This document shows positions 1 to 64,000 of a stretch of DNA of 64,000 nucleotides, one piece after another. Location: positions 62,001 to 126,000 of the forward strand of contig NZ_WPIK01000005.1 of NCBI RefSeq assembly GCF_009754915.1. The letters run 5' to 3'. The DNA is from Mucilaginibacter arboris. Its GTDB lineage: Bacteria; Bacteroidota; Bacteroidia; Sphingobacteriales; Sphingobacteriaceae. The position numbers were made by a program, and so were the translations under genes. Numbering within the stretch: position 1 is the stretch's first letter; the number at the start of each line of letters is the position of its first letter. The notes below the pieces were generated by a model that saw nothing but the letters and a program-made list of their open reading frames with translations, made no database searches and was not told the origin of the DNA.

Positions 1-1787
1 TTTAAACGGCGCACTTGCCTTCGCTCCTGCCTGGCGGCTTTATTTATTTCGCGCTGGTCTTTATTTTGTTTATAATCCTCAACCCTTCGCCTCAGGTTAT
101 GTTCAATTTCTGCCGATAAACCTATAGATCCTTTAATTCCGGCATAAACAGACCGCCAAAGCAATCCCAGGTAAGAAGTATTTTCCGGCCGTTCAAAAAC
201 AACCGTTTCTACACGCGGCGGACTGTTAAATGTTGGATTATTGCGGATCAGGACAAAAGCATTGGCCAATATGGAGATAAAAGACATGCGCCTGAGCGCG
301 TTCTTTTCGTCCTGTTTCAATAAAACCACATTCAAATCACGGTATAAAAAAGCAACTGTACCGGTAGCTTTTGTGGCATCCGCCTGCATATCAAAATTAA
401 GCGAAGTTACAATGCCATTTGTAAACTGTATCAGCCCCAATGTTTTAGTAGCCGGATTAAGGTTAACCAGGTTCATGGGCGCGAGGCTGCCTTTGTAATA
501 TAAAATGTTTGCAGGATTGGCCGGATCAAAATGCAGGTTAATATTTAACTTGCCGTAGCCCATTAAATTAGCAGTAAGGTTTGCCGTTAAGTTTCTGTTT
601 GCACGAAGCGTATCTTTACCGGTAAGAATATTATGAACATAACCATTCAGCCGCTCAAAAGTAATGGCTCCGCGAAGTTTGGTTTTAGCGCTTATTTCTG
701 TATAAATTACATCAATATCTTCCAGGCGCAGCGTTTGGACCGCCATATCTTTGCGGACATTCTTCAAAAGTGTGTATAAACCGCTTTTTGATGAATCTGT
801 ATGTATTTTAGGTAAAGTACGGTTATAAAAAATATTTGCCCTGCCACCAAAAACAGTAATATCGGAGGCAATAAAATTGCGATAACTGATAAAAGATTGA
901 TAATCAAAATGATTAATGCGGACTGAATCTGTTGTAAACTCAAAATTACTGCGTTTCAGTGCTGCCTTACCAACAGATGAGGTTATCAATTTTTGTGGCA
1001 TAAAAACAGCATTGGTTATTTTTATGCTCGATTTCGAACTGGAAAAAGTAACTGCCTTTGCCTTATAGTTATATAAACGGTTATCAGTTTGGCCGCTATA
1101 ATTGTTAAATACAACGGTTATATCTTTGCAGAAGTTAAACCTGCTTTTATCATTCTGGCTTGCAGAATCAATTAACATATCTGTTGCTTTAAGGTCAATT
1201 TCTTTTAAATGCCTCACCCTTACCTGATGATCTGTTTCCTCCCGCGACCGAAGGCTGGTATTGCTAAATAGAATTTGCCCTACATGAACTGATTTTAAAG
1301 TGCCTGCAATACGCTGGTAAAACGTTTTTTTACTGCTGTCTGGCAAGTCGTGGTTTCTAAATGGCTGATAAATAGCCTGAATAGCAGGGTTACTAATTAC
1401 AACTTCATCCATATCCAACTCCTTTTTAAAATATAATTTAAACGGATGGATATGCTTCAGCACAATTTTATCAACCGAAAGTGTATATAAATTATTAGGC
1501 GCTTTGCCTGCCTTTTTTAAGCGGTTAAAAACAGCAGTATCGGGTTTTAGCGTGAGATGATCTATTATAATACGGCCCCTAATTACATGGATGCTGCTGC
1601 CTGTAAATTCAGCCTGGTACAAACCATTGCTAAGCTTAAAAACTGTTTTTTTAAGTTGTGCCGATAAAACAGGAGAAAAATAAAGGTTAATAACCACTGC
1701 AGCCATCAATATTAAAAACAGCAACACTAACAGTGGTAAACCTAATTTTTTAAACCATTTGTTGTTTGTTAACTTTTTAAACTTCAT
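1..1787 (-). CDS. AsmA/DUF748-like membrane-anchored protein, C-terminus beyond the window
   Basis: An open minus-strand frame runs from an ATG at 1785-1787 to the left edge without a stop, giving about 595 residues of an incomplete protein. The N-terminus is basic and followed by one hydrophobic segment (about residues 16-34), so the protein is anchored in the inner membrane with a large periplasmic part. The rest is rich in beta-type, Ser/Thr/Asn-containing sequence with phrases such as LRLEDIDVIYTEIS and MGYGKLNINLHFDP, typical of AsmA-like proteins that work in envelope lipid transport. The family call rests on architecture and style, not on a diagnostic catalytic motif. It is divergent from miaB. 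One ACAGC-type interspersed motif lies inside the gene at about 999-1013. Confidence 0.6.
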   Translation of the reverse strand, partial: MKFKKLTNNKWFKKLGLPLLVLLFLILMAAVVINLYFSPVLSAQLKKTVFKLSNGLYQAEFTGSSIHVIRGRIIIDHLTLKPDTAVFNRLKKAGKAPNNLYTLSVDKIVLKHIHPFKLYFKKELDMDEVVISNPAIQAIYQPFRNHDLPDSSKKTFYQRIAGTLKSVHVGQILFSNTSLRSREETDHQVRVRHLKEIDLKATDMLIDSASQNDKSRFNFCKDITVVFNNYSGQTDNRLYNYKAKAVTFSSSKSSIKITNAVFMPQKLITSSVGKAALKRSNFEFTTDSVRINHFDYQSFISYRNFIASDITVFGGRANIFYNRTLPKIHTDSSKSGLYTLLKNVRKDMAVQTLRLEDIDVIYTEISAKTKLRGAITFERLNGYVHNILTGKDTLRANRNLTANLTANLMGYGKLNINLHFDPANPANILYYKGSLAPMNLVNLNPATKTLGLIQFTNGIVTSLNFDMQADATKATGTVAFLYRDLNVVLLKQDEKNALRRMSFISILANAFVLIRNNPTFNSPPRVETVVFERPENTSYLGLLWRSVYAGIKGSIGLSAEIEHNLRRRVEDYKQNKDQREINKAARQERRQVRRL

Positions 1788-1969
1788 TCTAATCGTCTTC
1801 CTGCCGACTTTATTTATACGTTAACATTTTAGAAAACCAGTACAATATATAGAATAGTTTTTTAAAAGATACGTTTTCTAATGCTAAGCACGAGTTACTT
1901 GTAATAATATTATCAATCGTTTAATAGCTAAATGCTGCCAATCTGTCATTTTATTAAATAACATTTTCT

Positions 1970-1977
1970 TACTTTTG
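1970..1977 (+). promoter_or_regulatory. Bacteroidota -7 promoter box for miaB
   Basis: TACTTTTG matches the -7 consensus TAnnTTTG of the primary Bacteroidota sigma factor and lies 15 nt before the first miaB ATG. No clear TTTG is seen at the expected -33 distance, so the call rests on the -7 box and position. Confidence 0.5.
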
Positions 1978-1992
1978 CATTCTTAATTTTTT

Positions 1993-3411
1993 ATGATGAA
2001 TTTGGATTTTCCAAACAGTAAACATGATGAAAGTCGGCAAGGTGAAGCTCTGGTACTGGATAAACCAGTTTTAAAAAATAACGGACGCAAGCTTTACATT
2101 GAAAGTTATGGCTGTGCCATGAATTTTTCTGACAGTGAAATTGTGGCTTCCATCCTGGCCGATCAGGGTTTTGAAACTACTTCTGATTTTAAAGAAGCAG
2201 ATGTGATTTTTATCAATACTTGTTCTATCCGCGAAAATGCAGAGCAACGCGTACGTAACCGTTTGAAAGAATTTAAGGTTTCTAAAATGCGCAATCCGGG
2301 AATGGTGGTTGGCGTTTTAGGCTGCATGGCAGAACGTTTAAAAGCCAAGTTTCTGGAAGAAGAAAAACTGGTTGATGTGGTAGTTGGGCCGGATGCTTAC
2401 CGCGATTTGCCAAACTTAATTGAACAGGTTGATGGCGGACAAAAAGCTGTAAATGTATTGTTGTCGAGGGAAGAAACTTATGCTGATATAAGTCCGGTTC
2501 GCTTAAACAGCAATGGCATTAATGCTTTTGTTTCGATTATGCGTGGCTGCGATAACATGTGTTCTTTTTGCGTAGTTCCGTTTACGCGCGGCCGCGAACG
2601 CAGTCGCGATGCTTTTTCTATCGTAAAAGAATGTGGCGATTTATTTAACGCAGGTTATAAAGAAGTTACACTGCTTGGGCAAAATGTAGATTCTTACAAA
2701 TGGACAAGCGAAGAAGGCATTACCATGAATTTTGCAGGTTTATTAGAGTTTGTTGCTTTGATCAATCCAAAACTACGCGTTCGTTTTTCTACTTCTCACC
2801 CAAAAGATATTACTGATGAAGTGCTTTTAACGATGAAAAAGTACGATAACATCTGCAAATACATTCATTTACCCATACAATCTGGCAACAGCCGGATCTT
2901 GGAACTGATGAACAGAACGTATGACCGTGCCTGGTACATGAACAGGATTGATGCTATCCGCCGGATTCTTCCGGGTTGTGCCATTTCTACCGATGTAATT
3001 ACCGGTTTTTGTTCTGAAACCGAGGAAGAACACCAGGAAACGTTAAGCATGATGGATTACGTGCAGTACGATTTTGCTTATATGTTTATGTATTCTGAAC
3101 GGCCAGGAACTTTAGCTGCCAAACGTTATGCAGATGATATTCCGGAAGAAGTAAAAGGCAGGCGTTTACGCGAAATTGTGGACAAACAACAAGCACATTC
3201 CTACAAACGTTTGTTAGAGCAAATTGGCCAGGTTCAACAGGTTTTGATTGAGAAACGTTCTAAAAAATCAGAACTGGATTATAGTGGCAGAAGCGACAAG
3301 AATGCAACAGTGGTTTTTCCGGCTGATGATCGTTTTAAACCAGGAGATTATGTTGATGTTTTAATTGAAAAATGTACAACTGCTACCTTGATCGGTAAAA
3401 TTATAGGGTAA
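1993..3411 (+). CDS. miaB: tRNA-2-methylthio-N6-dimethylallyladenosine synthase MiaB
   Basis: MiaB is a radical-SAM enzyme that adds a methylthio group to i6A37 of tRNAs reading UNN codons. The 472 residues show the full architecture: a UPF0004 N-terminal domain with the three auxiliary-cluster cysteines at C41 (ESYGCAMN), C77 (NTCSIREN) and C111 (GCMAER), the radical-SAM CxxxCxxC motif at C186, C190 and C193 followed by [12 protein letters not shown], and a C-terminal TRAM-like domain. Two consecutive ATGs (1993, 1996) are possible starts; the first is used. It is followed after 7 nt by a sigma-54 activator gene, so co-transcription is likely. Its stop codon lies inside an interspersed motif (3408-3422). 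Confidence 0.96.
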
Positions 3412-3418
3412 AAGAAGT

Positions 3419-4684
3419 ATGGAGATACAGGAAATAAAACAGCGGTTCGGCATTATTGGCAATTCTCCGTTGCTAAACCGTGCTATTGATATTGCCAATC
3501 AGGTTGCACCAACAGATATTTCGGTTTTAATTACCGGCGAAAGCGGAAGCGGTAAAGAAGTTTTTTCGCATATCATTCATCAAATGAGTCCGCGGAAGCA
3601 TGGTCCGTTCATCGCTGTAAATTGTGGTGCCATCCCGGAAGGAACAATTGATTCGGAGTTATTCGGACACGAAAAAGGTGCTTATACCGGCGCTATCGGC
3701 GAGCGCAAAGGTTATTTTGAAACGGTTAACGGCGGTACTATTTTTCTGGATGAAATTGCAGAAATGCCATTAGGTACGCAGGCACGTTTGCTTCGGGTTT
3801 TAGAATCCGGACAATACATTAAAGTTGGTTCATCCAAAGTAGAAAAAACAAATGTGCGTGTAATTGCAGCTACAAATGTTGATGTTTATGATGCTGTTAA
3901 ATCAGGAAAGTTTCGCGAAGATTTATATTATCGTTTAAATACTGTTCCCTTACGCATTCCGCCGCTGCGGGACCGTAAAGAAGATATTTACCTGTTGTTC
4001 CGCAAGTTTACGGCTGATTTTACTGCCAAATATCGTTCCCCTCCTATCCAGATGAACGAGGAAGCGCAGCAAATGCTGGTTAATTACAGTTGGCCGGGCA
4101 ATGTCCGCCAGTTAAAGAATATTGCTGAGCAGCTTGCCGTTTTAGAACGTGATCACATGATTACGGCGCAAAGCCTGCTCCAATACATTCCGCAGGAAAG
4201 CAGCGGAAATAATTTGCCTATGCGCATCAATCAGCAGAAAAAAGACGATTTTTCTGAACGCGACATTTTATACAAAGTGCTTTTTGATATGAAGCGCGAC
4301 ATGACAGATTTGAAAAAATTAGTTGTTGATATTATAGAAAACGGCGGCGTCCCTGCCAATTATTCCGGCAACCCGCAGGTATTAAACCAGCTCTACCGGG
4401 ATATTGAAGTTGATGGAGACCGCCACCACAATCATCTTCACCAAAACCACCAGCAGGAACCAACTTTAACCATACAGCAACCGGTTGTTCAAAATAATAA
4501 CAAAGAGCTGAATATTACACATGAAGCCCAAGAAGTGGAAGAATCGCTTTCGCTTATGGAAAAAGAATCAGACCTGATTAAAAAAGCCTTAAAAAAGCAT
4601 AAAGGAAAACGCAAGTTTGCTGCCCAGGAGTTAGGCATTTCTGAAAGAACGCTTTACCGAAAAATTAAAGAACTCAATTTATAA
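3419..4684 (+). CDS. Sigma-54-interacting AAA+ transcriptional activator without receiver domain
   Basis: This 421-residue protein starts almost directly with the AAA+ sigma-54 activator domain: Walker A GESGSGKE (40-47), the sigma-54-contacting loop GAYTGA (87-92), Walker B GGTIFLDE (105-112) and PLRDRKEDI further on. After a His/Gln-rich linker (about 335-355) it ends in a Fis-type helix-turn-helix (about 388-421: AAQELGISERTLYRKIKEL). There is no receiver, GAF or PAS domain, so control by phosphorylation is unlikely and activity may be set by expression or a partner protein. It sits between miaB and lptE in an apparent operon. The start ATG lies within an interspersed motif copy. GAYTGA instead of GAFTGA is a common natural variant. 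Confidence 0.93.
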   Translation: MEIQEIKQRFGIIGNSPLLNRAIDIANQVAPTDISVLITGESGSGKEVFSHIIHQMSPRKHGPFIAVNCGAIPEGTIDSELFGHEKGAYTGAIGERKGYFETVNGGTIFLDEIAEMPLGTQARLLRVLESGQYIKVGSSKVEKTNVRVIAATNVDVYDAVKSGKFREDLYYRLNTVPLRIPPLRDRKEDIYLLFRKFTADFTAKYRSPPIQMNEEAQQMLVNYSWPGNVRQLKNIAEQLAVLERDHMITAQSLLQYIPQESSGNNLPMRINQQKKDDFSERDILYKVLFDMKRDMTDLKKLVVDIIENGGVPANYSGNPQVLNQLYRDIEVDGDRHHNHLHQNHQQEPTLTIQQPVVQNNNKELNITHEAQEVEESLSLMEKESDLIKKALKKHKGKRKFAAQELGISERTLYRKIKELNL

Positions 4685-4716
4685 AATTAAAGCCAATTGT
4701 TAATACTTCTTTTACC

Positions 4717-5226
4717 ATGAATAAAAATGTGCTGTTGTTATTTGTGCCGTTGCTGTTTTTAATATCCTCCTGCGGCGTTTATTCGCTTAACGGCGGTTCT
4801 GTAGGAAGTTTAAAAACAGTTAATGTTATGTTTTTTGAAAACGTAGCGCCATTGGTAGTTAACAACCTGAGCCAGAGCTTTACCCAAGCCTTGCAAGACC
4901 GTATCCGAAATCAAACACGGTTAAGTACGGTTCGTGGCGATGCTGATGCTACATTTGAAGGCCGCATTACCGGCTACACCATTGCACCAACAGTTTTGCC
5001 TGCCGCTAACTCCAGCACGGCTCCTATTGCCAATACAAACCGCTTAACTATTACCGTTAGTGTAAAATATACCAACAGTTTAGATCCTAAATTAAGTTTT
5101 GAGCAATCGTTTTCGCGCTATCAGGATTACCAGGGCGATATTGGCACGAAGGAACAAACGCTGATCCAGGCAATTAACGTGCAGTTGACAGAAGATATTT
5201 TTAACAAGGCTTTTGCAAATTGGTAA
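4717..5226 (+). CDS. lptE: LptE-like LPS-assembly lipoprotein
   Basis: A 169-residue lipoprotein: signal peptide MNKNVLLLFVPLLFLISSC with lipobox LISSC and lipidated C19, then GVYSLNGGSVGSLKTVNV. In Bacteroidota the LptE family begins in this way and the gene commonly sits between a sigma-54 activator and secG, as here. LptE plugs the LptD barrel that delivers lipopolysaccharide to the outer leaflet. The protein contains beta-strand-rich sequence, as expected. The ATG follows immediately after a reverse-orientation interspersed motif (4702-4716). The 3' end overlaps the next gene if that gene uses its first possible start. Confidence 0.85.
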   Translation: MNKNVLLLFVPLLFLISSCGVYSLNGGSVGSLKTVNVMFFENVAPLVVNNLSQSFTQALQDRIRNQTRLSTVRGDADATFEGRITGYTIAPTVLPAANSSTAPIANTNRLTITVSVKYTNSLDPKLSFEQSFSRYQDYQGDIGTKEQTLIQAINVQLTEDIFNKAFANW

Positions 5227-6832
5227 GCAAATCGTAGTTTCAACCGTGGATCAGATACAGAACGGGCAGCTGCCCGAATTTTTAAAGCCTTTATTAGCGC
5301 ATCCGGCTACTGCTAACCTTAGTCATTTACAGGCTTTGGAAGCATTGGTGCAAACCTATCCGCAATGCAGTGTTTTCCATTTGCTGTTAGCTAAAGCTGC
5401 TCAAAACAGCGAACCTGGAATTGCTGCAAAAGCACTGCAATCGGCAGCGGTACATGCAGCAAACCGCGAAGTTTTGTTTCGATTGATCCATCAACCCGAA
5501 TTAATAAAGCTGCCTAAACCGGAAGTTGTTTATCCTTTTGTTCTGGTTCCGGCAGCAGCAACCTTAGGATCTAATGCTTCTTTTACCGAGGAAAAATCAG
5601 CAACGGAAGATGATGAAATAATTCTTTTAGAAGAAACCTATCCGGCAGAAACAGTTGATGCTTCTTTTACAGAGGAAAAAACTGCACTGCCACAAGAAGA
5701 AAATTTATCAGCAGAAACGCCTTTTGAAGAAACGGCCGATGCTTCTTTTACCGGGGAAAAACTGGTAACCGAACAATTATCTACACAAAATGATCCTTTG
5801 GCCTACCTAAACCCGGAAGAGGCAATGGCTGCAGAAAATGACCTTCGCGTAGAAGATGTAGGTTTAAATTTCATCAACCAATCTGCCGAAGAAATTGTAT
5901 TTCCGATGGAAGAAGTGGCAGCGCCGCCGGAAGAAGATACTGCAATTCAGGAAGCAAAACCAGAAATTGCACATCCTTCTTTTACCCAGGAAATTGATGA
6001 AGAAGTTTATGATGAGATCACTGCGATTGAAGATATCCGGATTGAGCCTGTAAAACAGGTTGTTGTTCCGGAAGAAACAGCACCGGCAGTTATAACCGAA
6101 CCGGAAAAAGCTACTGAAGGACCTTCTGTTTTTACTGTTCAGGACAAAGCGGAAAAAGATATGCTGAGCAGTATTGCTTCTATCGATTATTTCACTTTCA
6201 ATAATAAATTCGGGCAAAACCCAACACAACAACTCCATAACGCCGAGGAAAATTCTTTGGAAAATCCTGAAGTTGATCCAGAAAATTCAGTAATTCCGGA
6301 AGAAAAAGAGCCGGAAACGGTTTCTAAATATCATGATGATAAGATGCCTTACACGTTTATGTGGTGGCTGGATAAAACCCGTAAAGAGTATGCTGGCACT
6401 TATCAGCCTTATATTAAACACACAACCGCACAAAAAACTAATCCCGGACTAAGCGTTGGCCCGGAATTGCACCAGCAATATATTGAAAGCATTTTTCATA
6501 CAAAACCGCCGCACGGACTGGCAGAAAACAATTTAAAGACTGCTGCCGAGCCTCCTGTAAAACGCAAGGAAGACCAGTTGATTGAAAGGTTTATTATTGA
6601 AGAACCGCACATCCATCCGCCAAGCAGCGAAAAATTAGATACCGAAAACAAGGCTAAAAAGAGCTCGGAAGATGCGGATGTTCTGGTAACCGAAACTTTA
6701 GCTAAAATTTATTTAGACCAGATGCTTTACCACAAAGCCTTAGATACTTATAAAAAGCTGTTGTTGAAATTTCCGGAAAAAAGCCGTTACTTTACAGACC
6801 AAATTGAATTGATAGAAAAAAAGATAAATTAA
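5213..6832 (+). CDS. Hypothetical TPR-like protein with acidic low-complexity middle
   Basis: About 539 residues if translation begins at TTG 5213 (overlapping lptE by 14 nt), or 528 from GTG 5246; no ATG is near, so the start is uncertain. The N-terminus (about 1-100) is helical and TPR-like (LSHLQALEALVQTYPQCSVF). The last 50 residues form a clear TPR-like pair (ETLAKIYLDQMLYHKALDTY). Between them is a long acidic, Pro/Glu-rich region with recurring peptide ASFTEEK or ASFTGEK. That peptide is encoded by four copies of the interspersed motif at 5573, 5657, 5738 and 5971, so the DNA motif seems to have expanded in a tolerant linker. Function is unknown; co-transcription with lptE and secG suggests an envelope or secretion link. 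Confidence 0.8.
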   Translation: MQIGKQIVVSTVDQIQNGQLPEFLKPLLAHPATANLSHLQALEALVQTYPQCSVFHLLLAKAAQNSEPGIAAKALQSAAVHAANREVLFRLIHQPELIKLPKPEVVYPFVLVPAAATLGSNASFTEEKSATEDDEIILLEETYPAETVDASFTEEKTALPQEENLSAETPFEETADASFTGEKLVTEQLSTQNDPLAYLNPEEAMAAENDLRVEDVGLNFINQSAEEIVFPMEEVAAPPEEDTAIQEAKPEIAHPSFTQEIDEEVYDEITAIEDIRIEPVKQVVVPEETAPAVITEPEKATEGPSVFTVQDKAEKDMLSSIASIDYFTFNNKFGQNPTQQLHNAEENSLENPEVDPENSVIPEEKEPETVSKYHDDKMPYTFMWWLDKTRKEYAGTYQPYIKHTTAQKTNPGLSVGPELHQQYIESIFHTKPPHGLAENNLKTAAEPPVKRKEDQLIERFIIEEPHIHPPSSEKLDTENKAKKSSEDADVLVTETLAKIYLDQMLYHKALDTYKKLLLKFPEKSRYFTDQIELIEKKIN

Positions 6833-6844
6833 TACCGATAAAAA

Positions 6845-7198
6845 ATGTATTTAGTGCTTGTTATCCTGATTGTTATTGTTTGCATCCTGCTTGGTTTGAT
6901 CGTACTGATCCAAAATCCCAAAGGCGGTGGCTTAAACTCCAATTTCTCCAGTTCATCGCAAATGATGGGCGTACAAAAAACCGGCGATTTCCTGGAAAAA
7001 GGAACCTGGGTTTTAGCAATTGCCCTGATGATATTTTCGCTTGCTGTTAATGTGGTTGCCAAAAATGGCCCTTCATCTGCTAACAACATTCAAAACCAGG
7101 ACCAGATCGAAAAAGCATCTAAACCTGCTGCACCAGTTAGCGGGCCGCTTAATTTGCCTGCTGCTCCTGCTGCTGCCCCAACCCCTGCAAAAAAATAG
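6845..7198 (+). CDS. secG: Preprotein translocase subunit SecG
   Basis: 117 residues with the SecG plan: first transmembrane helix (about 1-20, VLVILIVIVCILLGLIVLIQ), the conserved cytoplasmic loop NPKGGGL followed by SSSSQMMG, then a second helix (about 54-72). An Ala/Pro-rich tail ends the protein. SecG is the accessory subunit of the SecYEG channel and aids SecA-driven export. It lies 12 nt after the TPR-like gene and is followed by a hairpin terminator, so it closes the miaB-secG operon. The C-terminal extension is low-complexity, as is usual in Bacteroidota SecG. Confidence 0.93.
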   Translation: MYLVLVILIVIVCILLGLIVLIQNPKGGGLNSNFSSSSQMMGVQKTGDFLEKGTWVLAIALMIFSLAVNVVAKNGPSSANNIQNQDQIEKASKPAAPVSGPLNLPAAPAAAPTPAKK

Positions 7199-7222
7199 GC
7201 TGTAAAAACAGCATTGATATTA

Positions 7223-7258
7223 AAAGGCTTCTGTTTATGCAGAGGCCTTTTTAGTTTT
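7223..7258 (+). terminator. Intrinsic terminator after secG
   Basis: Stem AAAGGCTTCTG (7223-7233) pairs with CAGAGGCCTTT (7240-7250), with one G-U pair and a six-base loop, and is followed by a T-rich run. An ACAGC-type interspersed motif sits just upstream at 7200-7214. Confidence 0.8.
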
Positions 7259-7319
7259 TAATTGCTGTCAGGATGGCATGTTCATCTGCTTATAAAACAG
7301 CTTTCTATTTTTATAAAAG

Positions 7320-7327
7320 TAATTTTG
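7320..7327 (+). promoter_or_regulatory. Candidate -7 box for groES-groEL
   Basis: TAATTTTG fits TAnnTTTG and lies about 110 nt before groES, implying a leader of roughly 105 nt. The -33 region is weak. No CIRCE inverted repeat is visible. Confidence 0.4.
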
Positions 7328-7436
7328 ACAAGATGTGCCTGCATATAAGTCAATATGTGCAAAAATTGGCCTTTGGCACAGTTGCTGTTCAAGCATCAGC
7401 AAACATTTATAATCTTAATTAAAATTTAATACAACT

Positions 7437-7712
7437 ATGTCATTAAACATTAAACCAATTGGAGACAGAGTAGTAGTAGAAGCTGCTGCTGCCGAAGAAA
7501 AGACTGCATCCGGCATTTTCATCCCAGACACTGCAAAAGAAAAACCACAGCGTGGTAAAATCGTTGCCGTTGGCGAAGGCAAAAAAGATGAGCCTTTAAC
7601 TGTTAAAGTTGGCGACGAGGTTTTGTATGGCAAATATGCCGGTACTGAAATTACTTACGAAGGTAAAGAGTACTTAATTATGCGTGAATCAGACGTTTAC
7701 GCAGTTCTGTAG
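7437..7712 (+). CDS. groES: Co-chaperonin GroES
   Basis: 91 residues beginning [15 protein letters not shown], with the mobile loop about residues 16-32 ([12 protein letters not shown]) and the roof and C-terminal strands [17 protein letters not shown] and [13 protein letters not shown]. The length is normal for a single-domain bacterial GroES. It caps GroEL in the ATP-driven folding cycle. groEL follows after 81 nt in the standard bicistronic order. The region upstream carries a plausible -7 box but no CIRCE site, so heat control by HrcA is not indicated by this sequence. Confidence 0.98.
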
Positions 7713-7793
7713 ATCAAAAAAATCAGGGTTAGCGCAAATTTCAGGTTTTCCTAAAAATTTATTCAATCAACATAAGTAAAATTCACAAAAACA

Positions 7794-9434
7794 ATGGCAA
7801 AACAAGTTAAATATAATGTAGAAGCACGCGATGCTTTAAAACGCGGTGTTGATATTTTGGCCAATGCGGTTAAAGTAACTTTAGGCCCGAAAGGCCGTAA
7901 TGTTATCATCGACAAAAAATTTGGTTCCCCAAGCATTACCAAAGATGGTGTAACGGTTGCTAAAGAGATCGAACTAAAAGATTCTTTAGAAAACATGGGC
8001 GCACAAATGGTTAAAGAAGTTGCTTCTAAAACTGCTGATATTGCAGGTGACGGAACAACTACTGCTACTGTTTTAGCTCAGGCAATTGTTACTGCCGGTA
8101 TTAAAAACGTTGCTGCCGGTGCAAACCCTATGGATCTGAAACGCGGTATCGATAAAGCCGTTTCTGCTGTAGTTGCTAATTTAAAAGAGCAATCTCAAAC
8201 AGTTGGCGAAGACAATAATAAGATCAAACAAGTTGCTTCTATCTCTGCCAATAACGACGAAGTAATTGGTTCTTTGATCGCTGAGGCAATGGGAAAAGTT
8301 GGTAAAGATGGTGTAATTACTGTTGAAGAAGCAAAAGGTACAGAAACTGAAGTTAAAACGGTTGAAGGTATGCAGTTTGACCGCGGTTACCTTTCTCCAT
8401 ACTTCGTAACCAATGCTGATAAAATGGAAGCGGAATTAGAAAGCCCTTACATTTTGATCTATGATAAAAAGATCAGCAGCATGAAAGAATTATTGCCAGT
8501 ATTGGAAAAACAAGTTCAAACCGGCAAACCATTGTTAATTATTGCTGAGGATTTAGACGGAGAAGCATTAGCTACTTTGGTTGTAAATAAAATCCGTGGC
8601 TCACTGAAAGTGGTTGCGGTTAAAGCTCCAGGCTTTGGCGACCGCCGTAAAGCAATGCTGGAAGACATCGCTATTTTAACTGGCGGAACAGTAATTTCTG
8701 AAGAAAGAGGTTACAAATTAGAAAATGCCGACCTTTCTTACTTAGGTACTGCTGAAAAAATTGTTGTTGATAAAGACAACACGACGGTTATTAACGGCGC
8801 TGGAAAATCAGAAGAAATCAAAGCCCGCGTTAACCAGATCAAATCTCAGATTGAATCAACTACTTCTGATTACGACCGCGAAAAATTACAAGAACGTTTA
8901 GCTAAATTATCTGGCGGTGTTGCTGTTCTTTACGTTGGTGCTGCTACTGAAGTAGAAATGAAAGAGAAAAAAGACCGTGTGGATGATGCTTTACATGCAA
9001 CCCGTGCTGCGGTTGAAGAAGGTATCGTTGCCGGTGGTGGTGTTGCCTTCATCCGTGCCGTAGAATCTTTAAAAGACCTGAAAGGCGAAAACGAAGATGA
9101 AAATACTGGTATCCAGATCATCCGTCGTGCTATTGAAGAACCATTACGTCAGATTTGCGAAAACGCAGGTATCGAAGGTTCTATCGTAGTACAAAAAGTA
9201 AAAGAAGGTACTGCTGATTTTGGCTACAATGCACGTACCGATAAATACGAAAACTTAATTGGTGCCGGTGTTATCGACCCAACTAAAGTTGGCCGTGTTG
9301 CTTTGGAAAATGCTGCTTCTATCGCTGCCATGTTGTTAACAACAGAATGCGTTTTAGCTGATGATCCTGAAGATGAAAAAGGTGGTGCTGGTATGCCTCC
9401 AATGGGCGGCGGCGGTATGGGTGGCATGATGTAA
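7794..9434 (+). CDS. groEL: Chaperonin GroEL
   Basis: 546 residues, the normal length. It shows [20 protein letters not shown] (residues 27-46), the ATP-binding GDGTTT (85-90), and the family-typical GGM-rich C-terminal tail ([17 protein letters not shown]). GroEL forms the double-ring cytoplasmic folding chamber with GroES. Codon use is clean and strongly biased, as in highly expressed genes, and the gene carries no copy of the GAAGC-type interspersed motif. It is followed by a strong terminator. Confidence 0.99.
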
Positions 9435-9473
9435 TCATCCTCCTTATAATACTGTTCACTTTATTATATATTG

Positions 9474-9508
9474 AAATAGCCTGTCTGGTTTTCCAGACAG
9501 GCTATTTT
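9474..9508 (+). terminator. Intrinsic terminator after groEL
   Basis: A perfect hairpin AATAGCCTGTCTGG / CCAGACAGGCTATT with a four-T loop, followed by TTGTTTG. It lies about 40 nt after the groEL stop. Confidence 0.9.
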
Positions 9509-9806
9509 GTTTGCTATTACTTTTAATGTAATAAAAACAGTATCAATATTTAGTTTATGTTAAGAAAAGTTAAAAATAAGTTTAATCAAGCGATTATATG
9601 TTTAAACTTATATTAAGATGACGAATAAAACCCATACAGGCATTAACTTTGTATAAAGCACTGTATGAAAGTATTATTCGAAAAAAAGAACCACATTAAA
9701 ACCATTATCATTGATTGGGTTCTGTTAGAAGCACCGATTGTTATAACTGCCTTTTTATAAGTTTTAATAGTTTTAAAGACAACATGAATTTGTTGTTATT
9801 ACTTGC
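9509..9806. other. Intergenic stretch between groEL and the DUF58 gene
   Basis: It holds one ACAGT-type interspersed motif (9529-9543), a -7-like TAACTTTG at 9644-9651, a possible 31-codon ORF (listed separately) and a weak inverted repeat ACAACA / TGTTGT near 9778-9796 that could end the minus-strand operon. Nothing else is recognisable. Confidence 0.5.
9665..9760 (+). CDS. Possible 31-residue small protein
   Basis: ATG at 9665 opens a 31-codon frame: basic N-terminus (MKVLFEKKNHIKT) then a hydrophobic stretch (IIIDWVLLEAPIVITAFL). A -7-type box TAACTTTG ends 13 nt before the start. The composition would suit a small membrane-associated peptide, but a frame this short can occur by chance and there is no homologue I recognise. 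Confidence 0.2.
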   Translation: MKVLFEKKNHIKTIIIDWVLLEAPIVITAFL

Positions 9807-11153
9807 TTAAATTTGTTGACGGGCTTTTATTTCCAAATATTTATTTACTGAATCTACCGTCACCTCCAGCGGATTACATAAAATAGATTGAATACCATAC
9901 TGGTTCAATTCTTTTACCACTAACCTTTTTTCATACAAAAATTTTTCTGCAACCGTTTTGATGTAAACCTCTTCTACATCTGTAGCAGGTTTTTCTGTTA
10001 TTTTTTCCAGTTCTGTATTTTTAAAGAATACGACCAAAAGTAAATGTAAACGGGCTATTTTCCGCAGATAAGGAAGTTGCCGTTCCATAGCTGAAAGACT
10101 TTCAAAATTGGTAAAAAAAACAATCAGGCTGCGTTGTTTAACAACCGTACGGACAGTAGTATAAAGCGCTTCCATGTTGGTTTCGAGATAACGTGTTTTC
10201 TCTTTATGAAGCACCTGTAAAATCTTATTCAATTGCCCGGAACGACGGTCCGCCGGAATTACCGCTCCTGTTTTTTCGGAAATAGTAATTAAACCAGCAC
10301 GGTCTTCTTTTAACATAGCAATATTCAGGAGTGCAAGTGAAGCATTGATAGCGTAATCCAGCAGGCTTAATCCTTCAAACGGCATTTTCATTGCCCGCGA
10401 TTTATCGATGATACAATACACATGTTGCGATTTTTCATCCGTAAAAGCATTAACCATCGTATCGCCTTTTCGGGCAGTTGCTTTCCAATTGATGGTCCGG
10501 TAATCATCTCCCGGAACATAATTTTTGATCTGCTCGAATTCCATACTATGCCCAATCCTCCTGATCTTTTTGATACCTTGTTCGGTTAAACGATTAGAAA
10601 CAGCAAGCAATTCGTATTTCTGCATCTGCAAAAAAGAAGGATAAACAGGCAAAATTTCCGCCTGCGCAAAAGTGTAACGGCGACTAATTAAGGCTATCGG
10701 AGATTGTACATAAGCATGAATGTCACCAAATTCATATTCACCTCGTTTAGTAGGACGAAGCTGGTAATTGATCATTTTATGCTCGCGCGATTTTAGTTCG
10801 GTTTTAAACCAGACATCGCGCTTTTGAAACTGGAATGGAATTTCATCGATTAAACCCAAACTTACCGGGAAAGAATAAAAGTTCTCTACATAAATACCCA
10901 ACTCATTTTCATCTCCATTGCTTAAACGTTCCGGTGCATTGCGGCGCGCAAAAAGTCCGTTCTCTGTACGATAAAGCAAAAACAAGTCAATAACAAGCAA
11001 CAGCATCAATGCCCAGAAAAAGAACAACGGAATATCTCCCATCCAGCTAAAAAAAAAGGATAGTAAAAACAGTATCACGGCAACGGCCAATCCGAAGAAC
11101 AGGCGGTTTCCCAGAAAAAGATTGTAATAAAAATTCGAGTAAATATTTTTCAA
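9807..11153 (-). CDS. DUF58 domain-containing protein
   Basis: 448 residues with two N-terminal membrane helices (about residues 15-60) and a cytoplasmic DUF58 region containing the hallmark block YVPGDDYRTINWKATARKG near the middle, then a von Willebrand A-like fold (HVYCIIDKSRAMKM, LIVFFTNFES). DUF58 proteins are encoded beside MoxR ATPases and are thought to act with them in chaperone-like or envelope-stress roles; that is family knowledge, not shown here. It is the last gene of a minus-strand cluster running from SpoIIM. An ACAGT-type motif lies at 11061-11075 inside the gene. Confidence 0.9.
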   Translation of the reverse strand: MKNIYSNFYYNLFLGNRLFFGLAVAVILFLLSFFFSWMGDIPLFFFWALMLLLVIDLFLLYRTENGLFARRNAPERLSNGDENELGIYVENFYSFPVSLGLIDEIPFQFQKRDVWFKTELKSREHKMINYQLRPTKRGEYEFGDIHAYVQSPIALISRRYTFAQAEILPVYPSFLQMQKYELLAVSNRLTEQGIKKIRRIGHSMEFEQIKNYVPGDDYRTINWKATARKGDTMVNAFTDEKSQHVYCIIDKSRAMKMPFEGLSLLDYAINASLALLNIAMLKEDRAGLITISEKTGAVIPADRRSGQLNKILQVLHKEKTRYLETNMEALYTTVRTVVKQRSLIVFFTNFESLSAMERQLPYLRKIARLHLLLVVFFKNTELEKITEKPATDVEEVYIKTVAEKFLYEKRLVVKELNQYGIQSILCNPLEVTVDSVNKYLEIKARQQI

Positions 11154-11168
11154 TCTGTTTTCGATTTT

Positions 11169-11783
11169 TTAGCAAGGCATAAAGTAATCTATCCGAACCA
11201 ATTTTCCATTTTTAAAAAATAACAGCCAGGAACCATCACTAAATCGTTCTGATAATGCCAGGCTTACAGAAACTGCTTTCCCTAATTTATCTACATCCAA
11301 TTCCGTTTGGGATTTTACTGCGTTTGGAAATAATCTTTGTAATTCCAATAAGGTAGTGTTGTGGTTTAATCGGATGGTTTTCGTTTTTAAATCTAAACTA
11401 AACCGGCTTTCAAAATTTATTGATGTTACAACTGCTGTATCGCCATAAATTTCAATATTACTTTTCTTAATATAAGCCTGTTTAAAAGGCTTGTCATAAA
11501 AAGAAGTACAAATATTATCCATGTTTGGAACAACAATGCTATCAGGCTTTCCTAATAACTTATAAAGCAAAGTAGTTTTGGTGATTAAAGGAAGCTTACC
11601 GTTAATCCTTACTGAATTAAAATCAATATATTCTCTATTACCTGCTGAAAGGTTTTGCTTTACAGTGGTATCAATGCTTTTAGTAGCATTTGCAGCTTTA
11701 CTATCAACCATTGCTACGTTTGTACTCGCGTTTCTGCAACTGATAAAACCGCCTAACACAAGTAAATATCGTAAATTTTTCAT
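11169..11783 (-). CDS. Hypothetical lipoprotein-like protein
   Basis: 204 residues not recognised as a known family. The N-terminus MKNLRYLLVLGGFISC looks like a lipoprotein signal with C16 as the lipidation site, followed by a Ser/Thr/Asn-rich linker. The mature part has mixed beta-rich sequence and ends RIDYFMPC. It lies between the moxR and DUF58 genes, an unusual insertion into a normally tight pair; the spacing (15 nt to DUF58, 26 nt to moxR) still allows co-transcription. It may be a periplasmic partner or simply a gene inserted into the cluster. Confidence 0.75.
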   Translation of the reverse strand: MKNLRYLLVLGGFISCRNASTNVAMVDSKAANATKSIDTTVKQNLSAGNREYIDFNSVRINGKLPLITKTTLLYKLLGKPDSIVVPNMDNICTSFYDKPFKQAYIKKSNIEIYGDTAVVTSINFESRFSLDLKTKTIRLNHNTTLLELQRLFPNAVKSQTELDVDKLGKAVSVSLALSERFSDGSWLLFFKNGKLVRIDYFMPC

Positions 11784-11809
11784 CGTTATAATTTAACCTA
11801 ATGCTTCTT

Positions 11810-12787
11810 TTACCGGGGTATTTCTAACTTTTGAATGATTTGATGAACTACTTCATCCGGCGTTACACCTTCCATTTCCTTATCCGGAGAAAGCATAATT
11901 CGGTGCCGCAAAACAGCTGGAGTAACATAAATGATGTCATCCGGCGTAACAAAATCCCGTCCGCTCATGGCTGCAATTGCTTTAGCTGCGTTGATAATTG
12001 CTAAGGAAGCACGCGGCGAACCACCTAAATAAAGCGATTTACTGTTACGGGTTTCATGGATAATCCGTGCAACAAATTCCAGCAACTTGGGTTCTACGTG
12101 CAGACTTCTAACCTGATTACGATAAGTTTCTATTTGAGCAGCATTAAGAATGGGCTTGATTTCATCTAATTGTTCCGAAGTTTTTTGCTGATGATGTTGC
12201 TGTAGAATAGCTGTTTCTTCTTCCAGCGTAGGGTATTTTACTTCTATTTTAAACAAAAACCGGTCAAGCTGTGCTTCGGGCAAACGATACGTTCCTTCCT
12301 GATCAATCGGATTTTGCGTAGCCAGAATTACAAACGGTTCCTGCATTGGATAAGTGTTGCCATCAATGGTAACCTGTCGCTCTTCCATCACTTCAAACAA
12401 AGCCGATTGTGTTTTGGCTGGCGCACGGTTTATTTCATCTACCAAAACCACGTTCCCGAAAATCGGTCCTGGTTTAAATTCAAACCCGCTTTGTTTTGGG
12501 TTGAAAATAGAAGTTCCCAATACATCCGAAGGCATCAGATCCGGCGTAAATTGTATCCTCGAAAAATTAGTATCGATACATTTGGCCATCAGTTTTGCCG
12601 TTAATGTTTTGGCAACTCCGGGCACACCTTCAATCAAAACATGTCCGTTTGCTAAAATTCCGGCAATCAGCAGCGTAATCATTTCCTGCTGTCCGACTAC
12701 TACTTTTGCCAGTGCGTTTTTGATTTCGGTAACTGATTGGTTTAATTGTGCGAGATCTGTTCTCGGGTTAAATATTTCTTCTTCCAT
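11810..12787 (-). CDS. MoxR-family AAA+ ATPase
   Basis: 325 residues of a MoxR ATPase: Walker A GVPGVAKT (54-61), Walker B VVLVDEINRAPAKTQSALFEVMEE, sensor 1 ILATQNPIDQEGTYRLPEAQLDRF, and a C-terminal lid domain (GGSPRASLAIINAAKAIA). MoxR proteins act as chaperones that assemble or activate partner proteins, often vWA or DUF58 proteins encoded alongside. It overlaps the upstream DUF4350 gene in a TAATG junction, indicating translational coupling. Its stop codon is supplied by an interspersed motif (11799-11813). Confidence 0.95.
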   Translation of the reverse strand: MEEEIFNPRTDLAQLNQSVTEIKNALAKVVVGQQEMITLLIAGILANGHVLIEGVPGVAKTLTAKLMAKCIDTNFSRIQFTPDLMPSDVLGTSIFNPKQSGFEFKPGPIFGNVVLVDEINRAPAKTQSALFEVMEERQVTIDGNTYPMQEPFVILATQNPIDQEGTYRLPEAQLDRFLFKIEVKYPTLEEETAILQQHHQQKTSEQLDEIKPILNAAQIETYRNQVRSLHVEPKLLEFVARIIHETRNSKSLYLGGSPRASLAIINAAKAIAAMSGRDFVTPDDIIYVTPAVLRHRIMLSPDKEMEGVTPDEVVHQIIQKLEIPR

Positions 12788-13986
12788 TATAAGCCTGCTT
12801 GCTTGTAAAATTGTTCTGTTAAGTAATTGAGGTTGATTAACTCTCTGTCGGAAATTTGTTTTCCGGTTTGCACGTAATCTATATATTTAAAAATTTGTGC
12901 AACTGTTTCTGCATTTGCACCACTTTTACTGATCAGCGTTTCCATCAGTTCCTGGTCTAAAACGTTTGTTTTCAATTGATAACGGCTACGAATATGCTCC
13001 AGAAAGAAAGTAACTTTTTTAGAAGCGATATTTAAATTATTTCTCTGCTGATAATAAACCTGGCCAACAACTTTTACAAAATCTACCGTTGCATTTTGCA
13101 AGGGATCAGCAACCGGAATAATCCGCTGGCGGCGTTTTATCCCATACAACACAAAAAAAAGCAGGCTAAAAAGAGCCATAAAATAAGCCCGGCGTAATTC
13201 GGCATGACTTAAAAAAACACGCATGGGCGAGTCATCAGCATTTGCTGCCCCTGCAGACGCGTATTCATCCCAGATGATTTCTCCTTTCGCTGGAAGATAA
13301 GAAAGCGCTTTTGCTGCATAATCGCTTCCTGCTGGTTTTAAAAGATTATAGTTGATGAAATAATCCGGACTTGGCATCAGGTACAAAAAACCTTTTCCAA
13401 ATTGATATCGAATAAAGTTACTGTGGTTATATTGATTTTTACCAAGAACAACGGCTTTGGAAGTGTCGAACTTGCTGAAATACTGATTGCCGATCTGCCT
13501 GTCGAACGCATAAATTTGCTTTGGTTTTAAGGCAGGATTTGTAAAACCGGTCTTTGTCTTTTTTTTGAATGAAAATGAAGGTTCGCTGTTAATCTTCAGC
13601 TTTAACGTATCGCTTAAAAATTGGCTTACATAAAAAGAGGCGATAAAAACAGCATTGCCTTTTTTGATGTAATTAATCATCTGCTCATAATCGTATTGGT
13701 CGATGTCGACTTTTGGGGCAACAATCAAATAAGTTCCTGGCCGATATCGATGTTCAGCTAAAGCATCATACAAAGTATTATAAACCGGCTGCCTGCTGCT
13801 GCGGATGGTTGCACCCGGAAAAATATCGTTTAACTGATGATATAAAATGAAAGTTCCATAAGGGATTTTATCCGTGTTGAGATAAGTTGGCTCCCAATCA
13901 ACAGGTTTGGGCCGGTTGTATTGAACTACGCAATAAACAAGCAGCAATGAAAAAGCGATGATCAGATAGATTTTTAAGTCTTTCAT
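12787..13986 (-). CDS. DUF4350 domain-containing membrane protein
   Basis: 399 residues. An N-terminal membrane helix (about 6-22) is followed by a periplasmic DUF4350-type domain (KIPYGTFILYHQLNDIFP, GNAVFIASFYVSQFLSD) and a second helix near 270-285 (YFMALFSLLFFVLYGIKRR), then a cytoplasmic helical tail. Proteins of this type are regular members of MoxR/DUF58/DUF4129 clusters in Bacteroidota. It overlaps the DUF4129 gene by 4 nt upstream and moxR downstream, so the three are translationally coupled. An ACAGC-type motif lies at 13642-13655. Precise biochemical role is unknown. Confidence 0.85.
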   Translation of the reverse strand: MKDLKIYLIIAFSLLLVYCVVQYNRPKPVDWEPTYLNTDKIPYGTFILYHQLNDIFPGATIRSSRQPVYNTLYDALAEHRYRPGTYLIVAPKVDIDQYDYEQMINYIKKGNAVFIASFYVSQFLSDTLKLKINSEPSFSFKKKTKTGFTNPALKPKQIYAFDRQIGNQYFSKFDTSKAVVLGKNQYNHSNFIRYQFGKGFLYLMPSPDYFINYNLLKPAGSDYAAKALSYLPAKGEIIWDEYASAGAANADDSPMRVFLSHAELRRAYFMALFSLLFFVLYGIKRRQRIIPVADPLQNATVDFVKVVGQVYYQQRNNLNIASKKVTFFLEHIRSRYQLKTNVLDQELMETLISKSGANAETVAQIFKYIDYVQTGKQISDRELINLNYLTEQFYKQAGL

Positions 13987-14705
13987 CTCAACTTCGGATT
14001 GAATTGCTGAAATGAATTTCTGATCTGCTGAAAATGCTCCTGATCAACCTTAAAATCTCCGTACCAAACGTATTCAAACTGCCGGGTTAGCAAACCAAAT
14101 TTCTGCTGCTGCTCCGGGTTTTTGAGTTCATGCAGATAAGCCTGATTGGTTTTATCGGCTTTCCACTGGATCGCTCCGGCGTCACTCAACTTCTTCAAAC
14201 AATTTAAATAAAGCAACCTGACAGCCAAACGAAAATTACGATTGGAAATAGCTTTTTCTATTTCTTCCTCAAAAGAAATTTCATGAATATTTTCTATGGA
14301 TTCCTGATAAGGAATTTCGACCGTACTTGTTTTACCGGTAAAAATCTGCATCATATCCATTCCCATTAGTTTCAGGACCATAAAAACCAATGCTCCCGCG
14401 CCCAAAATGATAAAAAGCAATTGCATGATGCTTCCGGTTACTTTCCCCGCCATTAAGTTGTCTATCCAATACCAGAACCATCGCCAGAACTGGTCCCATA
14501 AAGAAATCCCTTCGCCAGGATGATCAACATATTTAAAATCCCGATGCTGTCGGTAATCCTCCAGCGAAGCAGCATTAAAATGTCTGATAGTTAATGCGCT
14601 GCTATCTGTCTTCAAAACAGCCGATGCTTCTTTTACCGCATGTTTTTGGGTGGTAAAAGAAGCACTGATAAAAAAGCAGAAGAGCAGGCAGATTACTTTG
14701 TACAT
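13983..14705 (-). CDS. DUF4129 domain-containing membrane protein
   Basis: 240 residues. A cleavable signal-like N-terminus (MYKVICLLFCFFISASFTTQ) precedes a short periplasmic segment, one membrane helix (about 95-115, QLLFIILGAGALVFMVLKLM) and a cytoplasmic helical DUF4129 domain (LAVRLLYLNCLKKLSDAGAI, FEYVWYGDF). DUF4129 proteins accompany MoxR systems. Two interspersed motif copies in opposite orientation (14623-14637 and 14652-14666) fall in the first 30 codons and encode the ASFT and AVKEAS peptides, so the repeat shapes the signal-peptide region. Confidence 0.83.
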   Translation of the reverse strand: MYKVICLLFCFFISASFTTQKHAVKEASAVLKTDSSALTIRHFNAASLEDYRQHRDFKYVDHPGEGISLWDQFWRWFWYWIDNLMAGKVTGSIMQLLFIILGAGALVFMVLKLMGMDMMQIFTGKTSTVEIPYQESIENIHEISFEEEIEKAISNRNFRLAVRLLYLNCLKKLSDAGAIQWKADKTNQAYLHELKNPEQQQKFGLLTRQFEYVWYGDFKVDQEHFQQIRNSFQQFNPKLR

Positions 14706-14708
14706 CGA

Positions 14709-15587
14709 TCAATACTCTTCTTTTGGCAAACCGGCATCAGGATCGTTACTGCCGAATTTATTGATGCGGTCCATTAAACCCGTTCCTTCTTTCTTTTCGT
14801 TCAAATTAAAATAACACAAAGCAGCGGTTATAACAGGCAAGATCAAAAATACCTGGCAAAGGGCAGAAACAATAGTTGTAAGCATGAGACCGGAAGAACT
14901 GGGATGAGATTTGGCTATAAACATCGTACCAACAGAAAAGAGTGTTACCGGGATGATAAAGATCATCAAAGCTGCATAAGTAATGATCCAGATGACGACG
15001 ATAGCGCCAAAAGTTTGCCACCAGTTTTCTTTAATTAATTGGAAACTGCGCGACCAGCTATAGCCAAAACCAGTATTTTCCATCACCATAACAGGCAATA
15101 TCAGCATGAAGATGGGCGCAAGATAAAATCCGGGAACAAGACAAAGTGCGAAACCGATAACCAGACAAATCCCGATAAGCAAATAACTGCCCATCACCTT
15201 GAAAAAATAGTATTTAAAATAGCCCCATACTTCTTCGGTTTCTGGCGCTACATTTCCTTTTTCTTTATAAAGCGCGATAAAACAAAGCGGAACAAGTGTA
15301 ATAGATGTATAAGATAACAAACCAAAAATCATGCTTAACAAATAAGTTATGCCAAACATGCCAGAGAACCTTGTAAAATAAGTATGCGGTGTTATAGGAG
15401 TTTGCATCGCACTAATCACTTTATTTTGCTGCAACAAAGCAACAACCAGGTTAGCCACAATAAAAAAGCCGCAAATGATAGCGTACGACTTTAATAAAGG
15501 TTTCCAGTTCTGGCTGATAAAAGTGAAGGTATCATTGATAATTTCACCGAAATCGCGGGTTTTTACTAATTCAATTTTAGGTTGCAT
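14709..15587 (-). CDS. Polytopic membrane protein, glycerophosphodiesterase-membrane-domain type
   Basis: 292 residues with about six membrane helices. It begins with a soluble amphipathic stretch (RDFGEIINDTFTFISQNWKPLLKSY) that is typical of proteins annotated as glycerophosphoryl diester phosphodiesterase membrane domain or DUF7847; no catalytic phosphodiesterase residues are present. It overlaps the SpoIIM gene by 22 nt and is 3 nt from DUF4129, so it belongs to the same operon. The role in the MoxR cluster is unknown. Confidence 0.75.
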   Translation of the reverse strand: MQPKIELVKTRDFGEIINDTFTFISQNWKPLLKSYAIICGFFIVANLVVALLQQNKVISAMQTPITPHTYFTRFSGMFGITYLLSMIFGLLSYTSITLVPLCFIALYKEKGNVAPETEEVWGYFKYYFFKVMGSYLLIGICLVIGFALCLVPGFYLAPIFMLILPVMVMENTGFGYSWSRSFQLIKENWWQTFGAIVVIWIITYAALMIFIIPVTLFSVGTMFIAKSHPSSSGLMLTTIVSALCQVFLILPVITAALCYFNLNEKKEGTGLMDRINKFGSNDPDAGLPKEEY

Positions 15588-16540
15588 ATTGGTTTAGGTT
15601 GATTTTTTTTATGGAGATAATTGGGATAGATAATTACGTAAGCGATGATAAAAAGTAGTGATAAAAACAGTATCGACACGCTTAACCAAACCGGCATTCC
15701 GGTATGCCGCGTAACAAAACTTTCGAAAAAAGCAGCGGTAATAAAAATCGGGACCAAGCCAATTACCATTTTAGTCCCGTCTTTAGCGCCGCATTTAAAA
15801 GAATCTATACGATTATAAGTTTTAGGAAATAATATGCTTTTCCCTAACACCAGGCCGGCAGCTCCGGCAATAATAATGGAAGATATTTCTAAAGTTCCAT
15901 GGATCCAGATCACCAGAACGGATTGTAAGCCAAGACCTTTACTAAAAAAATAATACTCGAAAGAGCCAAGCATAATGCCGTTCCTGATCAAAGCATAAAT
16001 GCTGCCGAGCGAGAAAAAAACGCCTCCCACAAAACAATAAAAAGCGACAAAAATATTATGAGAAGCGATTTGAAAAAACATGCTGAATTCGTTTTGCCGT
16101 TTGTAAACGCCAAAAGGGTCGCCTTTGGCAATGTTTTCATTCGTCATGTTTACATAGCCGTTCCCTAAAATTAAACGAAGGAAACTATTGTCGTACTTGG
16201 CAGACAAAGCGCCCATCAAAGCAAAAACAACCGTAAACAAAAAAGCATAAAGTAATTGCAGTTCGTACTTTTTAAAAAGCAAAGGCAGTTCAAACTTCCA
16301 GAAAGAAATAAAACGGCTGGATTTTTCTTTTTTGTTCTGGTAAATTGATTGATGTAAACGCGCCGTTAATCCGTTTAAATAAGCGGTAGTTTTTGATTGC
16401 GGATAAAAGGTTTTGGCATAAGCCAGATCATCTGTCAAACTGATGAAACGCTCGGCCAACTCATCCGGGTCCGGCGTTTGCATCTGTTCATACTTTTGCC
16501 ACCTTTCCGAATTTTGTTTGATAAATAAAGCTTCCCGCAT
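15566..16540 (-). CDS. Stage II sporulation protein M (SpoIIM/DUF95) family membrane protein
   Basis: 324 residues: a soluble N-terminal helical region (about 1-95) and then six hydrophobic segments (for instance LLYAFLFTVVFALMGALSA, YCFVGGVFFSLGSIYALIRN). The segment IWIHGTLEISSIIIAGAAG is the signature of the SpoIIM/DUF95 family. Outside spore formers the family occurs with RDD and MoxR genes and has no role in sporulation; the name is historical. The start ATG (16538-16540) is the end of an interspersed motif copy. The divergent RDD gene shares the short intergenic region. Confidence 0.88.
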   Translation of the reverse strand: MREALFIKQNSERWQKYEQMQTPDPDELAERFISLTDDLAYAKTFYPQSKTTAYLNGLTARLHQSIYQNKKEKSSRFISFWKFELPLLFKKYELQLLYAFLFTVVFALMGALSAKYDNSFLRLILGNGYVNMTNENIAKGDPFGVYKRQNEFSMFFQIASHNIFVAFYCFVGGVFFSLGSIYALIRNGIMLGSFEYYFFSKGLGLQSVLVIWIHGTLEISSIIIAGAAGLVLGKSILFPKTYNRIDSFKCGAKDGTKMVIGLVPIFITAAFFESFVTRHTGMPVWLSVSILFLSLLFIIAYVIIYPNYLHKKNQPKPICNLKLN

Positions 16541-16616
16541 GCTTCTTTTAGGGTATAAATTCTTCGATAACCGGCTTTTAATTCTTTGGTAAGATAATTA
16601 TTTCCATCAATAAAAA

Positions 16617-16624
16617 TATATTTG
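16617..16624 (+). promoter_or_regulatory. -7 promoter box for the RDD gene
   Basis: TATATTTG matches TAnnTTTG and ends only 6 nt before the RDD ATG, so the transcript would be leaderless or nearly so. A TTTG at 16585-16588 is too far (28 nt) to be a standard -33 box. Confidence 0.5.
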
Positions 16625-16630
16625 TTATTG

Positions 16631-17362
16631 ATGGAAACCATAAAAATAACAACCAGCCAAAATATTGAAATTGATTACGAAGTTGCCGGTCTGGGCGAAC
16701 GTATTGTTGCCCGGCTTATTGACTTTGGTATTTTTATTTTGATCCTGATTGCTGGTGGCATAATAGCTGCTTTAAGTGGCAGCGTGATGGAAAGAATCAG
16801 AATATTCGGATATGCATTTGTTGGTTTGTACATTGCATGGTTGGTTAGCCTGGTTTTTTATGATCTGGTTTGCGAAGTTTTTTTAAACGGACAAAGTGTT
16901 GGCAAAAGGATCATGAAAATTAAAGTGATCAGTTTGGATGGCGCACGTGCAAGTTTAGGTCAGTACATCATTCGCTGGCTGTTTCGCATTGTAGATTTCT
17001 TGATTACTTTTCAGTTAGCTGCGCTGATTGCTGTTATCGTCACCAAAAACAAACAGCGTATTGGTGATCTTGCTGCCGGTACAACTTTAGTGAGCACTAA
17101 ATCCCGGACGAATGTTAATCAGATTGCTTTTGCTCCTGTTCTGCCGGATTATGTGCCGGTTTTTAAGGAAGTAAATCAGTTAACAGATCGCGATATTGTA
17201 TTAATCCACGAAGTGATCCAAAATAATAATCCGGTGCTGATACATAATATGGCAAACCAGATTAAAACACATCTTTCTGTTGTTTCATCGTTTGACGATC
17301 TGCGTTTTTTACAAACTATTATGCATGATTATAATTTTATAATGGCAAAGATGGAGTTATAG
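16631..17362 (+). CDS. RDD family membrane protein
   Basis: 243 residues from ATG 16631; an upstream in-frame TTG at 16622 is rejected because it lies in the promoter box. The RDD signature is present: GERIVARLIDFGIFILIL with the R and D residues, and the second conserved block NGQSVGKRIMKIKVI plus a third hydrophobic hairpin (QYIIRWLFRIVDFLITF) followed by KNKQRIGDLAAGT. Four or so membrane segments. RDD proteins are of uncertain function, some linked to ion transport. In Bacteroidota the gene is usually beside spoIIM and moxR, as here, but divergently transcribed. Confidence 0.9.
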   Translation: METIKITTSQNIEIDYEVAGLGERIVARLIDFGIFILILIAGGIIAALSGSVMERIRIFGYAFVGLYIAWLVSLVFYDLVCEVFLNGQSVGKRIMKIKVISLDGARASLGQYIIRWLFRIVDFLITFQLAALIAVIVTKNKQRIGDLAAGTTLVSTKSRTNVNQIAFAPVLPDYVPVFKEVNQLTDRDIVLIHEVIQNNNPVLIHNMANQIKTHLSVVSSFDDLRFLQTIMHDYNFIMAKMEL

Positions 17363-17369
17363 GAATCTT

Positions 17370-17666
17370 TTATAATCTGCCTTGCACAACTTTAAAAGCA
17401 TAAGAAACCGTTACAACAGTAACTGCAACCGCAAATAAAGCACGGGAAATCCTTCCTTTCTGATCCAACTGAATTTTTACTTTTAACAATAAAAACAGTG
17501 CTAAAAGAAGTATCGGAATTGTTGCCGGATAAAAATGAAAACTTTCCAATAAACGTCCTTTTAACAAAGCAATAAAAGAGCGCTGAAAACCACAGCCGGG
17601 ACAATCAATCCCTGTTAATTGCTTAAACGGGCAATGCAGTAAATATTTTTCAACGCTTTTATCCAT
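17370..17666 (-). CDS. DUF2752 domain-containing protein
   Basis: 98 residues with the DUF2752 signature [19 protein letters not shown] (residues about 12-30), whose CPxCG-like cysteines suggest metal binding, followed by two membrane helices (about 46-62 and 76-92). The family is small, membrane-embedded and uncharacterised. It is convergent with the RDD gene, only 7 nt apart, and divergent from the serine dehydratase gene. Confidence 0.88.
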
Positions 17667-17703
17667 CGATCCAGGTTTAAGGAAACATCGTTTTTAAAAG
17701 TAG

Positions 17704-17711
17704 TAAATTTG
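17704..17711 (+). promoter_or_regulatory. -7 promoter box for sdaA
   Basis: TAAATTTG matches TAnnTTTG and lies 3 nt before ATG 17715. The alternative TTG start at 17709 would fall inside the box, so ATG 17715 is preferred and the mRNA is probably leaderless. Confidence 0.5.
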
Positions 17712-17714
17712 GAA

Positions 17715-19145
17715 ATGCAAAAAGAGCAGATTTCGGTTTTTGATATGTTTAAAATTGGTATCGGGCCTTCCAGCTCGCATACTTTGGGCCCCTGGCGCGC
17801 CGCGCAGCAGTTTGTACAATTGCTGGAAAACCAGGGTTTGCTTCAACAGGTTATCCAGATCAAAATACTGCTTTACGGTTCATTAGCTAAAACCGGGAAA
17901 GGCCACGGGACTGATATTGCCGTTTTATTAGGTTTAAGCGGAGATGATCCGGTTACGTTTGATGTAGATCAGATCGGACCCAAAATTGAAAACATCCGAT
18001 TATCACAACAACTATTTTTAGGCGGTAAAAGAAGCATTCCTTTCCGTATGGAAGATGATCTGCTTTTCCTGATGAACAACAGCCTGCCTTATCATCCAAA
18101 TGCCGTTACTTTTCAGGCTTTTCTGGATAATGATAAAGCTGTTTCCGAAACTTATTATTCTGTTGGCGGCGGTTTTGTGGTGAAAGAAGGCGGTCAGCAA
18201 ACTTCTGCAAAACCGGAAGTTGATTTGCCTTTTCCAATCGAAACTGCCGGTGATTTATTGCATTGGTGTTTAAAAACCGGCATTAAAATTTCTGATATTG
18301 TAATGGAAAACGAATTAGCCTGGCGCAGCGAAGCAGATATAAAAACAGGTGTGCTGCAATTTTTCCAGGTGATGAAAGAATGTATGTACCGCGGCTGCCA
18401 TACTTCGGGCTATCTTCCCGGAGGATTAAATGTAGCACGGCGTGCAGCACGTTTAAATAAACGCATTCTGGGTGATACTATTTACAACGATTACGATAGC
18501 TGGATTGCTGCCATCAAAGCAAAAGGCAACAATTTCCAATATATATTGGATTGGGTAAGTTGTTTTGCTTTGGCGGTTAATGAAGAAAATGCCTCATTCG
18601 GACGAGTAGTTACGGCGCCCACCAATGGCGCGGCAGGTGTTATTCCGGCTGTACTTCATTATATGATTATTTTTTGTGATAAAAACAGCATGGATGATAT
18701 TATCCGGTTCCTGTTAACCGCTTCAGAAATTGGCAGCATCTTTAAAAAAGGCTCGACCATTTCTGCTGCTATGGGCGGTTGTCAGGCCGAAATCGGTGTT
18801 TCTTCAGCTATGGCAGCAGCAGCTTTAACGGAATGCCTGGGAGGATCACAACGGCAGGTTTTAATGGCTGCCGAAATTGCCATGGAACATCACTTGGGCA
18901 TGACCTGCGACCCGATCGGCGGATTAGTACAAGTTCCATGTATTGAAAGAAATACGATGGGTACAATTAAAGCCATTACGGCATCGCAATTAGCTTTACA
19001 AAGCAACCCTGACAGTGCAAAAGTTAGTTTAGATGCGGTGGTGAAAACGATGTGGGAAACTGCGCAGGATATGAACTCGAAATACAAGGAAACTGCGGAT
19101 GGCGGACTGGCCGTTCAGGTTTCGCTAAGTATGAAAGAATGCTGA
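17715..19145 (+). CDS. sdaA: L-serine ammonia-lyase (iron-sulfur type, single chain)
   Basis: 476 residues from ATG 17715, with the usual fused arrangement: beta domain ([22 protein letters not shown] near the N-terminus, characteristic for the family) and alpha domain with [28 protein letters not shown] and [16 protein letters not shown], whose cysteines hold the 4Fe-4S cluster. It deaminates serine to pyruvate and ammonia. The neighbours do not form an obvious pathway with it. Two interspersed motifs lie inside: GAAGC type at 18023-18037 (encoding GGKRSI) and ACAGC type at 18678-18692. Confidence 0.96.
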
Positions 19146-19284
19146 TTTTTAGGTGGTAAAAGAAGCATTTAAAATTATGCTGACAATATTTTATTTTTAC
19201 TTATAAATAATCAGTTAAAAATCTTTTTAAATTATTTACAATTTTACTACCTTTTGAAATTAATTTCCATTAAAGTTAATTTTC

Positions 19285-21093
19285 ATGGCTAAGAGGGTTA
19301 TTATTCTTGGTGGTGGCATTGCAGGGATGAGTGCTGCCCATGAACTTGTTGAAAGAGGTTTTGAAGTGGAGGTTTTAGAACGGCATAAACAATTGCCGGG
19401 AGGAAAAGCACGCTCTACACCTATTTCTGATCTGCCAACTGAGAATAGGCAGCCCTTGCCCGGTGAACACGGCTTTCGTTTTTTCCCCGGATTTTATCGC
19501 CACATAACAGATACGATGAAGCGTATCCCATTCAAAAATAACCCGAATGGCGTTTACGATAACTTAATCGAATGTTCCCGCATTATGATGGCGAGAATGG
19601 GGCAAACACCCATTTATGCACCCGGGAACTTTCCCAGGTCTTTTAGTGATTTACTGCTGATTATACATGACATTTTTCATACACAATCTGGCCTTTCGCC
19701 AGGAGAATCTAAAGTAATCGCTAAAAAAGTGTGGCAGTTAATGACGAGCTGCGAAGAAAGGCGTACCAATGAATATGAACATATTGGCTGGTGGGAATTT
19801 ACAGAAGCGGATAAATACAGCGAAAGCTACAGAACACTTTTTGTAAATGGCCTTACACGTACTTTGGTGGCTGCAAAAGCAGAAAAAGCCAGTACCAAAA
19901 CCGGCGGCGATATTTTTCTGCAATTACTCTTTAACATGGCCAACCCTTCTGTTCGTACCGACAGGATTTTATGCGGCCCTACCAACGATGTCTGGTTGTT
20001 CCCCTGGCTGGAGTATTTAAAAGGCAAAGGCGTTGGCTATCATTTCGATCAGTTTGTGGAATATTTGGAGTTTGAAAATGGTACCATCACAGGGGTTTGT
20101 ACTTCTTCTGATAGCGCAGGAAAGCAAAAGTTTACCGGAGATTACTACTTATGCGCTTTGCCTGTAGAACGTGCGGCAAAACTAATGCAATATAACCCGG
20201 AAATATACAAGTTGGATACTTGCCTCGATGATATTGCCACTCTTGCAAATGATGTGGCCTGGATGAACGGCATCCAATTTTACCTGCTTAAAGATGTAAG
20301 CATCAATAAAGGCCATATCATTTTAGCTGATTCGCCCTGGGCACTTACTGCCATATCGCAAATACAGTTTTGGAAAGATTTCGACATTAGCCAATATGGA
20401 ACAGGCGATGTTAGAGGGATTATTTCTGTAGATGTTTCCAACTGGGATGTTCCCGGGCTCATCTATAATAAACCCGCTAAAGATTGTTCTCAAAAAGAAG
20501 TAATTGCCGAAGTATGGGAACAAATGAAGCAAAGTTTTAACCGGAGCGGGGAGATTATTTTAGAAGACAGCAACCTGAAATGTGCCAATATAGATTGCGA
20601 CATTATTTTTAGAGATGATGTATTAGACGCTAATGCCCCGTCTGTAAATGGAAACAACAATCAGCCGATTAGATTTGGTACAAACAGCTGCGATAAAAAC
20701 GAAGAACCCCTATTAGTTAATGAAGTTGATACCTGGGTGCTAAGAAGGGAAACCTATACAGATATTCCAAATCTGTTCCTGGCATCAGATTATATCAAAA
20801 CCAATACCGATTTGGCTACAATGGAAGGGGCAAACGAAGCAGCAAGAAGGGCTGTAAACAACATCATTGACCGGTCTGGCAAAAAAGTACCGTTTTGTAA
20901 AGTCTGGAAATTGCACGAACCCGACTGGCTGCTGTATTATAAATGGCTCGACAGGAGAAGGTATAGAAAAGGCTTGGCATGGAAAATAAACGAACCTTTA
21001 CTCGGCAGGTTTTTAAATTCGATATTCAGTCTGTTTAAAAAAGCAAAAAATGTTACAGCCAACAGCCTCAGCACCGCCTTATCAAAAAACTGA
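19285..21093 (+). CDS. FAD-dependent oxidoreductase, phytoene-desaturase/hydroxysqualene-dehydroxylase-like
   Basis: 602 residues. The N-terminus is a Rossmann dinucleotide fold (VIILGGGIAGMSAAHELVERG, then ER about 18 residues later) followed by LPGGKARS, the pattern of amine-oxidase/carotenoid-desaturase flavoproteins, and HGFRFFPGFYRHITDTM. A C-terminal FAD-binding block is seen at NLFLASDYIKTNTDLATMEGANEAARRAVNN. Substrate cannot be assigned; an isoprenoid or other lipid is likely. The next gene overlaps by 44 nt and encodes a membrane protein, followed by an adenylate cyclase, all in one orientation with tight spacing, so the three are probably one operon. Confidence 0.82.
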   Translation: MAKRVIILGGGIAGMSAAHELVERGFEVEVLERHKQLPGGKARSTPISDLPTENRQPLPGEHGFRFFPGFYRHITDTMKRIPFKNNPNGVYDNLIECSRIMMARMGQTPIYAPGNFPRSFSDLLLIIHDIFHTQSGLSPGESKVIAKKVWQLMTSCEERRTNEYEHIGWWEFTEADKYSESYRTLFVNGLTRTLVAAKAEKASTKTGGDIFLQLLFNMANPSVRTDRILCGPTNDVWLFPWLEYLKGKGVGYHFDQFVEYLEFENGTITGVCTSSDSAGKQKFTGDYYLCALPVERAAKLMQYNPEIYKLDTCLDDIATLANDVAWMNGIQFYLLKDVSINKGHIILADSPWALTAISQIQFWKDFDISQYGTGDVRGIISVDVSNWDVPGLIYNKPAKDCSQKEVIAEVWEQMKQSFNRSGEIILEDSNLKCANIDCDIIFRDDVLDANAPSVNGNNNQPIRFGTNSCDKNEEPLLVNEVDTWVLRRETYTDIPNLFLASDYIKTNTDLATMEGANEAARRAVNNIIDRSGKKVPFCKVWKLHEPDWLLYYKWLDRRRYRKGLAWKINEPLLGRFLNSIFSLFKKAKNVTANSLSTALSKN

Positions 21094-21757
21094 GCTTTCG
21101 AATCCTTTTTCTTTAAAAAGGATCATTTTCAGTTTAACTGTTATGATTATAGCCATTGGTATGCTTGTTTATGACAGCATGAAACATATTGGCTGGATCA
21201 GTGCCGAACACTGGGGCCTGGTTTTTTTTATTGTTTACCTTTTTTATACCGCCATTACCTTTGATAAGGTTTATCAATTGCTTTGCATATTTTCTATTAT
21301 AGCAGGTTTTACAGAATTGCTTGCAGACCATTATCTTGTTGCTTATACCAATACGCTTGTTTATCCCTTAAAAGAACCTGCCCTCTGGTCATCGCCTTAT
21401 TACATGCCTTTTAGCTGGGCGGTGGTGTTGATACAAATTGGTTATTTAGGCTGGCTTATCTCAAAAAAAACAGGGGTTTTAATAAGTGGTTTAATTATGA
21501 TAGCTGTAAGCGCCGTTATTATCCCATTATATGAAAGCTGGGCAATTAAAGCCGGATGGTGGGACTATCAGCATTGCAAAACCTGGAAAAGCGTTCCTTA
21601 TTACATTTTTATTGCCGAAGGATTATTAATGTTTACCGTTCCCTGGTTTTTATCAAAAGCAGAAAATAAAAACATGGTTACAATAGCAGGCTACGGCATA
21701 TTACAAGGCCTGGTTATGCTTTTTGCCTGTATTATTGCCATATTAATTACGGGGTAA
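21050..21757 (+). CDS. Polytopic membrane protein linked to the oxidoreductase
   Basis: 235 residues (the first ATG overlaps the upstream gene by 44 nt; a later start is possible). About seven hydrophobic segments. Motifs such as FTELLADHY, SPYYMPFSWAVVLIQ, and AGWWDYQHCKTWKSVPYYIFIAEG resemble membrane proteins of the carotenoid-cyclase/hydratase kind, where WWDY-type sequences recur. I do not recognise an exact family. Its location between a desaturase-like flavoprotein and a cyclase suggests it processes or moves the same lipid substrate; that is inference. Confidence 0.7.
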   Translation: MLQPTASAPPYQKTELSNPFSLKRIIFSLTVMIIAIGMLVYDSMKHIGWISAEHWGLVFFIVYLFYTAITFDKVYQLLCIFSIIAGFTELLADHYLVAYTNTLVYPLKEPALWSSPYYMPFSWAVVLIQIGYLGWLISKKTGVLISGLIMIAVSAVIIPLYESWAIKAGWWDYQHCKTWKSVPYYIFIAEGLLMFTVPWFLSKAENKNMVTIAGYGILQGLVMLFACIIAILITG

Positions 21758-21758
21758 A

Positions 21759-23024
21759 ATGGTTTCAAAAATTATTAACTGGTTTATTCTCGACAAGTAT
21801 AAAAAAGATCCCGACACCTACCGGTCGGTAAGGATTACAGTATCTGTAATTTTAAGTACAATGCTTTTTTCAACCAGCTTTATGCTCCAAAGCTTGTACA
21901 TGCATTTTACAGCAGGTATTTATGCCATGATTTTTAATGCCCTTGGCTTTTTAATACTTCCTTTTCTTTTTAAAGCCGGACTTTCATGTAAAGCAACTGC
22001 ACATTTATACATCTTTATAGGAACAGTTGGTGTGTTGATCTGCGTGTTTTTTACAGGCGGCAGTTCCTCTCACATTTTATTCTGGATGATCGTTTTGCCA
22101 TGTATTGTCCTGATGATCTCGGACTTAAAAAGCGGGCTTATCTGGACGGCTGTTTCTATAACCAGTATTATTATTCTTTATCTGATGAAATTTTATGGTT
22201 ATAAATTTCCTGATTTTTTCGATACCATTTCTGCAAACAACTATCTGATAAAAAAACTGTCTGATACCGTTGGCCTGGTATTGATCATGTTTTTAATTAC
22301 GACTGTTTTTGAGCAGCAAAAAAAATACATGCTCGAAAAACTCGATCAGAAAAATAAAATTATTGAAGCCGAAAAAGAAAAATCAGAACAATTACTGCTT
22401 AATATTTTACCGGCCGACATCTCTTTAGAACTGAAAGAAACCGGCAAAACAAAAGCTTACAGTTATGAAATTGCAACAGTAATGTTTGCCGATTTTGTAA
22501 ATTTCACCTTAATTGGAGAAAAACTTAGTCCGGAGGAACTGGTATATGCCATTGGCGAATACTTTGAAGCTTTCGACAACATTATTGAAAATAACGGGAT
22601 CGAGAAAATAAAAACTGTTGGCGATGCTTATATCTGTGCGGCCGGTCTGCCCATACCAACCACAGATAATGCAGTGGTAATGATACATGTTGCACAATGT
22701 TTTATTAATGCGGTGGAGGAACTGAAAATAAAAAGGCTAACAGCAGGAAAAGAGGTTTTTAATATCAGGATTGGCATTAATACCGGCCCGTTGGTAGCGG
22801 GCGTAGTCGGTATTAAAAAATTTGCTTACGATATTTGGGGAGATACCGTTAATACAGCAGCACGCATGCAGGAAAAAGGCTTACCTAACCGTATTAACAT
22901 TTCCGGTTCTACTTATGCACTGGTAAAAAACGAGTTTGATTGCGAATACCGGGGCAAAATCGAAGCTAAAAATAAAGGGCAAATTGATATGTATTTTATT
23001 GAAGGACCTACCTGCCTTTCATGA
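21759..23024 (+). CDS. Membrane-bound class III adenylate cyclase
   Basis: 421 residues. Six hydrophobic segments (about residues 25-185) form a membrane sensor domain, a coiled coil (about 190-220) follows, then a complete class III cyclase domain. All catalytic residues are visible: metal-binding D245 (FADFVNFT) and D289 (TVGDAYIC), adenine-selecting K285 and D358 (AYDIWGD), and transition-state N365 and R369 (GDTVNTAARM). The K/D pair predicts ATP rather than GTP as substrate, so cAMP would be made. The gene follows the membrane-protein gene by 1 nt. cAMP signalling is uncommon in this phylum, and no receptor is encoded in the window. Confidence 0.9.
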   Translation: MVSKIINWFILDKYKKDPDTYRSVRITVSVILSTMLFSTSFMLQSLYMHFTAGIYAMIFNALGFLILPFLFKAGLSCKATAHLYIFIGTVGVLICVFFTGGSSSHILFWMIVLPCIVLMISDLKSGLIWTAVSITSIIILYLMKFYGYKFPDFFDTISANNYLIKKLSDTVGLVLIMFLITTVFEQQKKYMLEKLDQKNKIIEAEKEKSEQLLLNILPADISLELKETGKTKAYSYEIATVMFADFVNFTLIGEKLSPEELVYAIGEYFEAFDNIIENNGIEKIKTVGDAYICAAGLPIPTTDNAVVMIHVAQCFINAVEELKIKRLTAGKEVFNIRIGINTGPLVAGVVGIKKFAYDIWGDTVNTAARMQEKGLPNRINISGSTYALVKNEFDCEYRGKIEAKNKGQIDMYFIEGPTCLS

Positions 23025-23064
23025 CAAAATCCCCGCATTTGTTTAAATTTTGTTCTGTCTGTTT

Positions 23065-23154
23065 AATGCTTCTTTTACCAGGTAAAAATTGGCAAACGGT
23101 TATTTTCAGCCTGAATTAAAGGTTAAACAAATTTTAATGGCATAAAAGAAGCAT
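23065..23154. repeat. Inverted pair of interspersed motifs between convergent genes
   Basis: AATGCTTCTTTTACC (23065-23079) faces GCATAAAAGAAGCAT (23140-23154) with about 60 nt between. The left copy is followed by AGGTAAAAATTGG and the right copy preceded by AAATTTTAATGG, so both carry the extended form. It lies between the cyclase gene and the convergent GDSL gene and could act as a bidirectional terminator. Confidence 0.75.
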
Positions 23155-23230
23155 GCTGAAATTTATTTCAACACGAAACAATAAACAATATTATAAGGAT
23201 TGCCGGAATAAGAAACCCGGATTTAAACAG

Positions 23231-23965
23231 TTATTTTAAGCCCGCAACTACCTGGGGCGCTAATAATTTAACCCACATTAAATACATCAAACCCGAAGGG
23301 TGCAACCCATCATCTGCCAGTAAAGTAGTGTCTGTTGCTGCCTTTCGCGAAACATCAGTTATGTTTAAATAATTAACACCTAACTTATTGCTTTCCCTTT
23401 CATTAATGGCATTAAAAACATCTATCTGTGCTTTGATGGTAGCGATGTTGCGCCCGGAAGTAAGGGCAAATGGCGTAACAGACCAATCGGGAATAGACAG
23501 CACAAATACATGTTTAGGATTGCTTTTAGCATAAAGAACAGACGTATTCACTAAGTCATCAAAATCAGTCCGGTAAGTTGCAGTATCGCCATTCTGAAAC
23601 TGATTATTTACACCAATAAGCAAAGTAACAAAGCTGAATTTTTTAGTTATGGCCGAATCTGCAATAGCCCTTTTTAAATCGGCAGTTGTCCAGCCGGTGC
23701 GTGCAATAATAAGCGGATCGGTAACATAAAAGTTGTTACTTCTTAGTTGCGATGCTAATTGAAAAGGAAAAGATTGTGTGTATGGAACAGATTGGCCGAT
23801 AGTATAAGAATCGCCCAAAGCAAGATAACTTATCGTGGTATCGACCGTGTTAATAACAGGCAGCGCAACAACAACAGCTACGGGGACTGTAGTTGCAGCT
23901 ATTTGTTGTTTTTTGCAGCCAGCCATAACTGCAATCGCCATTAATATGCTTCCTACTATTTTCAT
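23231..23965 (-). CDS. SGNH/GDSL-family lipoprotein hydrolase
   Basis: 244 residues. Lipoprotein signal MKIVGSILMAIAVMAGC with lipidation at C17. Catalytic blocks are GDSYTIGQSV (block I nucleophile Ser), GVNNQF (block III Asn) and DDGLHPSG (block V Asp-x-x-His), so the serine esterase triad is intact. It probably hydrolyses esters such as acylated glycans or lipids at the periplasmic face. The start overlaps the lipB stop in an ATGA junction, so the two are translationally coupled. Confidence 0.88.
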   Translation of the reverse strand: MKIVGSILMAIAVMAGCKKQQIAATTVPVAVVVALPVINTVDTTISYLALGDSYTIGQSVPYTQSFPFQLASQLRSNNFYVTDPLIIARTGWTTADLKRAIADSAITKKFSFVTLLIGVNNQFQNGDTATYRTDFDDLVNTSVLYAKSNPKHVFVLSIPDWSVTPFALTSGRNIATIKAQIDVFNAINERESNKLGVNYLNITDVSRKAATDTTLLADDGLHPSGLMYLMWVKLLAPQVVAGLK

Positions 23966-24690
23966 ATCACTTCCATATCAAATAATACGGAAATATGGTG
24001 TTTCAGGATTTTTTTAACTTCATCAATATTTACTTCTTTGCCTAACTCTTTTTGCATTGAAGTTACTGCTTTGTCTTCTATTCCGCAGGGAATAATATTT
24101 TTAAAATAATCGAGGTTTGGGTTGATGTTAAAAGCCAAACCATGCATCGTAACCCAGCGGCTGCACCGAACGCCCATTGCACATATTTTTCTAGCTTTCT
24201 TTGGATCGGCAGCATCCAGCCAAACACCGGTATAACCCGGATAACGTTCTGCTTTAATGCCAAAATCTGCCAAAGTTAAAATAACAGCTTCTTCCAATGT
24301 GCGGAGATATAAATGAATATCCGTAAAAAAATTATCTAAATCTAAAATCGGATAAACCACTAACTGGCCGGGGCCATGATAAGTAATATCGCCGCCGCGG
24401 TTAATCGGATAAAATTTGGCGTGTTTTTCTTGCAGTTGCTTTTCTGATAATAACAAATGTTCCGGTTTGCCGCTTTTGCCCAAAGTATAAACATGCTGAT
24501 GCTCGCAAAAAATTAAATAATTGGGCGTTACTGTTTTTATGCCGGTAAAAGAAGCATCGTCTTCTCCACGGTTGCGGCTTTCTGTTTTTAGCTTTACGGT
24601 TGCTGCAAAAATTTCTTCCTGCCTGTTCCAGGCTTGCTGGTAATCTATCAAACCCCAATCTTCAAAAAAAACCTGCTTGTTCTTGCTCAT
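23962..24690 (-). CDS. lipB: Octanoyltransferase LipB
   Basis: 242 residues with LipB hallmarks: RGGDITYHGPGQLVVYPI, the block KARKICAMGVRCSRWVTMHGLAFN containing the catalytic lysine, and FKNIIPCGIEDKAVTSM with the acyl-thioester cysteine. It transfers octanoate from acyl-ACP to lipoyl domains in the first step of lipoate synthesis. A GAAGC-type interspersed motif (24544-24558) is read in frame as the DDASFTG peptide in a loop of the N-terminal half. It is followed by a coupled GDSL gene. Degenerate direct repeats lie just upstream. Confidence 0.95.
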   Translation of the reverse strand: MSKNKQVFFEDWGLIDYQQAWNRQEEIFAATVKLKTESRNRGEDDASFTGIKTVTPNYLIFCEHQHVYTLGKSGKPEHLLLSEKQLQEKHAKFYPINRGGDITYHGPGQLVVYPILDLDNFFTDIHLYLRTLEEAVILTLADFGIKAERYPGYTGVWLDAADPKKARKICAMGVRCSRWVTMHGLAFNINPNLDYFKNIIPCGIEDKAVTSMQKELGKEVNIDEVKKILKHHISVLFDMEVI

Positions 24691-24697
24691 GTTAAAA

Positions 24698-24758
24698 GTT
24701 GATGGTTCATGGTTAATTGGTAAATGGCCAAGTAGTTGATGGATTATGGTTCATGGTA
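24698..24758. repeat. Degenerate direct repeat upstream of lipB
   Basis: GTTGATGGTTCATGGTTAA (from 24699) recurs imperfectly as GTTGATGG and then TTATGGTTCATGGTAAA (24735-24758). Such GTTGATGG/TTCATGG strings look like slippage-prone low-complexity sequence; no function assigned. Confidence 0.5.
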
Positions 24759-24822
24759 AACCAAAGTAATGGATGCCCGTTTTTCCGCTCTTCGTTCTCT
24801 CATTCTTCTCCGCTCCCAATTC

Positions 24823-25464
24823 TTACACCTCCTTTGCATACCCGATCATATACCCGTTAAATGGCAGATATTCTACTTCAAAATCCAAATCCACCTCGTC
24901 ATTTCTGATTTTAGCGCAGAAAATACCTTCCTCCTGATAATCAAATTCCTCCAGAAAAATATGGTGTAAAAAAGAAATTTCCTTCCGTCCGTAACATTTA
25001 TAAACCGCTTCTTTTGCACACCAGCAGGCGTATAATTGCTTGATATGATGTTCTGGTTTGATAAATGCCAGTTCATCAGGCCGCAAAAACTTTTTAGCGA
25101 TCCGCTCCACTTTCAGGTCAATTCTTTCAACATCGATCCCAACCGGCTTGCTTTTGCTGATCATCACCGCCGCATAATCAAAAGAATGGCTGAAAGAGAT
25201 ATGATAAGGGATGGAAGTTAGATAAGGCTTCCCGTGCTCATCTACCTTACAATCAATGTATTCTTCGGTGTTCAGCATTTTGCGCAGCAGCACGCGCGTG
25301 CCCAGCCAGTGTAAATAACGTTTGCCATTGCTCAGGTTTTGTATAAAGGCTTTTTCACCTTCATCCAACTGTAATTGTTGATACAACTCTTCGGCATTTT
25401 CTTCAATTTTCCAAAGGGCAAATTCGGTGTCGTTATCCACCTTTTTACGATAAGCAATCCCCAT
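24823..25464 (-). CDS. 4'-phosphopantetheinyl transferase (Sfp type)
   Basis: 213 residues from ATG 25462-25464 (nine extra codons are open upstream but begin within poorly conserved sequence). The Sfp signature is complete: HISFSHSFDYAAVM, VGIDVERIDLKVERIAKKF, and WCAKEAVYKCYG, which hold the Mg/CoA-binding Asp, Glu and Lys. It activates acyl or peptidyl carrier proteins by attaching the phosphopantetheine arm of CoA, and could serve the AcpP encoded at 63531. It is divergent from dcd. Confidence 0.92.
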   Translation of the reverse strand: MGIAYRKKVDNDTEFALWKIEENAEELYQQLQLDEGEKAFIQNLSNGKRYLHWLGTRVLLRKMLNTEEYIDCKVDEHGKPYLTSIPYHISFSHSFDYAAVMISKSKPVGIDVERIDLKVERIAKKFLRPDELAFIKPEHHIKQLYACWCAKEAVYKCYGRKEISFLHHIFLEEFDYQEEGIFCAKIRNDEVDLDFEVEYLPFNGYMIGYAKEV

Positions 25465-25536
25465 GAAGTAAAGTTGCGAAAAGGATAGCAATATATTTTA
25501 AAATATTCTAATTTAGGTTCCGCATCTTCGCACCTT

Positions 25537-26073
25537 ATGATTCTTTCAGACAAACTTATTTTACAGGAAATTGAACAGGGAACAATTATTATTGAACCTT
25601 TTGACCCAACTTGTTTAGGCACTAATTCTTATGATGTACATCTTGGTAAATATCTGGCCACTTATAGAAACCGTGTTTTAGATGCCAAACAGCATAACGA
25701 AATCGATCATTTTGAAATCCCGAAAGAAGGTTTCCTGCTTCAGCCCAATACTTTATATTTAGGTGTAACGGTAGAATATACCGAAACGCACCGGCATGTA
25801 CCATTTTTAGAGGGTAAAAGCAGTACCGGAAGATTAGGGATTGACATTCACGCCACAGCAGGAAAAGGCGATGTTGGCTTTTGCAATACCTGGACGCTTG
25901 AAATTTCGGTTACACAACCCGTACGCATTTACCCGGGAATGCCCATTGGCCAGTTAATTTATTTTGTGGTGGAAGGAGAAATAGAAACACTGTATAATAC
26001 CAAAGCCAATGCCAAATACAGTAAACCTACCACAAGGCCCGTAGAAAGCATGATGTGGAAAAACCAGTTTTAG
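25537..26073 (+). CDS. dcd: dCTP deaminase
   Basis: 178 residues beginning MILSDKLILQEIEQGTIIIEPF, with the trimeric dUTPase-fold signatures GKSSTGRLGIDIHATAG and the catalytic Glu in TWTLEISVTQPVRIYPGMPIGQL, and the C-terminal NAKYSKPTTRPVESMMW nucleotide lid. It deaminates dCTP to dUTP in pyrimidine deoxynucleotide synthesis. The upstream neighbour is divergent, and the MG2/TonB-plug gene starts 80 nt downstream. Confidence 0.96.
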   Translation: MILSDKLILQEIEQGTIIIEPFDPTCLGTNSYDVHLGKYLATYRNRVLDAKQHNEIDHFEIPKEGFLLQPNTLYLGVTVEYTETHRHVPFLEGKSSTGRLGIDIHATAGKGDVGFCNTWTLEISVTQPVRIYPGMPIGQLIYFVVEGEIETLYNTKANAKYSKPTTRPVESMMWKNQF

Positions 26074-26153
26074 CAATTGTAATCTATGCGTTACAAAAGC
26101 TTTTTATTAAAAATCGGCGTTTACTTAGTATCTTGTTTCCTTTTGTTAAACCT

Positions 26154-28868
26154 ATGAAATTAAAGCGTTTTTTGACTATTTGCCTGCTGCTTCTGGCAAC
26201 AGGAATACTGGGTTTTGCTGTTCAGCAGGATGACCCTCTAAAAAAGATTTTAACCCAATTACAGAAGTTTAACGATGATTCTCCTACAGAAAAAGTTTAC
26301 CTGCAGTTAGATAAACCTTATTATGCCATTGGCGATCTGATTTATTTTAAAGCCTACACTACCATCGGCGGCAAACATCAGCCTTCGGGCTTGAGCAAGA
26401 TTTTATATGTAGACCTGATCAACGAAAAAGATTCTGTTAAACAATCGCTGCGTTTGCCAATGGCTGCCGGTTTAAGCTGGGGCAATTTTACTTTAGCCGA
26501 TACTTTGCAGGAAGGCAATTACCGGATACGCGCTTACACCCAATGGATGCGCAACTTTGGCGAAGATTATTTTTTTGATAAAACCATCAGCGTTGGCAAT
26601 GCCATTTCTAATACTGTTTTTACCACGGTAAATTATCAGTTTACTACCGAGAATGGCGTACAAAAAATAAACGCTGTTATTAATTATGCTGATTTAAACA
26701 ACAAGCCTTGTGCAGATAAAGCGGTAAGCTACCGCGTACAATTAGATTTCCGGACGGTTTTAAAAGGAAAAGGCACAACCGATGCCAACGGAAACCTGAG
26801 CATCAGTTTCAGTAATCCGCAGCCTGCTTCTTTAAAATCAGGACAAATTATTACCAATATTACAACTGATGATAAAAAAACAGTGGTAAAAACAGTACCG
26901 GTTAAAGCAACATCCAATGATGTAGATGTGCAGTTTTTTCCGGAAAGCGGCGATCTGGTAAATGGCATCCGCTCTAAAGTTGCCTTTAAAGCAGTTGGCG
27001 CAGATGGTTTAGGCATCGCCATAAAAGGAAGCGTTTTTAACAACACCAATAACGAAGTTGCTAAAATAAGCACGCAGCATTTGGGAATGGGCGCTTTTAT
27101 GCTTTTCCCGGAAACAGGCAAAACTTATACAGCAAAAATTACCTTTCCGGATGGTTCTGAAAAAAACTATGACTTGCCAAAAGCTTCTGACCAAGGTTTT
27201 GTACTAAGCGTTGGCAATACCGATCCTGAATTTATTAACCTGCATGTTTCGGTTAGCAATGAAACTTTTAAGCTAAAGCAAAATACAGATATTATGGTAG
27301 TGGGCCAGTCTGGCGGCGATGTTTATTACACTGCCAAAAGCAAGCTGGAAAGCCAGTCTTTCTCTGCCCGGATTCCTAAAAGCCGCTTTCCTTCCGGCAT
27401 TGCACAATTTACTTTGTTTACGCAGGAAGGCGAGCCTTTAAACGAGCGGATTATTTTTGTAAACAATCCCGATCAGCTTAAAATTAATGTAACTTCTCCG
27501 GAAACTACTTCGCCCAGACAAAATGTAAAACTTGATTTCACGGCTCAAAATAAAGATAAGGCACCTGTTGTAGGCAGTTTTTCTGTTGCCGTAACAGATG
27601 AAACCAAGGTCCCGGTTAACGAGGATAAAGAAAGTACCATCTTATCCAACTTACTTTTAACATCCGATATAAAAGGTTACATCGAACAGCCCAACTACTA
27701 TTTTGCACATACAGATGAAAAAGCACAGGCAGATTTAGATGTGCTGATGCTGACACAAGGTTACCACCGCTTTGCCTGGCGGATGCTGATGGGCAACAGT
27801 TTTCCGCAGCTTACTTATCAGCCGGAAAAATCGATGTCTATTGCCGGGATTGTGAAAACTTTAGGCGGAAAACCGGTTCCGAAAGGAAAAGTTACTTTGT
27901 TTACCACCACAAAAGGCGCGTTTTTGCTGGATACGGTAACGGATGCAAACGGCAGGTTTAAGTTTGATAATTTAATTTTTCCTGACAGTATTCGTTTTGT
28001 AATACAGGCACGCGGCGTAAACGGCAAAAAAAATGTAGAAATTACTTTGGACAATGTCCCGCAACAGTTTGTAACCAAAAATAAAAATGCACCCGATGTT
28101 TCTATCAACTTAAACCGTGACCTGGCTGCTTACCTGCAAAACAGCAAAGCGCAGTACGATGACTTGCGAAAATATGGCTTGGTTAACCGCACCATTGTTT
28201 TAAAAGAAGTAACCATTACCGAGAAAAAAGAACCGCTTAAAAACTCCTCTAACTTAAACGGCCCGGGCAATGCCGATCAGATTATAAAAGGCGATTTGTT
28301 TGAGCAAATGGGCTGTGCTACAATAGACCAATGTTTGCAGGGCAGGTTATTAGGGGTGATTTTCAGGAACGGAATACCTTATTCTACCCGTAGTTTTAAT
28401 ACACCCATGCAAATAATTGTGGACGGGATTTATATGGAACCCGATTACCTTACTACAATTAACCCGCTTGATATTGCAAGTATTGAAGTTTTGCGTACCA
28501 TAGGTTATACTTCTATTTATGGCGGCAGGGGCAGCGGCGGCGTGCTGGTTATCAATACCAAACGCGGAGACGATCCCAGTTATTCTTTCCAGCGATATGC
28601 ACCCGGTATTGTAACGTATAACCCAAAAGGCTTTAGCCGGGGCAAAGAGTTTTATTCGCCTAAATATGACGACCCGAAAACCAATAAAGCCGTGGCCGAT
28701 TTACGGACAACCATTTACTGGAACCCGAATTTAATTACCGATAAAGATGGTAAAGCTACTTTCAGCTTTTTTAATGCAGATAGCAAAGGCACTTATCGCG
28801 TAGTGATAGAAGGTATTGATGATGCAGGAAATCTGGGCAGGCAGGTTTACCATTATAAGGTGGAGTAA
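26154..28868 (+). CDS. Large MG2 / carboxypeptidase-regulatory / TonB-plug protein
   Basis: 904 residues from ATG 26154, which is followed by a signal peptide (MKLKRFLTICLLLLATGILGF). Upstream in-frame codons encode no signal, so this start is preferred. The mature protein begins PTEKVYLQLDKPYYAIGDLIYFKAYT, the MG2 module of alpha-2-macroglobulin-like proteins, continues with further beta domains, a carboxypeptidase regulatory-like domain near 560-640 (GGKPVPKGKVTL) and a TonB plug-type segment (about 700-800: MQIIVDGIYMEPDYLTTINPLDIASIEVLRT and GGRGSGGVLVINT). No beta-barrel follows. It is likely an outer-membrane or periplasmic protein of a SusC-adjacent style. Two ACAGT-type motifs lie inside (26610, 26885). 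Confidence 0.86.
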   Translation: MKLKRFLTICLLLLATGILGFAVQQDDPLKKILTQLQKFNDDSPTEKVYLQLDKPYYAIGDLIYFKAYTTIGGKHQPSGLSKILYVDLINEKDSVKQSLRLPMAAGLSWGNFTLADTLQEGNYRIRAYTQWMRNFGEDYFFDKTISVGNAISNTVFTTVNYQFTTENGVQKINAVINYADLNNKPCADKAVSYRVQLDFRTVLKGKGTTDANGNLSISFSNPQPASLKSGQIITNITTDDKKTVVKTVPVKATSNDVDVQFFPESGDLVNGIRSKVAFKAVGADGLGIAIKGSVFNNTNNEVAKISTQHLGMGAFMLFPETGKTYTAKITFPDGSEKNYDLPKASDQGFVLSVGNTDPEFINLHVSVSNETFKLKQNTDIMVVGQSGGDVYYTAKSKLESQSFSARIPKSRFPSGIAQFTLFTQEGEPLNERIIFVNNPDQLKINVTSPETTSPRQNVKLDFTAQNKDKAPVVGSFSVAVTDETKVPVNEDKESTILSNLLLTSDIKGYIEQPNYYFAHTDEKAQADLDVLMLTQGYHRFAWRMLMGNSFPQLTYQPEKSMSIAGIVKTLGGKPVPKGKVTLFTTTKGAFLLDTVTDANGRFKFDNLIFPDSIRFVIQARGVNGKKNVEITLDNVPQQFVTKNKNAPDVSINLNRDLAAYLQNSKAQYDDLRKYGLVNRTIVLKEVTITEKKEPLKNSSNLNGPGNADQIIKGDLFEQMGCATIDQCLQGRLLGVIFRNGIPYSTRSFNTPMQIIVDGIYMEPDYLTTINPLDIASIEVLRTIGYTSIYGGRGSGGVLVINTKRGDDPSYSFQRYAPGIVTYNPKGFSRGKEFYSPKYDDPKTNKAVADLRTTIYWNPNLITDKDGKATFSFFNADSKGTYRVVIEGIDDAGNLGRQVYHYKVE

Positions 28869-28998
28869 GTTTTTGGGTGGTAAAAGAAGTATTAGGGTTG
28901 AAGTTTTAAGCTGTTAAGGATAATTCAGCAATATTAATTCTGTAAAAAAGGGATTGTAAAACTCATACAGGCAAAATTAATAAATCAACATTCATCTT

Positions 28999-29688
28999 AT
29001 GAAACAAATCCTTCTGTTAACCTTTTTAACAGCACCGTGTATAGCTAAACTATTTGCACAAAATGCAAATAGTATTCGTGCTTTTGAAGCTGCTGAACAT
29101 ATTGGTAAAACAGTGACCGTAACAGCAACTGTAATAAATGTTAAACATATTCCACAATCTAAAACAATATCATTAGGCTTAAGTGATTGGCGTAATAAAG
29201 ACGAATTACTCACTCTTGTAATCCATCAAAAACATTATTCAAAATCCTATTATAATTACTTACGAAGCTTAAATGGGAAATTAACCATGTTTACAGGAAA
29301 GGTGCTTTTGTTTAAAGGCCAACTAACGATTAACATGGAGGGAAGTATGACGAAAATTGGAATCAGCGAAATAATTCCAATTAATATTGGCGTGCCTATT
29401 GTACCTATATCTGTCCCTTTAAAAGATGTGCATAAGTATATTGGAGAATATGTTTCAATCTGCGACATGGCTTATGATTATAAAATAGTTGGAGACAGTG
29501 TGTTTTTAAATGTAGGGGCAAATTATCCTAACCAAAACATCACTGTTAGTGTTTCGCGTAAAGTTTTACCCAGACCAGAAGAAATAAACGGTAAGCGCAT
29601 CTGCTTTGATGGTATAATAACGTTACTTGATAACAGACCAACGATTTCAATTAATGAGAAGCAGCGTAATAACATAAATGTTAAATAA
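28999..29688 (+). CDS. Secreted protein with tandem OB-fold-like domains
   Basis: 229 residues with a signal peptide (MKQILLLTFLTAPCIAKLFA). Two repeats resemble OB-fold domains of exported nucleic-acid-binding-type proteins: first AFEAAEHIGKTVTVTATVINV (about 29-49), second VHKYIGEYVSICDMAYDYKIV with FLNVGANYPNQNITVSV. The second has the FLNxG-yPNQ-type strand typical of this group. The ligand is unknown and nuclease residues are absent. The composition is AT-rich. It follows a GAAGT-type interspersed motif (28879) and precedes a 1 kb gene-free repeat tract. Confidence 0.7.
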   Translation: MKQILLLTFLTAPCIAKLFAQNANSIRAFEAAEHIGKTVTVTATVINVKHIPQSKTISLGLSDWRNKDELLTLVIHQKHYSKSYYNYLRSLNGKLTMFTGKVLLFKGQLTINMEGSMTKIGISEIIPINIGVPIVPISVPLKDVHKYIGEYVSICDMAYDYKIVGDSVFLNVGANYPNQNITVSVSRKVLPRPEEINGKRICFDGIITLLDNRPTISINEKQRNNINVK

Positions 29689-30761
29689 GATGAAGTTGTT
29701 TAAACTTTTAGGCTTCGTTTAAATAGGTACAAGGCCCTTCGATAGGTTCAGGACCGTGCCCATGCTTCTTTTACCGGATAAAAATTGGTGTTTGCCTGCA
29801 TTTAAATAATCAAAAAAACAATGGTCAACATTTTTAGGTGATAAAAGAAGCATCAGCCTAAAAATCAAAAAACCAGGGCCTGTTTAAAATTTATTCCCTA
29901 ATTTTTTGTATGCCCTTTTTTTGGCTAAAGCCGCTGCCTGTGTTTCTACCACCCACGGCCTGAAGGCCGTGGCAATTTTAAAGCGTAGTTTTTACGACAA
30001 CCTTTGTTTACCAATGCTGGATTGCCCTGTGCGGACAGGACGCCCGGGCCATGTTCTAATTATTGGCGGTTGCCACGGCCTTCAGGCCGTGGACAAAGGA
30101 TAACCGGCAACGGGCTTTAGCTAAAACATTTAAAAAAATCATGGCACAAAAGGGGCATCAAACAAAAGGACAAAATTTAAACAGGCCCTAACATTTTTGA
30201 GGTGATAAAAGAAACATCAACTACAGAAATTAAAAACCAGCGGTTAATATTTTTTAAGCGATAAAAGAAGCATCAACCTAAAAAAAATGGGCCAGAAAAA
30301 AAAGTTTAAACAACTTCAAGATTAAAACCCCTGCTGGTTCTAATTTTTCAATTCCGCTTTGTATAAAAGAAGGATAAAACGGATTTATGTAACGGAAAGG
30401 ACTTTGACAGAAATAATGGAAATGATTTCTGTTTGACTTGGATTTCTAAGCCAATGATTTTTAATCACCTTGTCGCTTAGTTTATTGCAAAATGTGGAGT
30501 AAATTTTTAGGTGATAAAAGAAGCATTTGTATTAATAGAAAAGGTATAAGTTATTTTAATTGGATTAGAAAAATTCTCCTGCCCGGGTTTGTAACCCGAG
30601 ACCTTTGAACTAATGATTTTTAATCATTTTAAAACTAATCGAAACTTTTGCCTTAAAAGAAGCATCAACAAAAAAAGTTGTTTTAATATAACCAAGAACG
30701 GCTTTTATTTGATGCAGTTTTTTATAATACTGGATGCAATTCATATAAATCGCCCCTACAT
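29689..30761. other. 1.07 kb gene-free tract packed with repeats
   Basis: No convincing gene is present; the open frames are small and unlike proteins. The tract holds six GAAGC-type motifs (29761 minus; 29840, 30204, 30260, 30513, 30652 plus), a 315-bp element with terminal inverted repeats (29875-30189), and a hairpin CCCGGGTTTGTAACCCGAG near 30584-30602. Several plus-orientation copies show the extended form with a T-tract (TTTTTAGGTGATAAAAG). It looks like a hotspot for repeat accumulation between a plus-strand and a minus-strand gene. Confidence 0.75.
29875..30189. mobile_element. MITE-like element with internal REP palindromes
   Basis: Terminal inverted repeats AGGGCCTGTTTAAAATTT (29875-29892) and AAAATTTAAACAGGCCCT (30172-30189) bound a 315-bp unit. 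Inside, two palindromes CCACGGCCTGAAGGCCGTGG (29953-29972) and CCACGGCCTTCAGGCCGTGG (30073-30092) are inverted to each other and flanked by related GGCTAAAGCC / GGGCTTTAGC sequence, like a REPIN. No transposase is encoded, so it would depend on a partner elsewhere. No clear target-site duplication is seen. Confidence 0.65.
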
Positions 30762-31646
30762 TTACCACACAAATTTATCCTTAATTTCTACCGTTTTTGC
30801 CTGGTCGCTGCTGCTGCCATAATTACCCTGGCTTCCACCCATACCGCCGCCACGTCCGCCGCGCATGCCGCCACCGCCGCCCCTCATCCCACCACCACCG
30901 TTCATGCCACCGCCACGCATACCGCCACCGCCCATGCCACCCATTCCGCCTGCTTCTCCTGAAGGGCGTAAACCATCGTGGCTGCCTTTTGCAGCACTAA
31001 AACTATTGATTTTGATATCAAATAGCCAGGGCTTGCCATTTGTATTATCGATATGCAACATTTTTATCGGTATAGCTGCTTCGTACACCAAAGCGCCTTT
31101 ATCATCCATATTCAATACTGTTTTTATGCCATAAGTATTGGCGGTGGTAATATGGTCGGTTTCAATATCTTTAAATCCTTTTACTTCTATATCGCGCAGC
31201 TTCAGTAAATCTGCTTTGCGCTGTTCTTCCATATTTTCCTGTTTTAACTGCTGCTCGGTAATGGCGTTATCCATTTTAGGCATTACATATAAGCTGTTTT
31301 CATCCTGTTCCGGCGAAGGAAAAGTTAAACTATAAGTTTCTTTCTTTTTTCCCTCGGGATTAAAAGCTAAGGTAATCCCGTTCCGCATGGCCTGCTCCTG
31401 CTGCCCGCGGTTTTCAATCCGGATTGCAAAATAGAGGTTCTCCTTATCGTCTGCAAAACCATAATGCAGCCTTTTCGCTTCATTGTAATAGTTCAGGCTG
31501 TCGCCCCAATCTTTTAAATTGCCATCAACCTGGATACTGTGTTCCGGCTTGCTAATAATTTTAAGGTTTGATTTAGATTGGGAAAAAACATGCGAAACTG
31601 ATACTGATAGTACAGCGGACAGCAGGAAAAAAGAAAGGGTTTTCAT
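30762..31646 (-). CDS. Secreted CBM9-like protein with Gly/Met-rich tail
   Basis: 294 residues with a signal peptide (about 1-22, ending HVFSQ). Residues about 28-215 look like a carbohydrate-binding family 9-type beta domain: IQVDGNLKDWGDSLNYYNE, then LYFAIRIENRG and GALVYEAAIPIKML. The last third is nearly pure glycine, methionine and arginine repeats (GGMRGGG-type, about 225-270), then ends with EIKDKFVW. The tail gives a shadow proline-rich frame on the other strand, which is not a gene. An ACAGT-type motif lies at 31114-31128. Glycan-binding is family inference. Confidence 0.75.
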   Translation of the reverse strand: MKTLSFFLLSAVLSVSVSHVFSQSKSNLKIISKPEHSIQVDGNLKDWGDSLNYYNEAKRLHYGFADDKENLYFAIRIENRGQQEQAMRNGITLAFNPEGKKKETYSLTFPSPEQDENSLYVMPKMDNAITEQQLKQENMEEQRKADLLKLRDIEVKGFKDIETDHITTANTYGIKTVLNMDDKGALVYEAAIPIKMLHIDNTNGKPWLFDIKINSFSAAKGSHDGLRPSGEAGGMGGMGGGGMRGGGMNGGGGMRGGGGGMRGGRGGGMGGSQGNYGSSSDQAKTVEIKDKFVW

Positions 31647-31732
31647 TTGCAGGATTATGAATTTTTTCGTTCAGACTAATTTTAAAACAAATGGTTTTAG
31701 GTATTTTTCAAATATCCGATTTTTATTTTCGT

Positions 31733-31740
31733 TAGATTTG
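31733..31740 (+). promoter_or_regulatory. -7 promoter box for clpS
   Basis: TAGATTTG matches TAnnTTTG and ends 8 nt before the clpS ATG, implying a very short or absent leader. No good -33 box is visible. Confidence 0.5.
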
Positions 31741-31748
31741 CTATCAAT

Positions 31749-32030
31749 ATGTCAACAGAGATTAAAGAAGAAAGCTTCACCCTGGAAGAATTGTTGGCCG
31801 GCTTAAAAGAAAGCCACCGGCTGATATTATGGAATGACGAGGTCAACTCTTTCGATCATGTAATTTACTGCTTAATGAAGTATTTGGATTACAACGATGC
31901 CCAGGCAGAAAAAATTGCCTGGGAAGTACATACCAAAGGAAAATGCGCTATTTTAGAAGGCTCTTTTACAGAAGTAGAAGTTTACCGCAAAATTTTACAG
32001 CAGGAAGGCCTAACAGTTTCGGTAGAATAA
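31749..32030 (+). CDS. clpS: ClpS adaptor protein
   Basis: 93 residues. The core LILWNDEVNSFDHVIYCLMKYLDYNDAQAEKIAWEVHTKGKCAIL is the ClpS fold with the N-degron pocket residues (N-D in WNDEVN, and H/C residues). ClpS binds ClpA or ClpC and delivers N-end-rule substrates for degradation. Length and motif order match Bacteroidota ClpS. It is followed by a pair of inverted interspersed motifs and the AI-2E-type gene. Confidence 0.93.
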   Translation: MSTEIKEESFTLEELLAGLKESHRLILWNDEVNSFDHVIYCLMKYLDYNDAQAEKIAWEVHTKGKCAILEGSFTEVEVYRKILQQEGLTVSVE

Positions 32031-32038
32031 ACCGGGGC

Positions 32039-32156
32039 ATACTTCTTTTACCGGCATAAAAACTTAAACCTTATCGGGTTAATGCGGTTATGCTATTTTA
32101 ACTTAGTACCAAACCTGCAACAGCTATCCATTTTTTATCATGGTAAAAGAAGCATT
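32039..32156. repeat. Inverted motif pair between clpS and the AI-2E-family gene
   Basis: ATACTTCTTTTACC (32039-32052) and GGTAAAAGAAGCATT (32142-32156) face each other about 90 nt apart, with outward-to-inward symmetry of the extended arms (CGGCATAAAAAC on the left, TTTTTTATCATGG on the right). It fills most of the gap between two same-direction genes. Confidence 0.7.
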
Positions 32157-32179
32157 TGCATTTATAAAGCCCAGAAAAT

Positions 32180-33274
32180 ATGCTCATCAAACAATACCCG
32201 TTTTACCTTAAATCTACCGTTATCCTGTTTGGGGTATCACTTTTTGTAATGGTGCTTTACATGCTGGCCGACCTGCTGGTGCCTCTGGGTTTCTCTATTT
32301 TATTAGCTATTCTGCTCAACCCCTTATACAACAAGCTTAGGCATTTTAAAATAAACAAGGTTGTTGCCATTGCACTCACCCTGCTGGGCCTGGTTATTTT
32401 TATAGCTGCGGTATTGTATTTTCTATCTTCGCAAATGATCCAGTTTGGCGATACTTTACCCGCATTAAAAGCTAAAGGCGGACAAATTATTATCCAGATA
32501 GAAGCATGGATACAGCATACTTTTGGAATGAGCATCCAGAAGCAGATGCAGTTATTAAATGAAGCAGCCAACAATAACAAAGGCTTGGTTGGCCAAACTA
32601 TCGGAAGTTTATTTGGCCTGTTCAGTGTACTATTTTTAATACCTGTCTATATTTTTTTACTGTTATTTTATAAAAAACTGATCCTTAATTTTTTGTACGA
32701 GGTTTTCTCCGAAGAAAACACACAAAGTGTAGCCGAAATTTTAAACCAGACCAAAACTGCTATTCAAAGTTATATTGTTGGTTTACTGATTGAAGCATTA
32801 ATTGTAGCCGTTCTTAATGCTGCTGCTTTGTTTTTGTTAGGTGTAAAATATGCATTACTGATAGGTGTTATTGGCGCTATTTTAAATATGCTGCCTTACA
32901 TTGGCGGCATTATTGCCATTGCATTGCCTATATTAATAGCAACGGTAACTAAAGATGGGTACGGCACGCAATTAGGCATCATCATCGCTTACTCTGTTAT
33001 ACAGTTTATTGATAATAATATTTTGGTCCCGCGCATTGTTTCTTCCAAAGTACAAATCAACGCCTTGATTTCTATTATTATTGTTTTGTTAGGCGGCGCT
33101 TTGTGGGGCGTTTCGGGCATGTTCCTTTCTATTCCGATGGTTGCTGTGTTAAAAATTATTTTTGACCGGATTGAGGACCTTAAACCCTGGGGGAAATTAT
33201 TGGGAGATGAAATACCAACGCAGCACATGGGCCAGATTTGGAAACTACGGCGTAGAAAAAAAATTGTAGCTTAA
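32180..33274 (+). CDS. AI-2E family transporter
   Basis: 364 residues with about eight membrane segments and the family signature at the C-terminus: LIGVIGAILNMLPYIGGIIAIALPILIA and AYSVIQFIDNNILVPRIV, then SMFLSIPMVAVLKIIFDR-type sequence. The superfamily includes TqsA and Na+/H+-antiporter-like proteins; the substrate cannot be told from sequence. It stands alone, 150 nt after clpS. A GAAGT-type motif in reverse orientation overlaps its stop codon region (33274-33288). Confidence 0.9.
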   Translation: MLIKQYPFYLKSTVILFGVSLFVMVLYMLADLLVPLGFSILLAILLNPLYNKLRHFKINKVVAIALTLLGLVIFIAAVLYFLSSQMIQFGDTLPALKAKGGQIIIQIEAWIQHTFGMSIQKQMQLLNEAANNNKGLVGQTIGSLFGLFSVLFLIPVYIFLLLFYKKLILNFLYEVFSEENTQSVAEILNQTKTAIQSYIVGLLIEALIVAVLNAAALFLLGVKYALLIGVIGAILNMLPYIGGIIAIALPILIATVTKDGYGTQLGIIIAYSVIQFIDNNILVPRIVSSKVQINALISIIIVLLGGALWGVSGMFLSIPMVAVLKIIFDRIEDLKPWGKLLGDEIPTQHMGQIWKLRRRKKIVA

Positions 33275-33337
33275 ATACTTCTTTTATCCCCTAAAATACT
33301 GTAACCGCAACTACTTTTTTAAGTTCAACCAAAACCA

Positions 33338-34003
33338 ATGGCAAAAAAAAATGTAAAATACGTAGATGCCCATCACCGGCAAATTATTGCACTTGCTGCT
33401 GCATTAATTACTTACTTTTTTACGCGTAAGTTAGCATTACCAATCAATTTAATGCTTACATGGATTAGCTATGCCTTTAGTATTTTATTCATAAGCTGGA
33501 TTTTTATTCTCTCCACACATCCAAAAGATGTTAGAAAAACAGCTAAACTGGAAGATTCGAGTTTAACGTTTATCTTCTTTTTTATTGTTTCTTCGGCTTT
33601 TGCAAGCTTGTTTGCCGTTGTTTTGCTTTTGCAATCGATTAAAGGAAAATCTCCCGAACAAATCACAGCTCACGTTATGCTTTCTATTGCTTCCGTTGCA
33701 ATTTCCTGGTGGCTAACACATACTGTTTTTACCATACGTTACGCACATCTTTATTATGGTGACAGAGATGGAATAGAGGGATATGATGGCGGACTGGATT
33801 TTCCGAAAGAACCAGAACCTGATTATATGGATTTCGTTTATTTCGCTTTCGTTATCGGGATGACGTTCCAAGTTTCTGATGTCGAGATCAGTTCCCGCAA
33901 AATCAGGAGGTTAGCTTGGGCACACGGTATCTTATCTTTTGTTTTTAATACCGTAATTGTAGCTTTGAGTATCAACATCATCTCCGGATTATTTGCACAT
34001 TAA
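33338..34003 (+). CDS. DUF1345 domain-containing membrane protein
   Basis: 221 residues with five or six membrane helices. DUF1345 hallmarks are the WLTHTVFTIRYAHLYYGD block and YFAFVIGMTFQVSDVEISSRKIRRLAWAHGILSFVFNTVIVAL at the C-terminus. Function is unknown. Its stop codon TAA (34001-34003) is the first three bases of an interspersed GAAGC-type motif copy, and an ACAGT-type copy lies at 33719-33733. Confidence 0.88.
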   Translation: MAKKNVKYVDAHHRQIIALAAALITYFFTRKLALPINLMLTWISYAFSILFISWIFILSTHPKDVRKTAKLEDSSLTFIFFFIVSSAFASLFAVVLLLQSIKGKSPEQITAHVMLSIASVAISWWLTHTVFTIRYAHLYYGDRDGIEGYDGGLDFPKEPEPDYMDFVYFAFVIGMTFQVSDVEISSRKIRRLAWAHGILSFVFNTVIVALSINIISGLFAH

Positions 34004-34054
34004 AAGAAGCATTAGGTTGATTTCCACTTAAAAATTCAAGATCAAATTATTTTT

Positions 34055-34846
34055 ATGGAACTTGGTATCAAAAATAAAGTAGCAGTGGTTTTAGCTGCAA
34101 GCAAAGGATTAGGCCGCGCAGCAGCAGAAACTTTGGCAGCCGAAGGTGTGCGGGTAGTAATCGGTTCGAGAAACAAAGAAGATCTTGAAAAAACAGCACA
34201 GGAAATCAGCGAAAAAACAGGAAGCCAGGTGATCGGTATTCCGGTAGATGTAACCAATGCGGCACAAGCAGAAGATTTTATTGCAAAAGCAGCCGAACAT
34301 TTTGGGCAGATTGATATTTTGGTAAACAACGCCGGCGGACCGCCTTTTGGGCCAGTAGAAAGTTTTGATGAAAGCCAATGGCAAGCTGCTTTTGAACTGA
34401 ATTTATTAAGTACCGTGCGGATAACGCGCTTAGTATTGCCACATCTTAAAAAAACCGGCAGCGGCAGGATCATCAATATCGTCAGCATGTCTGTTAAATC
34501 GGTACTGGATAATTCTGTGCTTTCTACCAGCATCCGAATGGGCGTGGTTGGCATGGCTAAAATGCTGGCTGATGAAGTTGGGCCGGACCAAATTACAGTA
34601 AACAATGTTTGCCCGGGAATGATTTTAACTGACCGTATCCGAAGTTCAGGCATCAAAAAAGAACTGGAAGCAGGCATGACGGAAGAAGAAGCATTACAGT
34701 CAAGAGCCAAAAATATTCCATTACGAAGGATTGGCAAACCGGAAGAATTAGCCGCTTTAATTGCATTTTTAGCATCAGAAAAAGCTTCGTACATTACCGG
34801 CACCACTATCCAGGTGGATGGCGGCGTGGTAAGAAGCATTTTTTAA
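34055..34846 (+). CDS. SDR-family oxidoreductase with atypical active site
   Basis: 263 residues of a short-chain dehydrogenase fold: ASKGLGRAAAETLA (16-29) as cofactor glycine motif, DILVNNAGGPPFGP with the NNAG motif, GRIINIVSMS with the catalytic serine, NVCPGMILTDR, and TGTTIQVDGG at the end. The usual Tyr-x-x-x-Lys pair is missing: the region after the serine reads VLDNSVLSTSIRMGVVG, so Tyr and Lys are replaced. Sequences of this group are known to be SDR-like with such a change and their activity is uncertain. It precedes a Gfo/Idh gene by 22 nt. Confidence 0.9.
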   Translation: MELGIKNKVAVVLAASKGLGRAAAETLAAEGVRVVIGSRNKEDLEKTAQEISEKTGSQVIGIPVDVTNAAQAEDFIAKAAEHFGQIDILVNNAGGPPFGPVESFDESQWQAAFELNLLSTVRITRLVLPHLKKTGSGRIINIVSMSVKSVLDNSVLSTSIRMGVVGMAKMLADEVGPDQITVNNVCPGMILTDRIRSSGIKKELEAGMTEEEALQSRAKNIPLRRIGKPEELAALIAFLASEKASYITGTTIQVDGGVVRSIF

Positions 34847-34868
34847 TACATCAATTTAAATTCTCAAA

Positions 34869-35882
34869 ATGGATCAACCTATCAAAACCGGCTTATTGGC
34901 TTTCGGCATGTCTGGCCGCATATTTCATGCACCTTTTTTAAATGCAAATCCTGGTTTTAGCCTGGAAGCTGTTGCAGAGCGGCATACCAAAAAAGCTGCC
35001 CAATTTTATCCAAACATAAAAAGTTATGATACTTTAGAAGAAGTGATCAACCATCCGGACTTGGAACTGGTCGTAGTAAATACGCCAAATTACACGCATT
35101 TTGAATTGGCAAAACAAGTATTACAAGCAGGCAAACATGTGCTGATTGAGAAACCAATTGCTGCAACGGCAGCAGAAGCCAAAGCATTATTTGATTTAGG
35201 CCGGGCCGTAAACCGCGAAGTTTTTGTTTACCAGAACCGCCGTTGGGACAGTGATTTTAAGGCGGTAAAAGAAGTATTGGAAATGAATTATTTAGGGAAA
35301 CTGATTGAAGTTCATTTTAGATACGACCGCTGGCGGCCGGAAATTGGGCCGAAAGCATTTAAAGAAAAGCCAATGCCTGCAAGCGGGATCTTGTATGATT
35401 TAGGCCCGCACTTATTAGATCAAGTCATTAGTTTGTTTGGAAAACCCATCGCTTTCAGTAAAAATACCGGCAGTTTCCGTCATTTAACAGAAGTTCCTGA
35501 TTATACCTCCGTTCATCTTCAATATCCTGAAAACCTTAATATTTTTGTAACGGCAAGCTTACTGGTGGCCAACCCTTTACCTGCTTTTGTAATACATGGA
35601 ACACGTGGTAGCTTTATAAAAAAGCGTGCTGATGTACAGGAAGCACAGTTAGACAAAGGCATGTCGCCTTTAGATTTGGCTTATGGCTTGGAAGAACCCG
35701 GAATGGACGGCGAACTAACCTGCATCGACCCGGAAACTGAAACGATGGAAGCAACTAAAATCCCTTCCATGAAAGGTGATTTTATGGCTATTTTTGATGC
35801 CGTTTATCACAGTATCTGTGAAGGAAAACCTTTTCCGGTAACGGAAGAAGATATTCTGACACAGTTAGCGATTATTGAATAA
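34869..35882 (+). CDS. Gfo/Idh/MocA family oxidoreductase
   Basis: 337 residues with an N-terminal Rossmann domain (LLAFGMSGRIFHAPFLNANPGF) and the diagnostic EKPIAATAAEAKALF of the GFO_IDH_MocA family, then the C-terminal alpha/beta domain (GILYDLGPHLLDQVISLFG). It likely acts on a sugar or polyol with NAD(P). It lies close behind the SDR gene and may work with it. A GAAGT-type motif (35264-35278) is in the coding region, and its stop TAA lies in an ACAG-type motif copy, followed by a second copy at 35891. Confidence 0.92.
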   Translation: MDQPIKTGLLAFGMSGRIFHAPFLNANPGFSLEAVAERHTKKAAQFYPNIKSYDTLEEVINHPDLELVVVNTPNYTHFELAKQVLQAGKHVLIEKPIAATAAEAKALFDLGRAVNREVFVYQNRRWDSDFKAVKEVLEMNYLGKLIEVHFRYDRWRPEIGPKAFKEKPMPASGILYDLGPHLLDQVISLFGKPIAFSKNTGSFRHLTEVPDYTSVHLQYPENLNIFVTASLLVANPLPAFVIHGTRGSFIKKRADVQEAQLDKGMSPLDLAYGLEEPGMDGELTCIDPETETMEATKIPSMKGDFMAIFDAVYHSICEGKPFPVTEEDILTQLAIIE

Positions 35883-35924
35883 AAACAGGTGCTAAAAACA
35901 GCATCGCTAAAACAAATTCCCTGC

Positions 35925-36419
35925 ATGAAACCCTTATATTTTTTATTCCTGTTCCTTGGTTTTACTTTAACCGCCTGCTCGCAGGATGCACCGCTCAACA
36001 AAGATATTCCGCCGTATAAAATCCTTACTTCTGATAGTGTTTATGTTACGCCTGCCAATCTTAAAAAGAATATACCGGTAATGATTATGTACTTTGCGCC
36101 CGATTGCCCGCATTGCCAGCACATGACGATGGAAATCACCAAGCACATTAAAGAATTTGGCAATACACAAATTGTGATGATCAGCTTTGTTAATCCGCAG
36201 GTACAGTTTAAAGCGCTTCCTAAATTTGTGAAGGATTACCAGCTTCAAAAATATCCAAACATACTTGTAGGAACAGAAGGATATACCTATGTAGTACAGA
36301 AATTTTATCAGGTAAGAACTACGCCATACTTTGCTGTTTATGATAAAAAGCATAAGCTGGTAGAAACTTTTGCTAAAATCCCTGAAGTACAGGATTTAGT
36401 TAAAGCAGTTAAAGAGTAA
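35925..36419 (+). CDS. Thioredoxin-like lipoprotein (TlpA/ResA type)
   Basis: 164 residues from ATG 35925, which begins a lipoprotein signal peptide (MKPLYFLFLFLGFTLTAC, C18 lipidated). An in-frame GTG at 35889 would add 12 codons that overlap an interspersed motif and is rejected. The domain is thioredoxin-like with the redox motif in YFAPDCPHCQHM (CPHC) and a cis-Pro region RTTPYFAVYD. It probably acts as a periplasmic thiol reductase or oxidase. It follows the Gfo/Idh gene by about 40 nt. Confidence 0.88.
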   Translation: MKPLYFLFLFLGFTLTACSQDAPLNKDIPPYKILTSDSVYVTPANLKKNIPVMIMYFAPDCPHCQHMTMEITKHIKEFGNTQIVMISFVNPQVQFKALPKFVKDYQLQKYPNILVGTEGYTYVVQKFYQVRTTPYFAVYDKKHKLVETFAKIPEVQDLVKAVKE

Positions 36420-36428
36420 TTTTTATCT

Positions 36429-36443
36429 GGTAAAAGAAGCATT
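36429..36443 (+). repeat. Interspersed motif copy after the thioredoxin-like gene
   Basis: GGTAAAAGAAGCATT lies 10 nt after the stop, preceded by TTTTTATCT, so it carries the T-tract extended form. Confidence 0.85.
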
Positions 36444-36504
36444 AAGGCTTTTCACCTAAACAAAATCTTTCTGACTGGCTTCAACTTAAAACACTTCTTT
36501 TATC

Positions 36505-36726
36505 ATGAAAAAATTTAGTCTGATCATATTTATTGCTTCCGGGCTTGCTTTATCAGCCTGTAACAGTTCAGCAAAAACAGGTGGGGCACAGGCAGATTCC
36601 GGTTCGTATGGTAGTTCCGGCGCAAGCGATACCACAAAAGCTGTCCAAAGTTCTTCTATGGGCACAAGTGCTACCGGCAATGCTACCACATCTTCTGGCA
36701 GCGATACCAGCAAAACCGGCAATTAA
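36505..36726 (+). CDS. Small Ser/Thr-rich lipoprotein
   Basis: 73 residues: MKKFSLIIFIASGLALSAC is a lipoprotein signal with lipidation at C19; the remaining 54 residues are almost entirely Ser, Thr, Gly, Ala and Asp. No family is recognised. The ATG directly follows a reverse-orientation GAAGT-like motif (36491-36504). The gene is convergent with a NadR-like gene, and the two stop codons overlap by four bases. It may be a small surface or periplasmic lipoprotein. Confidence 0.65.
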   Translation: MKKFSLIIFIASGLALSACNSSAKTGGAQADSGSYGSSGASDTTKAVQSSSMGTSATGNATTSSGSDTSKTGN

Positions 36727-37268
36727 GCAGGTTTGTTAAAATTTAGTGCAGTAAAAGTATCAATTGCTTTTACTGCATTTTGAAACCGCTCCACCCCGAT
36801 TCCCGAAATTACCTGATAACTGGCATGGATCGCTTTCAGTTCCTGGTGCCAAACCTGCATAAAATATTCCCGCTGTGTTGGAAAGTTTCGCAGCGGGTCA
36901 TCCTGCCAGGGCATATCAATGTCCAGCAATACATAAAAATCGTAATGATGTTTGGGCAACTCCTCCAGCACTTCCTCTGGTGTTGAGCCGAATAAAGCAT
37001 CGCTCCAAATTTTTACAGTGATAAAAGTAGTATCGCAGATCAGCAGTTTGTTTGCTTTTGGCAGCAGTTCTTTTTCCAATGCCAACTGTCCGTAAAACAT
37101 GTTGATTTCATCTTGTAAAGTACAATCTGCTGCCAGGTTCTCACAATATCCACGTGCAAACTCTGGTACCCAAATGGTATGGTAGTACCCTGCCAGCCAT
37201 TTAGACATGGTAGATTTTCCGGTAGATTCTGGTCCGACGATGGCTATTTTTATAATATTTTGGTTCAT
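36723..37268 (-). CDS. NadR-like AAA ATPase / ribosylnicotinamide kinase
   Basis: 181 residues from ATG 37266-37268 (MNQNIIKIAIVGPESTGKST). The longer upstream frame runs into a REP-type repeat and is rejected. The P-loop GPESTGKST (12-20), EFARGY, QLALEKELL and LLDIDMPWQDDPLRN are the ribosylnicotinamide kinase signatures of NadR. It would phosphorylate nicotinamide riboside in NAD salvage. pnuC, a nicotinamide riboside transporter, is encoded just upstream on the same strand, which supports the assignment. No nucleotidyltransferase domain is present, so it is a single-domain kinase. Confidence 0.85.
   Translation of the reverse strand: MNQNIIKIAIVGPESTGKSTMSKWLAGYYHTIWVPEFARGYCENLAADCTLQDEINMFYGQLALEKELLPKANKLLICDTTFITVKIWSDALFGSTPEEVLEELPKHHYDFYVLLDIDMPWQDDPLRNFPTQREYFMQVWHQELKAIHASYQVISGIGVERFQNAVKAIDTFTALNFNKPA
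36747..36777. terminator. Hairpin terminator at the convergent gene junction
   Basis: TGCAGTAAAAG (36747-36757) pairs perfectly with CTTTTACTGCA (36767-36777), followed on the plus strand by TTTT. It lies within the last codons of the NadR-like gene and ends plus-strand transcription of the small lipoprotein gene. Confidence 0.7.
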
Positions 37269-37293
37269 TTTTTTGTTTATGTTGGATTTGTTT

Positions 37294-37373
37294 GTCATGC
37301 CGAACTTGTTTCGGTATCTCACAAGCAAGGTATTTATCTATCCTGAGAGATCCTGAAACAAGTTCAGGATGAC
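37294..37373. repeat. REPIN-like inverted repeat pair
   Basis: GTCATGCCGAACTTGTTTCG (from 37294, ending with GTATCTC) is matched by GAGATCCTGAAACAAG (37347 on, ending with TTCAGGATGAC at 37373). The two arms are near-perfect reverse complements about 26 nt apart. This GTCATCCTGAACTTGTTTC family is a common repeat of Bacteroidota intergenic regions. It lies between pnuC and the NadR-like gene. Confidence 0.8.
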
Positions 37374-37380
37374 AACCAGC

Positions 37381-37983
37381 CTATTTCTGTAACCGGTAAT
37401 CCCGCCGCCAGTCCCGATAACCCAAAGCAGCAATAATTAAATATAAAGCATACATGCCAGCAGTTAGATGCAGGTTTTTAGCGGTATAAACAACAACGTA
37501 AATTACATCAACAAAAATCCAGATCAGCCAGTTTTCCAGCACTTTCCTGGCTAACAGAACCTGGGCAATTAAACTGCAGGCCGTACAAAAGCTATCGATA
37601 AAAGGGAAAGCTGCATCCGTTCCATGCTTCAACAAAAAACCCAAAATTGCTGTAAAAAGGATAACTCCGATAATGGAAAATATTATTTCTTTTTGGGTGA
37701 TCTTAATTACCGGAACTTTTTCTTCGGATTTTGGTTTCCGGCCCCAGAAATACCAGCCGTAAATGTTCATTACCAAAAAGTAAAACTGTAAGCCCATATC
37801 TGCATATAGTTTTGCTTCAAAAAAAATAATAACGTAAATGCAAACGCTGATAATGGCAAAAGGCCAGTTCCAGATGATATTTTTTGCAGCAAGATAAACG
37901 CATAAAATCCCGGTAATTACACCAGCTGCTTCCAATGGGTTTTGCGCCCGGACCCAATCAGTAAAAGCATTAGTTAAGATCAT
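37381..37983 (-). CDS. pnuC: Nicotinamide riboside transporter PnuC
   Basis: 200 residues from ATG 37981-37983 (MILTNAFTDWVRAQNPLEAAG), or up to 209 from the first ATG at 38010. About seven helices. Signature blocks are WNWPFAIISVCIYVIIFFEAKLYADMGLQFYFLVMNIYGWYFW and WLIWIFVDVIYVVVYTAKNL. PnuC carries nicotinamide riboside across the inner membrane by facilitated diffusion, with trapping by the NadR-type kinase encoded next. The pair forms a plausible salvage unit, separated by the repeat at 37294-37373. Confidence 0.9.
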   Translation of the reverse strand: MILTNAFTDWVRAQNPLEAAGVITGILCVYLAAKNIIWNWPFAIISVCIYVIIFFEAKLYADMGLQFYFLVMNIYGWYFWGRKPKSEEKVPVIKITQKEIIFSIIGVILFTAILGFLLKHGTDAAFPFIDSFCTACSLIAQVLLARKVLENWLIWIFVDVIYVVVYTAKNLHLTAGMYALYLIIAALGYRDWRRDYRLQK

Positions 37984-38015
37984 AAAAACCAAAGATAGTT
38001 TTATGGGCATAAAAA

Positions 38016-38041
38016 AAAGCGATGAAGTGTTCCATCGCTTT
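38016..38041 (-). terminator. Terminator of the M13 peptidase gene
   Basis: AAAGCGATG and CATCGCTTT form a stem with an eight-base loop; on the minus strand a run of T follows. It lies about 25 nt after the M13 stop, and an interspersed motif copy sits between them (38053-38067). Confidence 0.75.
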
Positions 38042-38065
38042 GATTTTTAGTCGATAAAAGAAGCA

Positions 38066-40111
38066 TTACCAGATCTTCACACGCTTATCCGGATCGATCC
38101 ACATCGGGTCGCCCTTTTTAATGCCAAAAGCGGTGTAAAACTCGTCCACATCAGAAAAAGGGGCGTTTACCCGCAAATAGCCCGGCGAGTGTACATCTGT
38201 TAAAATTTGGTTGGCTAAAGCTTCATCACGCGTATGCCCCAGCCATCCTAAAGCATAACCCAAAAAGAAACGCTGCACAGGCGTTAAACCGTTAATGGTT
38301 TTACCTTCTTTGTATTGAGCGGTCTTTTTAAATGCATCCAGGCCTAAAACAATTCCGCCTAAATCGGCAATGTTTTCGCCTAAAGTTGCTTTGCCGTTTA
38401 CGTGTAAGCTATCTAAAACTTTATAACCATTAAACTGATCAACCAACATTTGAGCGCGTTGTGTAAACTTCGCTGAATCAACTGGTGTCCACCAGGCTTT
38501 CAGGTTTCCTTTGGCATCGTACTGCCGGCCCTGGTCGTCAAAACCATGCGTAATTTCATGTCCGATGGTAGAAGCCGCAACATAACCGTAAGCCACAGCA
38601 TCATCTACATCTGCATCTTTTACGCCGGGAATCATGAATTGTGCTGCCGGCAAAGTAATTTCATTGTTAGACGGACTGTAATTAGCATTATAAGTTTGCG
38701 GCGTCATGTTCCACTCCGCGTGGTTTACCGGTTTACCCAACTTGTGTATGTTTTCCTCATACTGCCAGTGACGGCCGTTTAGTACGTTTTCTGCATAGGA
38801 AGTACGGCTAACCTGCAGTGCAAAAAAATCTTTCCACTGATCAGGATAACCAACTTTTGGATGAATAGCATTTAGTTTTGCCAAAGCCTTTTGCTTCGTT
38901 TCCGGGCTCATCCAATCCAGTTTTTCAATATGCTCGCGGTAAGCTGCGCGGATCGCTTCAACCATATCTACATAACGCTTTTTGCTGGCTGCCGGAAAAT
39001 ATTCTTTCACAAATAATTGTCCTAACAACTCGCCCATTAAGCCATTTTCGGTATCTAAAACACGTTTCCAGCGCGGCAGTTGCTCTTTTCTTCCGGATAA
39101 AACCGTTCCTGTAAAGCGGAAGTTTTCCTGTTCAAAATCTTTACTTAAATAAGAAGCATAAGAAGAAACCAATTTCCAGCGCAGATAAGCTTTCCAATCG
39201 GCAACAGAAAATTGTGTTAACGCTTTGTCTAATTCTACATAATATTCCGGCTGGCCAACAATTACACTGTCAACAGCATTTAAACCAAGCTTTGGAAGCA
39301 GGTTTACCCAGTTAATATTTGGCGTTAACCGGTTCAGTTTGGCAACCGGCATTTTGTGATAGTTTTTGTACGGATCGCGCAGGGCAACCAAATTACGGCT
39401 GCTGTCGGCCAAAGCTTTTTCTATGGTAAAAACAGCATTGGCAGCAGTTGCATCATTTAAACCGGAAAGTTTAAGCATGGTTGGAATGTGCTGCTGGGCA
39501 TAATCATTCCTGATCCTGGTAGTACGGGCATCGGTTTTATAATAATAATCGCGGTTAGGCAAACCCAAACCAGACTGGCGGAATTGCAGGACCATTTTTA
39601 CACTGTTCTTCGCATCCTGGCCAACACCGGAACCGATAAAAGTACGTGCGCCAATGGTAGTTAAATAAGCGGCAACATCTAAAACATCCTGTTTGGATTT
39701 AATTTGATCGATTCGGTTTAACGGCGTTTTAATAGCATTGATACCAAGTTTTTCAATGGTAAGGGTATCCATTCCGCTGTAATAAAAATCGCCTATTTTT
39801 TGGGTGTTCGAACCTTTTGGCGCATTTGCTTTTTCGGCATCTTCGTTAATCTTTCTTAAACGTTCGCGCAAGTCTTCACCTACAACATTTCCAATTCCCC
39901 AGCTGGAATAAGCATTTGGAATTGGGTTTTTTTTGATCCAGCCGCCGTTAGCATACATAAAAAAGTTGTCGCCGGGTTTTACCGATGGATCGAGGTTTTG
40001 ATAAACCGGGTCGTTTGCTTTTTTGAGCTGTGCTTTTACAGGGACAGAAGTCAATAAAACAGCCGAAAGCAAGCCCGAAGCAATAAATAAGTTAGTTTTA
40101 ATTTTCATCAA
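38066..40111 (-). CDS. M13 family zinc metallopeptidase
   Basis: 681 residues with a signal peptide (MMKIKTNLFIASGLLSAVLL, ending VKAQ). The M13 signature is intact: HEITHGFDDQGRQYD around residue 517 supplies the two His ligands and catalytic Glu, LGENIADLGG provides the third ligand Glu, and NAYY-like substrate-binding sequence appears as TYNANYSPSNNEITLPAAQ. Neprilysin-type peptidases in Bacteroidota are periplasmic oligopeptidases. An ACAGC-type motif lies inside the gene (39425-39439). A TATGTTTG -7 box lies upstream. Confidence 0.95.
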   Translation of the reverse strand: MMKIKTNLFIASGLLSAVLLTSVPVKAQLKKANDPVYQNLDPSVKPGDNFFMYANGGWIKKNPIPNAYSSWGIGNVVGEDLRERLRKINEDAEKANAPKGSNTQKIGDFYYSGMDTLTIEKLGINAIKTPLNRIDQIKSKQDVLDVAAYLTTIGARTFIGSGVGQDAKNSVKMVLQFRQSGLGLPNRDYYYKTDARTTRIRNDYAQQHIPTMLKLSGLNDATAANAVFTIEKALADSSRNLVALRDPYKNYHKMPVAKLNRLTPNINWVNLLPKLGLNAVDSVIVGQPEYYVELDKALTQFSVADWKAYLRWKLVSSYASYLSKDFEQENFRFTGTVLSGRKEQLPRWKRVLDTENGLMGELLGQLFVKEYFPAASKKRYVDMVEAIRAAYREHIEKLDWMSPETKQKALAKLNAIHPKVGYPDQWKDFFALQVSRTSYAENVLNGRHWQYEENIHKLGKPVNHAEWNMTPQTYNANYSPSNNEITLPAAQFMIPGVKDADVDDAVAYGYVAASTIGHEITHGFDDQGRQYDAKGNLKAWWTPVDSAKFTQRAQMLVDQFNGYKVLDSLHVNGKATLGENIADLGGIVLGLDAFKKTAQYKEGKTINGLTPVQRFFLGYALGWLGHTRDEALANQILTDVHSPGYLRVNAPFSDVDEFYTAFGIKKGDPMWIDPDKRVKIW

Positions 40112-40133
40112 TTATTAAAAAAGGACGTCCTTT

Positions 40134-40141
40134 CAAACATA
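40134..40141 (-). promoter_or_regulatory. -7 promoter box for the M13 peptidase gene
   Basis: On the minus strand the sequence reads TATGTTTG, a match to TAnnTTTG, ending about 22 nt before the start codon. No strong -33 box is visible. Confidence 0.45.
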
Positions 40142-40158
40142 CCAATTTTCTATACGCC

Positions 40159-40230
40159 AATGCTTCTTTTAGCAGGTAAAATTTGTGCTGGTTACTATTT
40201 TGAGGGTTTTTGTATGATAAAAACAGTACG
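40159..40230. repeat. Mixed motif pair in the divergent M13/TonB intergenic region
   Basis: AATGCTTCTTTTAGC (40159-40173) faces GATAAAAACAGTACG (40216-40230). This is a pair of one GAAGC-type and one ACAGT-type copy in inverted orientation, about 40 nt apart. Confidence 0.6.
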
Positions 40231-40257
40231 TATATTGAGCGCCTGTAACCTGTAATT

Positions 40258-41238
40258 ATGAACCCTAAATTTTACCTTGCTTCTTTTATCGCCTGTTTTT
40301 TGGCATTGAACGGCTTCGCCCAAAAACAAAACGTTTATTTTTTGAAGAATAACGGCAAATATGTTACCGAGCGCGATAGCGCTGATTATACCCGAATAGT
40401 TCGTGAACCTGATTCTGGAACGGTGCTGTATAATGTGATAGAATATTATTTAAACGGTAACCCAAAAATGATTGGCAAATCATCTACTATCGATCCCATC
40501 AAGCTGGAAGGCCAATTTGTTAGCTTTTATCCTGATAAAAATAAAAAACGAATTGGTACTTACGAAAATGGGCAACTTACTGGCGAAATCTATGATTACT
40601 ACCCAAACGGGAAATTGTACAGACAAAGCACCTGCCTAAAATTTACTGATAAAAAATCTTTTATGCCAGAAGATGAAAAACAGACCGTTCAAGCCGCTTA
40701 TGATTCTACCGGCGCCATTCTGGTAAAAGATGGCGATGGGCACTATCCAATTTTTGATGGTAATTTTAAAACTATTAAAGAAGAAGGCGACGTAAAAGAT
40801 GGAAAGAAAAACGGAACCTGGAAAGGAACCCTTAACCAAGGCAAAGTTACTTTTACAGAAGAATATGCTGATGGGAAATTTATGAAAGGCACCAGGACCG
40901 AAGAAAACGGCACTACCATAAATTATACGGTAAAAGAAGCATTGCCAACTTTTAAAGGCGGCGAAAGCGCTTTTGGCCGTTATCTTTCTCAAAACGTACA
41001 TTATCCGGCAAGACCCAAACAAAGAAATATACAAGGAAGAGTAATTTTAAGTTTTACAGTAGAAAAAGACGGAAGCCTGACCGATTTTAAAATCCTGAAA
41101 AGTGTTGATCCGGATTTGGATGCTGAAGCAATAAGAGTATTGAGCCAATCACCCAAATGGAACCCCGGAATACAGCAAGGTGCAGCAGTTAAAGTTGCTT
41201 ATACCATGCCGTTTAATTTTTCTTTGGGCGGCAGGTAA
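40258..41238 (+). CDS. Energy transducer TonB with MORN-like repeats
   Basis: 326 residues. A signal-like N-terminus (MNPKFYLASFIACFLALNGFA) leads to MORN-like toxin-antitoxin-style repeats (YENGQLTGEIYDYYPNGKLY, DGKKNGTWKGTLNQGKV) and a C-terminal TonB domain (about 245-326: YPARPKQRNIQGRVILSFTVEKDGS, ending AYTMPFNF). The N-terminal helix may be a signal peptide rather than a cytoplasmic anchor, so this could be a periplasmic TonB-domain protein. A GAAGC-type motif is in frame at 40929-40943, and the stop TAA lies in a related motif variant. Confidence 0.85.
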   Translation: MNPKFYLASFIACFLALNGFAQKQNVYFLKNNGKYVTERDSADYTRIVREPDSGTVLYNVIEYYLNGNPKMIGKSSTIDPIKLEGQFVSFYPDKNKKRIGTYENGQLTGEIYDYYPNGKLYRQSTCLKFTDKKSFMPEDEKQTVQAAYDSTGAILVKDGDGHYPIFDGNFKTIKEEGDVKDGKKNGTWKGTLNQGKVTFTEEYADGKFMKGTRTEENGTTINYTVKEALPTFKGGESAFGRYLSQNVHYPARPKQRNIQGRVILSFTVEKDGSLTDFKILKSVDPDLDAEAIRVLSQSPKWNPGIQQGAAVKVAYTMPFNFSLGGR

Positions 41239-41256
41239 AAACGCCATTAAAAACAT

Positions 41257-41264
41257 TACCTTTG
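41257..41264 (+). promoter_or_regulatory. -7 promoter box for carB
   Basis: TACCTTTG matches TAnnTTTG, 107 nt before the carB ATG, giving a leader of about 100 nt. Confidence 0.5.
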
Positions 41265-41267
41265 CAT

Positions 41268-41284
41268 CCCGACAAACAGTCGGG
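41268..41284 (+). promoter_or_regulatory. Hairpin in the carB leader
   Basis: CCCGAC (41268-41273) and GTCGGG (41279-41284) pair across an AAACA loop and are followed by ATTTTCC. It starts within 5 nt of the predicted transcription start. It may be a weak terminator, an attenuation signal, or the end of the TonB transcript. No known riboswitch is recognised. Confidence 0.4.
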
Positions 41285-41370
41285 ATTTTCCATCTATTTG
41301 CATAGGAAATCCTGGTTAAGCTAAAGTTGATTACCCTTTAACTTACAACTTTTTACTCATAAAAAGCCCT

Positions 41371-44187
41371 ATGCCCAGAAACACTTCCATCAATTCGGTT
41401 TTAATTATCGGTTCCGGCCCTATTGTTATCGGCCAGGCCTGCGAGTTTGATTATGCCGGATCTCAAGCTTCCCTTTCCTTAAAAGATGAAGGTATTGAAG
41501 TTTCCATCATCAACAGCAATCCGGCAACGATCATGACGGATAAAGTGATTGCCGACCATGTTTATTTACTTCCGCTTAATTACGATAGTTTGGAACTGAT
41601 CTTACAGGAACGGCAAATTGACGCCGTGCTGCCAACCATGGGCGGACAAACGGCTTTAAACCTCTGTAAAGAAGCCGAAGAACGCGGCATCTGGCAAAAA
41701 TACGGCGTTAAAATAATTGGTGTTGATATTGCCGCCATCGAGAAGACCGAAAACCGCGAAGAGTTCCGCCAGTTAATGGTTGATATCGGTATTGGCGTGG
41801 CGCCTTCTAAAATTGCAAACTCTTTTCTGGAAGGAAAAGAAGCGGCGCAGGAAATTGGATTTCCGTTAGTGATCCGCCCGAGTTATACTTTAGGCGGAAG
41901 CGGCGGCGGTTTCGTACATAAAAAAGAAGAATTTGATGCCGCATTAAGCCGCGGTTTGCAAGCTTCGCCAACACATGAAGTTTTGGTGGAGAAAGCAGTG
42001 ATCGGCTGGAAAGAATTTGAACTGGAACTGCTGCGCGATAATAACGATAACGTGATCATCATCTGCTCTATCGAGAATTTTGATCCGATGGGCATCCACA
42101 CCGGCGATTCCATTACGGTTGCGCCTGCCATGACTTTAAGCGACCGTGCTTATCAATCCATGCGCGATCAGGCCATTAAAATGATGCGTGCCATCGGTAA
42201 TTTTGCCGGCGGTTGCAACGTTCAGTTTTCGGTTAATCCGGCAAACGATGATATTATTGCGATTGAAATTAACCCGCGCGTTTCCCGTTCATCCGCTTTG
42301 GCTTCTAAAGCAACCGGTTACCCGATTGCTAAAATCGCGGCGAAATTAGCGATTGGTTTTAATTTGGATGAGCTGCAAAACCAGATCACCAAAACCACTT
42401 CTGCTTACTTTGAACCCACTTTAGATTATGTTATCGTAAAAATCCCGCGCTGGAACTTTGATAAATTTAAAGGTGCCAACAAAGAGCTTGGTTTACAAAT
42501 GAAATCTGTAGGCGAAGTAATGGGCATTGGTCGAAGCTTTATTGAAGCCTTGCAAAAAGCCTGTCAGAGCCTGGAAATTGGCCGTGCCGGTTTAGGTGCC
42601 GATGGCCGGCAAAGCCGAAATTTAGATGAAATTATGTACAGCCTGGAACATCCAAGCTGGGACAGGTTGTTTCACGTTTATGATGCGTTAAGCTTAGGTG
42701 TGCCGATAGAATCTGTTCGAAAAGTAACAAAAATTGACCGTTGGTTCTTAAACCAGATCCAGGATGTGGTAAACCTGGAGATCGAACTCCGCCGGTACTC
42801 CTTAAATAATATTCCGAGAGATTTCTTCTTCACCCTCAAGCAAAAAGGCTTTTCGGATGCGCAGATTGCTTATGTTTTACAGCATGTTACCGAAGAAGAT
42901 GTTTACCAGCGCCGCAAAGAGTTAGGCTTGCACCGTGTTTACAAAATGGTAGATACATGTGCTGCTGAGTTTCAAGCTAAAACGCCTTATTATTATTCAA
43001 CTTATGAAGGCGAGAACGAATCTGTTGTTTCTGACAAGAAAAAAATTATTGTTTTAGGTTCCGGTCCCAATCGTATTGGCCAGGGAATTGAGTTTGATTA
43101 CAGTTGCGTGCATGGTTTATTGGCTGCCAAAGAATGCGGTTACGAATCGATCATGATCAATTGTAACCCGGAAACGGTTTCTACCGATTTTAATATGGCT
43201 GACAAGCTGTATTTCGAGCCGGTTTTCTGGGAACATGTACGCGAGATCATCGAACTGGAAAAACCGGAAGGCGTGATCGTTCAGCTTGGCGGACAAACAG
43301 CTTTAAAAATGGCAGAAAAGCTGCATGAACATGGTATTAAAATCATCGGGACTTCTTACGATAACATGGATATTGCCGAAGACCGCGGCCGTTTTTCTGA
43401 TCTGTTAAAAGAATTAGGTATTCCGTATCCAAAATACGGCGTTGCCGAAAGCGCCGAAGAAGCGCTGGCAGTGGCACATGAAGTTGGTTATCCAGTTCTG
43501 GTCCGGCCAAGCTATGTTCTTGGCGGACAAGGAATGAGTATCGTGATTAATGATGAAGACCTGGAAAAAGCAGTTGTAAACCTGCTAAAAAACCTTCCAG
43601 GAAACCGTGTTTTAATTGATCATTTTCTGGACCGTGCAGAAGAAGCAGAATCAGATTCAATTGGCGACGGAGAAGATGTGCACATTATTGGTTTGATGGA
43701 ACATATTGAACCGGCTGGAATTCATTCCGGAGATTCGAGCGCTGTTTTGCCTCCGTTTAATCTTTCAGCAAACGTAATCCGTCAAATGGAAGAACACACC
43801 ATCAAAATATCTAAAGCATTAAATGTTCGTGGTTTGTTAAATATCCAATTTGCCATAAAAAATGAAGAGGTTTATGTGATCGAAGCAAATCCACGTGCTT
43901 CGCGTACGGTCCCGTTCATTGCAAAAGCTTATGATGTTCCCTACATCAATATTGCAGCGAAAATTATGCTTGAAGAAAACATGTTAAAAGATTTCACGAT
44001 TGAAAGAAAACTGCAAGGCTACGCCATTAAAGAACCTGTTTTTTCTTTTGATAAATTTCCGGAAGTAAATAAAGAATTAGGGCCGGAAATGAAATCGACC
44101 GGAGAATCTATTCGTTTTATACGCGATCTGGAAGACCCGTATTTCCGCCATCTGTACAAAGAAAAATCAATGTATTTGAGCAAATAG
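41371..44187 (+). CDS. carB: Carbamoyl-phosphate synthase large chain lacking the C-terminal regulatory domain
   Basis: 938 residues, compared with about 1070 for enterobacterial CarB. Both ATP-grasp halves are complete: N-half (IGSGPIVIGQACEFDYAGSQA, PTMGGQTALNLCKEAE, LVIRPSYTLGGSGGGFVHK) and C-half (LGSGPNRIGQGIEFDYSCVH, LVRPSYVLGGQGMSIV). The protein stops after the second ATP-grasp domain (FRHLYKEKSMYL), so the MGS-like allosteric domain that binds UMP or ornithine is absent. It makes carbamoyl phosphate for arginine and pyrimidine synthesis with the CarA subunit, which is not encoded nearby. Confidence 0.96.
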   Translation: MPRNTSINSVLIIGSGPIVIGQACEFDYAGSQASLSLKDEGIEVSIINSNPATIMTDKVIADHVYLLPLNYDSLELILQERQIDAVLPTMGGQTALNLCKEAEERGIWQKYGVKIIGVDIAAIEKTENREEFRQLMVDIGIGVAPSKIANSFLEGKEAAQEIGFPLVIRPSYTLGGSGGGFVHKKEEFDAALSRGLQASPTHEVLVEKAVIGWKEFELELLRDNNDNVIIICSIENFDPMGIHTGDSITVAPAMTLSDRAYQSMRDQAIKMMRAIGNFAGGCNVQFSVNPANDDIIAIEINPRVSRSSALASKATGYPIAKIAAKLAIGFNLDELQNQITKTTSAYFEPTLDYVIVKIPRWNFDKFKGANKELGLQMKSVGEVMGIGRSFIEALQKACQSLEIGRAGLGADGRQSRNLDEIMYSLEHPSWDRLFHVYDALSLGVPIESVRKVTKIDRWFLNQIQDVVNLEIELRRYSLNNIPRDFFFTLKQKGFSDAQIAYVLQHVTEEDVYQRRKELGLHRVYKMVDTCAAEFQAKTPYYYSTYEGENESVVSDKKKIIVLGSGPNRIGQGIEFDYSCVHGLLAAKECGYESIMINCNPETVSTDFNMADKLYFEPVFWEHVREIIELEKPEGVIVQLGGQTALKMAEKLHEHGIKIIGTSYDNMDIAEDRGRFSDLLKELGIPYPKYGVAESAEEALAVAHEVGYPVLVRPSYVLGGQGMSIVINDEDLEKAVVNLLKNLPGNRVLIDHFLDRAEEAESDSIGDGEDVHIIGLMEHIEPAGIHSGDSSAVLPPFNLSANVIRQMEEHTIKISKALNVRGLLNIQFAIKNEEVYVIEANPRASRTVPFIAKAYDVPYINIAAKIMLEENMLKDFTIERKLQGYAIKEPVFSFDKFPEVNKELGPEMKSTGESIRFIRDLEDPYFRHLYKEKSMYLSK

Positions 44188-44188
44188 G

Positions 44189-44262
44189 CATGCTTCTTTT
44201 ACCTATAAAAAAACCACGCCGTTAATATCCGGTGTGGTTTTTTAGCTTATAAAAGAAGCATT
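44189..44262. terminator. Bidirectional terminator framed by an inverted motif pair
   Basis: Between convergent carB and the next gene, CATGCTTCTTTTACC (44189-44203) and TTATAAAAGAAGCATT (44247-44262) flank a strong hairpin AAAAACCACGCCG / CCGGTGTGGTTTTT (about 44207-44244) with a T-run on one side and an A-run on the other. Confidence 0.8.
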
Positions 44263-44263
44263 G

Positions 44264-44749
44264 TTAATTAAGCACCTGCACGCCCCGGGCTGCAATTTGA
44301 TAAGTGCCCGAATTGTTATTTTGCTGATGCGTTTTTTCCATTCCCGAATTTGAACCTGCATAATGCTGGTGGTTGTTGGCAACAAATTGTTTAGAAATTA
44401 CACCATCGATCAGCACCATTTTACCTCTGATGTTTTGTGGTAATTTGTATCCTGCATTTTTAAAATGTACGGTAACCGGCCTTCCTTTGTTATCCCTTAT
44501 CGTAAAAAAATCGCCATTTCTATCTACATCAGCTACTTTACCTGAAATAGTAGTGGTAACAGAAGTACGTCGGCCGAGATAGCTTTCCAGGTCACCAATG
44601 GGGTGTGCTGTTTTTACATCTACTTTTTCCCCATAAACTTTACCATGAGGGGTAATACTTACCTGGCCTTGAGGCGGCCTTGTTTCATGCTGGGCAGAAA
44701 CTGTTAATGCACTAAAAAGAACGGCTACCGAAAAGATTATTTTTTTCAT
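44264..44749 (-). CDS. Secreted OB-fold-like protein (DUF4920-related)
   Basis: 161 residues with a signal peptide (MKKIIFSVAVLFSALTVSAQ). The core reads VTTTISGKVADVDRNGDFFTIRDNKGRPVTVHFKNAG then RGKMVLIDGVISKQF, the pattern of DUF4920-like OB-fold proteins that keep a GKV-D-x-F-x-I strand order, though without the cysteines seen in many relatives. The tail is Asn/Gln-rich. An ACAG-type motif is in the coding region (44605-44619). Function is unknown. Confidence 0.65.
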   Translation of the reverse strand: MKKIIFSVAVLFSALTVSAQHETRPPQGQVSITPHGKVYGEKVDVKTAHPIGDLESYLGRRTSVTTTISGKVADVDRNGDFFTIRDNKGRPVTVHFKNAGYKLPQNIRGKMVLIDGVISKQFVANNHQHYAGSNSGMEKTHQQNNNSGTYQIAARGVQVLN

Positions 44750-44822
44750 GGGTTTTTAGATGTGGGTTATGAATACCATAACCCCGAAAAAAACAGATGG
44801 TTTTGATTAACCGCAAAGCAGT

Positions 44823-45407
44823 TTAATTATCCTTAAATACCTGTTCTAAATCGAGTACAAAACCAGGAAGAATTGGTGTTGTAACTTCACTTCCGATAGT
44901 AAGTAATCTGGATGGAACATAAGTACCTATATCGTTTAATGTATATTTAAGGAAGGTTTTATCCTGCGGAGATACAATCCAATATTCCTGTACGCCACTT
45001 TCTTCGTAAACTTCGTACTTGTTTTGCAACTCTTTTCTATTGTTGCCAGGTGAAAGGATTTCGACCACAATATCTGGAGCACCTAAACAACCGCTTCCGT
45101 CTATCTTAGAAGGATCACAAATCACACAAACATCTGGTTGAACTACAGTTACCAAATCCTGATTGTTTTTAGATTTTCGGGTTAGACGTACATCAAAAGG
45201 TGCAGAGAAAACTTCGCATGTTTTGTTCTCTAAAAAATTATCTATTGCAACCAAAATGACTCTTGATATTCGCTGATGAGCTGAACCTGGCGCCGGGCTC
45301 ATTTTAAAAATCTTGCCTTTTATCAGTTCAACCCTTTCTTCAAATTTCCACTGCAGGTAATCAGCGTAATTGTAGGTTTTTGATAAATCTAAATCTGAAA
45401 ATTGCAT
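44823..45407 (-). CDS. Uma2 family endonuclease (DUF820)
   Basis: 194 residues with the Uma2 PD-(D/E)xK-type fold: PDVCVICDPSK, then GCLGAPDIVVEILSPGNNRKELQNKYEVYEESGVQEYWIV with the acidic and Lys residues of the nuclease-like core. The family is widespread and its role is unknown; enzymatic activity is inferred from fold only. The start ATG (45405-45407) is the last part of an interspersed GAAGT-type motif on the minus strand. Confidence 0.9.
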   Translation of the reverse strand: MQFSDLDLSKTYNYADYLQWKFEERVELIKGKIFKMSPAPGSAHQRISRVILVAIDNFLENKTCEVFSAPFDVRLTRKSKNNQDLVTVVQPDVCVICDPSKIDGSGCLGAPDIVVEILSPGNNRKELQNKYEVYEESGVQEYWIVSPQDKTFLKYTLNDIGTYVPSRLLTIGSEVTTPILPGFVLDLEQVFKDN

Positions 45408-45464
45408 ACTTCTTTTACTTGATATAAATCTACAAATTATAGTTTAAGTAGTAACAGCAAACGC

Positions 45465-46931
45465 TTAACCAAAAAGCAGCTGAAAGACCTCTTCAATCCG
45501 GCTTACGGCTTTTATTTCGATATTGTATCTCGAAAAATCCAGTTGTTTTTTATTTTTTCCCGCTGCCGGAAGATTGTATCTGGAGATAACAATCTGCTCG
45601 AAACCTAATTTTTCTGCTTCGGTAATACGTTGTTCGATACGGTTTACGGCACGGACTTCTCCTGATAAACCCAACTCACCGGCAAAACAGGTTTTAAAAG
45701 AAACCGGAATATCTTCATGCGAAGAAATGATTGCCGCTGCCAAACCCAAATCAATTGCCGGATCTTCTACACGGATCCCACCGGTAATATTCAGGAAAAC
45801 ATCTTTTGCGCTTAACCGGAAACCGCAGCGTTTTTCTAAAACAGCAAGCAGCATGTTCATCCTTTTATTATCAAAACCAGTAGCCGAACGTTGTGGCGTA
45901 CCATAAGGAGACGTGCTTACTAATGCTTGTGTTTCTATCAACATTGGTCGCATACCTTCTAAAGTTGCTGAAATAGTAATTCCACTTAAAGCTTCATCTC
46001 TTTGAGAAAGTAAAATTTCTGAAGGATTGGAAACTTCGCGCAAACCTTCTCCCTGCATCTCATAAATTCCCAGTTCGGAAGAAGAACCAAAACGGTTTTT
46101 GATCGTGCGTAAAATTCGGTAAACATGATGCCTGTCGCCTTCAAACTGCAAAACTGTATCAACCATGTGTTCCAGTATCTTCGGTCCGGCAATAGCGCCG
46201 TCTTTGGTAATATGACCGATCAGGAAAACTGGTGTTGCGGTTTCCTTGGCAAAACGCATTAATTCGGCCGTACATTCGCGAACCTGCGAAACGCTTCCGG
46301 GCGTAGATTCAATGTGAGCAGAATGTAACGTTTGGATAGAATCAATAATGACCAGATCAGGTTCTATCAATTCAATTTGCTTGAATATGTTTTGGGTAGA
46401 AGTTTCTACCAGAATATATGGGTTATTAATTTTAGTGGTAAAAGAAGCACTGATCCGTTCAGAACGCATTTTAATTTGTCGCTCACTTTCCTCACCAGAA
46501 ACGTAAAGCACTTTAATGCCCGGCATAATTAAAGCTAATTGCAGCATTAAAGTCGATTTACCAATTCCCGGTTCGCCGCCAATTAAAACCAAGGAACCGC
46601 CAACAATTCCTCCGCCTAAAACCCGGTTCAGTTCTTTATCATGCGTGATGAGCCGGTCTTCTTCTGAAAAAACAATTTCTGAAACCGGAACTGGTTTATT
46701 TGCACGTTGCGAACTGCTTTTGGCTGGTTTCCATTCAGGTATGGCAGTATTTGGCTTTTCAATTACTTCTTCCACAAAAGTATTCCATTGCCCGCAGGAT
46801 GGACATTTACCCAACCATTTTGGTGCTTCAAAGCCGCAGCTTTGGCAGAAATAAGTTGTTTTGCTTTTAGCCAATTTATTTTTAAGATTAGAAGATTGAG
46901 AAATGATTACAGGATTAATTGCCTTAAACAT
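45465..46931 (-). CDS. radA: DNA repair protein RadA
   Basis: 488 residues if translation starts at the first ATG (46929-46931), but canonical RadA begins at the residue equal to codon 20, a TTG at 46872-46874 (LAKSKTTYFCQSCG), so the N-terminal extension is doubtful. Features: zinc finger CQSCG/CPSCG, Walker A GGEPGIGKST, the RadA-specific KNRFG motif, and the Lon-like C-terminal domain (FLNITGGIRVEDPAIDLGLA). RadA promotes branch migration during recombination and, in several bacteria, natural transformation. A GAAGC-type motif copy is in frame at 46437-46451. Confidence 0.93.
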   Translation of the reverse strand: MFKAINPVIISQSSNLKNKLAKSKTTYFCQSCGFEAPKWLGKCPSCGQWNTFVEEVIEKPNTAIPEWKPAKSSSQRANKPVPVSEIVFSEEDRLITHDKELNRVLGGGIVGGSLVLIGGEPGIGKSTLMLQLALIMPGIKVLYVSGEESERQIKMRSERISASFTTKINNPYILVETSTQNIFKQIELIEPDLVIIDSIQTLHSAHIESTPGSVSQVRECTAELMRFAKETATPVFLIGHITKDGAIAGPKILEHMVDTVLQFEGDRHHVYRILRTIKNRFGSSSELGIYEMQGEGLREVSNPSEILLSQRDEALSGITISATLEGMRPMLIETQALVSTSPYGTPQRSATGFDNKRMNMLLAVLEKRCGFRLSAKDVFLNITGGIRVEDPAIDLGLAAAIISSHEDIPVSFKTCFAGELGLSGEVRAVNRIEQRITEAEKLGFEQIVISRYNLPAAGKNKKQLDFSRYNIEIKAVSRIEEVFQLLFG

Positions 46932-46995
46932 TTATTGAAGCATACAAATTACAGCTTTTTTACTAAGAAATGTTTGGTAAAAACAGCATATAAAA

Positions 46996-47051
46996 TTTCA
47001 GGTTTACGGTTTTACATTGTAGAACACAATTATAAAACCGTAAACCTGAAA
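46996..47051 (-). terminator. Long perfect inverted repeat downstream of RNase G gene region
   Basis: TTTCAGGTTTACGGTTTTA (46996-47014) is the exact reverse complement of 47033-47051, and the loop contains a second small inverted repeat ATTGT / ACAAT. It lies 15 nt beyond the RNase G stop and likely acts as the terminator for the minus-strand RNase G transcript. Confidence 0.75.
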
Positions 47052-47065
47052 TCGTAATCCGTAAA

Positions 47066-48616
47066 TTAAAGTTTAATTTCTTCGTCTTTGGAAGATAGAA
47101 AATGAAACTCGTTCATGGTATAATTGGGCATACTTTTAACCTTGATCCATTGATGATAATGAAAATACCATTTCATCTGGCGGTTATAAATGCCCCGTTT
47201 GATGTAAGCTTCAATAAAAGGGTGCACACAAAGGGTAATCCCCTTTTCATTTTGCTCCTGCAAAATGTAATTGAGGTTATTTTCGATATCGTCCAGTAAT
47301 AATACACTTGGACGAACCGTGCCGGTTCCATGGCAGGTTGGACAAATTTCGGAAGTAACAATATTCATTTCTGGACGAACACGCTGACGTGTAAGTTGTA
47401 CCAATCCGAATTTACTTGGCGGTAAAATAGTATGCTTTGCCCGGTCGAGCCGCATTTCATCACGCAAAAACTCAAAAAGGTCTTTACGGTTATTCGGTGT
47501 ATGCATATCGATAAAATCGATTACCACAATGCCGCCCATATCGCGTAAACGCAATTGGCGTGCAATTTCTTTTGCGGCTTCTTTATTTACCTGGAAAGCA
47601 TTTTCCTCCTGGTTTTCTTTGCTTGCCGTGCGGTTACCGCTGTTTACATCAATTACATGCAAAGCTTCGGTATGCTCAATCACTAAATAAGCCCCGCCCG
47701 GAAGGTTAACGGTTTTACCGAAAGCAGATTTAATTTGCTTTTCGATACCATAATGCTCGAAAATAGGAACACCGTTTTTATGCAGCTTTACTATTTTTTC
47801 TAAGTCAGGAGAAATTTCCTGCACATAAGAACGGACCTCTTCAAAAATAGATTGCTCATTTACGGTGATACTTTGAAAATCAGCATTCAATAAATCACGC
47901 AATAGCGTTGAAGTCCGGTCAATCTCACCTAAAATCTTTTTTGCCGGTTCTGTTGCTGGCAAACGGGTCATAAAAGCTTCCCATTTGGCAACCAGGTCCA
48001 GCAAATCTTTTTGCATTTCCTCTACGCCTTTATCCTCTGAAACCGTACGGATAATTACGCCAAAATTTTTGGGTTTGATGCTTTCTATAATCTTTCGCAA
48101 CCGGGTACGCTCGGTATTGCTTTTGATCTTTTTAGATATAGAAATAGCATCCGAAAAAGGCACAAGCACCACATACCGGCCTGCAATAGACAGATCGGAA
48201 CTTAGCCTTGGGCCTTTTGTAGAAATCGGTTCTTTCGCAATTTGAACCGGTATCAGCTGGTTTTTACTTAAAATATCAGCAATTTTACCAGATTTGGTAA
48301 TATCCTGTTCAAAAGTAAAATTGTCCAGCAGTTTTGATTTGTAACTTCCGCCACGAACTGTTTTAGCCAGTTTTAGTAAAGACTGCACCTGCGAACCCAG
48401 ATCAAGGTAATGCAGGAAAGCATCTTTTTCATAGCCCACATCAACAAAAGCAGCATTTAAGCTGGGCATGATCTTTTTGATCCGCCCAAGGTAAATATCG
48501 CCAACTGTGTAATTGTTGTTGATCTGATCTTTATGAAGCTCTACAAGCTGCTTGTTTTGCAACAAAGCAATGGTTGCTCCAGCCGGGGAAGCATCGATAA
48601 CTAATTCCTTTATCAA
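47066..48616 (-). CDS. rng: Ribonuclease E/G family protein
   Basis: 516 residues beginning MIKELVIDASPAGATIALLQ. An S1 domain with DVGYEKDAFLHYLDLG is followed by the RNase H-like and DNase I-like core with EHTEALHVIDVNSG, the catalytic Asp block GGIVVIDFIDMHTPNNRKDL, and the zinc-link CPTCHGTG. The length matches RNase G rather than the longer RNase E. It processes rRNA and mRNA. It is the last gene of a minus-strand group beginning at mutY's divergent neighbour HU. Confidence 0.94.
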   Translation of the reverse strand: MIKELVIDASPAGATIALLQNKQLVELHKDQINNNYTVGDIYLGRIKKIMPSLNAAFVDVGYEKDAFLHYLDLGSQVQSLLKLAKTVRGGSYKSKLLDNFTFEQDITKSGKIADILSKNQLIPVQIAKEPISTKGPRLSSDLSIAGRYVVLVPFSDAISISKKIKSNTERTRLRKIIESIKPKNFGVIIRTVSEDKGVEEMQKDLLDLVAKWEAFMTRLPATEPAKKILGEIDRTSTLLRDLLNADFQSITVNEQSIFEEVRSYVQEISPDLEKIVKLHKNGVPIFEHYGIEKQIKSAFGKTVNLPGGAYLVIEHTEALHVIDVNSGNRTASKENQEENAFQVNKEAAKEIARQLRLRDMGGIVVIDFIDMHTPNNRKDLFEFLRDEMRLDRAKHTILPPSKFGLVQLTRQRVRPEMNIVTSEICPTCHGTGTVRPSVLLLDDIENNLNYILQEQNEKGITLCVHPFIEAYIKRGIYNRQMKWYFHYHQWIKVKSMPNYTMNEFHFLSSKDEEIKL

Positions 48617-48692
48617 TTGCTAACTCCTTAGTAACAGAAATATATCCGTTATATATTAAAATATCAGGTAAATTATCAGAAAAACAAGAAAA

Positions 48693-48715
48693 GGCTCTCT
48701 GTAATACAGAGTGCC
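48693..48715 (-). terminator. Terminator after the small basic protein gene
   Basis: GGC-T-CTCTGT and ACAGAG-T-GCC form a stem with a TAA-type loop; on the minus strand it is followed by a T-rich run. It ends transcription of the 48736-50021 genes. Confidence 0.65.
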
Positions 48716-48735
48716 CAAAATGTTAAAAGAGTAGC

Positions 48736-48825
48736 TTACTTCTTTTTATGTCTGTTTTTTCTTAAACGTTTTTTACGTTTGTGGGTGGCCATTTTATGAC
48801 GTTTTCTTTTTTTACCGCTTGGCAT
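48736..48825 (-). CDS. 29-residue highly basic conserved protein (ribosomal bTHX/AURKAIP1-like)
   Basis: ATG at 48823-48825 opens a 29-codon frame rich in Lys, Arg and His: MPSGKKRKRHKMATHK and then RKKRLRKNRHKKK before TAA. Such tiny basic proteins, often annotated as AURKAIP1/COX24-domain or THX-like, are conserved in Bacteroidota and are probably ribosome-associated. It is too short for standard gene calls. The sequence AAAAGAAGTTATG at its start resembles the interspersed motif. The location upstream of rng fits an RNA/translation role. Confidence 0.85.
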   Translation of the reverse strand: MPSGKKRKRHKMATHKRKKRLRKNRHKKK

Positions 48826-48849
48826 AACTTCTTTTAATTAGATTATTAT

Positions 48850-49716
48850 TTAATTTTTTAACTCTTTAATGTATTCGTCCATTTTCTGGTTGAAAGCAGG
48901 GTCGCCTGCCATTTCTTTACATCTTTGGTAAGCTGCAATAGCTTCTGGCTTCATGCCCAGCTGCTTGTAGCTTTCTGCCAGATAAAAGCATGGTTCTAAT
49001 TCTGGTTTCTGTTCAACAACTGTTTTAAACCGTTGAACGGCTTTTTCAAACTGACCAGATTTCATCGAAAATAACCCTAAGTTTAAATTCGCTTTCAGGT
49101 TTTTGGGGTCTTTAGCAACTACACCTAATAATAAGGATATACCCGCCATAGGGCTTGGTGCGCCGCCATTAACATAAGCAATGCCCAATCCGGTTTGTGC
49201 ATCTAAATTATCCGGTGCCAATTGCATCGCCTTTTTAAAAGATTCTACTGCATTTGTTAAAAATGTAGGTTGTGCTACCGTATCCTGGGTTAATTTGTAA
49301 GCATCATTAAAATGATTGCCTGCATTTAACCAGTTTTCCAGCTTATTTTCTTTTCTTGCTATCGATAAGTAATAAAAAGCGGCTGGTGCCGGTACATTTA
49401 CATCGTCCCAGGTATGGGCAAGATCTTTTGCGATAGCTAATTTTTCCTGATCAGAAGCTGCACTTTTAAGCTGTGCTTCTTTATCCGAAATTTCTGCTGC
49501 CATTTGCGGCGTTAACAATTTTTTAGCAGCAATTGCTACATAATCTTCGTCAATCTGATTAGTTGGCTGCTCTTCATGTTGCATTGCCCCACCTGTTGCC
49601 CCAGGCCTTGTACGTTCTTCTTTCGGCCTGATCAATCCTTTTACGGGTAAAGAAAATAAATAGGCCATCATTGCAACAATTAGTACAATTACTCCTATTT
49701 GTTTCTTTCTCATCAC
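48850..49716 (-). CDS. Membrane-anchored TPR protein
   Basis: 288 residues. One N-terminal membrane helix (about 7-23, IGVIVLIVAMMAYLFSL) and a periplasmic or exposed helical region of at least four TPR-like units (about 150-285: AVESFKKAMQLAPDNLDAQTGLGIAYV; KNLKANLNLGLFSMKSGQFEKA; ELEPCFYLAESYKQLGMKPEAIAAYQ). It is a scaffold-type protein of unknown partner. It directly follows HU by 6 nt, probably in one transcript. Confidence 0.82.
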   Translation of the reverse strand: MMRKKQIGVIVLIVAMMAYLFSLPVKGLIRPKEERTRPGATGGAMQHEEQPTNQIDEDYVAIAAKKLLTPQMAAEISDKEAQLKSAASDQEKLAIAKDLAHTWDDVNVPAPAAFYYLSIARKENKLENWLNAGNHFNDAYKLTQDTVAQPTFLTNAVESFKKAMQLAPDNLDAQTGLGIAYVNGGAPSPMAGISLLLGVVAKDPKNLKANLNLGLFSMKSGQFEKAVQRFKTVVEQKPELEPCFYLAESYKQLGMKPEAIAAYQRCKEMAGDPAFNQKMDEYIKELKN

Positions 49717-49721
49717 AAAAA

Positions 49722-50021
49722 TTATTTATCTGATTTTGATTTGTTACCTGTGCGTACTTTTTCTACAAAAGTTTTTGCAGGTTTAAAGCTTGGAATAAAA
49801 TGCTCAGGAATAATAATAGCTGTATTTTTAGAGATGTTACGCGCCGTTTTTTCGGCCCTCTTTTTAACAACAAAACTACCAAAGCCACGTACGTAAACGT
49901 TATCGCCACCAACCATTGCTCCTTTTACCACCTTAAAAAAGGCCTCAACTGTTTCCTGTACATCTACTTTTTCTATCCCGGTCTTGGTAGAAATCTCAGA
50001 TATAATCTCTGCTTTAGTCAT
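49722..50021 (-). CDS. hup: HU family DNA-binding protein
   Basis: 99 residues starting MTKAEIISEISTKTGIEKVD, with the HU signature GFGSFVVKKRAEKTARN and the DNA-binding arm region ISKNTAIIIPEHFIPSFKPAKTF. HU bends and compacts DNA. Length and motif are standard. It is divergent from mutY with a short shared intergenic region. Confidence 0.96.
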   Translation of the reverse strand: MTKAEIISEISTKTGIEKVDVQETVEAFFKVVKGAMVGGDNVYVRGFGSFVVKKRAEKTARNISKNTAIIIPEHFIPSFKPAKTFVEKVRTGNKSKSDK

Positions 50022-50143
50022 CTGCTGTTTGTTCTTATTTAATTGTAATACTTAAAGTGTTTTGGGGTTGCAAAAGTATTGCTTTAAAACGAAACAGCGA
50101 AAAAAAAAACAGTTTTTTTATTTACACATCTGCCTAACAATGA

Positions 50144-50173
50144 TTTGGTTAGCATTTTAGGTGTGTATTTTTG
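50144..50173 (+). promoter_or_regulatory. Complete Bacteroidota promoter for mutY
   Basis: TTTG at 50144-50147 as the -33 element, an 18-nt spacer, and TATTTTTG at 50166-50173 as the -7 element; the ATG is 4 nt further. Transcription would begin essentially at the start codon. Confidence 0.6.
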
Positions 50174-50177
50174 CCGG

Positions 50178-51257
50178 ATGAATTGGAGCGATGAAATACA
50201 AAACTGGTACCTGCAACACAAACGAGGCTTGCCCTGGCGCAACACAACTGATGCTTATACCATCTGGCTTTCCGAAGTAATTTTGCAGCAAACGCGGGTA
50301 GAACAAGGTATGCCTTATTTTTATCGTTTCCTGGAAAAATATCCCGATGTAACTGCTTTTGCCAAAGCAACAGAAGATGAAATTTTGAAGCTCTGGCAAG
50401 GTTTGGGCTATTATTCGAGGGGAAGAAATATGCTGACTACTGCACGCCAAATCTTAGAAGATAAAGAAGGAATTTTTCCAACTACTTACAATGAACTGAT
50501 CAAATTAAAAGGCATTGGCGAATATACGGCTGCAGCCATCTCTTCTTTTGCTGCGGATGAAGCCAAAGCCGTAGTGGATGGCAATGTTTACCGGGTTTTA
50601 GCCAGATGGTTTGGTGTGGAAGAGCCTATCAATTCTCCGGCAGGAAAAAAGCTTTTTCAAACGTTAGCTGATGAAGTTTTAGACCGAAAACATCCGGGGC
50701 AACACAACCAGGCGATGATGGAATTTGGAGCGATGCTGTGCAAACCTAAAAATCCGGATTGCCCTATTTGTCCGGTCCGCGAAGCTTGTAACGCTTATCA
50801 AACCAACCGAATCAATTTATTACCGGTTAAACTAAAAACAGTAAAAATCCGGGAACGATATTTCAATTATTTTTTAATAAACCAGGAGGACAAACTTTTG
50901 CTCAATAAAAGAAGCATGAATGATATTTGGGCAAACATGTACGATTTGCCTTTGATTGAAACAGCAGCTTATACGCCCATAGAAAATCTTGCTGCACTTC
51001 CAGAATTCAAAAGTTTTTTTGGTGATGAAGCTGCTATTATTTCTACCTCTCCTATCAGAAAACATGTTTTAACGCATCAGCGTATTTTTGCACATTTTAT
51101 CCATCTTCAGCTTAAATCTGCTGAAATTAATATGCAGCCTTCCTGGTTTTATACATCTTTTGATTCTTTAGAGAAGCTTGCCATGCCTAAAATTATTTAT
51201 CAATTTTTAAATGAATTTCATCATTTACATGGAATGCAATCGCAGCTTTTATTTTAG
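50178..51257 (+). CDS. mutY: A/G-specific adenine glycosylase MutY
   Basis: 359 residues from ATG 50178 (MNWSDEIQNWYL); an in-frame upstream codon at 50145 lies in the promoter and is rejected. Visible features are the active-site Glu in WLSEVILQQTRVEQ, the helix-hairpin-helix LKGIGEYTAAAIS with catalytic Asp in VVDGNVYRV, the 4Fe-4S ligands C-x6-C-x2-C-x5-C (CKPKNPDCPICPVREAC), and a C-terminal NUDIX-like domain for 8-oxoG recognition. It removes adenine mispaired with 8-oxoguanine. A GAAGC-type motif is in frame at 50904-50918. Confidence 0.96.
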   Translation: MNWSDEIQNWYLQHKRGLPWRNTTDAYTIWLSEVILQQTRVEQGMPYFYRFLEKYPDVTAFAKATEDEILKLWQGLGYYSRGRNMLTTARQILEDKEGIFPTTYNELIKLKGIGEYTAAAISSFAADEAKAVVDGNVYRVLARWFGVEEPINSPAGKKLFQTLADEVLDRKHPGQHNQAMMEFGAMLCKPKNPDCPICPVREACNAYQTNRINLLPVKLKTVKIRERYFNYFLINQEDKLLLNKRSMNDIWANMYDLPLIETAAYTPIENLAALPEFKSFFGDEAAIISTSPIRKHVLTHQRIFAHFIHLQLKSAEINMQPSWFYTSFDSLEKLAMPKIIYQFLNEFHHLHGMQSQLLF

Positions 51258-51272
51258 TTGATGGAATTTATG

Positions 51273-51317
51273 CCATAAAAGAAGCATTCTGAAATTAATC
51301 AGGATGCTTCTTTTATC
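51273..51317. terminator. Hairpin formed by an inverted motif pair
   Basis: CCATAAAAGAAGCATT (51273-51288) and GATGCTTCTTTTATC (51303-51317) form a stem of at least 17 pairs with CTGA/TCAG extending it. It sits between convergent mutY and the DPP-IV gene. Each strand ends in a T-rich side, so it can end both transcripts. Confidence 0.8.
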
Positions 51318-51327
51318 ACCTAAAAAT

Positions 51328-53508
51328 CTACCTCGCTCCCGGCGGACAATGTTCTTTTAAAAATTGGGTATAAGTGCTTGCCAAATGGCGCCTCGTTCCT
51401 GCACCTTCTGAAATGGAATGCGTTCTGTTTGGATAACTCATCAACTGAAAAACTTTGTTGTTTTTAATCAACTCGTTTATCATTTGCTCGGCGTTGTTAT
51501 AATGCACGTTGTCATCGCCCGTTCCATGAATCAGCAATAAATTTCCGCGTAAACCCTGAACATGACTTAAAGGAGATCCATCTACAAAATAATGTTTATC
51601 CTCCGGCAGCAAACCCATGTAACGTTCCTGGTAAATATTATCGTAGTTCAACTGGTTATCAACCGCGGCAACAGAAATACCGGTTTTGTAAATATCCGGG
51701 TATTGGAACATCAGGTTTAAGGTAGATGACCCGCCACCGCTCCAGCCCCAAACGGCAACACGGCTGGTATCAATATAAGGTCGTTTTAAAACTTCTTTCG
51801 CGCCCATTGCCTGATCGCGGATATTTAGCAAACCAATTTGATGATAAATTGCTTTGCGCCATTCGCGTCCTTTTGGTGCCGGCGATCCGCGGTTATCCAG
51901 CGAAGCATAAATATAACCATCGTTAGCCATATTGCCGGCGTATAAAAAGTTGAAACCTGTTCCGTAAGTATCTTTAACCGTTTGGTCGGCCGGTTCCCCA
52001 TAAACATAGAATACAATTGGGTATTTTTTGGCCGGGTCAAAGTTGGTTGGCTTTACCATCCAGCCGTCTATTGTTACACCATCTGCTGTTTTTACCCTAA
52101 AAAATTCCGGTTTATTAACCGTTGCATTACGAGGGCGGGAAGAAGCCGGATTATTGCCAATTGCCTGATGTGCAGGCAGGGAAACGACATCAGAAACAGG
52201 ATAAGTATAGCTGTTTGAAAAATCATGTAAAGCCACTTTTCCGTTAGGGGAAATATCGTACGAATGCGTTCCGGGTTCATCGGCTGGTGTAACCCGTTCT
52301 GCTTTTCCGCTTCCGTTTAAGCTGATTTTATAGAGGTAAGCTTGTGTAGCATTATCCGGCGAAGCCATAAAATAAATGATGCCATCTTTTTCGTCGATGC
52401 GTTCTATGCTCATTACATCAAAGTTGCCTTTGGTCAGCAGCTTTTCCTTACCATTTCTGTTGATATTGTAAATATGCCGCCAGCCATCTTTTTCGCTTAG
52501 CCAGATAAAACTTTTCCCTTGCTCTACCCAATCCCAACCTATCGCTTCCGCTTTTGCATCAATCCAGGCTTTATCAGTTTCGGCAGATACTGTTTTTACC
52601 TCACCAGAATTTGCATTGCATAACATGATCCTGCTTTCATTTTGCCTGCGGTTTAATTGCTGAATGATGAGTTCTGAAGAATTTGCAGCCCACTCCATCC
52701 GTGGAATATAATGTTGTACATCATCTCCCGGAACGTTCATCCAGGTAGTTTTACCATTACTTAACGAGATTACGCCAATTCTGCACCTGCTTGGATCTTG
52801 GCCAACAACAGGATATTCAACCGGAACCGTAAAAGGATAAAGCGAATCTGTTGTGTTCAGCATTAAATAATTTCTGATTTTATTGGCATCTATTTGCCAA
52901 TAAGCAATGGATTTTCCGTCGGGCGACCAGCGGAAACCGTCTCGGCAATCCAGTTCTTCTTCGTAAACCCAATCGAATGTGCCGTTTATCAGTTTTTTTG
53001 TTCCGTTTGATGTTAGTTTGCTAACTGTGCCTGATGCTATATCTTCTGTATAAATATTATGTTCGCTTACATAAGCAACTTTAGAAGCATCCGGAGAAAA
53101 TTTGGCAAACATTAAAGAAGAAGCAGGGCAATCCTTACCTATTTGTTTTAAAGTTTTTGTTGTGAGGTCTGCCACCCAGTAATCGCCCCGGGTGTTGTAG
53201 CGCCAAACTTTTTTGGTATTGGTGTAGATCAGTACTTTTTTGCCATCCTGAGAAAAAGCAAAACTGCGGATGGCAAGGGGTCCTGTTTTGCCCTGTGGTG
53301 TAAGCAATGCTGCATTTACCAGGGTAATGTCTTTAGATGGGCCAGCAATAGCTATTTGCACAATTGAACCATTTTGTGCCTGCATATAACTATTGCCGTC
53401 TTTTGTCCATTGCGTACCAGAACCAAACTGCGCGTTAGCTTGAAAAACAGTAACAAACTGAAAAATAAAGGCTGATAAAAACGTTGCCTTAAGTAGTTTT
53501 TGTATCAT
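51328..53508 (-). CDS. S9 family prolyl oligopeptidase (DPP-IV type)
   Basis: 726 residues from ATG 53508 (MIQKLLKATFLSAFIFQF signal peptide ending VFQANAQ); the longer frame to 53541 is not needed. N-terminal beta-propeller (repeated AFSQDGKKVLIYTN, KFSPDASKVAYVSE), then an alpha/beta-hydrolase domain with nucleophile GWSGGGS (about residue 590), Asp in HGTGDDNVH and His in SYPNRTHSI, the full catalytic triad. It cleaves X-Pro dipeptides, probably in the periplasm. Two ACAGT-type motifs fall inside (52082, 52586). Confidence 0.94.
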   Translation of the reverse strand: MIQKLLKATFLSAFIFQFVTVFQANAQFGSGTQWTKDGNSYMQAQNGSIVQIAIAGPSKDITLVNAALLTPQGKTGPLAIRSFAFSQDGKKVLIYTNTKKVWRYNTRGDYWVADLTTKTLKQIGKDCPASSLMFAKFSPDASKVAYVSEHNIYTEDIASGTVSKLTSNGTKKLINGTFDWVYEEELDCRDGFRWSPDGKSIAYWQIDANKIRNYLMLNTTDSLYPFTVPVEYPVVGQDPSRCRIGVISLSNGKTTWMNVPGDDVQHYIPRMEWAANSSELIIQQLNRRQNESRIMLCNANSGEVKTVSAETDKAWIDAKAEAIGWDWVEQGKSFIWLSEKDGWRHIYNINRNGKEKLLTKGNFDVMSIERIDEKDGIIYFMASPDNATQAYLYKISLNGSGKAERVTPADEPGTHSYDISPNGKVALHDFSNSYTYPVSDVVSLPAHQAIGNNPASSRPRNATVNKPEFFRVKTADGVTIDGWMVKPTNFDPAKKYPIVFYVYGEPADQTVKDTYGTGFNFLYAGNMANDGYIYASLDNRGSPAPKGREWRKAIYHQIGLLNIRDQAMGAKEVLKRPYIDTSRVAVWGWSGGGSSTLNLMFQYPDIYKTGISVAAVDNQLNYDNIYQERYMGLLPEDKHYFVDGSPLSHVQGLRGNLLLIHGTGDDNVHYNNAEQMINELIKNNKVFQLMSYPNRTHSISEGAGTRRHLASTYTQFLKEHCPPGAR

Positions 53509-53667
53509 GCAGGAATGAAATAAATCATGGAGATTAACCAAAGTAAGCCGATAAGCCTATCTTTTACAAGTAAAAATATTCATACAGTTTTTTTAGCAAA
53601 CCCAACTATTGCTTATTGCTAACAATATTAAATTTTTAATTAAAAACAAAAATTAAAATTTCACCAT

Positions 53668-54132
53668 TTAAGACAACAACCTTTGCCGTAATAAAAACTC
53701 CAATTGCCCATTGGAAACAGCCAGTTTATCGTTCATTTCTTTCAACTGCTGGTTGGCTTCATAAGCCTCAAAAGCTCTTTTTATCGTTGCATCCAACTCC
53801 TCTTCGTTCCAGGGCTTGGTTAAGTAATGATAAATTTTCCCTTTGTTAACTGCTTCTGTTACAGCACTTATGTCTGAATATCCGGTTAACAGGATACGCA
53901 TAGGATCAGGAAAACGTTCCAAAACTTTTTCTAAAAACTGCGTACCGGTCATGTTAGGCATCCGCTGGTCAGTAATGATAATTTCTACTGGTTCTGCTTC
54001 CAGTATTTTCATCGCTTCTATGGTATCAATAGCCGTAAAAACCTGGTATTTTATCCTAAATACAGCCTTAAAAGAAACCAGGTTGTTTTCCTCATCATCA
54101 ACATAAAGAATATTTATTTTTTTTTCTGACAT
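53668..54132 (-). CDS. Stand-alone response regulator receiver protein
   Basis: 154 residues: a CheY-like receiver with DDEEN acid pocket (12-16), phospho-acceptor D55 (TDQRMPN), T in LLTGYSD and K in YHYLTKPW, then a short helical tail (ATIKRAFEAYEANQQLKEMN) but no output domain. It closely resembles the receiver of the 59429 gene in sequence, including SFKA-F-x-Y and RILLTGYSDI blocks, so the two are likely paralogues. It is divergent from the E1-like gene, with a 142-nt shared region, and probably belongs to that module. Confidence 0.9.
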   Translation of the reverse strand: MSEKKINILYVDDEENNLVSFKAVFRIKYQVFTAIDTIEAMKILEAEPVEIIITDQRMPNMTGTQFLEKVLERFPDPMRILLTGYSDISAVTEAVNKGKIYHYLTKPWNEEELDATIKRAFEAYEANQQLKEMNDKLAVSNGQLEFLLRQRLLS

Positions 54133-54274
54133 GGTGTTGCTTTTAATATTAAATTTGGAAAGGAGCTACTACAAATATAATATTTACACTTTTCCATTAG
54201 GTTATTATTAATAACTAATATTAATTAAGCATAATTCTTTACCCTTAAAAAAAACTACAGTAATTAATCGCTCT

Positions 54275-56566
54275 ATGACCAACAATTTGTATCAACCACT
54301 ATTTTACAGATTAAATAATATTGCAGAAAAGCAGCAATATGAACTGTTATTACAATCCAACCCTGGTATTTACATATATGATGAAATAGCAGGACAGCTA
54401 AAAGAATTAATAAAAGCCTTAAATCCTTCTGTGAGAATTAAGGCAGAAGAATATCCAGAATTAATAAAAAAGCATGTTAATGGACAAAACCTGTTCGAAT
54501 ATGGGGTATGGGTTTACTATCCATGGAGTAACCGGTTAGTGCATGTATTGCCTGAAAAGGAGTTCATAGATTTACGTACTGCTGCAAATAGAAATAAAAT
54601 TACTACTTCAGAAAGAGACATCCTTAGTACAAAAAAAGTTGGTGTAATTGGTTTATCAGTTGGCCAATCAGTGGCGGTTACAATGGCATTGGAGCGTACT
54701 TGTGGAGAATTACGTATTGCAGACTTTGATACTTTAGAATTAAACAACCTTAACAGGATAAGAACAGGACTACATAATTTAGGTTTATTAAAAGCTTATT
54801 CTGTGGCTCGAGAAATATCAGAAATTGATCCTTTTTTTAAAGTTATATGTTATACAGAAGGTATTACAGAAGAAAATATAGATGATTTTTTTACAAAAGG
54901 GGGTAAATTAGATGCTGTTATTGATGAATGCGACGGAGTTGACATTAAAATCCTTTGCCGATTAAAAGCTAAAGAGCTCCAAGTACCCGTAATAATGGAA
55001 GCCAGTGACAGGGGAACTGTTGACGTAGAACGATTTGACCTGGAACCAGAAAGGCCAATAATGCATGGCTGGTTAAATCATTTAAAAATAGATTTTAATA
55101 TATTAAAAAATCTAAAAACAGCAGAGGAAAAGCTACCATATATACTACCTATCTCTGGGTTAGACAACCTCTCTTCGCGAATGAAGGCATCAATGGTAGA
55201 AATAGAAAGCACCATAACAACTTGGCCTCAATTAGCTAGTGCGGTTACTTTGGGTGGAGGAATTACTACAGATGTTTGCAGAAGAATATTTTTAGATGAA
55301 TTTCACGAGTCAGATAGATACTTTGTAGATATTGAAAAATTAATATGTGATAAGAATACAGTTAAACAAGATGAAACTTTACCCCAATCTGTAGAAACTA
55401 TTCAACATGAAGAAATAAATGCGCTAATAAAAGACGTAAATATTACAGCCACAAATGAACAGTTAGATTTAGATTATATTACCCTTAAGCAAATAGTTGG
55501 TGCAGCAATATTGGCTCCAACTGGTGGAAATTCTCAACCTTGGAAGTGGAGATATGAGTCAAAGAACCTTTATCTTTTTCACGACCCAGAACACAATGCA
55601 CCATTTGTAGATTTTAATAATACGGCTTCGTATATAGGTTATGGTACAGCAACCGAAAACCTTGTACTTAAAGCACATGAATTGCATTTAGAAGTTAAAA
55701 TTATACCTTTTCCCTTAAATATAGCCAGTAAACTCATTTCTATATTTCAATTTTTTAATAACGATAATTTAAATAATAAAGAAGGTTTAGAATTACATTT
55801 AGTTGATGAACTTGCAGAAGCAATTCCAGACAGGGTAGCAAATAGAAAACTCTCCCCTAAAATCCCTATAGAAGCAATCAGGCTAAATAAAATAATTTCG
55901 GCTGTAAAAACAGTACCAGGTGCTAATTTAAAATTCCTTACTAACGAGAAGGAGGTGGAAGCTATTGGCGAGATAATTGCAAAAGCTGATCGTATAAGAA
56001 TTATGAATAGAGCTGGTCATAAAGATTTTTTAGCTGAAACAATGTGGACTGATGAAGAAGCCGAAAAGCATAAACGTGGAGTAGAAGTTTCTTCTCTTGA
56101 CATTACACCTTCTGAACGTGTAGGCTTAAAAATTACTTCTGATTGGGAAGTAGTAAACCATTTGAATAAATGGCAGGCTGGAAAAGGACTCGAAAAACTT
56201 TCCCGTAAAGCTACTGCTTGTGCTTCTGCAATTGGATTAATAAGCATGGACAAACACAGCGTAGAAAGTTTTTATAATGGAGGAAGAGCCGTTGAAAGGG
56301 CTTGGCTTGCTGCTACAAAAAATAATATATCGTTTCAACCATTAAGTATTTCAACTTTCCTACTTAATAGGCTAGTTCACCAAGGCACACAGGCTTTTTC
56401 TGAAAATACAATTATAGAGCTAACTGAGATGAAAAAAGAGTTTGAAACACTTTTTTCATTAAAGGAAGATATGGGGAAAATATTTCTTTTCAGAGTATTC
56501 ATAGCAGATAATTCTCCTAAACGATCTTTAAGAGTACCTGTAGAGGAAGTACTTTCTATAGCATAA
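54275..56566 (+). CDS. ThiF/E1-like and nitroreductase fusion (Rv1355c family)
   Basis: 763 residues. An N-terminal region of unknown role (about 1-110) precedes an E1-like adenylation domain (about 110-340) with nucleotide-binding VGVIGLSVGQS (122-132) and the ADFDTLELNNLNR block (149-161, Asp and Arg). The C-terminal part (about 400-740) is a nitroreductase-like flavodomain with ILAPTGGNSQPW (412-423), the FMN-binding pattern. Such fusions are annotated in a family named after mycobacterial Rv1355c (MoeY), whose reaction is unproven. No molybdenum-cofactor genes are nearby. It is followed in the same direction by a GNAT-like gene 8 nt later. The gene is AT-rich. Confidence 0.82.
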   Translation: MTNNLYQPLFYRLNNIAEKQQYELLLQSNPGIYIYDEIAGQLKELIKALNPSVRIKAEEYPELIKKHVNGQNLFEYGVWVYYPWSNRLVHVLPEKEFIDLRTAANRNKITTSERDILSTKKVGVIGLSVGQSVAVTMALERTCGELRIADFDTLELNNLNRIRTGLHNLGLLKAYSVAREISEIDPFFKVICYTEGITEENIDDFFTKGGKLDAVIDECDGVDIKILCRLKAKELQVPVIMEASDRGTVDVERFDLEPERPIMHGWLNHLKIDFNILKNLKTAEEKLPYILPISGLDNLSSRMKASMVEIESTITTWPQLASAVTLGGGITTDVCRRIFLDEFHESDRYFVDIEKLICDKNTVKQDETLPQSVETIQHEEINALIKDVNITATNEQLDLDYITLKQIVGAAILAPTGGNSQPWKWRYESKNLYLFHDPEHNAPFVDFNNTASYIGYGTATENLVLKAHELHLEVKIIPFPLNIASKLISIFQFFNNDNLNNKEGLELHLVDELAEAIPDRVANRKLSPKIPIEAIRLNKIISAVKTVPGANLKFLTNEKEVEAIGEIIAKADRIRIMNRAGHKDFLAETMWTDEEAEKHKRGVEVSSLDITPSERVGLKITSDWEVVNHLNKWQAGKGLEKLSRKATACASAIGLISMDKHSVESFYNGGRAVERAWLAATKNNISFQPLSISTFLLNRLVHQGTQAFSENTIIELTEMKKEFETLFSLKEDMGKIFLFRVFIADNSPKRSLRVPVEEVLSIA

Positions 56567-56574
56567 ATATAATA

Positions 56575-57258
56575 ATGATCAGAATTCGAGCCTTTAGAGC
56601 AATAGACGAACCAGAAACTTGCGAACAATTTATTGAAGGTCATGTAAGGGTATTAAAAGCATTTAATATTACGATGATAACATCTGCTAAAGCAGAATGG
56701 ACAGAAGACCCAAACACATATGTAATAGTTGCAGAGTCCACTGACACGGGCAAAGTATTAGGTGGCGCTAGAGTCCAAGTTGCAGGTGGGAAACTCCCTT
56801 TACCTATTGAAACTGCTGTAGAAAAGTTTGATAAGAGTATATATTCAGTAATAAAAGACTATTCTAAAGAAGGTACAGCAGAATTGTGTGGTTTATGGAA
56901 CTCAAGAGAAATAGCAGGCATGGGAATTGGAAGTACTTTTTTAATTCGTACAGCCGTTTGCATAACAATACAACTTAACTTAAAAACATTATTTGCATTA
57001 TGCGCTCCTTATATTGTAGAGATAGCACTAAAAACAGGGTTTCATATAGCAACATTTTTAGGTAATGAAGGAACGTTTTACTACCCAAAAGAAGATCTTA
57101 TTGCAACAGCAGCAGTAATACCTGATATTACTACTTTGGATAGCGCTGACATCATCGAAAAATCAGAAATTTTCTCTTTAAGAGAAAATTTGAAACAAAC
57201 AAGACTAGAAGAAGGTAGAAGAAAATCATTTTATCTTGATTACGATCTTAAGCTGTAA
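56575..57258 (+). CDS. GNAT-like N-acyltransferase
   Basis: 227 residues. The fold shows VIVAESTDTGKVLGGARVQVAG as a GNAT strand pair, then AELCGLWNSREIAGMGIGSTFLIRTAV with the acyl-CoA-binding R-x-x-G-x-G-like loop, and a C-terminal basic tail. The layout recalls GNAT enzymes such as N-acyl amino-acid synthases. The donor and acceptor are unknown. It lies 8 nt after the E1-like fusion gene and 6 nt before the sensor kinase, so the three genes are almost certainly co-transcribed. Base composition is AT-rich, like its neighbours. Confidence 0.75.
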   Translation: MIRIRAFRAIDEPETCEQFIEGHVRVLKAFNITMITSAKAEWTEDPNTYVIVAESTDTGKVLGGARVQVAGGKLPLPIETAVEKFDKSIYSVIKDYSKEGTAELCGLWNSREIAGMGIGSTFLIRTAVCITIQLNLKTLFALCAPYIVEIALKTGFHIATFLGNEGTFYYPKEDLIATAAVIPDITTLDSADIIEKSEIFSLRENLKQTRLEEGRRKSFYLDYDLKL

Positions 57259-57264
57259 TAATTA

Positions 57265-59421
57265 ATGAAATTTATTTATATATACTTATTCTTAATTTTC
57301 GCTTCAACTATATCCTATGCACAGGATATAGTCATATTTAACAATCCTAATAAATTTATCAGCATAAGTGATAAAGTTGAAATTTTAGAAGACAAACAAA
57401 ATTTACTTTCAATAAAAGAAGTTATAGCTTCAAAACTATTTAAAAAAAGCTCTCAAAAAATTCCAAATTTTCAAATTACAAAATCATCGATTTGGATTAA
57501 ACTAAAGATATTAAATAACACTCAACTAAATAATTTAACCCTTGAGCTTCCATATCCTACAATAGATAGTATAAGTCTTATAAGTGTTATAAATGATAGT
57601 ACTTTTAATGTTGAAAATACAGGTGAATATATTCCCATATATAAAAGGACGTTTCATCATCAGAATTACGCCTTTAATTTAAATATTAAACCAAAAGAAA
57701 GTAAAATATACTTCTTAAAATTAAAAGCTTCTGAACAAATACAACTACCGCTATTATTAGGAAGTGAAAAATCTATTTTAGAATCTAATTATTCATTAGA
57801 TCTAATCTTTGGAATTTATGCAGGAATTATTTTAGTAATGCTTTTTTATAACCTTTTTGTTTATTTTTCAATTAAAGATAATACTTACCTTCTTTATGTA
57901 TTATATATACTATCTGTAGGTTTTACTCAAGGTAGTGTACAAGGTTATACCGCACGTTTTCTTTATCCAAATTCAATTCATTTAGCAAACTTAATGATTG
58001 TAGTAGCTCCTGTATTCTCCGGAGTTTTTGCTATACTTTTTGCTAAAAAATTTATTTTAATAAAAAAACATACCCCTATTTTAAACAGTATTCTATCTAT
58101 AATCATTGTATTCTATTTCATAATATTAACTCTTGGTTTTTGGGGATTTTACCATTTATCGGCACAACTGGTTCAAATTAATGCAGGCCTTGCATCAATT
58201 ACTGTTATGGCTACAAGTTATATAATATTAAGAATGAATTATAAACCTGCCTTATTTTTTTTCATAGCATGGTCAATATTCCTTACTAGTGTAGTAATTT
58301 TTGTTCTACGAAATTTTAATATTTTACCATATAATACTTTTACATATTATGCTTTACAAATAGGATCAGCATTAGAAGTAGTTTTACTTTCTTTCGCTTT
58401 AGCAGATAAAATCAACATCTACAAAAAAGAAAAAGAAGAATCTCAAGCTCAGGCATTATCCGCACTACAAGAAAATGCTCGAATAATAAAAGAACAAAAC
58501 ATTACCCTTGAACGTAAGGTAGAAGAACGTACCGATGAGTTGGTAACTACAAACCATAATCTTAATAAAACACTTACAGATCTTAAAGAAGCACAAATAC
58601 AATTGGTAGAAGCAGAAAAAATGGCTTCTTTAGGCCAGTTAACGGCCGGTATTGCACATGAAATAAACAACCCTATCAACTTTGTTACATCAAACATAGC
58701 ACCGCTTAAACGTGATGTAGATATATTAGTTGATGCCATTTTTACTATAGAATCTGTAGGTTTGTCTAACATTTCAACTGATGAAAAGCAACAGCAAATT
58801 GAGGATTATAAAGAAGACATCGACCTGGATTACCTGAAAATAGAAATTAATCATCTTTTAAATGGTATCCATGAAGGCGCTAACAGAACGGCTGATATTG
58901 TAAAGGGCTTAAAAATATTTTCACGCCTGGATGAGGATGATTTGAAAAAAGCCGATATTAATGAAGGTTTGGCATCAACTTTAATTATAGCCAACAATTT
59001 AATTGGCAGTAAAATACAGGTTATTAAAAATTATGGTGATATTCCGCCAATTGATTGTTACCCTGGCAAACTAAACCAGGTATTTTTAAACATTATTTCT
59101 AATGGCGTATTTGCTATAAATGAGAAGTTTGGCGATCAATCGGGCGGTATTTTAGAAATTACTACCCAATGTGATGAGCAGAACTTATATATTAAGATAA
59201 AAGATAACGGGACAGGGATGAGTGAGGAGACCAAAAAGAAAATATTTGAACCCTTTTTTACAACAAAAAATGTAGGTGTAGGTACTGGTTTAGGTATGTC
59301 TATAGTTTATAATACTATTAACAAACACAATGGGCAAATTTACGTAAATTCGGCCGAAGGCGTAGGAACAGAGTTTATATTAGAATTACAGCTTCAGTTT
59401 AAAGAAGCTGCAACTATTTAA
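57265..59421 (+). CDS. 7TMR-DISM sensor histidine kinase
   Basis: 718 residues: signal peptide (about 1-19, ending SYAQ), a periplasmic DISM-type beta domain (about 20-170), seven membrane helices (about 180-375), a coiled coil (about 395-450), then a HisKA domain with phospho-acceptor H465 (GQLTAGIAHEINNP) and an ATPase domain (NIISNGVFAI, DNGTGMSEETKKKIFEPFF, GVGTGLGMSIVYNTI). DISM domains bind carbohydrates or other small extracellular ligands. The sensor half is very AT-rich (11 of 60 bases G+C at 57841-57900), whereas the kinase half resembles the rest of the genome (20 of 60 at 59041-59100), a compositional break within the gene. Confidence 0.93.
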   Translation: MKFIYIYLFLIFASTISYAQDIVIFNNPNKFISISDKVEILEDKQNLLSIKEVIASKLFKKSSQKIPNFQITKSSIWIKLKILNNTQLNNLTLELPYPTIDSISLISVINDSTFNVENTGEYIPIYKRTFHHQNYAFNLNIKPKESKIYFLKLKASEQIQLPLLLGSEKSILESNYSLDLIFGIYAGIILVMLFYNLFVYFSIKDNTYLLYVLYILSVGFTQGSVQGYTARFLYPNSIHLANLMIVVAPVFSGVFAILFAKKFILIKKHTPILNSILSIIIVFYFIILTLGFWGFYHLSAQLVQINAGLASITVMATSYIILRMNYKPALFFFIAWSIFLTSVVIFVLRNFNILPYNTFTYYALQIGSALEVVLLSFALADKINIYKKEKEESQAQALSALQENARIIKEQNITLERKVEERTDELVTTNHNLNKTLTDLKEAQIQLVEAEKMASLGQLTAGIAHEINNPINFVTSNIAPLKRDVDILVDAIFTIESVGLSNISTDEKQQQIEDYKEDIDLDYLKIEINHLLNGIHEGANRTADIVKGLKIFSRLDEDDLKKADINEGLASTLIIANNLIGSKIQVIKNYGDIPPIDCYPGKLNQVFLNIISNGVFAINEKFGDQSGGILEITTQCDEQNLYIKIKDNGTGMSEETKKKIFEPFFTTKNVGVGTGLGMSIVYNTINKHNGQIYVNSAEGVGTEFILELQLQFKEAATI

Positions 59422-59428
59422 AAAAGAG

Positions 59429-60520
59429 GTGAGCAAGACTGATAAAATAAAAATTTTGTATTTAGATGATGAGGTGAACAACCTGATCGGTTTTAAGGCC
59501 TCTTTTAGGGTTGATTATACTATTCTGGTAGCTAATAATAGTACCGAGGCTTATCAGCACCTCGAAAAAAACCCTGATATACGTATTATATTCTGCGACC
59601 AGCGGATGCCTGATAAAACAGGTGTTGAATTTTTTGAAGAAGCAAGAAGCCTTTACCCTTTACCTATACGCATTTTATTAACAGGCTATACGGATATTGA
59701 ATCTGTAATCGATTCGATTAACCGGGGCAATATTTTCAGGTATGTAAAAAAACCCTGGACTAACGAAGATATTTTATCGTGTATAGACCAGGCCAATAAG
59801 TTTTACATGGTTAACTCCATGCTATCTTTAAAAAACATTGAATTACAAAAAGCTTATAATGAACTGGAGAAGTTTGCCTATAGCGTAACACACGATATCC
59901 GCGGCCCGTTACTAAGTATTTTAGGCGCAGCAGATGTTGCCCAGTATATTGATGATATTGAAGAGATTAAAGAGATGCTCCGGCTGATGGAAAAGTCTGT
60001 AAAAAAGCTGGATACTTTTATTCTCAACATTCATGATTACTATAGTTTAAAACAAGGCGAGCTGCAAATAAAAGAAGTCAACTTTGAAGATGTTGTAAAA
60101 GACCAGACGGATAATTACAAGATGACTACCAACATGAAAAATATTAATTTTATTGCACATGTTGAACAGAATGAAACTTTCAGGACAGATGAAATGTCCC
60201 TTAAAATTATACTTAGCAATTTACTCTCTAACGCCTTTAAATATCAGAAGAAACACAACAGAAATAAATTAGTAGAGTTAGCTATACAAGTAAGGCGCGG
60301 AATAGCAACCTTACAAATAAAAGACAATGGAATAGGCATCCAAGAAAAACATATTGACGATATTTTTAATATGTTTTACAGGGCCACAGCAGAAGAAGTT
60401 GGATCTGGCATCGGGTTATATAACGTTAAAGATGCCGTAGCTAAAATTGGGGGCGAAATAAAAGTAACCTCTGTTTTTGACGAAGGGACAACTTTCTTAA
60501 TTACGATACCTACAAAATAA
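59429..60520 (+). CDS. Receiver-histidine kinase hybrid protein
   Basis: 363 residues with GTG start preceded by AAAGAGG. Residues 1-125 are a receiver (DDEVN, D57 in CDQRMPDKTG, LLTGYTD, YVKKPW). A linker leads to HisKA with H155 (FAYSVTHDIRGPLLS) and an ATPase domain (SNLLSNAFKYQKK, DNGIGIQEKHIDDIFNMF, GSGIGLYNV). An N-terminal receiver before a kinase suggests it receives phosphate from another kinase, perhaps the 7TM sensor encoded 7 nt upstream, and passes it on. GC content is normal, unlike the two or three genes before it. Confidence 0.92.
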   Translation: MSKTDKIKILYLDDEVNNLIGFKASFRVDYTILVANNSTEAYQHLEKNPDIRIIFCDQRMPDKTGVEFFEEARSLYPLPIRILLTGYTDIESVIDSINRGNIFRYVKKPWTNEDILSCIDQANKFYMVNSMLSLKNIELQKAYNELEKFAYSVTHDIRGPLLSILGAADVAQYIDDIEEIKEMLRLMEKSVKKLDTFILNIHDYYSLKQGELQIKEVNFEDVVKDQTDNYKMTTNMKNINFIAHVEQNETFRTDEMSLKIILSNLLSNAFKYQKKHNRNKLVELAIQVRRGIATLQIKDNGIGIQEKHIDDIFNMFYRATAEEVGSGIGLYNVKDAVAKIGGEIKVTSVFDEGTTFLITIPTK

Positions 60521-60524
60521 CGGG

Positions 60525-60926
60525 ATGCAGCAAAAAATTAATTTTATTATAATTGATGATAGCAAAGAAGATTGCTATCTTATTAAAAAGAGGTTAGAAA
60601 CTTTAGATAAAAATTTCAATATTAAATCTTTTCTTAGTGCGCAAGAGGCTTACGATTATATAAACCATACAGGTATTAATACCCCTGCTGATTCAAGAAA
60701 AAATATTATTATCCTGGATATTTATATGCCGCTAATGGATGGGTTTGAATTTGTAGAAGAGTTTGAAACCTTGCCAAAAAACGTACAGGACAATTATTTG
60801 ATTTGTGCACTTACATCTTCTATCAATAAAATTTATATTGATAAAATAAGCACTTATAATTCTGTTAAGTATTTTTTAGAAAAACCTATTAAAACAGAAA
60901 GCTTGTTAGATTTGATTGAAGGATAA
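60525..60926 (+). CDS. Stand-alone response regulator receiver protein
   Basis: 133 residues of a CheY-like receiver: IIDDSKED (9-16) acid pocket, phospho-acceptor D65 (ILDIYMPLMDG), T in CALTSS, K in FLEKPI. There is no output domain. It lies 4 nt after the receiver-kinase gene and is the likely terminal phosphate acceptor of the module. It is the closing gene; a GAAGC-type motif and other repeats lie downstream. Confidence 0.9.
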   Translation: MQQKINFIIIDDSKEDCYLIKKRLETLDKNFNIKSFLSAQEAYDYINHTGINTPADSRKNIIILDIYMPLMDGFEFVEEFETLPKNVQDNYLICALTSSINKIYIDKISTYNSVKYFLEKPIKTESLLDLIEG

Positions 60927-61240
60927 GCCAGGCAGAAATGTACGCATGCTTCTTTTATGGCATAAAAATTTGTGTTGAAAGCCTCGCCCCCTCCCTCTCC
61001 AAAGGAGAGGGAGCCATGGTTTGTTACCTTTCGCTTTTCTAATTTTAACCTTATTATTCTGCCTTTCAGCTTCCTATTGTTAAAAAAGTATTTTTTAGGT
61101 TTCCCCTTTGAAGCGCGTTAGGGGGATGACTACCTAAAACCTATTTCGTAATTTTTAACAACAACAAATTTTATACACGTAAAAAGAGCATTGCTAATTT
61201 AACAATGCTCTTTTCACAGATAAAAAACTTATAACCAGAA
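60927..61240. other. Intergenic region with repeats between the signalling module and pyk
   Basis: It holds a reverse GAAGC-type motif (60945-60959), a perfect GC-rich hairpin CTCCCTCTCC / GGAGAGGGAG (60991-61013), a related degenerate copy near 61100-61130 (TTCCCCTTTGAAGCGCG, then TTAGGGGGATG), and the pyk terminator at 61182-61214. The CTCCCTCTCCAAAGGAGAGGGAG style of repeat recurs in many Bacteroidota genomes. No gene seen. Confidence 0.7.
61182..61214 (-). terminator. Terminator of pyk
   Basis: AAAAGAGCATTG (61182-61193) and CAATGCTCTTTT (61203-61214) form a perfect 12-bp stem with a nine-base loop, just after the pyk stop on the minus strand. The arm sequence resembles the GAAGC-type motif with one base change. 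Confidence 0.85.
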
Positions 61241-62674
61241 TCAGATTATACTAACTTTAATCATGTTAGTACGTCCTTTTTTCTCCATCGGGATAGCTGC
61301 TGTGTTAATCACTACATCGCCTCCTTCTACTAAATTCTGGCTTTTTAAAATTTCATTTATCTCCTGGATACTACCATCAGTAGAGTTGGTATCAAATTTA
61401 TCATAATAAAAGCCCCTTACACCCCATAACAAACTCAAAGTCCTAAGCAAATGGCGGTTCCTGGTAAAAATAAAAGTATTTGCTTTTGGGCGGTGGCTTG
61501 AAATTTCAAACGCTGTATAACCAGACGAAGTCATGGTTACAATACCTGCTGCATTGGTTTGTTCAGACAAAATAACGGCTGCGTTACAAATCGCATCAGA
61601 CAAGATAGTAGGGGACTTTTCGTTTATCGGTTTGGGTGTATTAAACAAGTAGCCGTTTTCTTCTACATTCCGGATAATCTTTTGCATGGTTTCAATTACA
61701 ATTACCGGAAATTCTCCTACTGAGGTTTCTCCGCTTAGCATTACCGCATCAGCACCATCTAAAACCGAATTTGCAACGTCGTTAACTTCTGCACGGGTTG
61801 GGCGTGGTGTTGTAATCATACTTTCCAGCATTTGGGTAGCCACAATTACCGGTTTAGAAGCTGCGCGGCATTTGCGGGCAATCATTTTTTGCAATAACGG
61901 AACTTGTTCCATCGGCATTTCTACCCCTAAATCTCCACGGGCAACCATTACACCATCAGTTACTTCAATAATCGCATCAATATGCTCAATCGCTTCCGGT
62001 TTTTCTATTTTAGCAATAACACGCGCTACTTTACCGCTTTTGCTAATTACACGTTTTAAATCGATCACATCCAGTTCTGTGCGCACAAACGATAAACCAA
62101 TCCATTCTACATCGTTTTTAAGTGCAAATTCCAGATTATGCAGATCTTCTTCCGTTAAACTTGGTATAGATACTTTGGTATTAGGCAGGTTAACCCCTTT
62201 TCGGGAAGTTAAAATACCACCATGTATAACCTCACAAACAACAGTATCTTTATTATTGGTTTCTTTAACACGCATTTGCAGCTTACCGTCGTCCAGTAAA
62301 ATGATCTCGCCGGCAACTACATCTTTTGGAAAGTTTTCGTAAGTAATATAAATCTGGTTTTCATCGCCTACACATTCTTTAGTGGTCATGTTAATGGTAG
62401 TTCCGTTAATTAACTGAACGCCACCTTCTTTAACCAAACCAATCCTGATCTTTGGCCCTTGCAAATCTGCCAGAATGCCCACATTCAGTTTATATTGCTC
62501 ATTAATTGCACGAATATTATCAATTGCTACCTGATGGTCTTCCTGTTTACCGTGAGAAAAGTTAAGTCGGCAAACATTCACCCCAGCCCTGATTAAAGAC
62601 AGCAGCATCTCTTTTTGTGATGAAGCCGGTCCGAGCGTGGCAACTATCTTAGTTCTTTTATGCGAAATTTTCAT
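61241..62674 (-). CDS. pyk: Pyruvate kinase
   Basis: 477 residues, single-copy type. MKISHKRTKIVATLGPASS opens the enzyme; VCRLNFSHG, the catalytic-site IEKPEAIEHIDAIIEVTDGVMVARGDLGVEMP and the C-terminal domain follow. It makes pyruvate and ATP from phosphoenolpyruvate and ADP in the last step of glycolysis. The reading frame is intact and of standard length. It is transcribed toward the signalling module. Confidence 0.98.
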   Translation of the reverse strand: MKISHKRTKIVATLGPASSQKEMLLSLIRAGVNVCRLNFSHGKQEDHQVAIDNIRAINEQYKLNVGILADLQGPKIRIGLVKEGGVQLINGTTINMTTKECVGDENQIYITYENFPKDVVAGEIILLDDGKLQMRVKETNNKDTVVCEVIHGGILTSRKGVNLPNTKVSIPSLTEEDLHNLEFALKNDVEWIGLSFVRTELDVIDLKRVISKSGKVARVIAKIEKPEAIEHIDAIIEVTDGVMVARGDLGVEMPMEQVPLLQKMIARKCRAASKPVIVATQMLESMITTPRPTRAEVNDVANSVLDGADAVMLSGETSVGEFPVIVIETMQKIIRNVEENGYLFNTPKPINEKSPTILSDAICNAAVILSEQTNAAGIVTMTSSGYTAFEISSHRPKANTFIFTRNRHLLRTLSLLWGVRGFYYDKFDTNSTDGSIQEINEILKSQNLVEGGDVVINTAAIPMEKKGRTNMIKVSII

Positions 62675-62825
62675 TTAAAATAATTTGGTTTTCGTGTTAT
62701 AAATATTTTTTGAAGTGTTAAAGAAGGCTTCTCTGTTTTAATTTTTTAATGATGCTACCTGTAATGTTACGGATTAGATTTTTTATAGAGTTATAAACGA
62801 AAAAATGAATAATAGTAATTTTTTA

Positions 62826-62840
62826 CATGCTTCTTTTATG
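62826..62840 (-). repeat. Interspersed motif copy upstream of pyk
   Basis: CATGCTTCTTTTATG is a GAAGC-type copy in reverse orientation, in the 206-nt region between pyk and the IPExxxVDY gene. No partner copy of opposite orientation was seen nearby. Confidence 0.85.
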
Positions 62841-62880
62841 CAAACAAAATTAGTGTAATTTTTACACTAAGCGAAATTGT

Positions 62881-63300
62881 TTAAAATAATAGGTTTTCGT
62901 TTGATTTAATTGCTTTAGGGTTTACCTGCTTAACCGCTTCTATATCTTTTATATGTTTTAAGCGGAACAACGTATTATCAAGGTCTTCCTGATCGAAATG
63001 GTTTTTAACAAGCATAAAATAATTAACTTCCCCCATTTCGGGAATTAGATACCCCGCCATACTTTTGTTGCAAATGATGTAAAACTCTGTTTCCGAAGCT
63101 TCAATTTTATAGAAATACTGCGAAAACTGTAGCGGCTCGTTTCCGGCAAATAAATCTAAACAGTAATCGCTTATTTTTCTAAAATCAGAGTTCAACTCCT
63201 TATTAATATGGTAGCATAATCTATAATCTCTTAAATGCGAAGTAATGGCAATCAGTATAAAATCAAGGTCGAGTTCAAAATTTAGTATTTTCCTGCTCAA
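62881..63300 (-). CDS. IPExxxVDY family protein
   Basis: 139 residues. The motif LIPEMGEVNYFMLV gives the family its name (here with N-Y for D-Y). The N-terminus KILNFELDLDFILIAITSHLRDYRLCYHIN is typical, as is the small mixed alpha/beta arrangement. The family is restricted to Bacteroidota and usually found upstream of acpP or pyk, as here. No enzymatic role is known. It probably shares transcription with pyk. Confidence 0.93.
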   Translation of the reverse strand: MSRKILNFELDLDFILIAITSHLRDYRLCYHINKELNSDFRKISDYCLDLFAGNEPLQFSQYFYKIEASETEFYIICNKSMAGYLIPEMGEVNYFMLVKNHFDQEDLDNTLFRLKHIKDIEAVKQVNPKAIKSNENLLF

Positions 63301-63530
63301 AATAATAGGTTATAAAATTATTCTAAATTACAAATCAAACCTTTATTACCTTAATGCTATCCTGCTTTTAATTAATAATTTTTAATTTTCTCAGAACAGC
63401 AAAAAGTACCTGTAAAACCAGTAGGTTTGTTACAGCAAATTTAACCGACGCAAAATTTTTTGTTAGGTTTGATATTTGATTTAATTTATTTTTCTTTGCA
63501 CAGATTTATTTAACCATAAAAATTAAGACT

Positions 63531-63767
63531 ATGTCTGATATCGCTTCCAGAGTAAAAGCAATTATCGTAGAAAAATTAGGTGTTGACGAAAACGAAGTTA
63601 CACCAGAAGCAAGTTTCACAAATGATCTTGGTGCAGATTCTTTAGATACTGTAGAACTGATCATGGAATTTGAAAAAGAATTTAATGTAGCTATTCCAGA
63701 TGACCAGGCAGAGAACATAGGCACTGTAGGCCAGGCCATTGCTTATCTGGAAAAAAACGTTAAATAA
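63531..63767 (+). CDS. acpP: Acyl carrier protein
   Basis: 78 residues with the phosphopantetheine-attachment serine in [18 protein letters not shown] (DSL motif, S37). Length and sequence match fatty-acid ACP. It carries acyl chains for fatty-acid synthesis and is activated by a PPTase such as the Sfp-type enzyme at 24823. fabF follows after 20 nt. A TTTG at about 63466-63469 and CTTTG near 63495 may be a weak promoter. Confidence 0.97.
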
Positions 63768-63787
63768 TAGCGCTTTTTACTAATTAA

Positions 63788-64000
63788 ATGGAGTTAAAAA
63801 GAGTAGTTGTAACAGGTCTTGGCGCACTTACTCCAATTGGCAATAATGTTCCGGATTACTGGAATGCTTTGCTTGCTGGTGTAAGTGGCGCTAACTTCAT
63901 CAAGAGCTTTGATACCACAAAATTCAAGACAAAATTTGCCTGCGAAGTAAAAAATTTTAATGCCGAAGATATTTTTGGCAAAAAAGAAGCACGCAAGATG
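63788..64000 (+). CDS. fabF: 3-oxoacyl-ACP synthase II (KAS II), N-terminal part only
   Basis: ATG 63788 opens a frame running to the right edge, 71 codons visible: [18 protein letters not shown], then [20 protein letters not shown]. This is the standard start of FabF, which elongates acyl-ACP. The catalytic Cys-His-His residues lie outside the window. It follows acpP directly, the normal order. Confidence 0.96.

Follow-up and report, generated by a model that had tools for sequence, protein, structure and literature searches.

Several bacterial communication systems encode a signal synthase beside the membrane sensor kinase that serves as its receptor, with a phosphotransfer relay, as in LuxM/LuxN and CqsA/CqsS. 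In the agr and ComQXPA pherotype loci, a signal-modifying enzyme and the sensor domain of the receptor are polymorphic together, while the kinase core and the regulator are conserved. RetS works in the Gac network. On the enzyme side, the closest described systems are TrzAS (Rv1356c-Rv1355c), TyzACB, and OxzAB, in which an N-acyl amino acid synthase and a ThiF-cyclase/flavin-oxidase fusion are adjacent, as in the locus described here (portions of PMC12856293 and PMC10404671). A passage of PMC12856293 calls the physiological role of N-acyl oxazolones a major unresolved question. Neither of two JBC papers on oxazolones mentions a kinase or a two-component system, and we found no described link between the oxazolone enzymes and a sensor kinase in the open-access papers searched.

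The window considered here, a 64,000-nucleotide stretch of the Mucilaginibacter arboris genome, carries such an enzyme pair beside a 7TMR-DISM kinase and a phosphorelay (Table 1). We think it fairly likely that this locus is a self-contained module for the production and reception of a signal, in which signal type and receptor appear to change together. The layout proposed in the initial annotation, a divergent receiver followed by five forward genes, was confirmed, with six ORFs, all open, at the coordinates given there; the gaps in the forward run, put at 4 to 8 nt, measured 8 (between fusion and acyltransferase), 6, 7, and 4 nt. The region had also been called AT rich, and GC content is 26.0-35.4% across seven 1-kb segments (54001-61000), compared with 33 to 44% per 1-kb segment, mostly 36-44%, elsewhere in the 64-kb stretch.

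Table 1. Features of the synthase-kinase locus and its flanks (positions in the window)
Feature	Position	Strand	Basis or remark
Flank: peptidase-like gene, DPP IV-like	51328..53541	-	named by eye; synteny marker; 83% identical to L168 counterpart
RR1, single receiver with C-terminal extension	53668..54132	-	divergent from synthase operon; PF00072 E 8.6e-19
AT-rich divergent intergenic region	54133..54274	.	presumed to contain promoters for both RR1 and the synthase-kinase operon; judged by eye
TrzS/OxzB-like fusion of an N-terminal ThiF-type cyclase half with a C-terminal flavin-dependent oxidase half of nitroreductase fold	54275..56566	+	NF005901, PF00899
N-acyl amino acid synthase-like acyltransferase (GNAT fold, FeeM/AHL-synthase-like), TrzA/OxzA counterpart	56575..57258	+	predicted fold
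7TMR-DISM sensor histidine kinase, phosphoacceptor H465	57265..59421	+	PF07695, PF07696, PF02518
Kinase sensor part (residues 1-395), with an extracellular domain resembling that of RetS at about 36-165 and a membrane domain of seven helices	57265..58449	+	predicted model
Receiver-histidine kinase, GTG start, D57 and H155	59429..60520	+	PF00072, PF00512, PF02518
RR3, single-domain receiver, optional	60525..60926	+	PF00072 E 3e-11
Flank: pyruvate kinase-like gene	61241..62674	-	named by eye; synteny marker; 93% identical to L168 counterpart

The fusion matches the equivalog family of TrzS from end to end (NF005901, the Rv1355c/TrzS family; 768.9 bits against a cutoff of 476, residues 3-762 on profile positions 8-720 of 722). 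Its ThiF half matches PF00899 (E 7e-16), while the nitroreductase half falls just below threshold (PF00881, 23.2 bits; cutoff, 23.5). The annotation as an E1-like/nitroreductase fusion was thus borne out, and by family assignment the protein is a TrzS/OxzB-type ThiF-cyclase/flavin-oxidase. It is 31-33% identical to plasmid-borne homologues from mycobacteria, rhodococci, and nocardiae. Even the homologue from its own genus is very different, at 44% identity for the fusion and 33% for the extracellular sensor domain, a point against the main reading given below. According to part of the published work on TrzS of M. smegmatis, loss of the ATP-contacting Asp D217 in the ThiF half or of the flavin-site Arg R540 impairs the enzyme. 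Likely equivalents in the window, by an inferred mapping of residue numbers to columns, are D220 and R575; these are kept in 57/57 and 54/57 full-length homologues, respectively. We suspected a damaged oxidase from a methionine at position 590, where 55/57 homologues have arginine, but make no such claim, since the window protein deviates in 3 of 31 conserved oxidase columns, sharing fourth rank among the 57, and retains the residues likely to be catalytic. A role in molybdopterin or thiamine synthesis is disfavored by the whole-protein Rv1355c equivalog match and the acyltransferase neighbor; we take the older labels on such fusions to be of the MoeY/ThiF type.

The adjacent acyltransferase is weakly recognizable from its sequence (PF00583, E 0.02, below cutoff), and the earlier call of a GNAT-like protein was upheld by its predicted fold (AlphaFold2; pLDDT 87.4, pTM 0.87). 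The top seven Foldseek matches of the model are all BjaI or FeeM (TMq 0.52-0.62). It aligns with FeeM at Z 17.1 (174 residues) and LasI at Z 15.9 (182 residues); two ordinary GNATs rank between these (1xeb, Z 16.6; ElaA, 16.1), with only 145 residues aligned, and by Z FeeM is tied with them as the nearest neighbor. In this model, the acyltransferase is similar to synthases of N-acyl amino acids and autoinducers (FeeM, BjaI); FeeM and BjaI are also the nearest structures reported for TyzA in the published work. The Pfam FeeM profile, PF21926, gave no hit in the six acyltransferase family members tested, even at E up to 1, but it does match a Brevibacillus-family neighbor of a fusion (E 2.3e-16). 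Judged by family and predicted fold, fusion and acyltransferase match the published two-gene oxazolone pathway, the product being a prediction. The initial annotation named no described system with the layout of the locus; the enzyme pair is of a known kind, matching OxzAB/TrzAS oxazolone biosynthesis.

By its domains, DISMED2, 7TM, and a histidine kinase core, the window kinase is a 7TMR-DISM sensor kinase, as annotated (PF07696, E 1.1e-27; PF07695, E 8e-47; HATPase PF02518, E 5.3e-21); its HisKA match, 23.4 bits, is under the cutoff of 26.9, and H465 is present in all 102 complete loci compared below. In the model of its sensor part (pLDDT 80.4), the extracellular domain superimposes on the periplasmic domain of RetS (3jyb; TMt 0.81; Z 15.7, 136 aligned, 2.5 A). 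Likeness of the membrane domain to Wntless and GPCRs (Z up to 15.1) was set aside as near chance for helical bundles. Among the relay proteins, phosphoacceptor D55 of RR1 and D57 of the receiver-kinase are found in 102/102 loci and H155 in 100/102. The receiver and linker of RR1 resemble the receiver of the NosR family NF053512 (169 bits, residues 8-145, with the full-length cutoff of 400 far above). A domain search found no membrane domain in the receiver-kinase; likewise, domain profiles gave no DNA-binding domain in either receiver or in the receiver-kinase, in agreement with the earlier claim that the locus lacks a DNA-binding output.

The initial annotation proposed a check for conserved neighborhoods. 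We ran it: in 92/94 other Bacteroidota loci, a 7TMR-DISM kinase is encoded within one or two genes of the synthase, so the neighborhood is strongly conserved; the two are on the same strand in all 91 loci scored. This recurrence, with just two 7TMR-DISM proteins in the whole window genome, led us to reject accidental linkage. With components counted as matches anywhere in the 94 stretches at set scores, the acyltransferase is present in 92 and an RR3-like receiver in 62, and the oxidase half is absent from 43. One locus (L084) probably lacks a called acyltransferase only because the ORF caller took an overlapping frame. Gene order in the locus differs among relatives, while its content is constant. 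The enzymes also occur without the kinase (L109), and six related kinases occur without the enzymes (L193-L198). Phage origin found no support, with no tblastn match among 50,697 phage records. The Brevibacillus-family fusions in L199 and L200 adjoin a divergent histidine kinase, with PAS domains confirmed for L199, whose fusion also adjoins a FeeM-family gene. We did not count this family as another lineage with a linked kinase, because other genes separate kinase from enzyme in its ThiF-only loci. A c-di-GMP output, as in actinobacteria, was rejected for the window genome, which has no GGDEF match; of four actinobacterial fusion loci examined, just two (L159 and L163) have a GGDEF gene nearby.

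A search starting from the kinase found the slot of the ThiF gene occupied by a methyltransferase in 23 loci and by an FAD oxidoreductase in one. The second enzyme is exchangeable, and the system is therefore wider than the fusion of the window. We refer to this tailoring-enzyme gene as X, its types being ThiF-oxidase, ThiF alone, methyltransferase, and FAD oxidoreductase. The FAD-oxidoreductase allele (L168) is from the same genus and the same chromosomal site as the window, the peptidase-like and pyruvate kinase-like flanking genes being common to both. Six genera had pairs of loci with differing alleles at one chromosomal site (25 pairs in all, of which one genus supplied 19). In one genus, a methyltransferase allele of the L183 type and a ThiF allele of the L117 type have site, relay, and flanks in common. 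Among the rest, 182 of 207 mixed same-genus pairs had no two common flanking genes within the compared stretches.

What does the enzyme type follow? Trees were built for 102 complete loci, the window plus 119 fetched loci tried, minus 18 with one of the components absent, split, mis-called, or truncated at the end of a contig. Enzyme type changes 6 times on the sensor tree and 7 times on that of the extracellular domain alone, compared with 21 times for the acyltransferase and 26 times for the relay, the last representing the catalytic part of the same kinase and the relay partners; shuffled labels gave a mean of 46. IQ-TREE reproduced the counts for sensor (6) and relay (26) and placed the methyltransferase-type sensors in one clade (n=22, 11 genera, support 100), while the relay data reject a single clade of methyltransferase loci (p-AU 1e-154, from 17 of the 22 and a sample of 24 other loci). 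Along the backbone of the sensor tree, several branches have weak support, and the window sensor falls beside ThiF-only sensors with support of 34. Enzyme type, then, follows the extracellular and membrane sensor of the kinase, not its catalytic part and relay or the acyltransferase, and the catalytic part and relay follow host lineage more closely than the sensor does. Mean identity over the set is 26% for the extracellular domain, 38% for the membrane domain, 50% for the receiver-kinase, 51.5% for the acyltransferase, 59.5% for the catalytic part, and 64% for RR1; faster divergence than the shared relay thus holds for the sensor, whereas the divergence of the acyltransferase, taken across all loci, does not exceed that of the receiver-kinase. 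Between the window and one relative (G027), identity within the kinase falls over the sensor only (extracellular, 38%; membrane, 50%; catalytic, 80%), with RR1 at 84%, the receiver-kinase at 85%, and the acyltransferase at 51.5%.

This pattern bears on other readings of the locus. The kinase might read a different cue, such as envelope or antibiotic stress or membrane state, and govern production or use of the lipids, with adjacency reflecting a common regulon and sensor types differing with the cue. Sections of PMC12856293 note that sub-inhibitory antibiotics induce the proteobacterial oxazolones and discuss links to stress. However, this explanation, which we hold to be unlikely, does not predict that enzyme chemistry would track the sensor so closely (6 changes versus 26).

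It is improbable, in our view, that the pattern comes from linked recombination only, in which exchange anchored in conserved flanks would move a divergent enzyme and sensor core as one tract, without functional match. X does adjoin the kinase gene at its sensor-coding end in 67/102 loci, and of all parts of the module the sensor shows the least similarity. Yet once the relay is removed, sensor distance tracks the nonadjacent enzyme in both gene orders. Among 35 loci ordered X-GNAT-kinase, X tracks the sensor (0.24, given relay and GNAT; p 0.004) and not the adjacent GNAT (0.04, given relay and sensor; p 0.34), and in 44 ThiF-type loci ordered GNAT-X-kinase, GNAT tracks the sensor (0.42, given relay and X; p 0.001) and not the adjacent X (-0.07); partial Mantel p-values tend to run low and are rough guides here. 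In the latter order, X also follows the sensor (4 changes) over the equally adjacent GNAT (17), while in the former all trees are alike, with 2 to 4 changes. The 25 fusion-type X-GNAT-kinase loci show the opposite trend (X with GNAT, 0.32; X with sensor, 0.19). The distance controls, moreover, are not clean, which favors recombination: over all ThiF-type loci, X correlates with the catalytic part (0.25) and GNAT with RR1 (0.36); in the 35 X-GNAT-kinase loci, X correlates as well with the catalytic part as with the membrane domain (0.41 for both) and less with the extracellular domain (0.18); and in the 44 GNAT-X-kinase loci, GNAT correlates more with the receiver-kinase (0.33) than with the extracellular domain (0.27). 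Still, linked recombination would leave the fast divergence of the sensor unexplained. Very doubtful is the idea that the compounds are antagonistic, antimicrobial or surfactant-like, with the kinase sensing the cell's own product for immunity or tolerance rather than for cell-cell signaling: N-acyl tyrosine derivatives of Stieleria maiorica are antimicrobial, as a portion of PMC12856293 states, and rapid allele turnover suits kin discrimination as well as signaling, but, weakly against it, the locus listings, judged by ORF size, show no other gene of constant size accompanying the module.

The best reading is probably that of a synthase/receptor signaling locus with exchangeable, pherotype-like alleles, in which we infer ligand binding. 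We imagine that the acyltransferase, given its fold and linkage, would join an acyl chain to an amino acid; that the ThiF half, as in the TrzS/OxzB family, would use ATP to activate the carboxylate and close an oxazolone ring, which the flavin half would then desaturate; and, centrally, that the sensor of the adjacent 7TMR-DISM kinase would bind the product, a precursor, or a derivative. By domain logic, the kinase would steer a phosphorelay made up of RR1, the receiver-kinase, and, in many loci, RR3; as these have no DNA-binding domain, output would go via protein-protein contacts or onward phosphotransfer. Tryptazolones are commoner inside cells and acyl-tryptophans in the supernatant, according to part of the published work, so either kind of molecule might be the one to reach the outer sensor. 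The original suggestion that the two enzymes make a small molecule sensed by the linked 7TM kinase is favored by the conserved neighborhood, the autoinducer-synthase-like acyltransferase, and the cosegregation of enzyme and sensor; we found nothing that would suggest a cofactor, the other product it had allowed. For a broader proposal, our confidence is evenly divided: Bacteroidota may use an undescribed form of chemical communication, in which an N-acyl amino acid made by the autoinducer-synthase-like acyltransferase is converted by an interchangeable tailoring enzyme into a type-specific signal read by the 7TMR-DISM kinase, and new "dialects" arise when tailoring gene and sensor half are replaced as one cassette, at an unchanged site in several genera.

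If the communication reading is true, N-acyl oxazolones gain a biological role, and a cognate receptor kinase beside the enzymes would make that role directly testable beyond the pathogens studied so far. Judged from general knowledge, 7TMR-DISM receptors would also gain candidate ligands, and peptide pherotype systems would gain a small-molecule counterpart.

How does the module compare with known systems? Unlike the loci of TrzAS, TyzACB, and OxzAB, as portrayed in PMC12856293 and PMC10404671, the Bacteroidota loci are nearly always accompanied by a 7TM kinase phosphorelay, not by c-di-GMP genes. The clusters for stieleriacine, kyonggic acid, and thalassotalic acid place an N-acyl amino acid synthase near ThiF and a nitroreductase, with a UbiE-like methyltransferase also nearby in one strain (sections of PMC12479983); there, the enzymes accumulate in one cluster, whereas in the present loci they are alternatives. 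The main text of that paper does not mention a two-component system, histidine kinase, or response regulator, and "methyltransferase" is not mentioned in PMC11580390, on N-acyl alanine methyl esters. RetS-type 7TMR-DISM kinases have a similar extracellular domain; the present kinase differs in its linkage to synthase genes. As with LuxM/LuxN and CqsA/CqsS, a synthase gene adjoins that of a membrane histidine kinase with a phosphotransfer relay; the present locus differs in its synthase chemistry, in having a second enzyme for tailoring and a sensor of the 7TMR-DISM type, and in its separate receiver-kinase and receivers without an output domain. Finally, as in agr and ComQXPA, the tailoring enzyme and the sensor vary together while the kinase core is kept, but here the expected signals are N-acyl amino acid derivatives, not peptides, and a whole enzyme class is exchanged.

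The six-gene layout described for the window in the initial annotation was borne out, with gaps of 8, 6, 7 and 4 nt in the forward run (4 to 8 nt had been claimed). The AT-richness of the stretch also held in base composition. In line with the proposed lack of a DNA-binding output, a domain search found no DNA-binding domain in the two stand-alone receivers (RR1 and RR3) or the receiver-kinase. The source genome comprises 4.16 Mb in 83 contigs. In a profile search, the 763-aa fusion matched NF005901, "Rv1355c family protein," over residues 3 to 762 at 769 bits (cutoff, 476), and 7TMR-DISMED2, 7TM, and histidine-kinase domains were identified in the kinase by domain search. Phosphoacceptor conservation in the relay is nearly complete: H465 of the kinase, D55 of RR1, and D57 of the receiver-kinase are found in 102 of 102 loci and H155 of the receiver-kinase in 100.

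Conservation of the neighborhood, proposed earlier as a check, was also found: the ThiF-type enzyme, fused or not to an oxidase, is nearly always kept together with the acyltransferase and the 7TM kinase. The same-family set held 201 genomes, 50 of them above the family cutoff and 83 (including the window's own) with a match of at least 360 bits; a phylum sample of 395 genomes held 5 above the family cutoff. The 94 loci examined comprise the stretches at the other 82, a further 7 taken from the phylum sample, and 5 on named genome contigs. The acyltransferase was present in 92 of these at ≥40 bits, and the 7TMR-DISM kinase in 92 at ≥30 bits (91 at 60 bits), one ORF from ThiF in 49 loci and two in 43, always on the same strand (91 of 91 scored loci). 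At one locus, L109, the enzymes are genuinely without a kinase; another, L155, runs off the end of its contig. Of the 94 stretches, 87 contain a receiver-kinase-like kinase, 62 contain an RR3-like receiver, and 51 contain the oxidase half. Gene order is highly variable, with the acyltransferase 5′ or 3′ of ThiF and RR1 either divergent upstream or convergent downstream; one locus has a triple fusion (L002) and another a split one (L111). In 43 of the 94 loci (L115 to L157), ThiF occurs with no oxidase half within the stretch but nearly always with the same acyltransferase and kinase; these loci may make a saturated oxazolone or some different product.

The fusion and acyltransferase match the N-acyl oxazolone pathway (OxzAB/TrzAS) published in two JBC papers (PMC12856293 and PMC10404671). 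All 57 full-length homologues share D220 of the fusion, likely the ATP-contact Asp, and 54 of the 57 share R575, likely the flavin-site Arg; for both residues, the correspondence with the published positions is inferred. The Met at residue 590 (see the table) might adjust or reduce desaturation in this organism. The acyltransferase had no Pfam match above the cutoff. For a model built from a 6-sequence alignment (pLDDT, 87.4; pTM, 0.87), the first seven Foldseek matches were BjaI and FeeM, the closest structures also reported for TyzA in this published work. FeeM ranked first by structural Z, at 17.1 over 174 aligned residues; two ordinary GNATs tied with it (16.6 and 16.1) but aligned fewer residues, 145 each. 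LasI (15.9, 182 aligned) and TofI (15.4) came next.

Enzymes of other kinds can take the place of the second enzyme. When the kinase's sensor part was used to query the 201 genomes, close relatives were found apart from any strong synthase match; we fetched all 28 above 280 bits (L168 to L195), three weaker ones (L196 to L198), and L207, in which the stretch stops partway through the kinase. At 23 loci, none of whose genomes has a strong synthase match, a SAM methyltransferase belonging to a single family occupies the slot between acyltransferase and kinase (Pfam checked on two). In L168, from the window's own genus, the slot is taken by an FAD_binding_4 oxidoreductase; the chromosomal site is that of the window, with flanks sharing 83%, 93%, and 77% identity. 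L173, which lacks an acyltransferase and has another kind of FAD oxidoreductase, is possibly a further allele type, and L193 to L198 have neither enzyme. The simplest guess is that an N-acyl amino acid is the putative substrate of the methyltransferase and the oxidoreductase.

Enzyme type follows the kinase sensor. Among 102 complete loci (46 ThiF-oxidase, 33 ThiF, 22 methyltransferase, and 1 FAD oxidoreductase), the fewest enzyme-type changes were 6 on the sensor tree and 7 on that of the 144-residue extracellular domain, compared to 21 on the acyltransferase tree, 27 on that of the kinase's own catalytic part, 26 for the relay as a whole, and a mean of 46 with shuffled labels. IQ-TREE reproduced the sensor and relay counts (6 and 26) and placed the methyltransferase-type sensors in a single clade (n = 22, support 100, 11 genera), several deeper branches being weak; relay data reject this grouping (p-AU 1e-154; 17 of the 22 versus 24 sampled others). 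Genus labels show the opposite pattern, with 20 changes on the relay and 32 to 33 on the sensor. Each of eight genera contains more than one enzyme type. At least two flanking genes are common to 25 of 207 same-genus mixed pairs (six genera, 19 of the 25 in one); for the remaining 182, two flanking genes were not common within the stretches compared. The pattern is seen between L117, a ThiF-only locus, and L183, a methyltransferase locus: identity is 24% in the extracellular and 34% in the membrane domain, against 69% in the acyltransferase, 79% in the catalytic part, 86% in the receiver-kinase, and 92% in RR1. Of 96 loci measured, 85 have a lower GC content in the sensor-coding part than in the regions flanking it.

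Because the second enzyme gene and the sensor-coding end lie close together, recombination alone might move both without any functional match. The fusion-only subset (25 loci) fits such linkage, the second enzyme correlating with the acyltransferase at 0.32 and with the sensor at 0.19, and controls with the catalytic part, receiver-kinase, or RR1 reach 0.25 to 0.41 in some comparisons, sometimes above the extracellular-domain values. However, in the 67 loci ordered acyltransferase-second enzyme-kinase, the second enzyme adjoins both neighbors, but enzyme type tracks the sensor (4 changes) rather than the acyltransferase (17). Moreover, after correction for relay distances, the nonadjacent enzyme correlates with the sensor whichever the gene order (0.24 and 0.42; 35 and 44 ThiF-type loci), and after further correction for the sensor, the adjacent enzymes of these loci are uncorrelated with each other (0.04 and −0.07). 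In sum, the evidence supports, without proving, function over linkage alone.

Outside the module, two of the four actinobacterial homologues have c-di-GMP genes nearby (L159, a GGDEF gene; L163, a GAF-GGDEF-EAL gene), and such genes are reported to adjoin trzAS in Mycobacterium tuberculosis (PMC12856293). This is at most an analogous association with signaling, because the window's genome has no GGDEF match. In the Brevibacillus family (L199 and L200), a histidine kinase also neighbors the ThiF-oxidase enzymes, so that the association is seen in a second phylum. On a Nitratidesulfovibrio plasmid (L162), a large, distant ThiF-family protein (~20% identity) adjoins XrtA/PEP-CTERM exopolysaccharide genes.

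Locations of individual features in the window and in loci of other genomes
Feature	Location	Observation
Fusion residue 590, oxidase half	window:56042-56044	Met; Arg in 55 of 57 full-length homologues
Module-type kinase of L173	L173:8014-11664	9 nt 3′ of lactone-oxidase-like FAD protein; no adjoining acyltransferase or receiver-kinase
Full ThiF-oxidase fusion, Brevibacillus family	L199:7144-11761	Adjoins divergent histidine kinase; also adjoins FeeM-family (PF21926) synthase
Full ThiF-oxidase fusion, Brevibacillus family (L200)		Adjoins divergent histidine kinase
Second fusion copy in genome G587	L206:8837-11158	Kinase module absent; adjoins CBS/GCS2-domain protein and an ORF MscS-like by eye

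The acyltransferase likely makes an N-acyl amino acid, from which the fusion of the window would form an oxazolone. This product or its precursor probably reaches the kinase at its outer domain, which is RetS-like, or at its membrane domain, and the kinase would then control how far RR1, RR3, and the receiver-kinase are phosphorylated. The authors of PMC12856293 call the physiological role of N-acyl oxazolones a major unresolved question and remark on their resemblance to acyl homoserine lactones. The same combination of parts was not found described in the literature searched. The enzyme chemistry is already known from relatives; that literature appears to contain no description of the putative receptor pairing, of its broad conservation across Bacteroidota, or of enzyme and sensor being exchanged together. 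The locus is probably a signaling locus of a known general kind, in which a synthase lies beside a receptor kinase, here in a putative receptor role, and the two are polymorphic in step.
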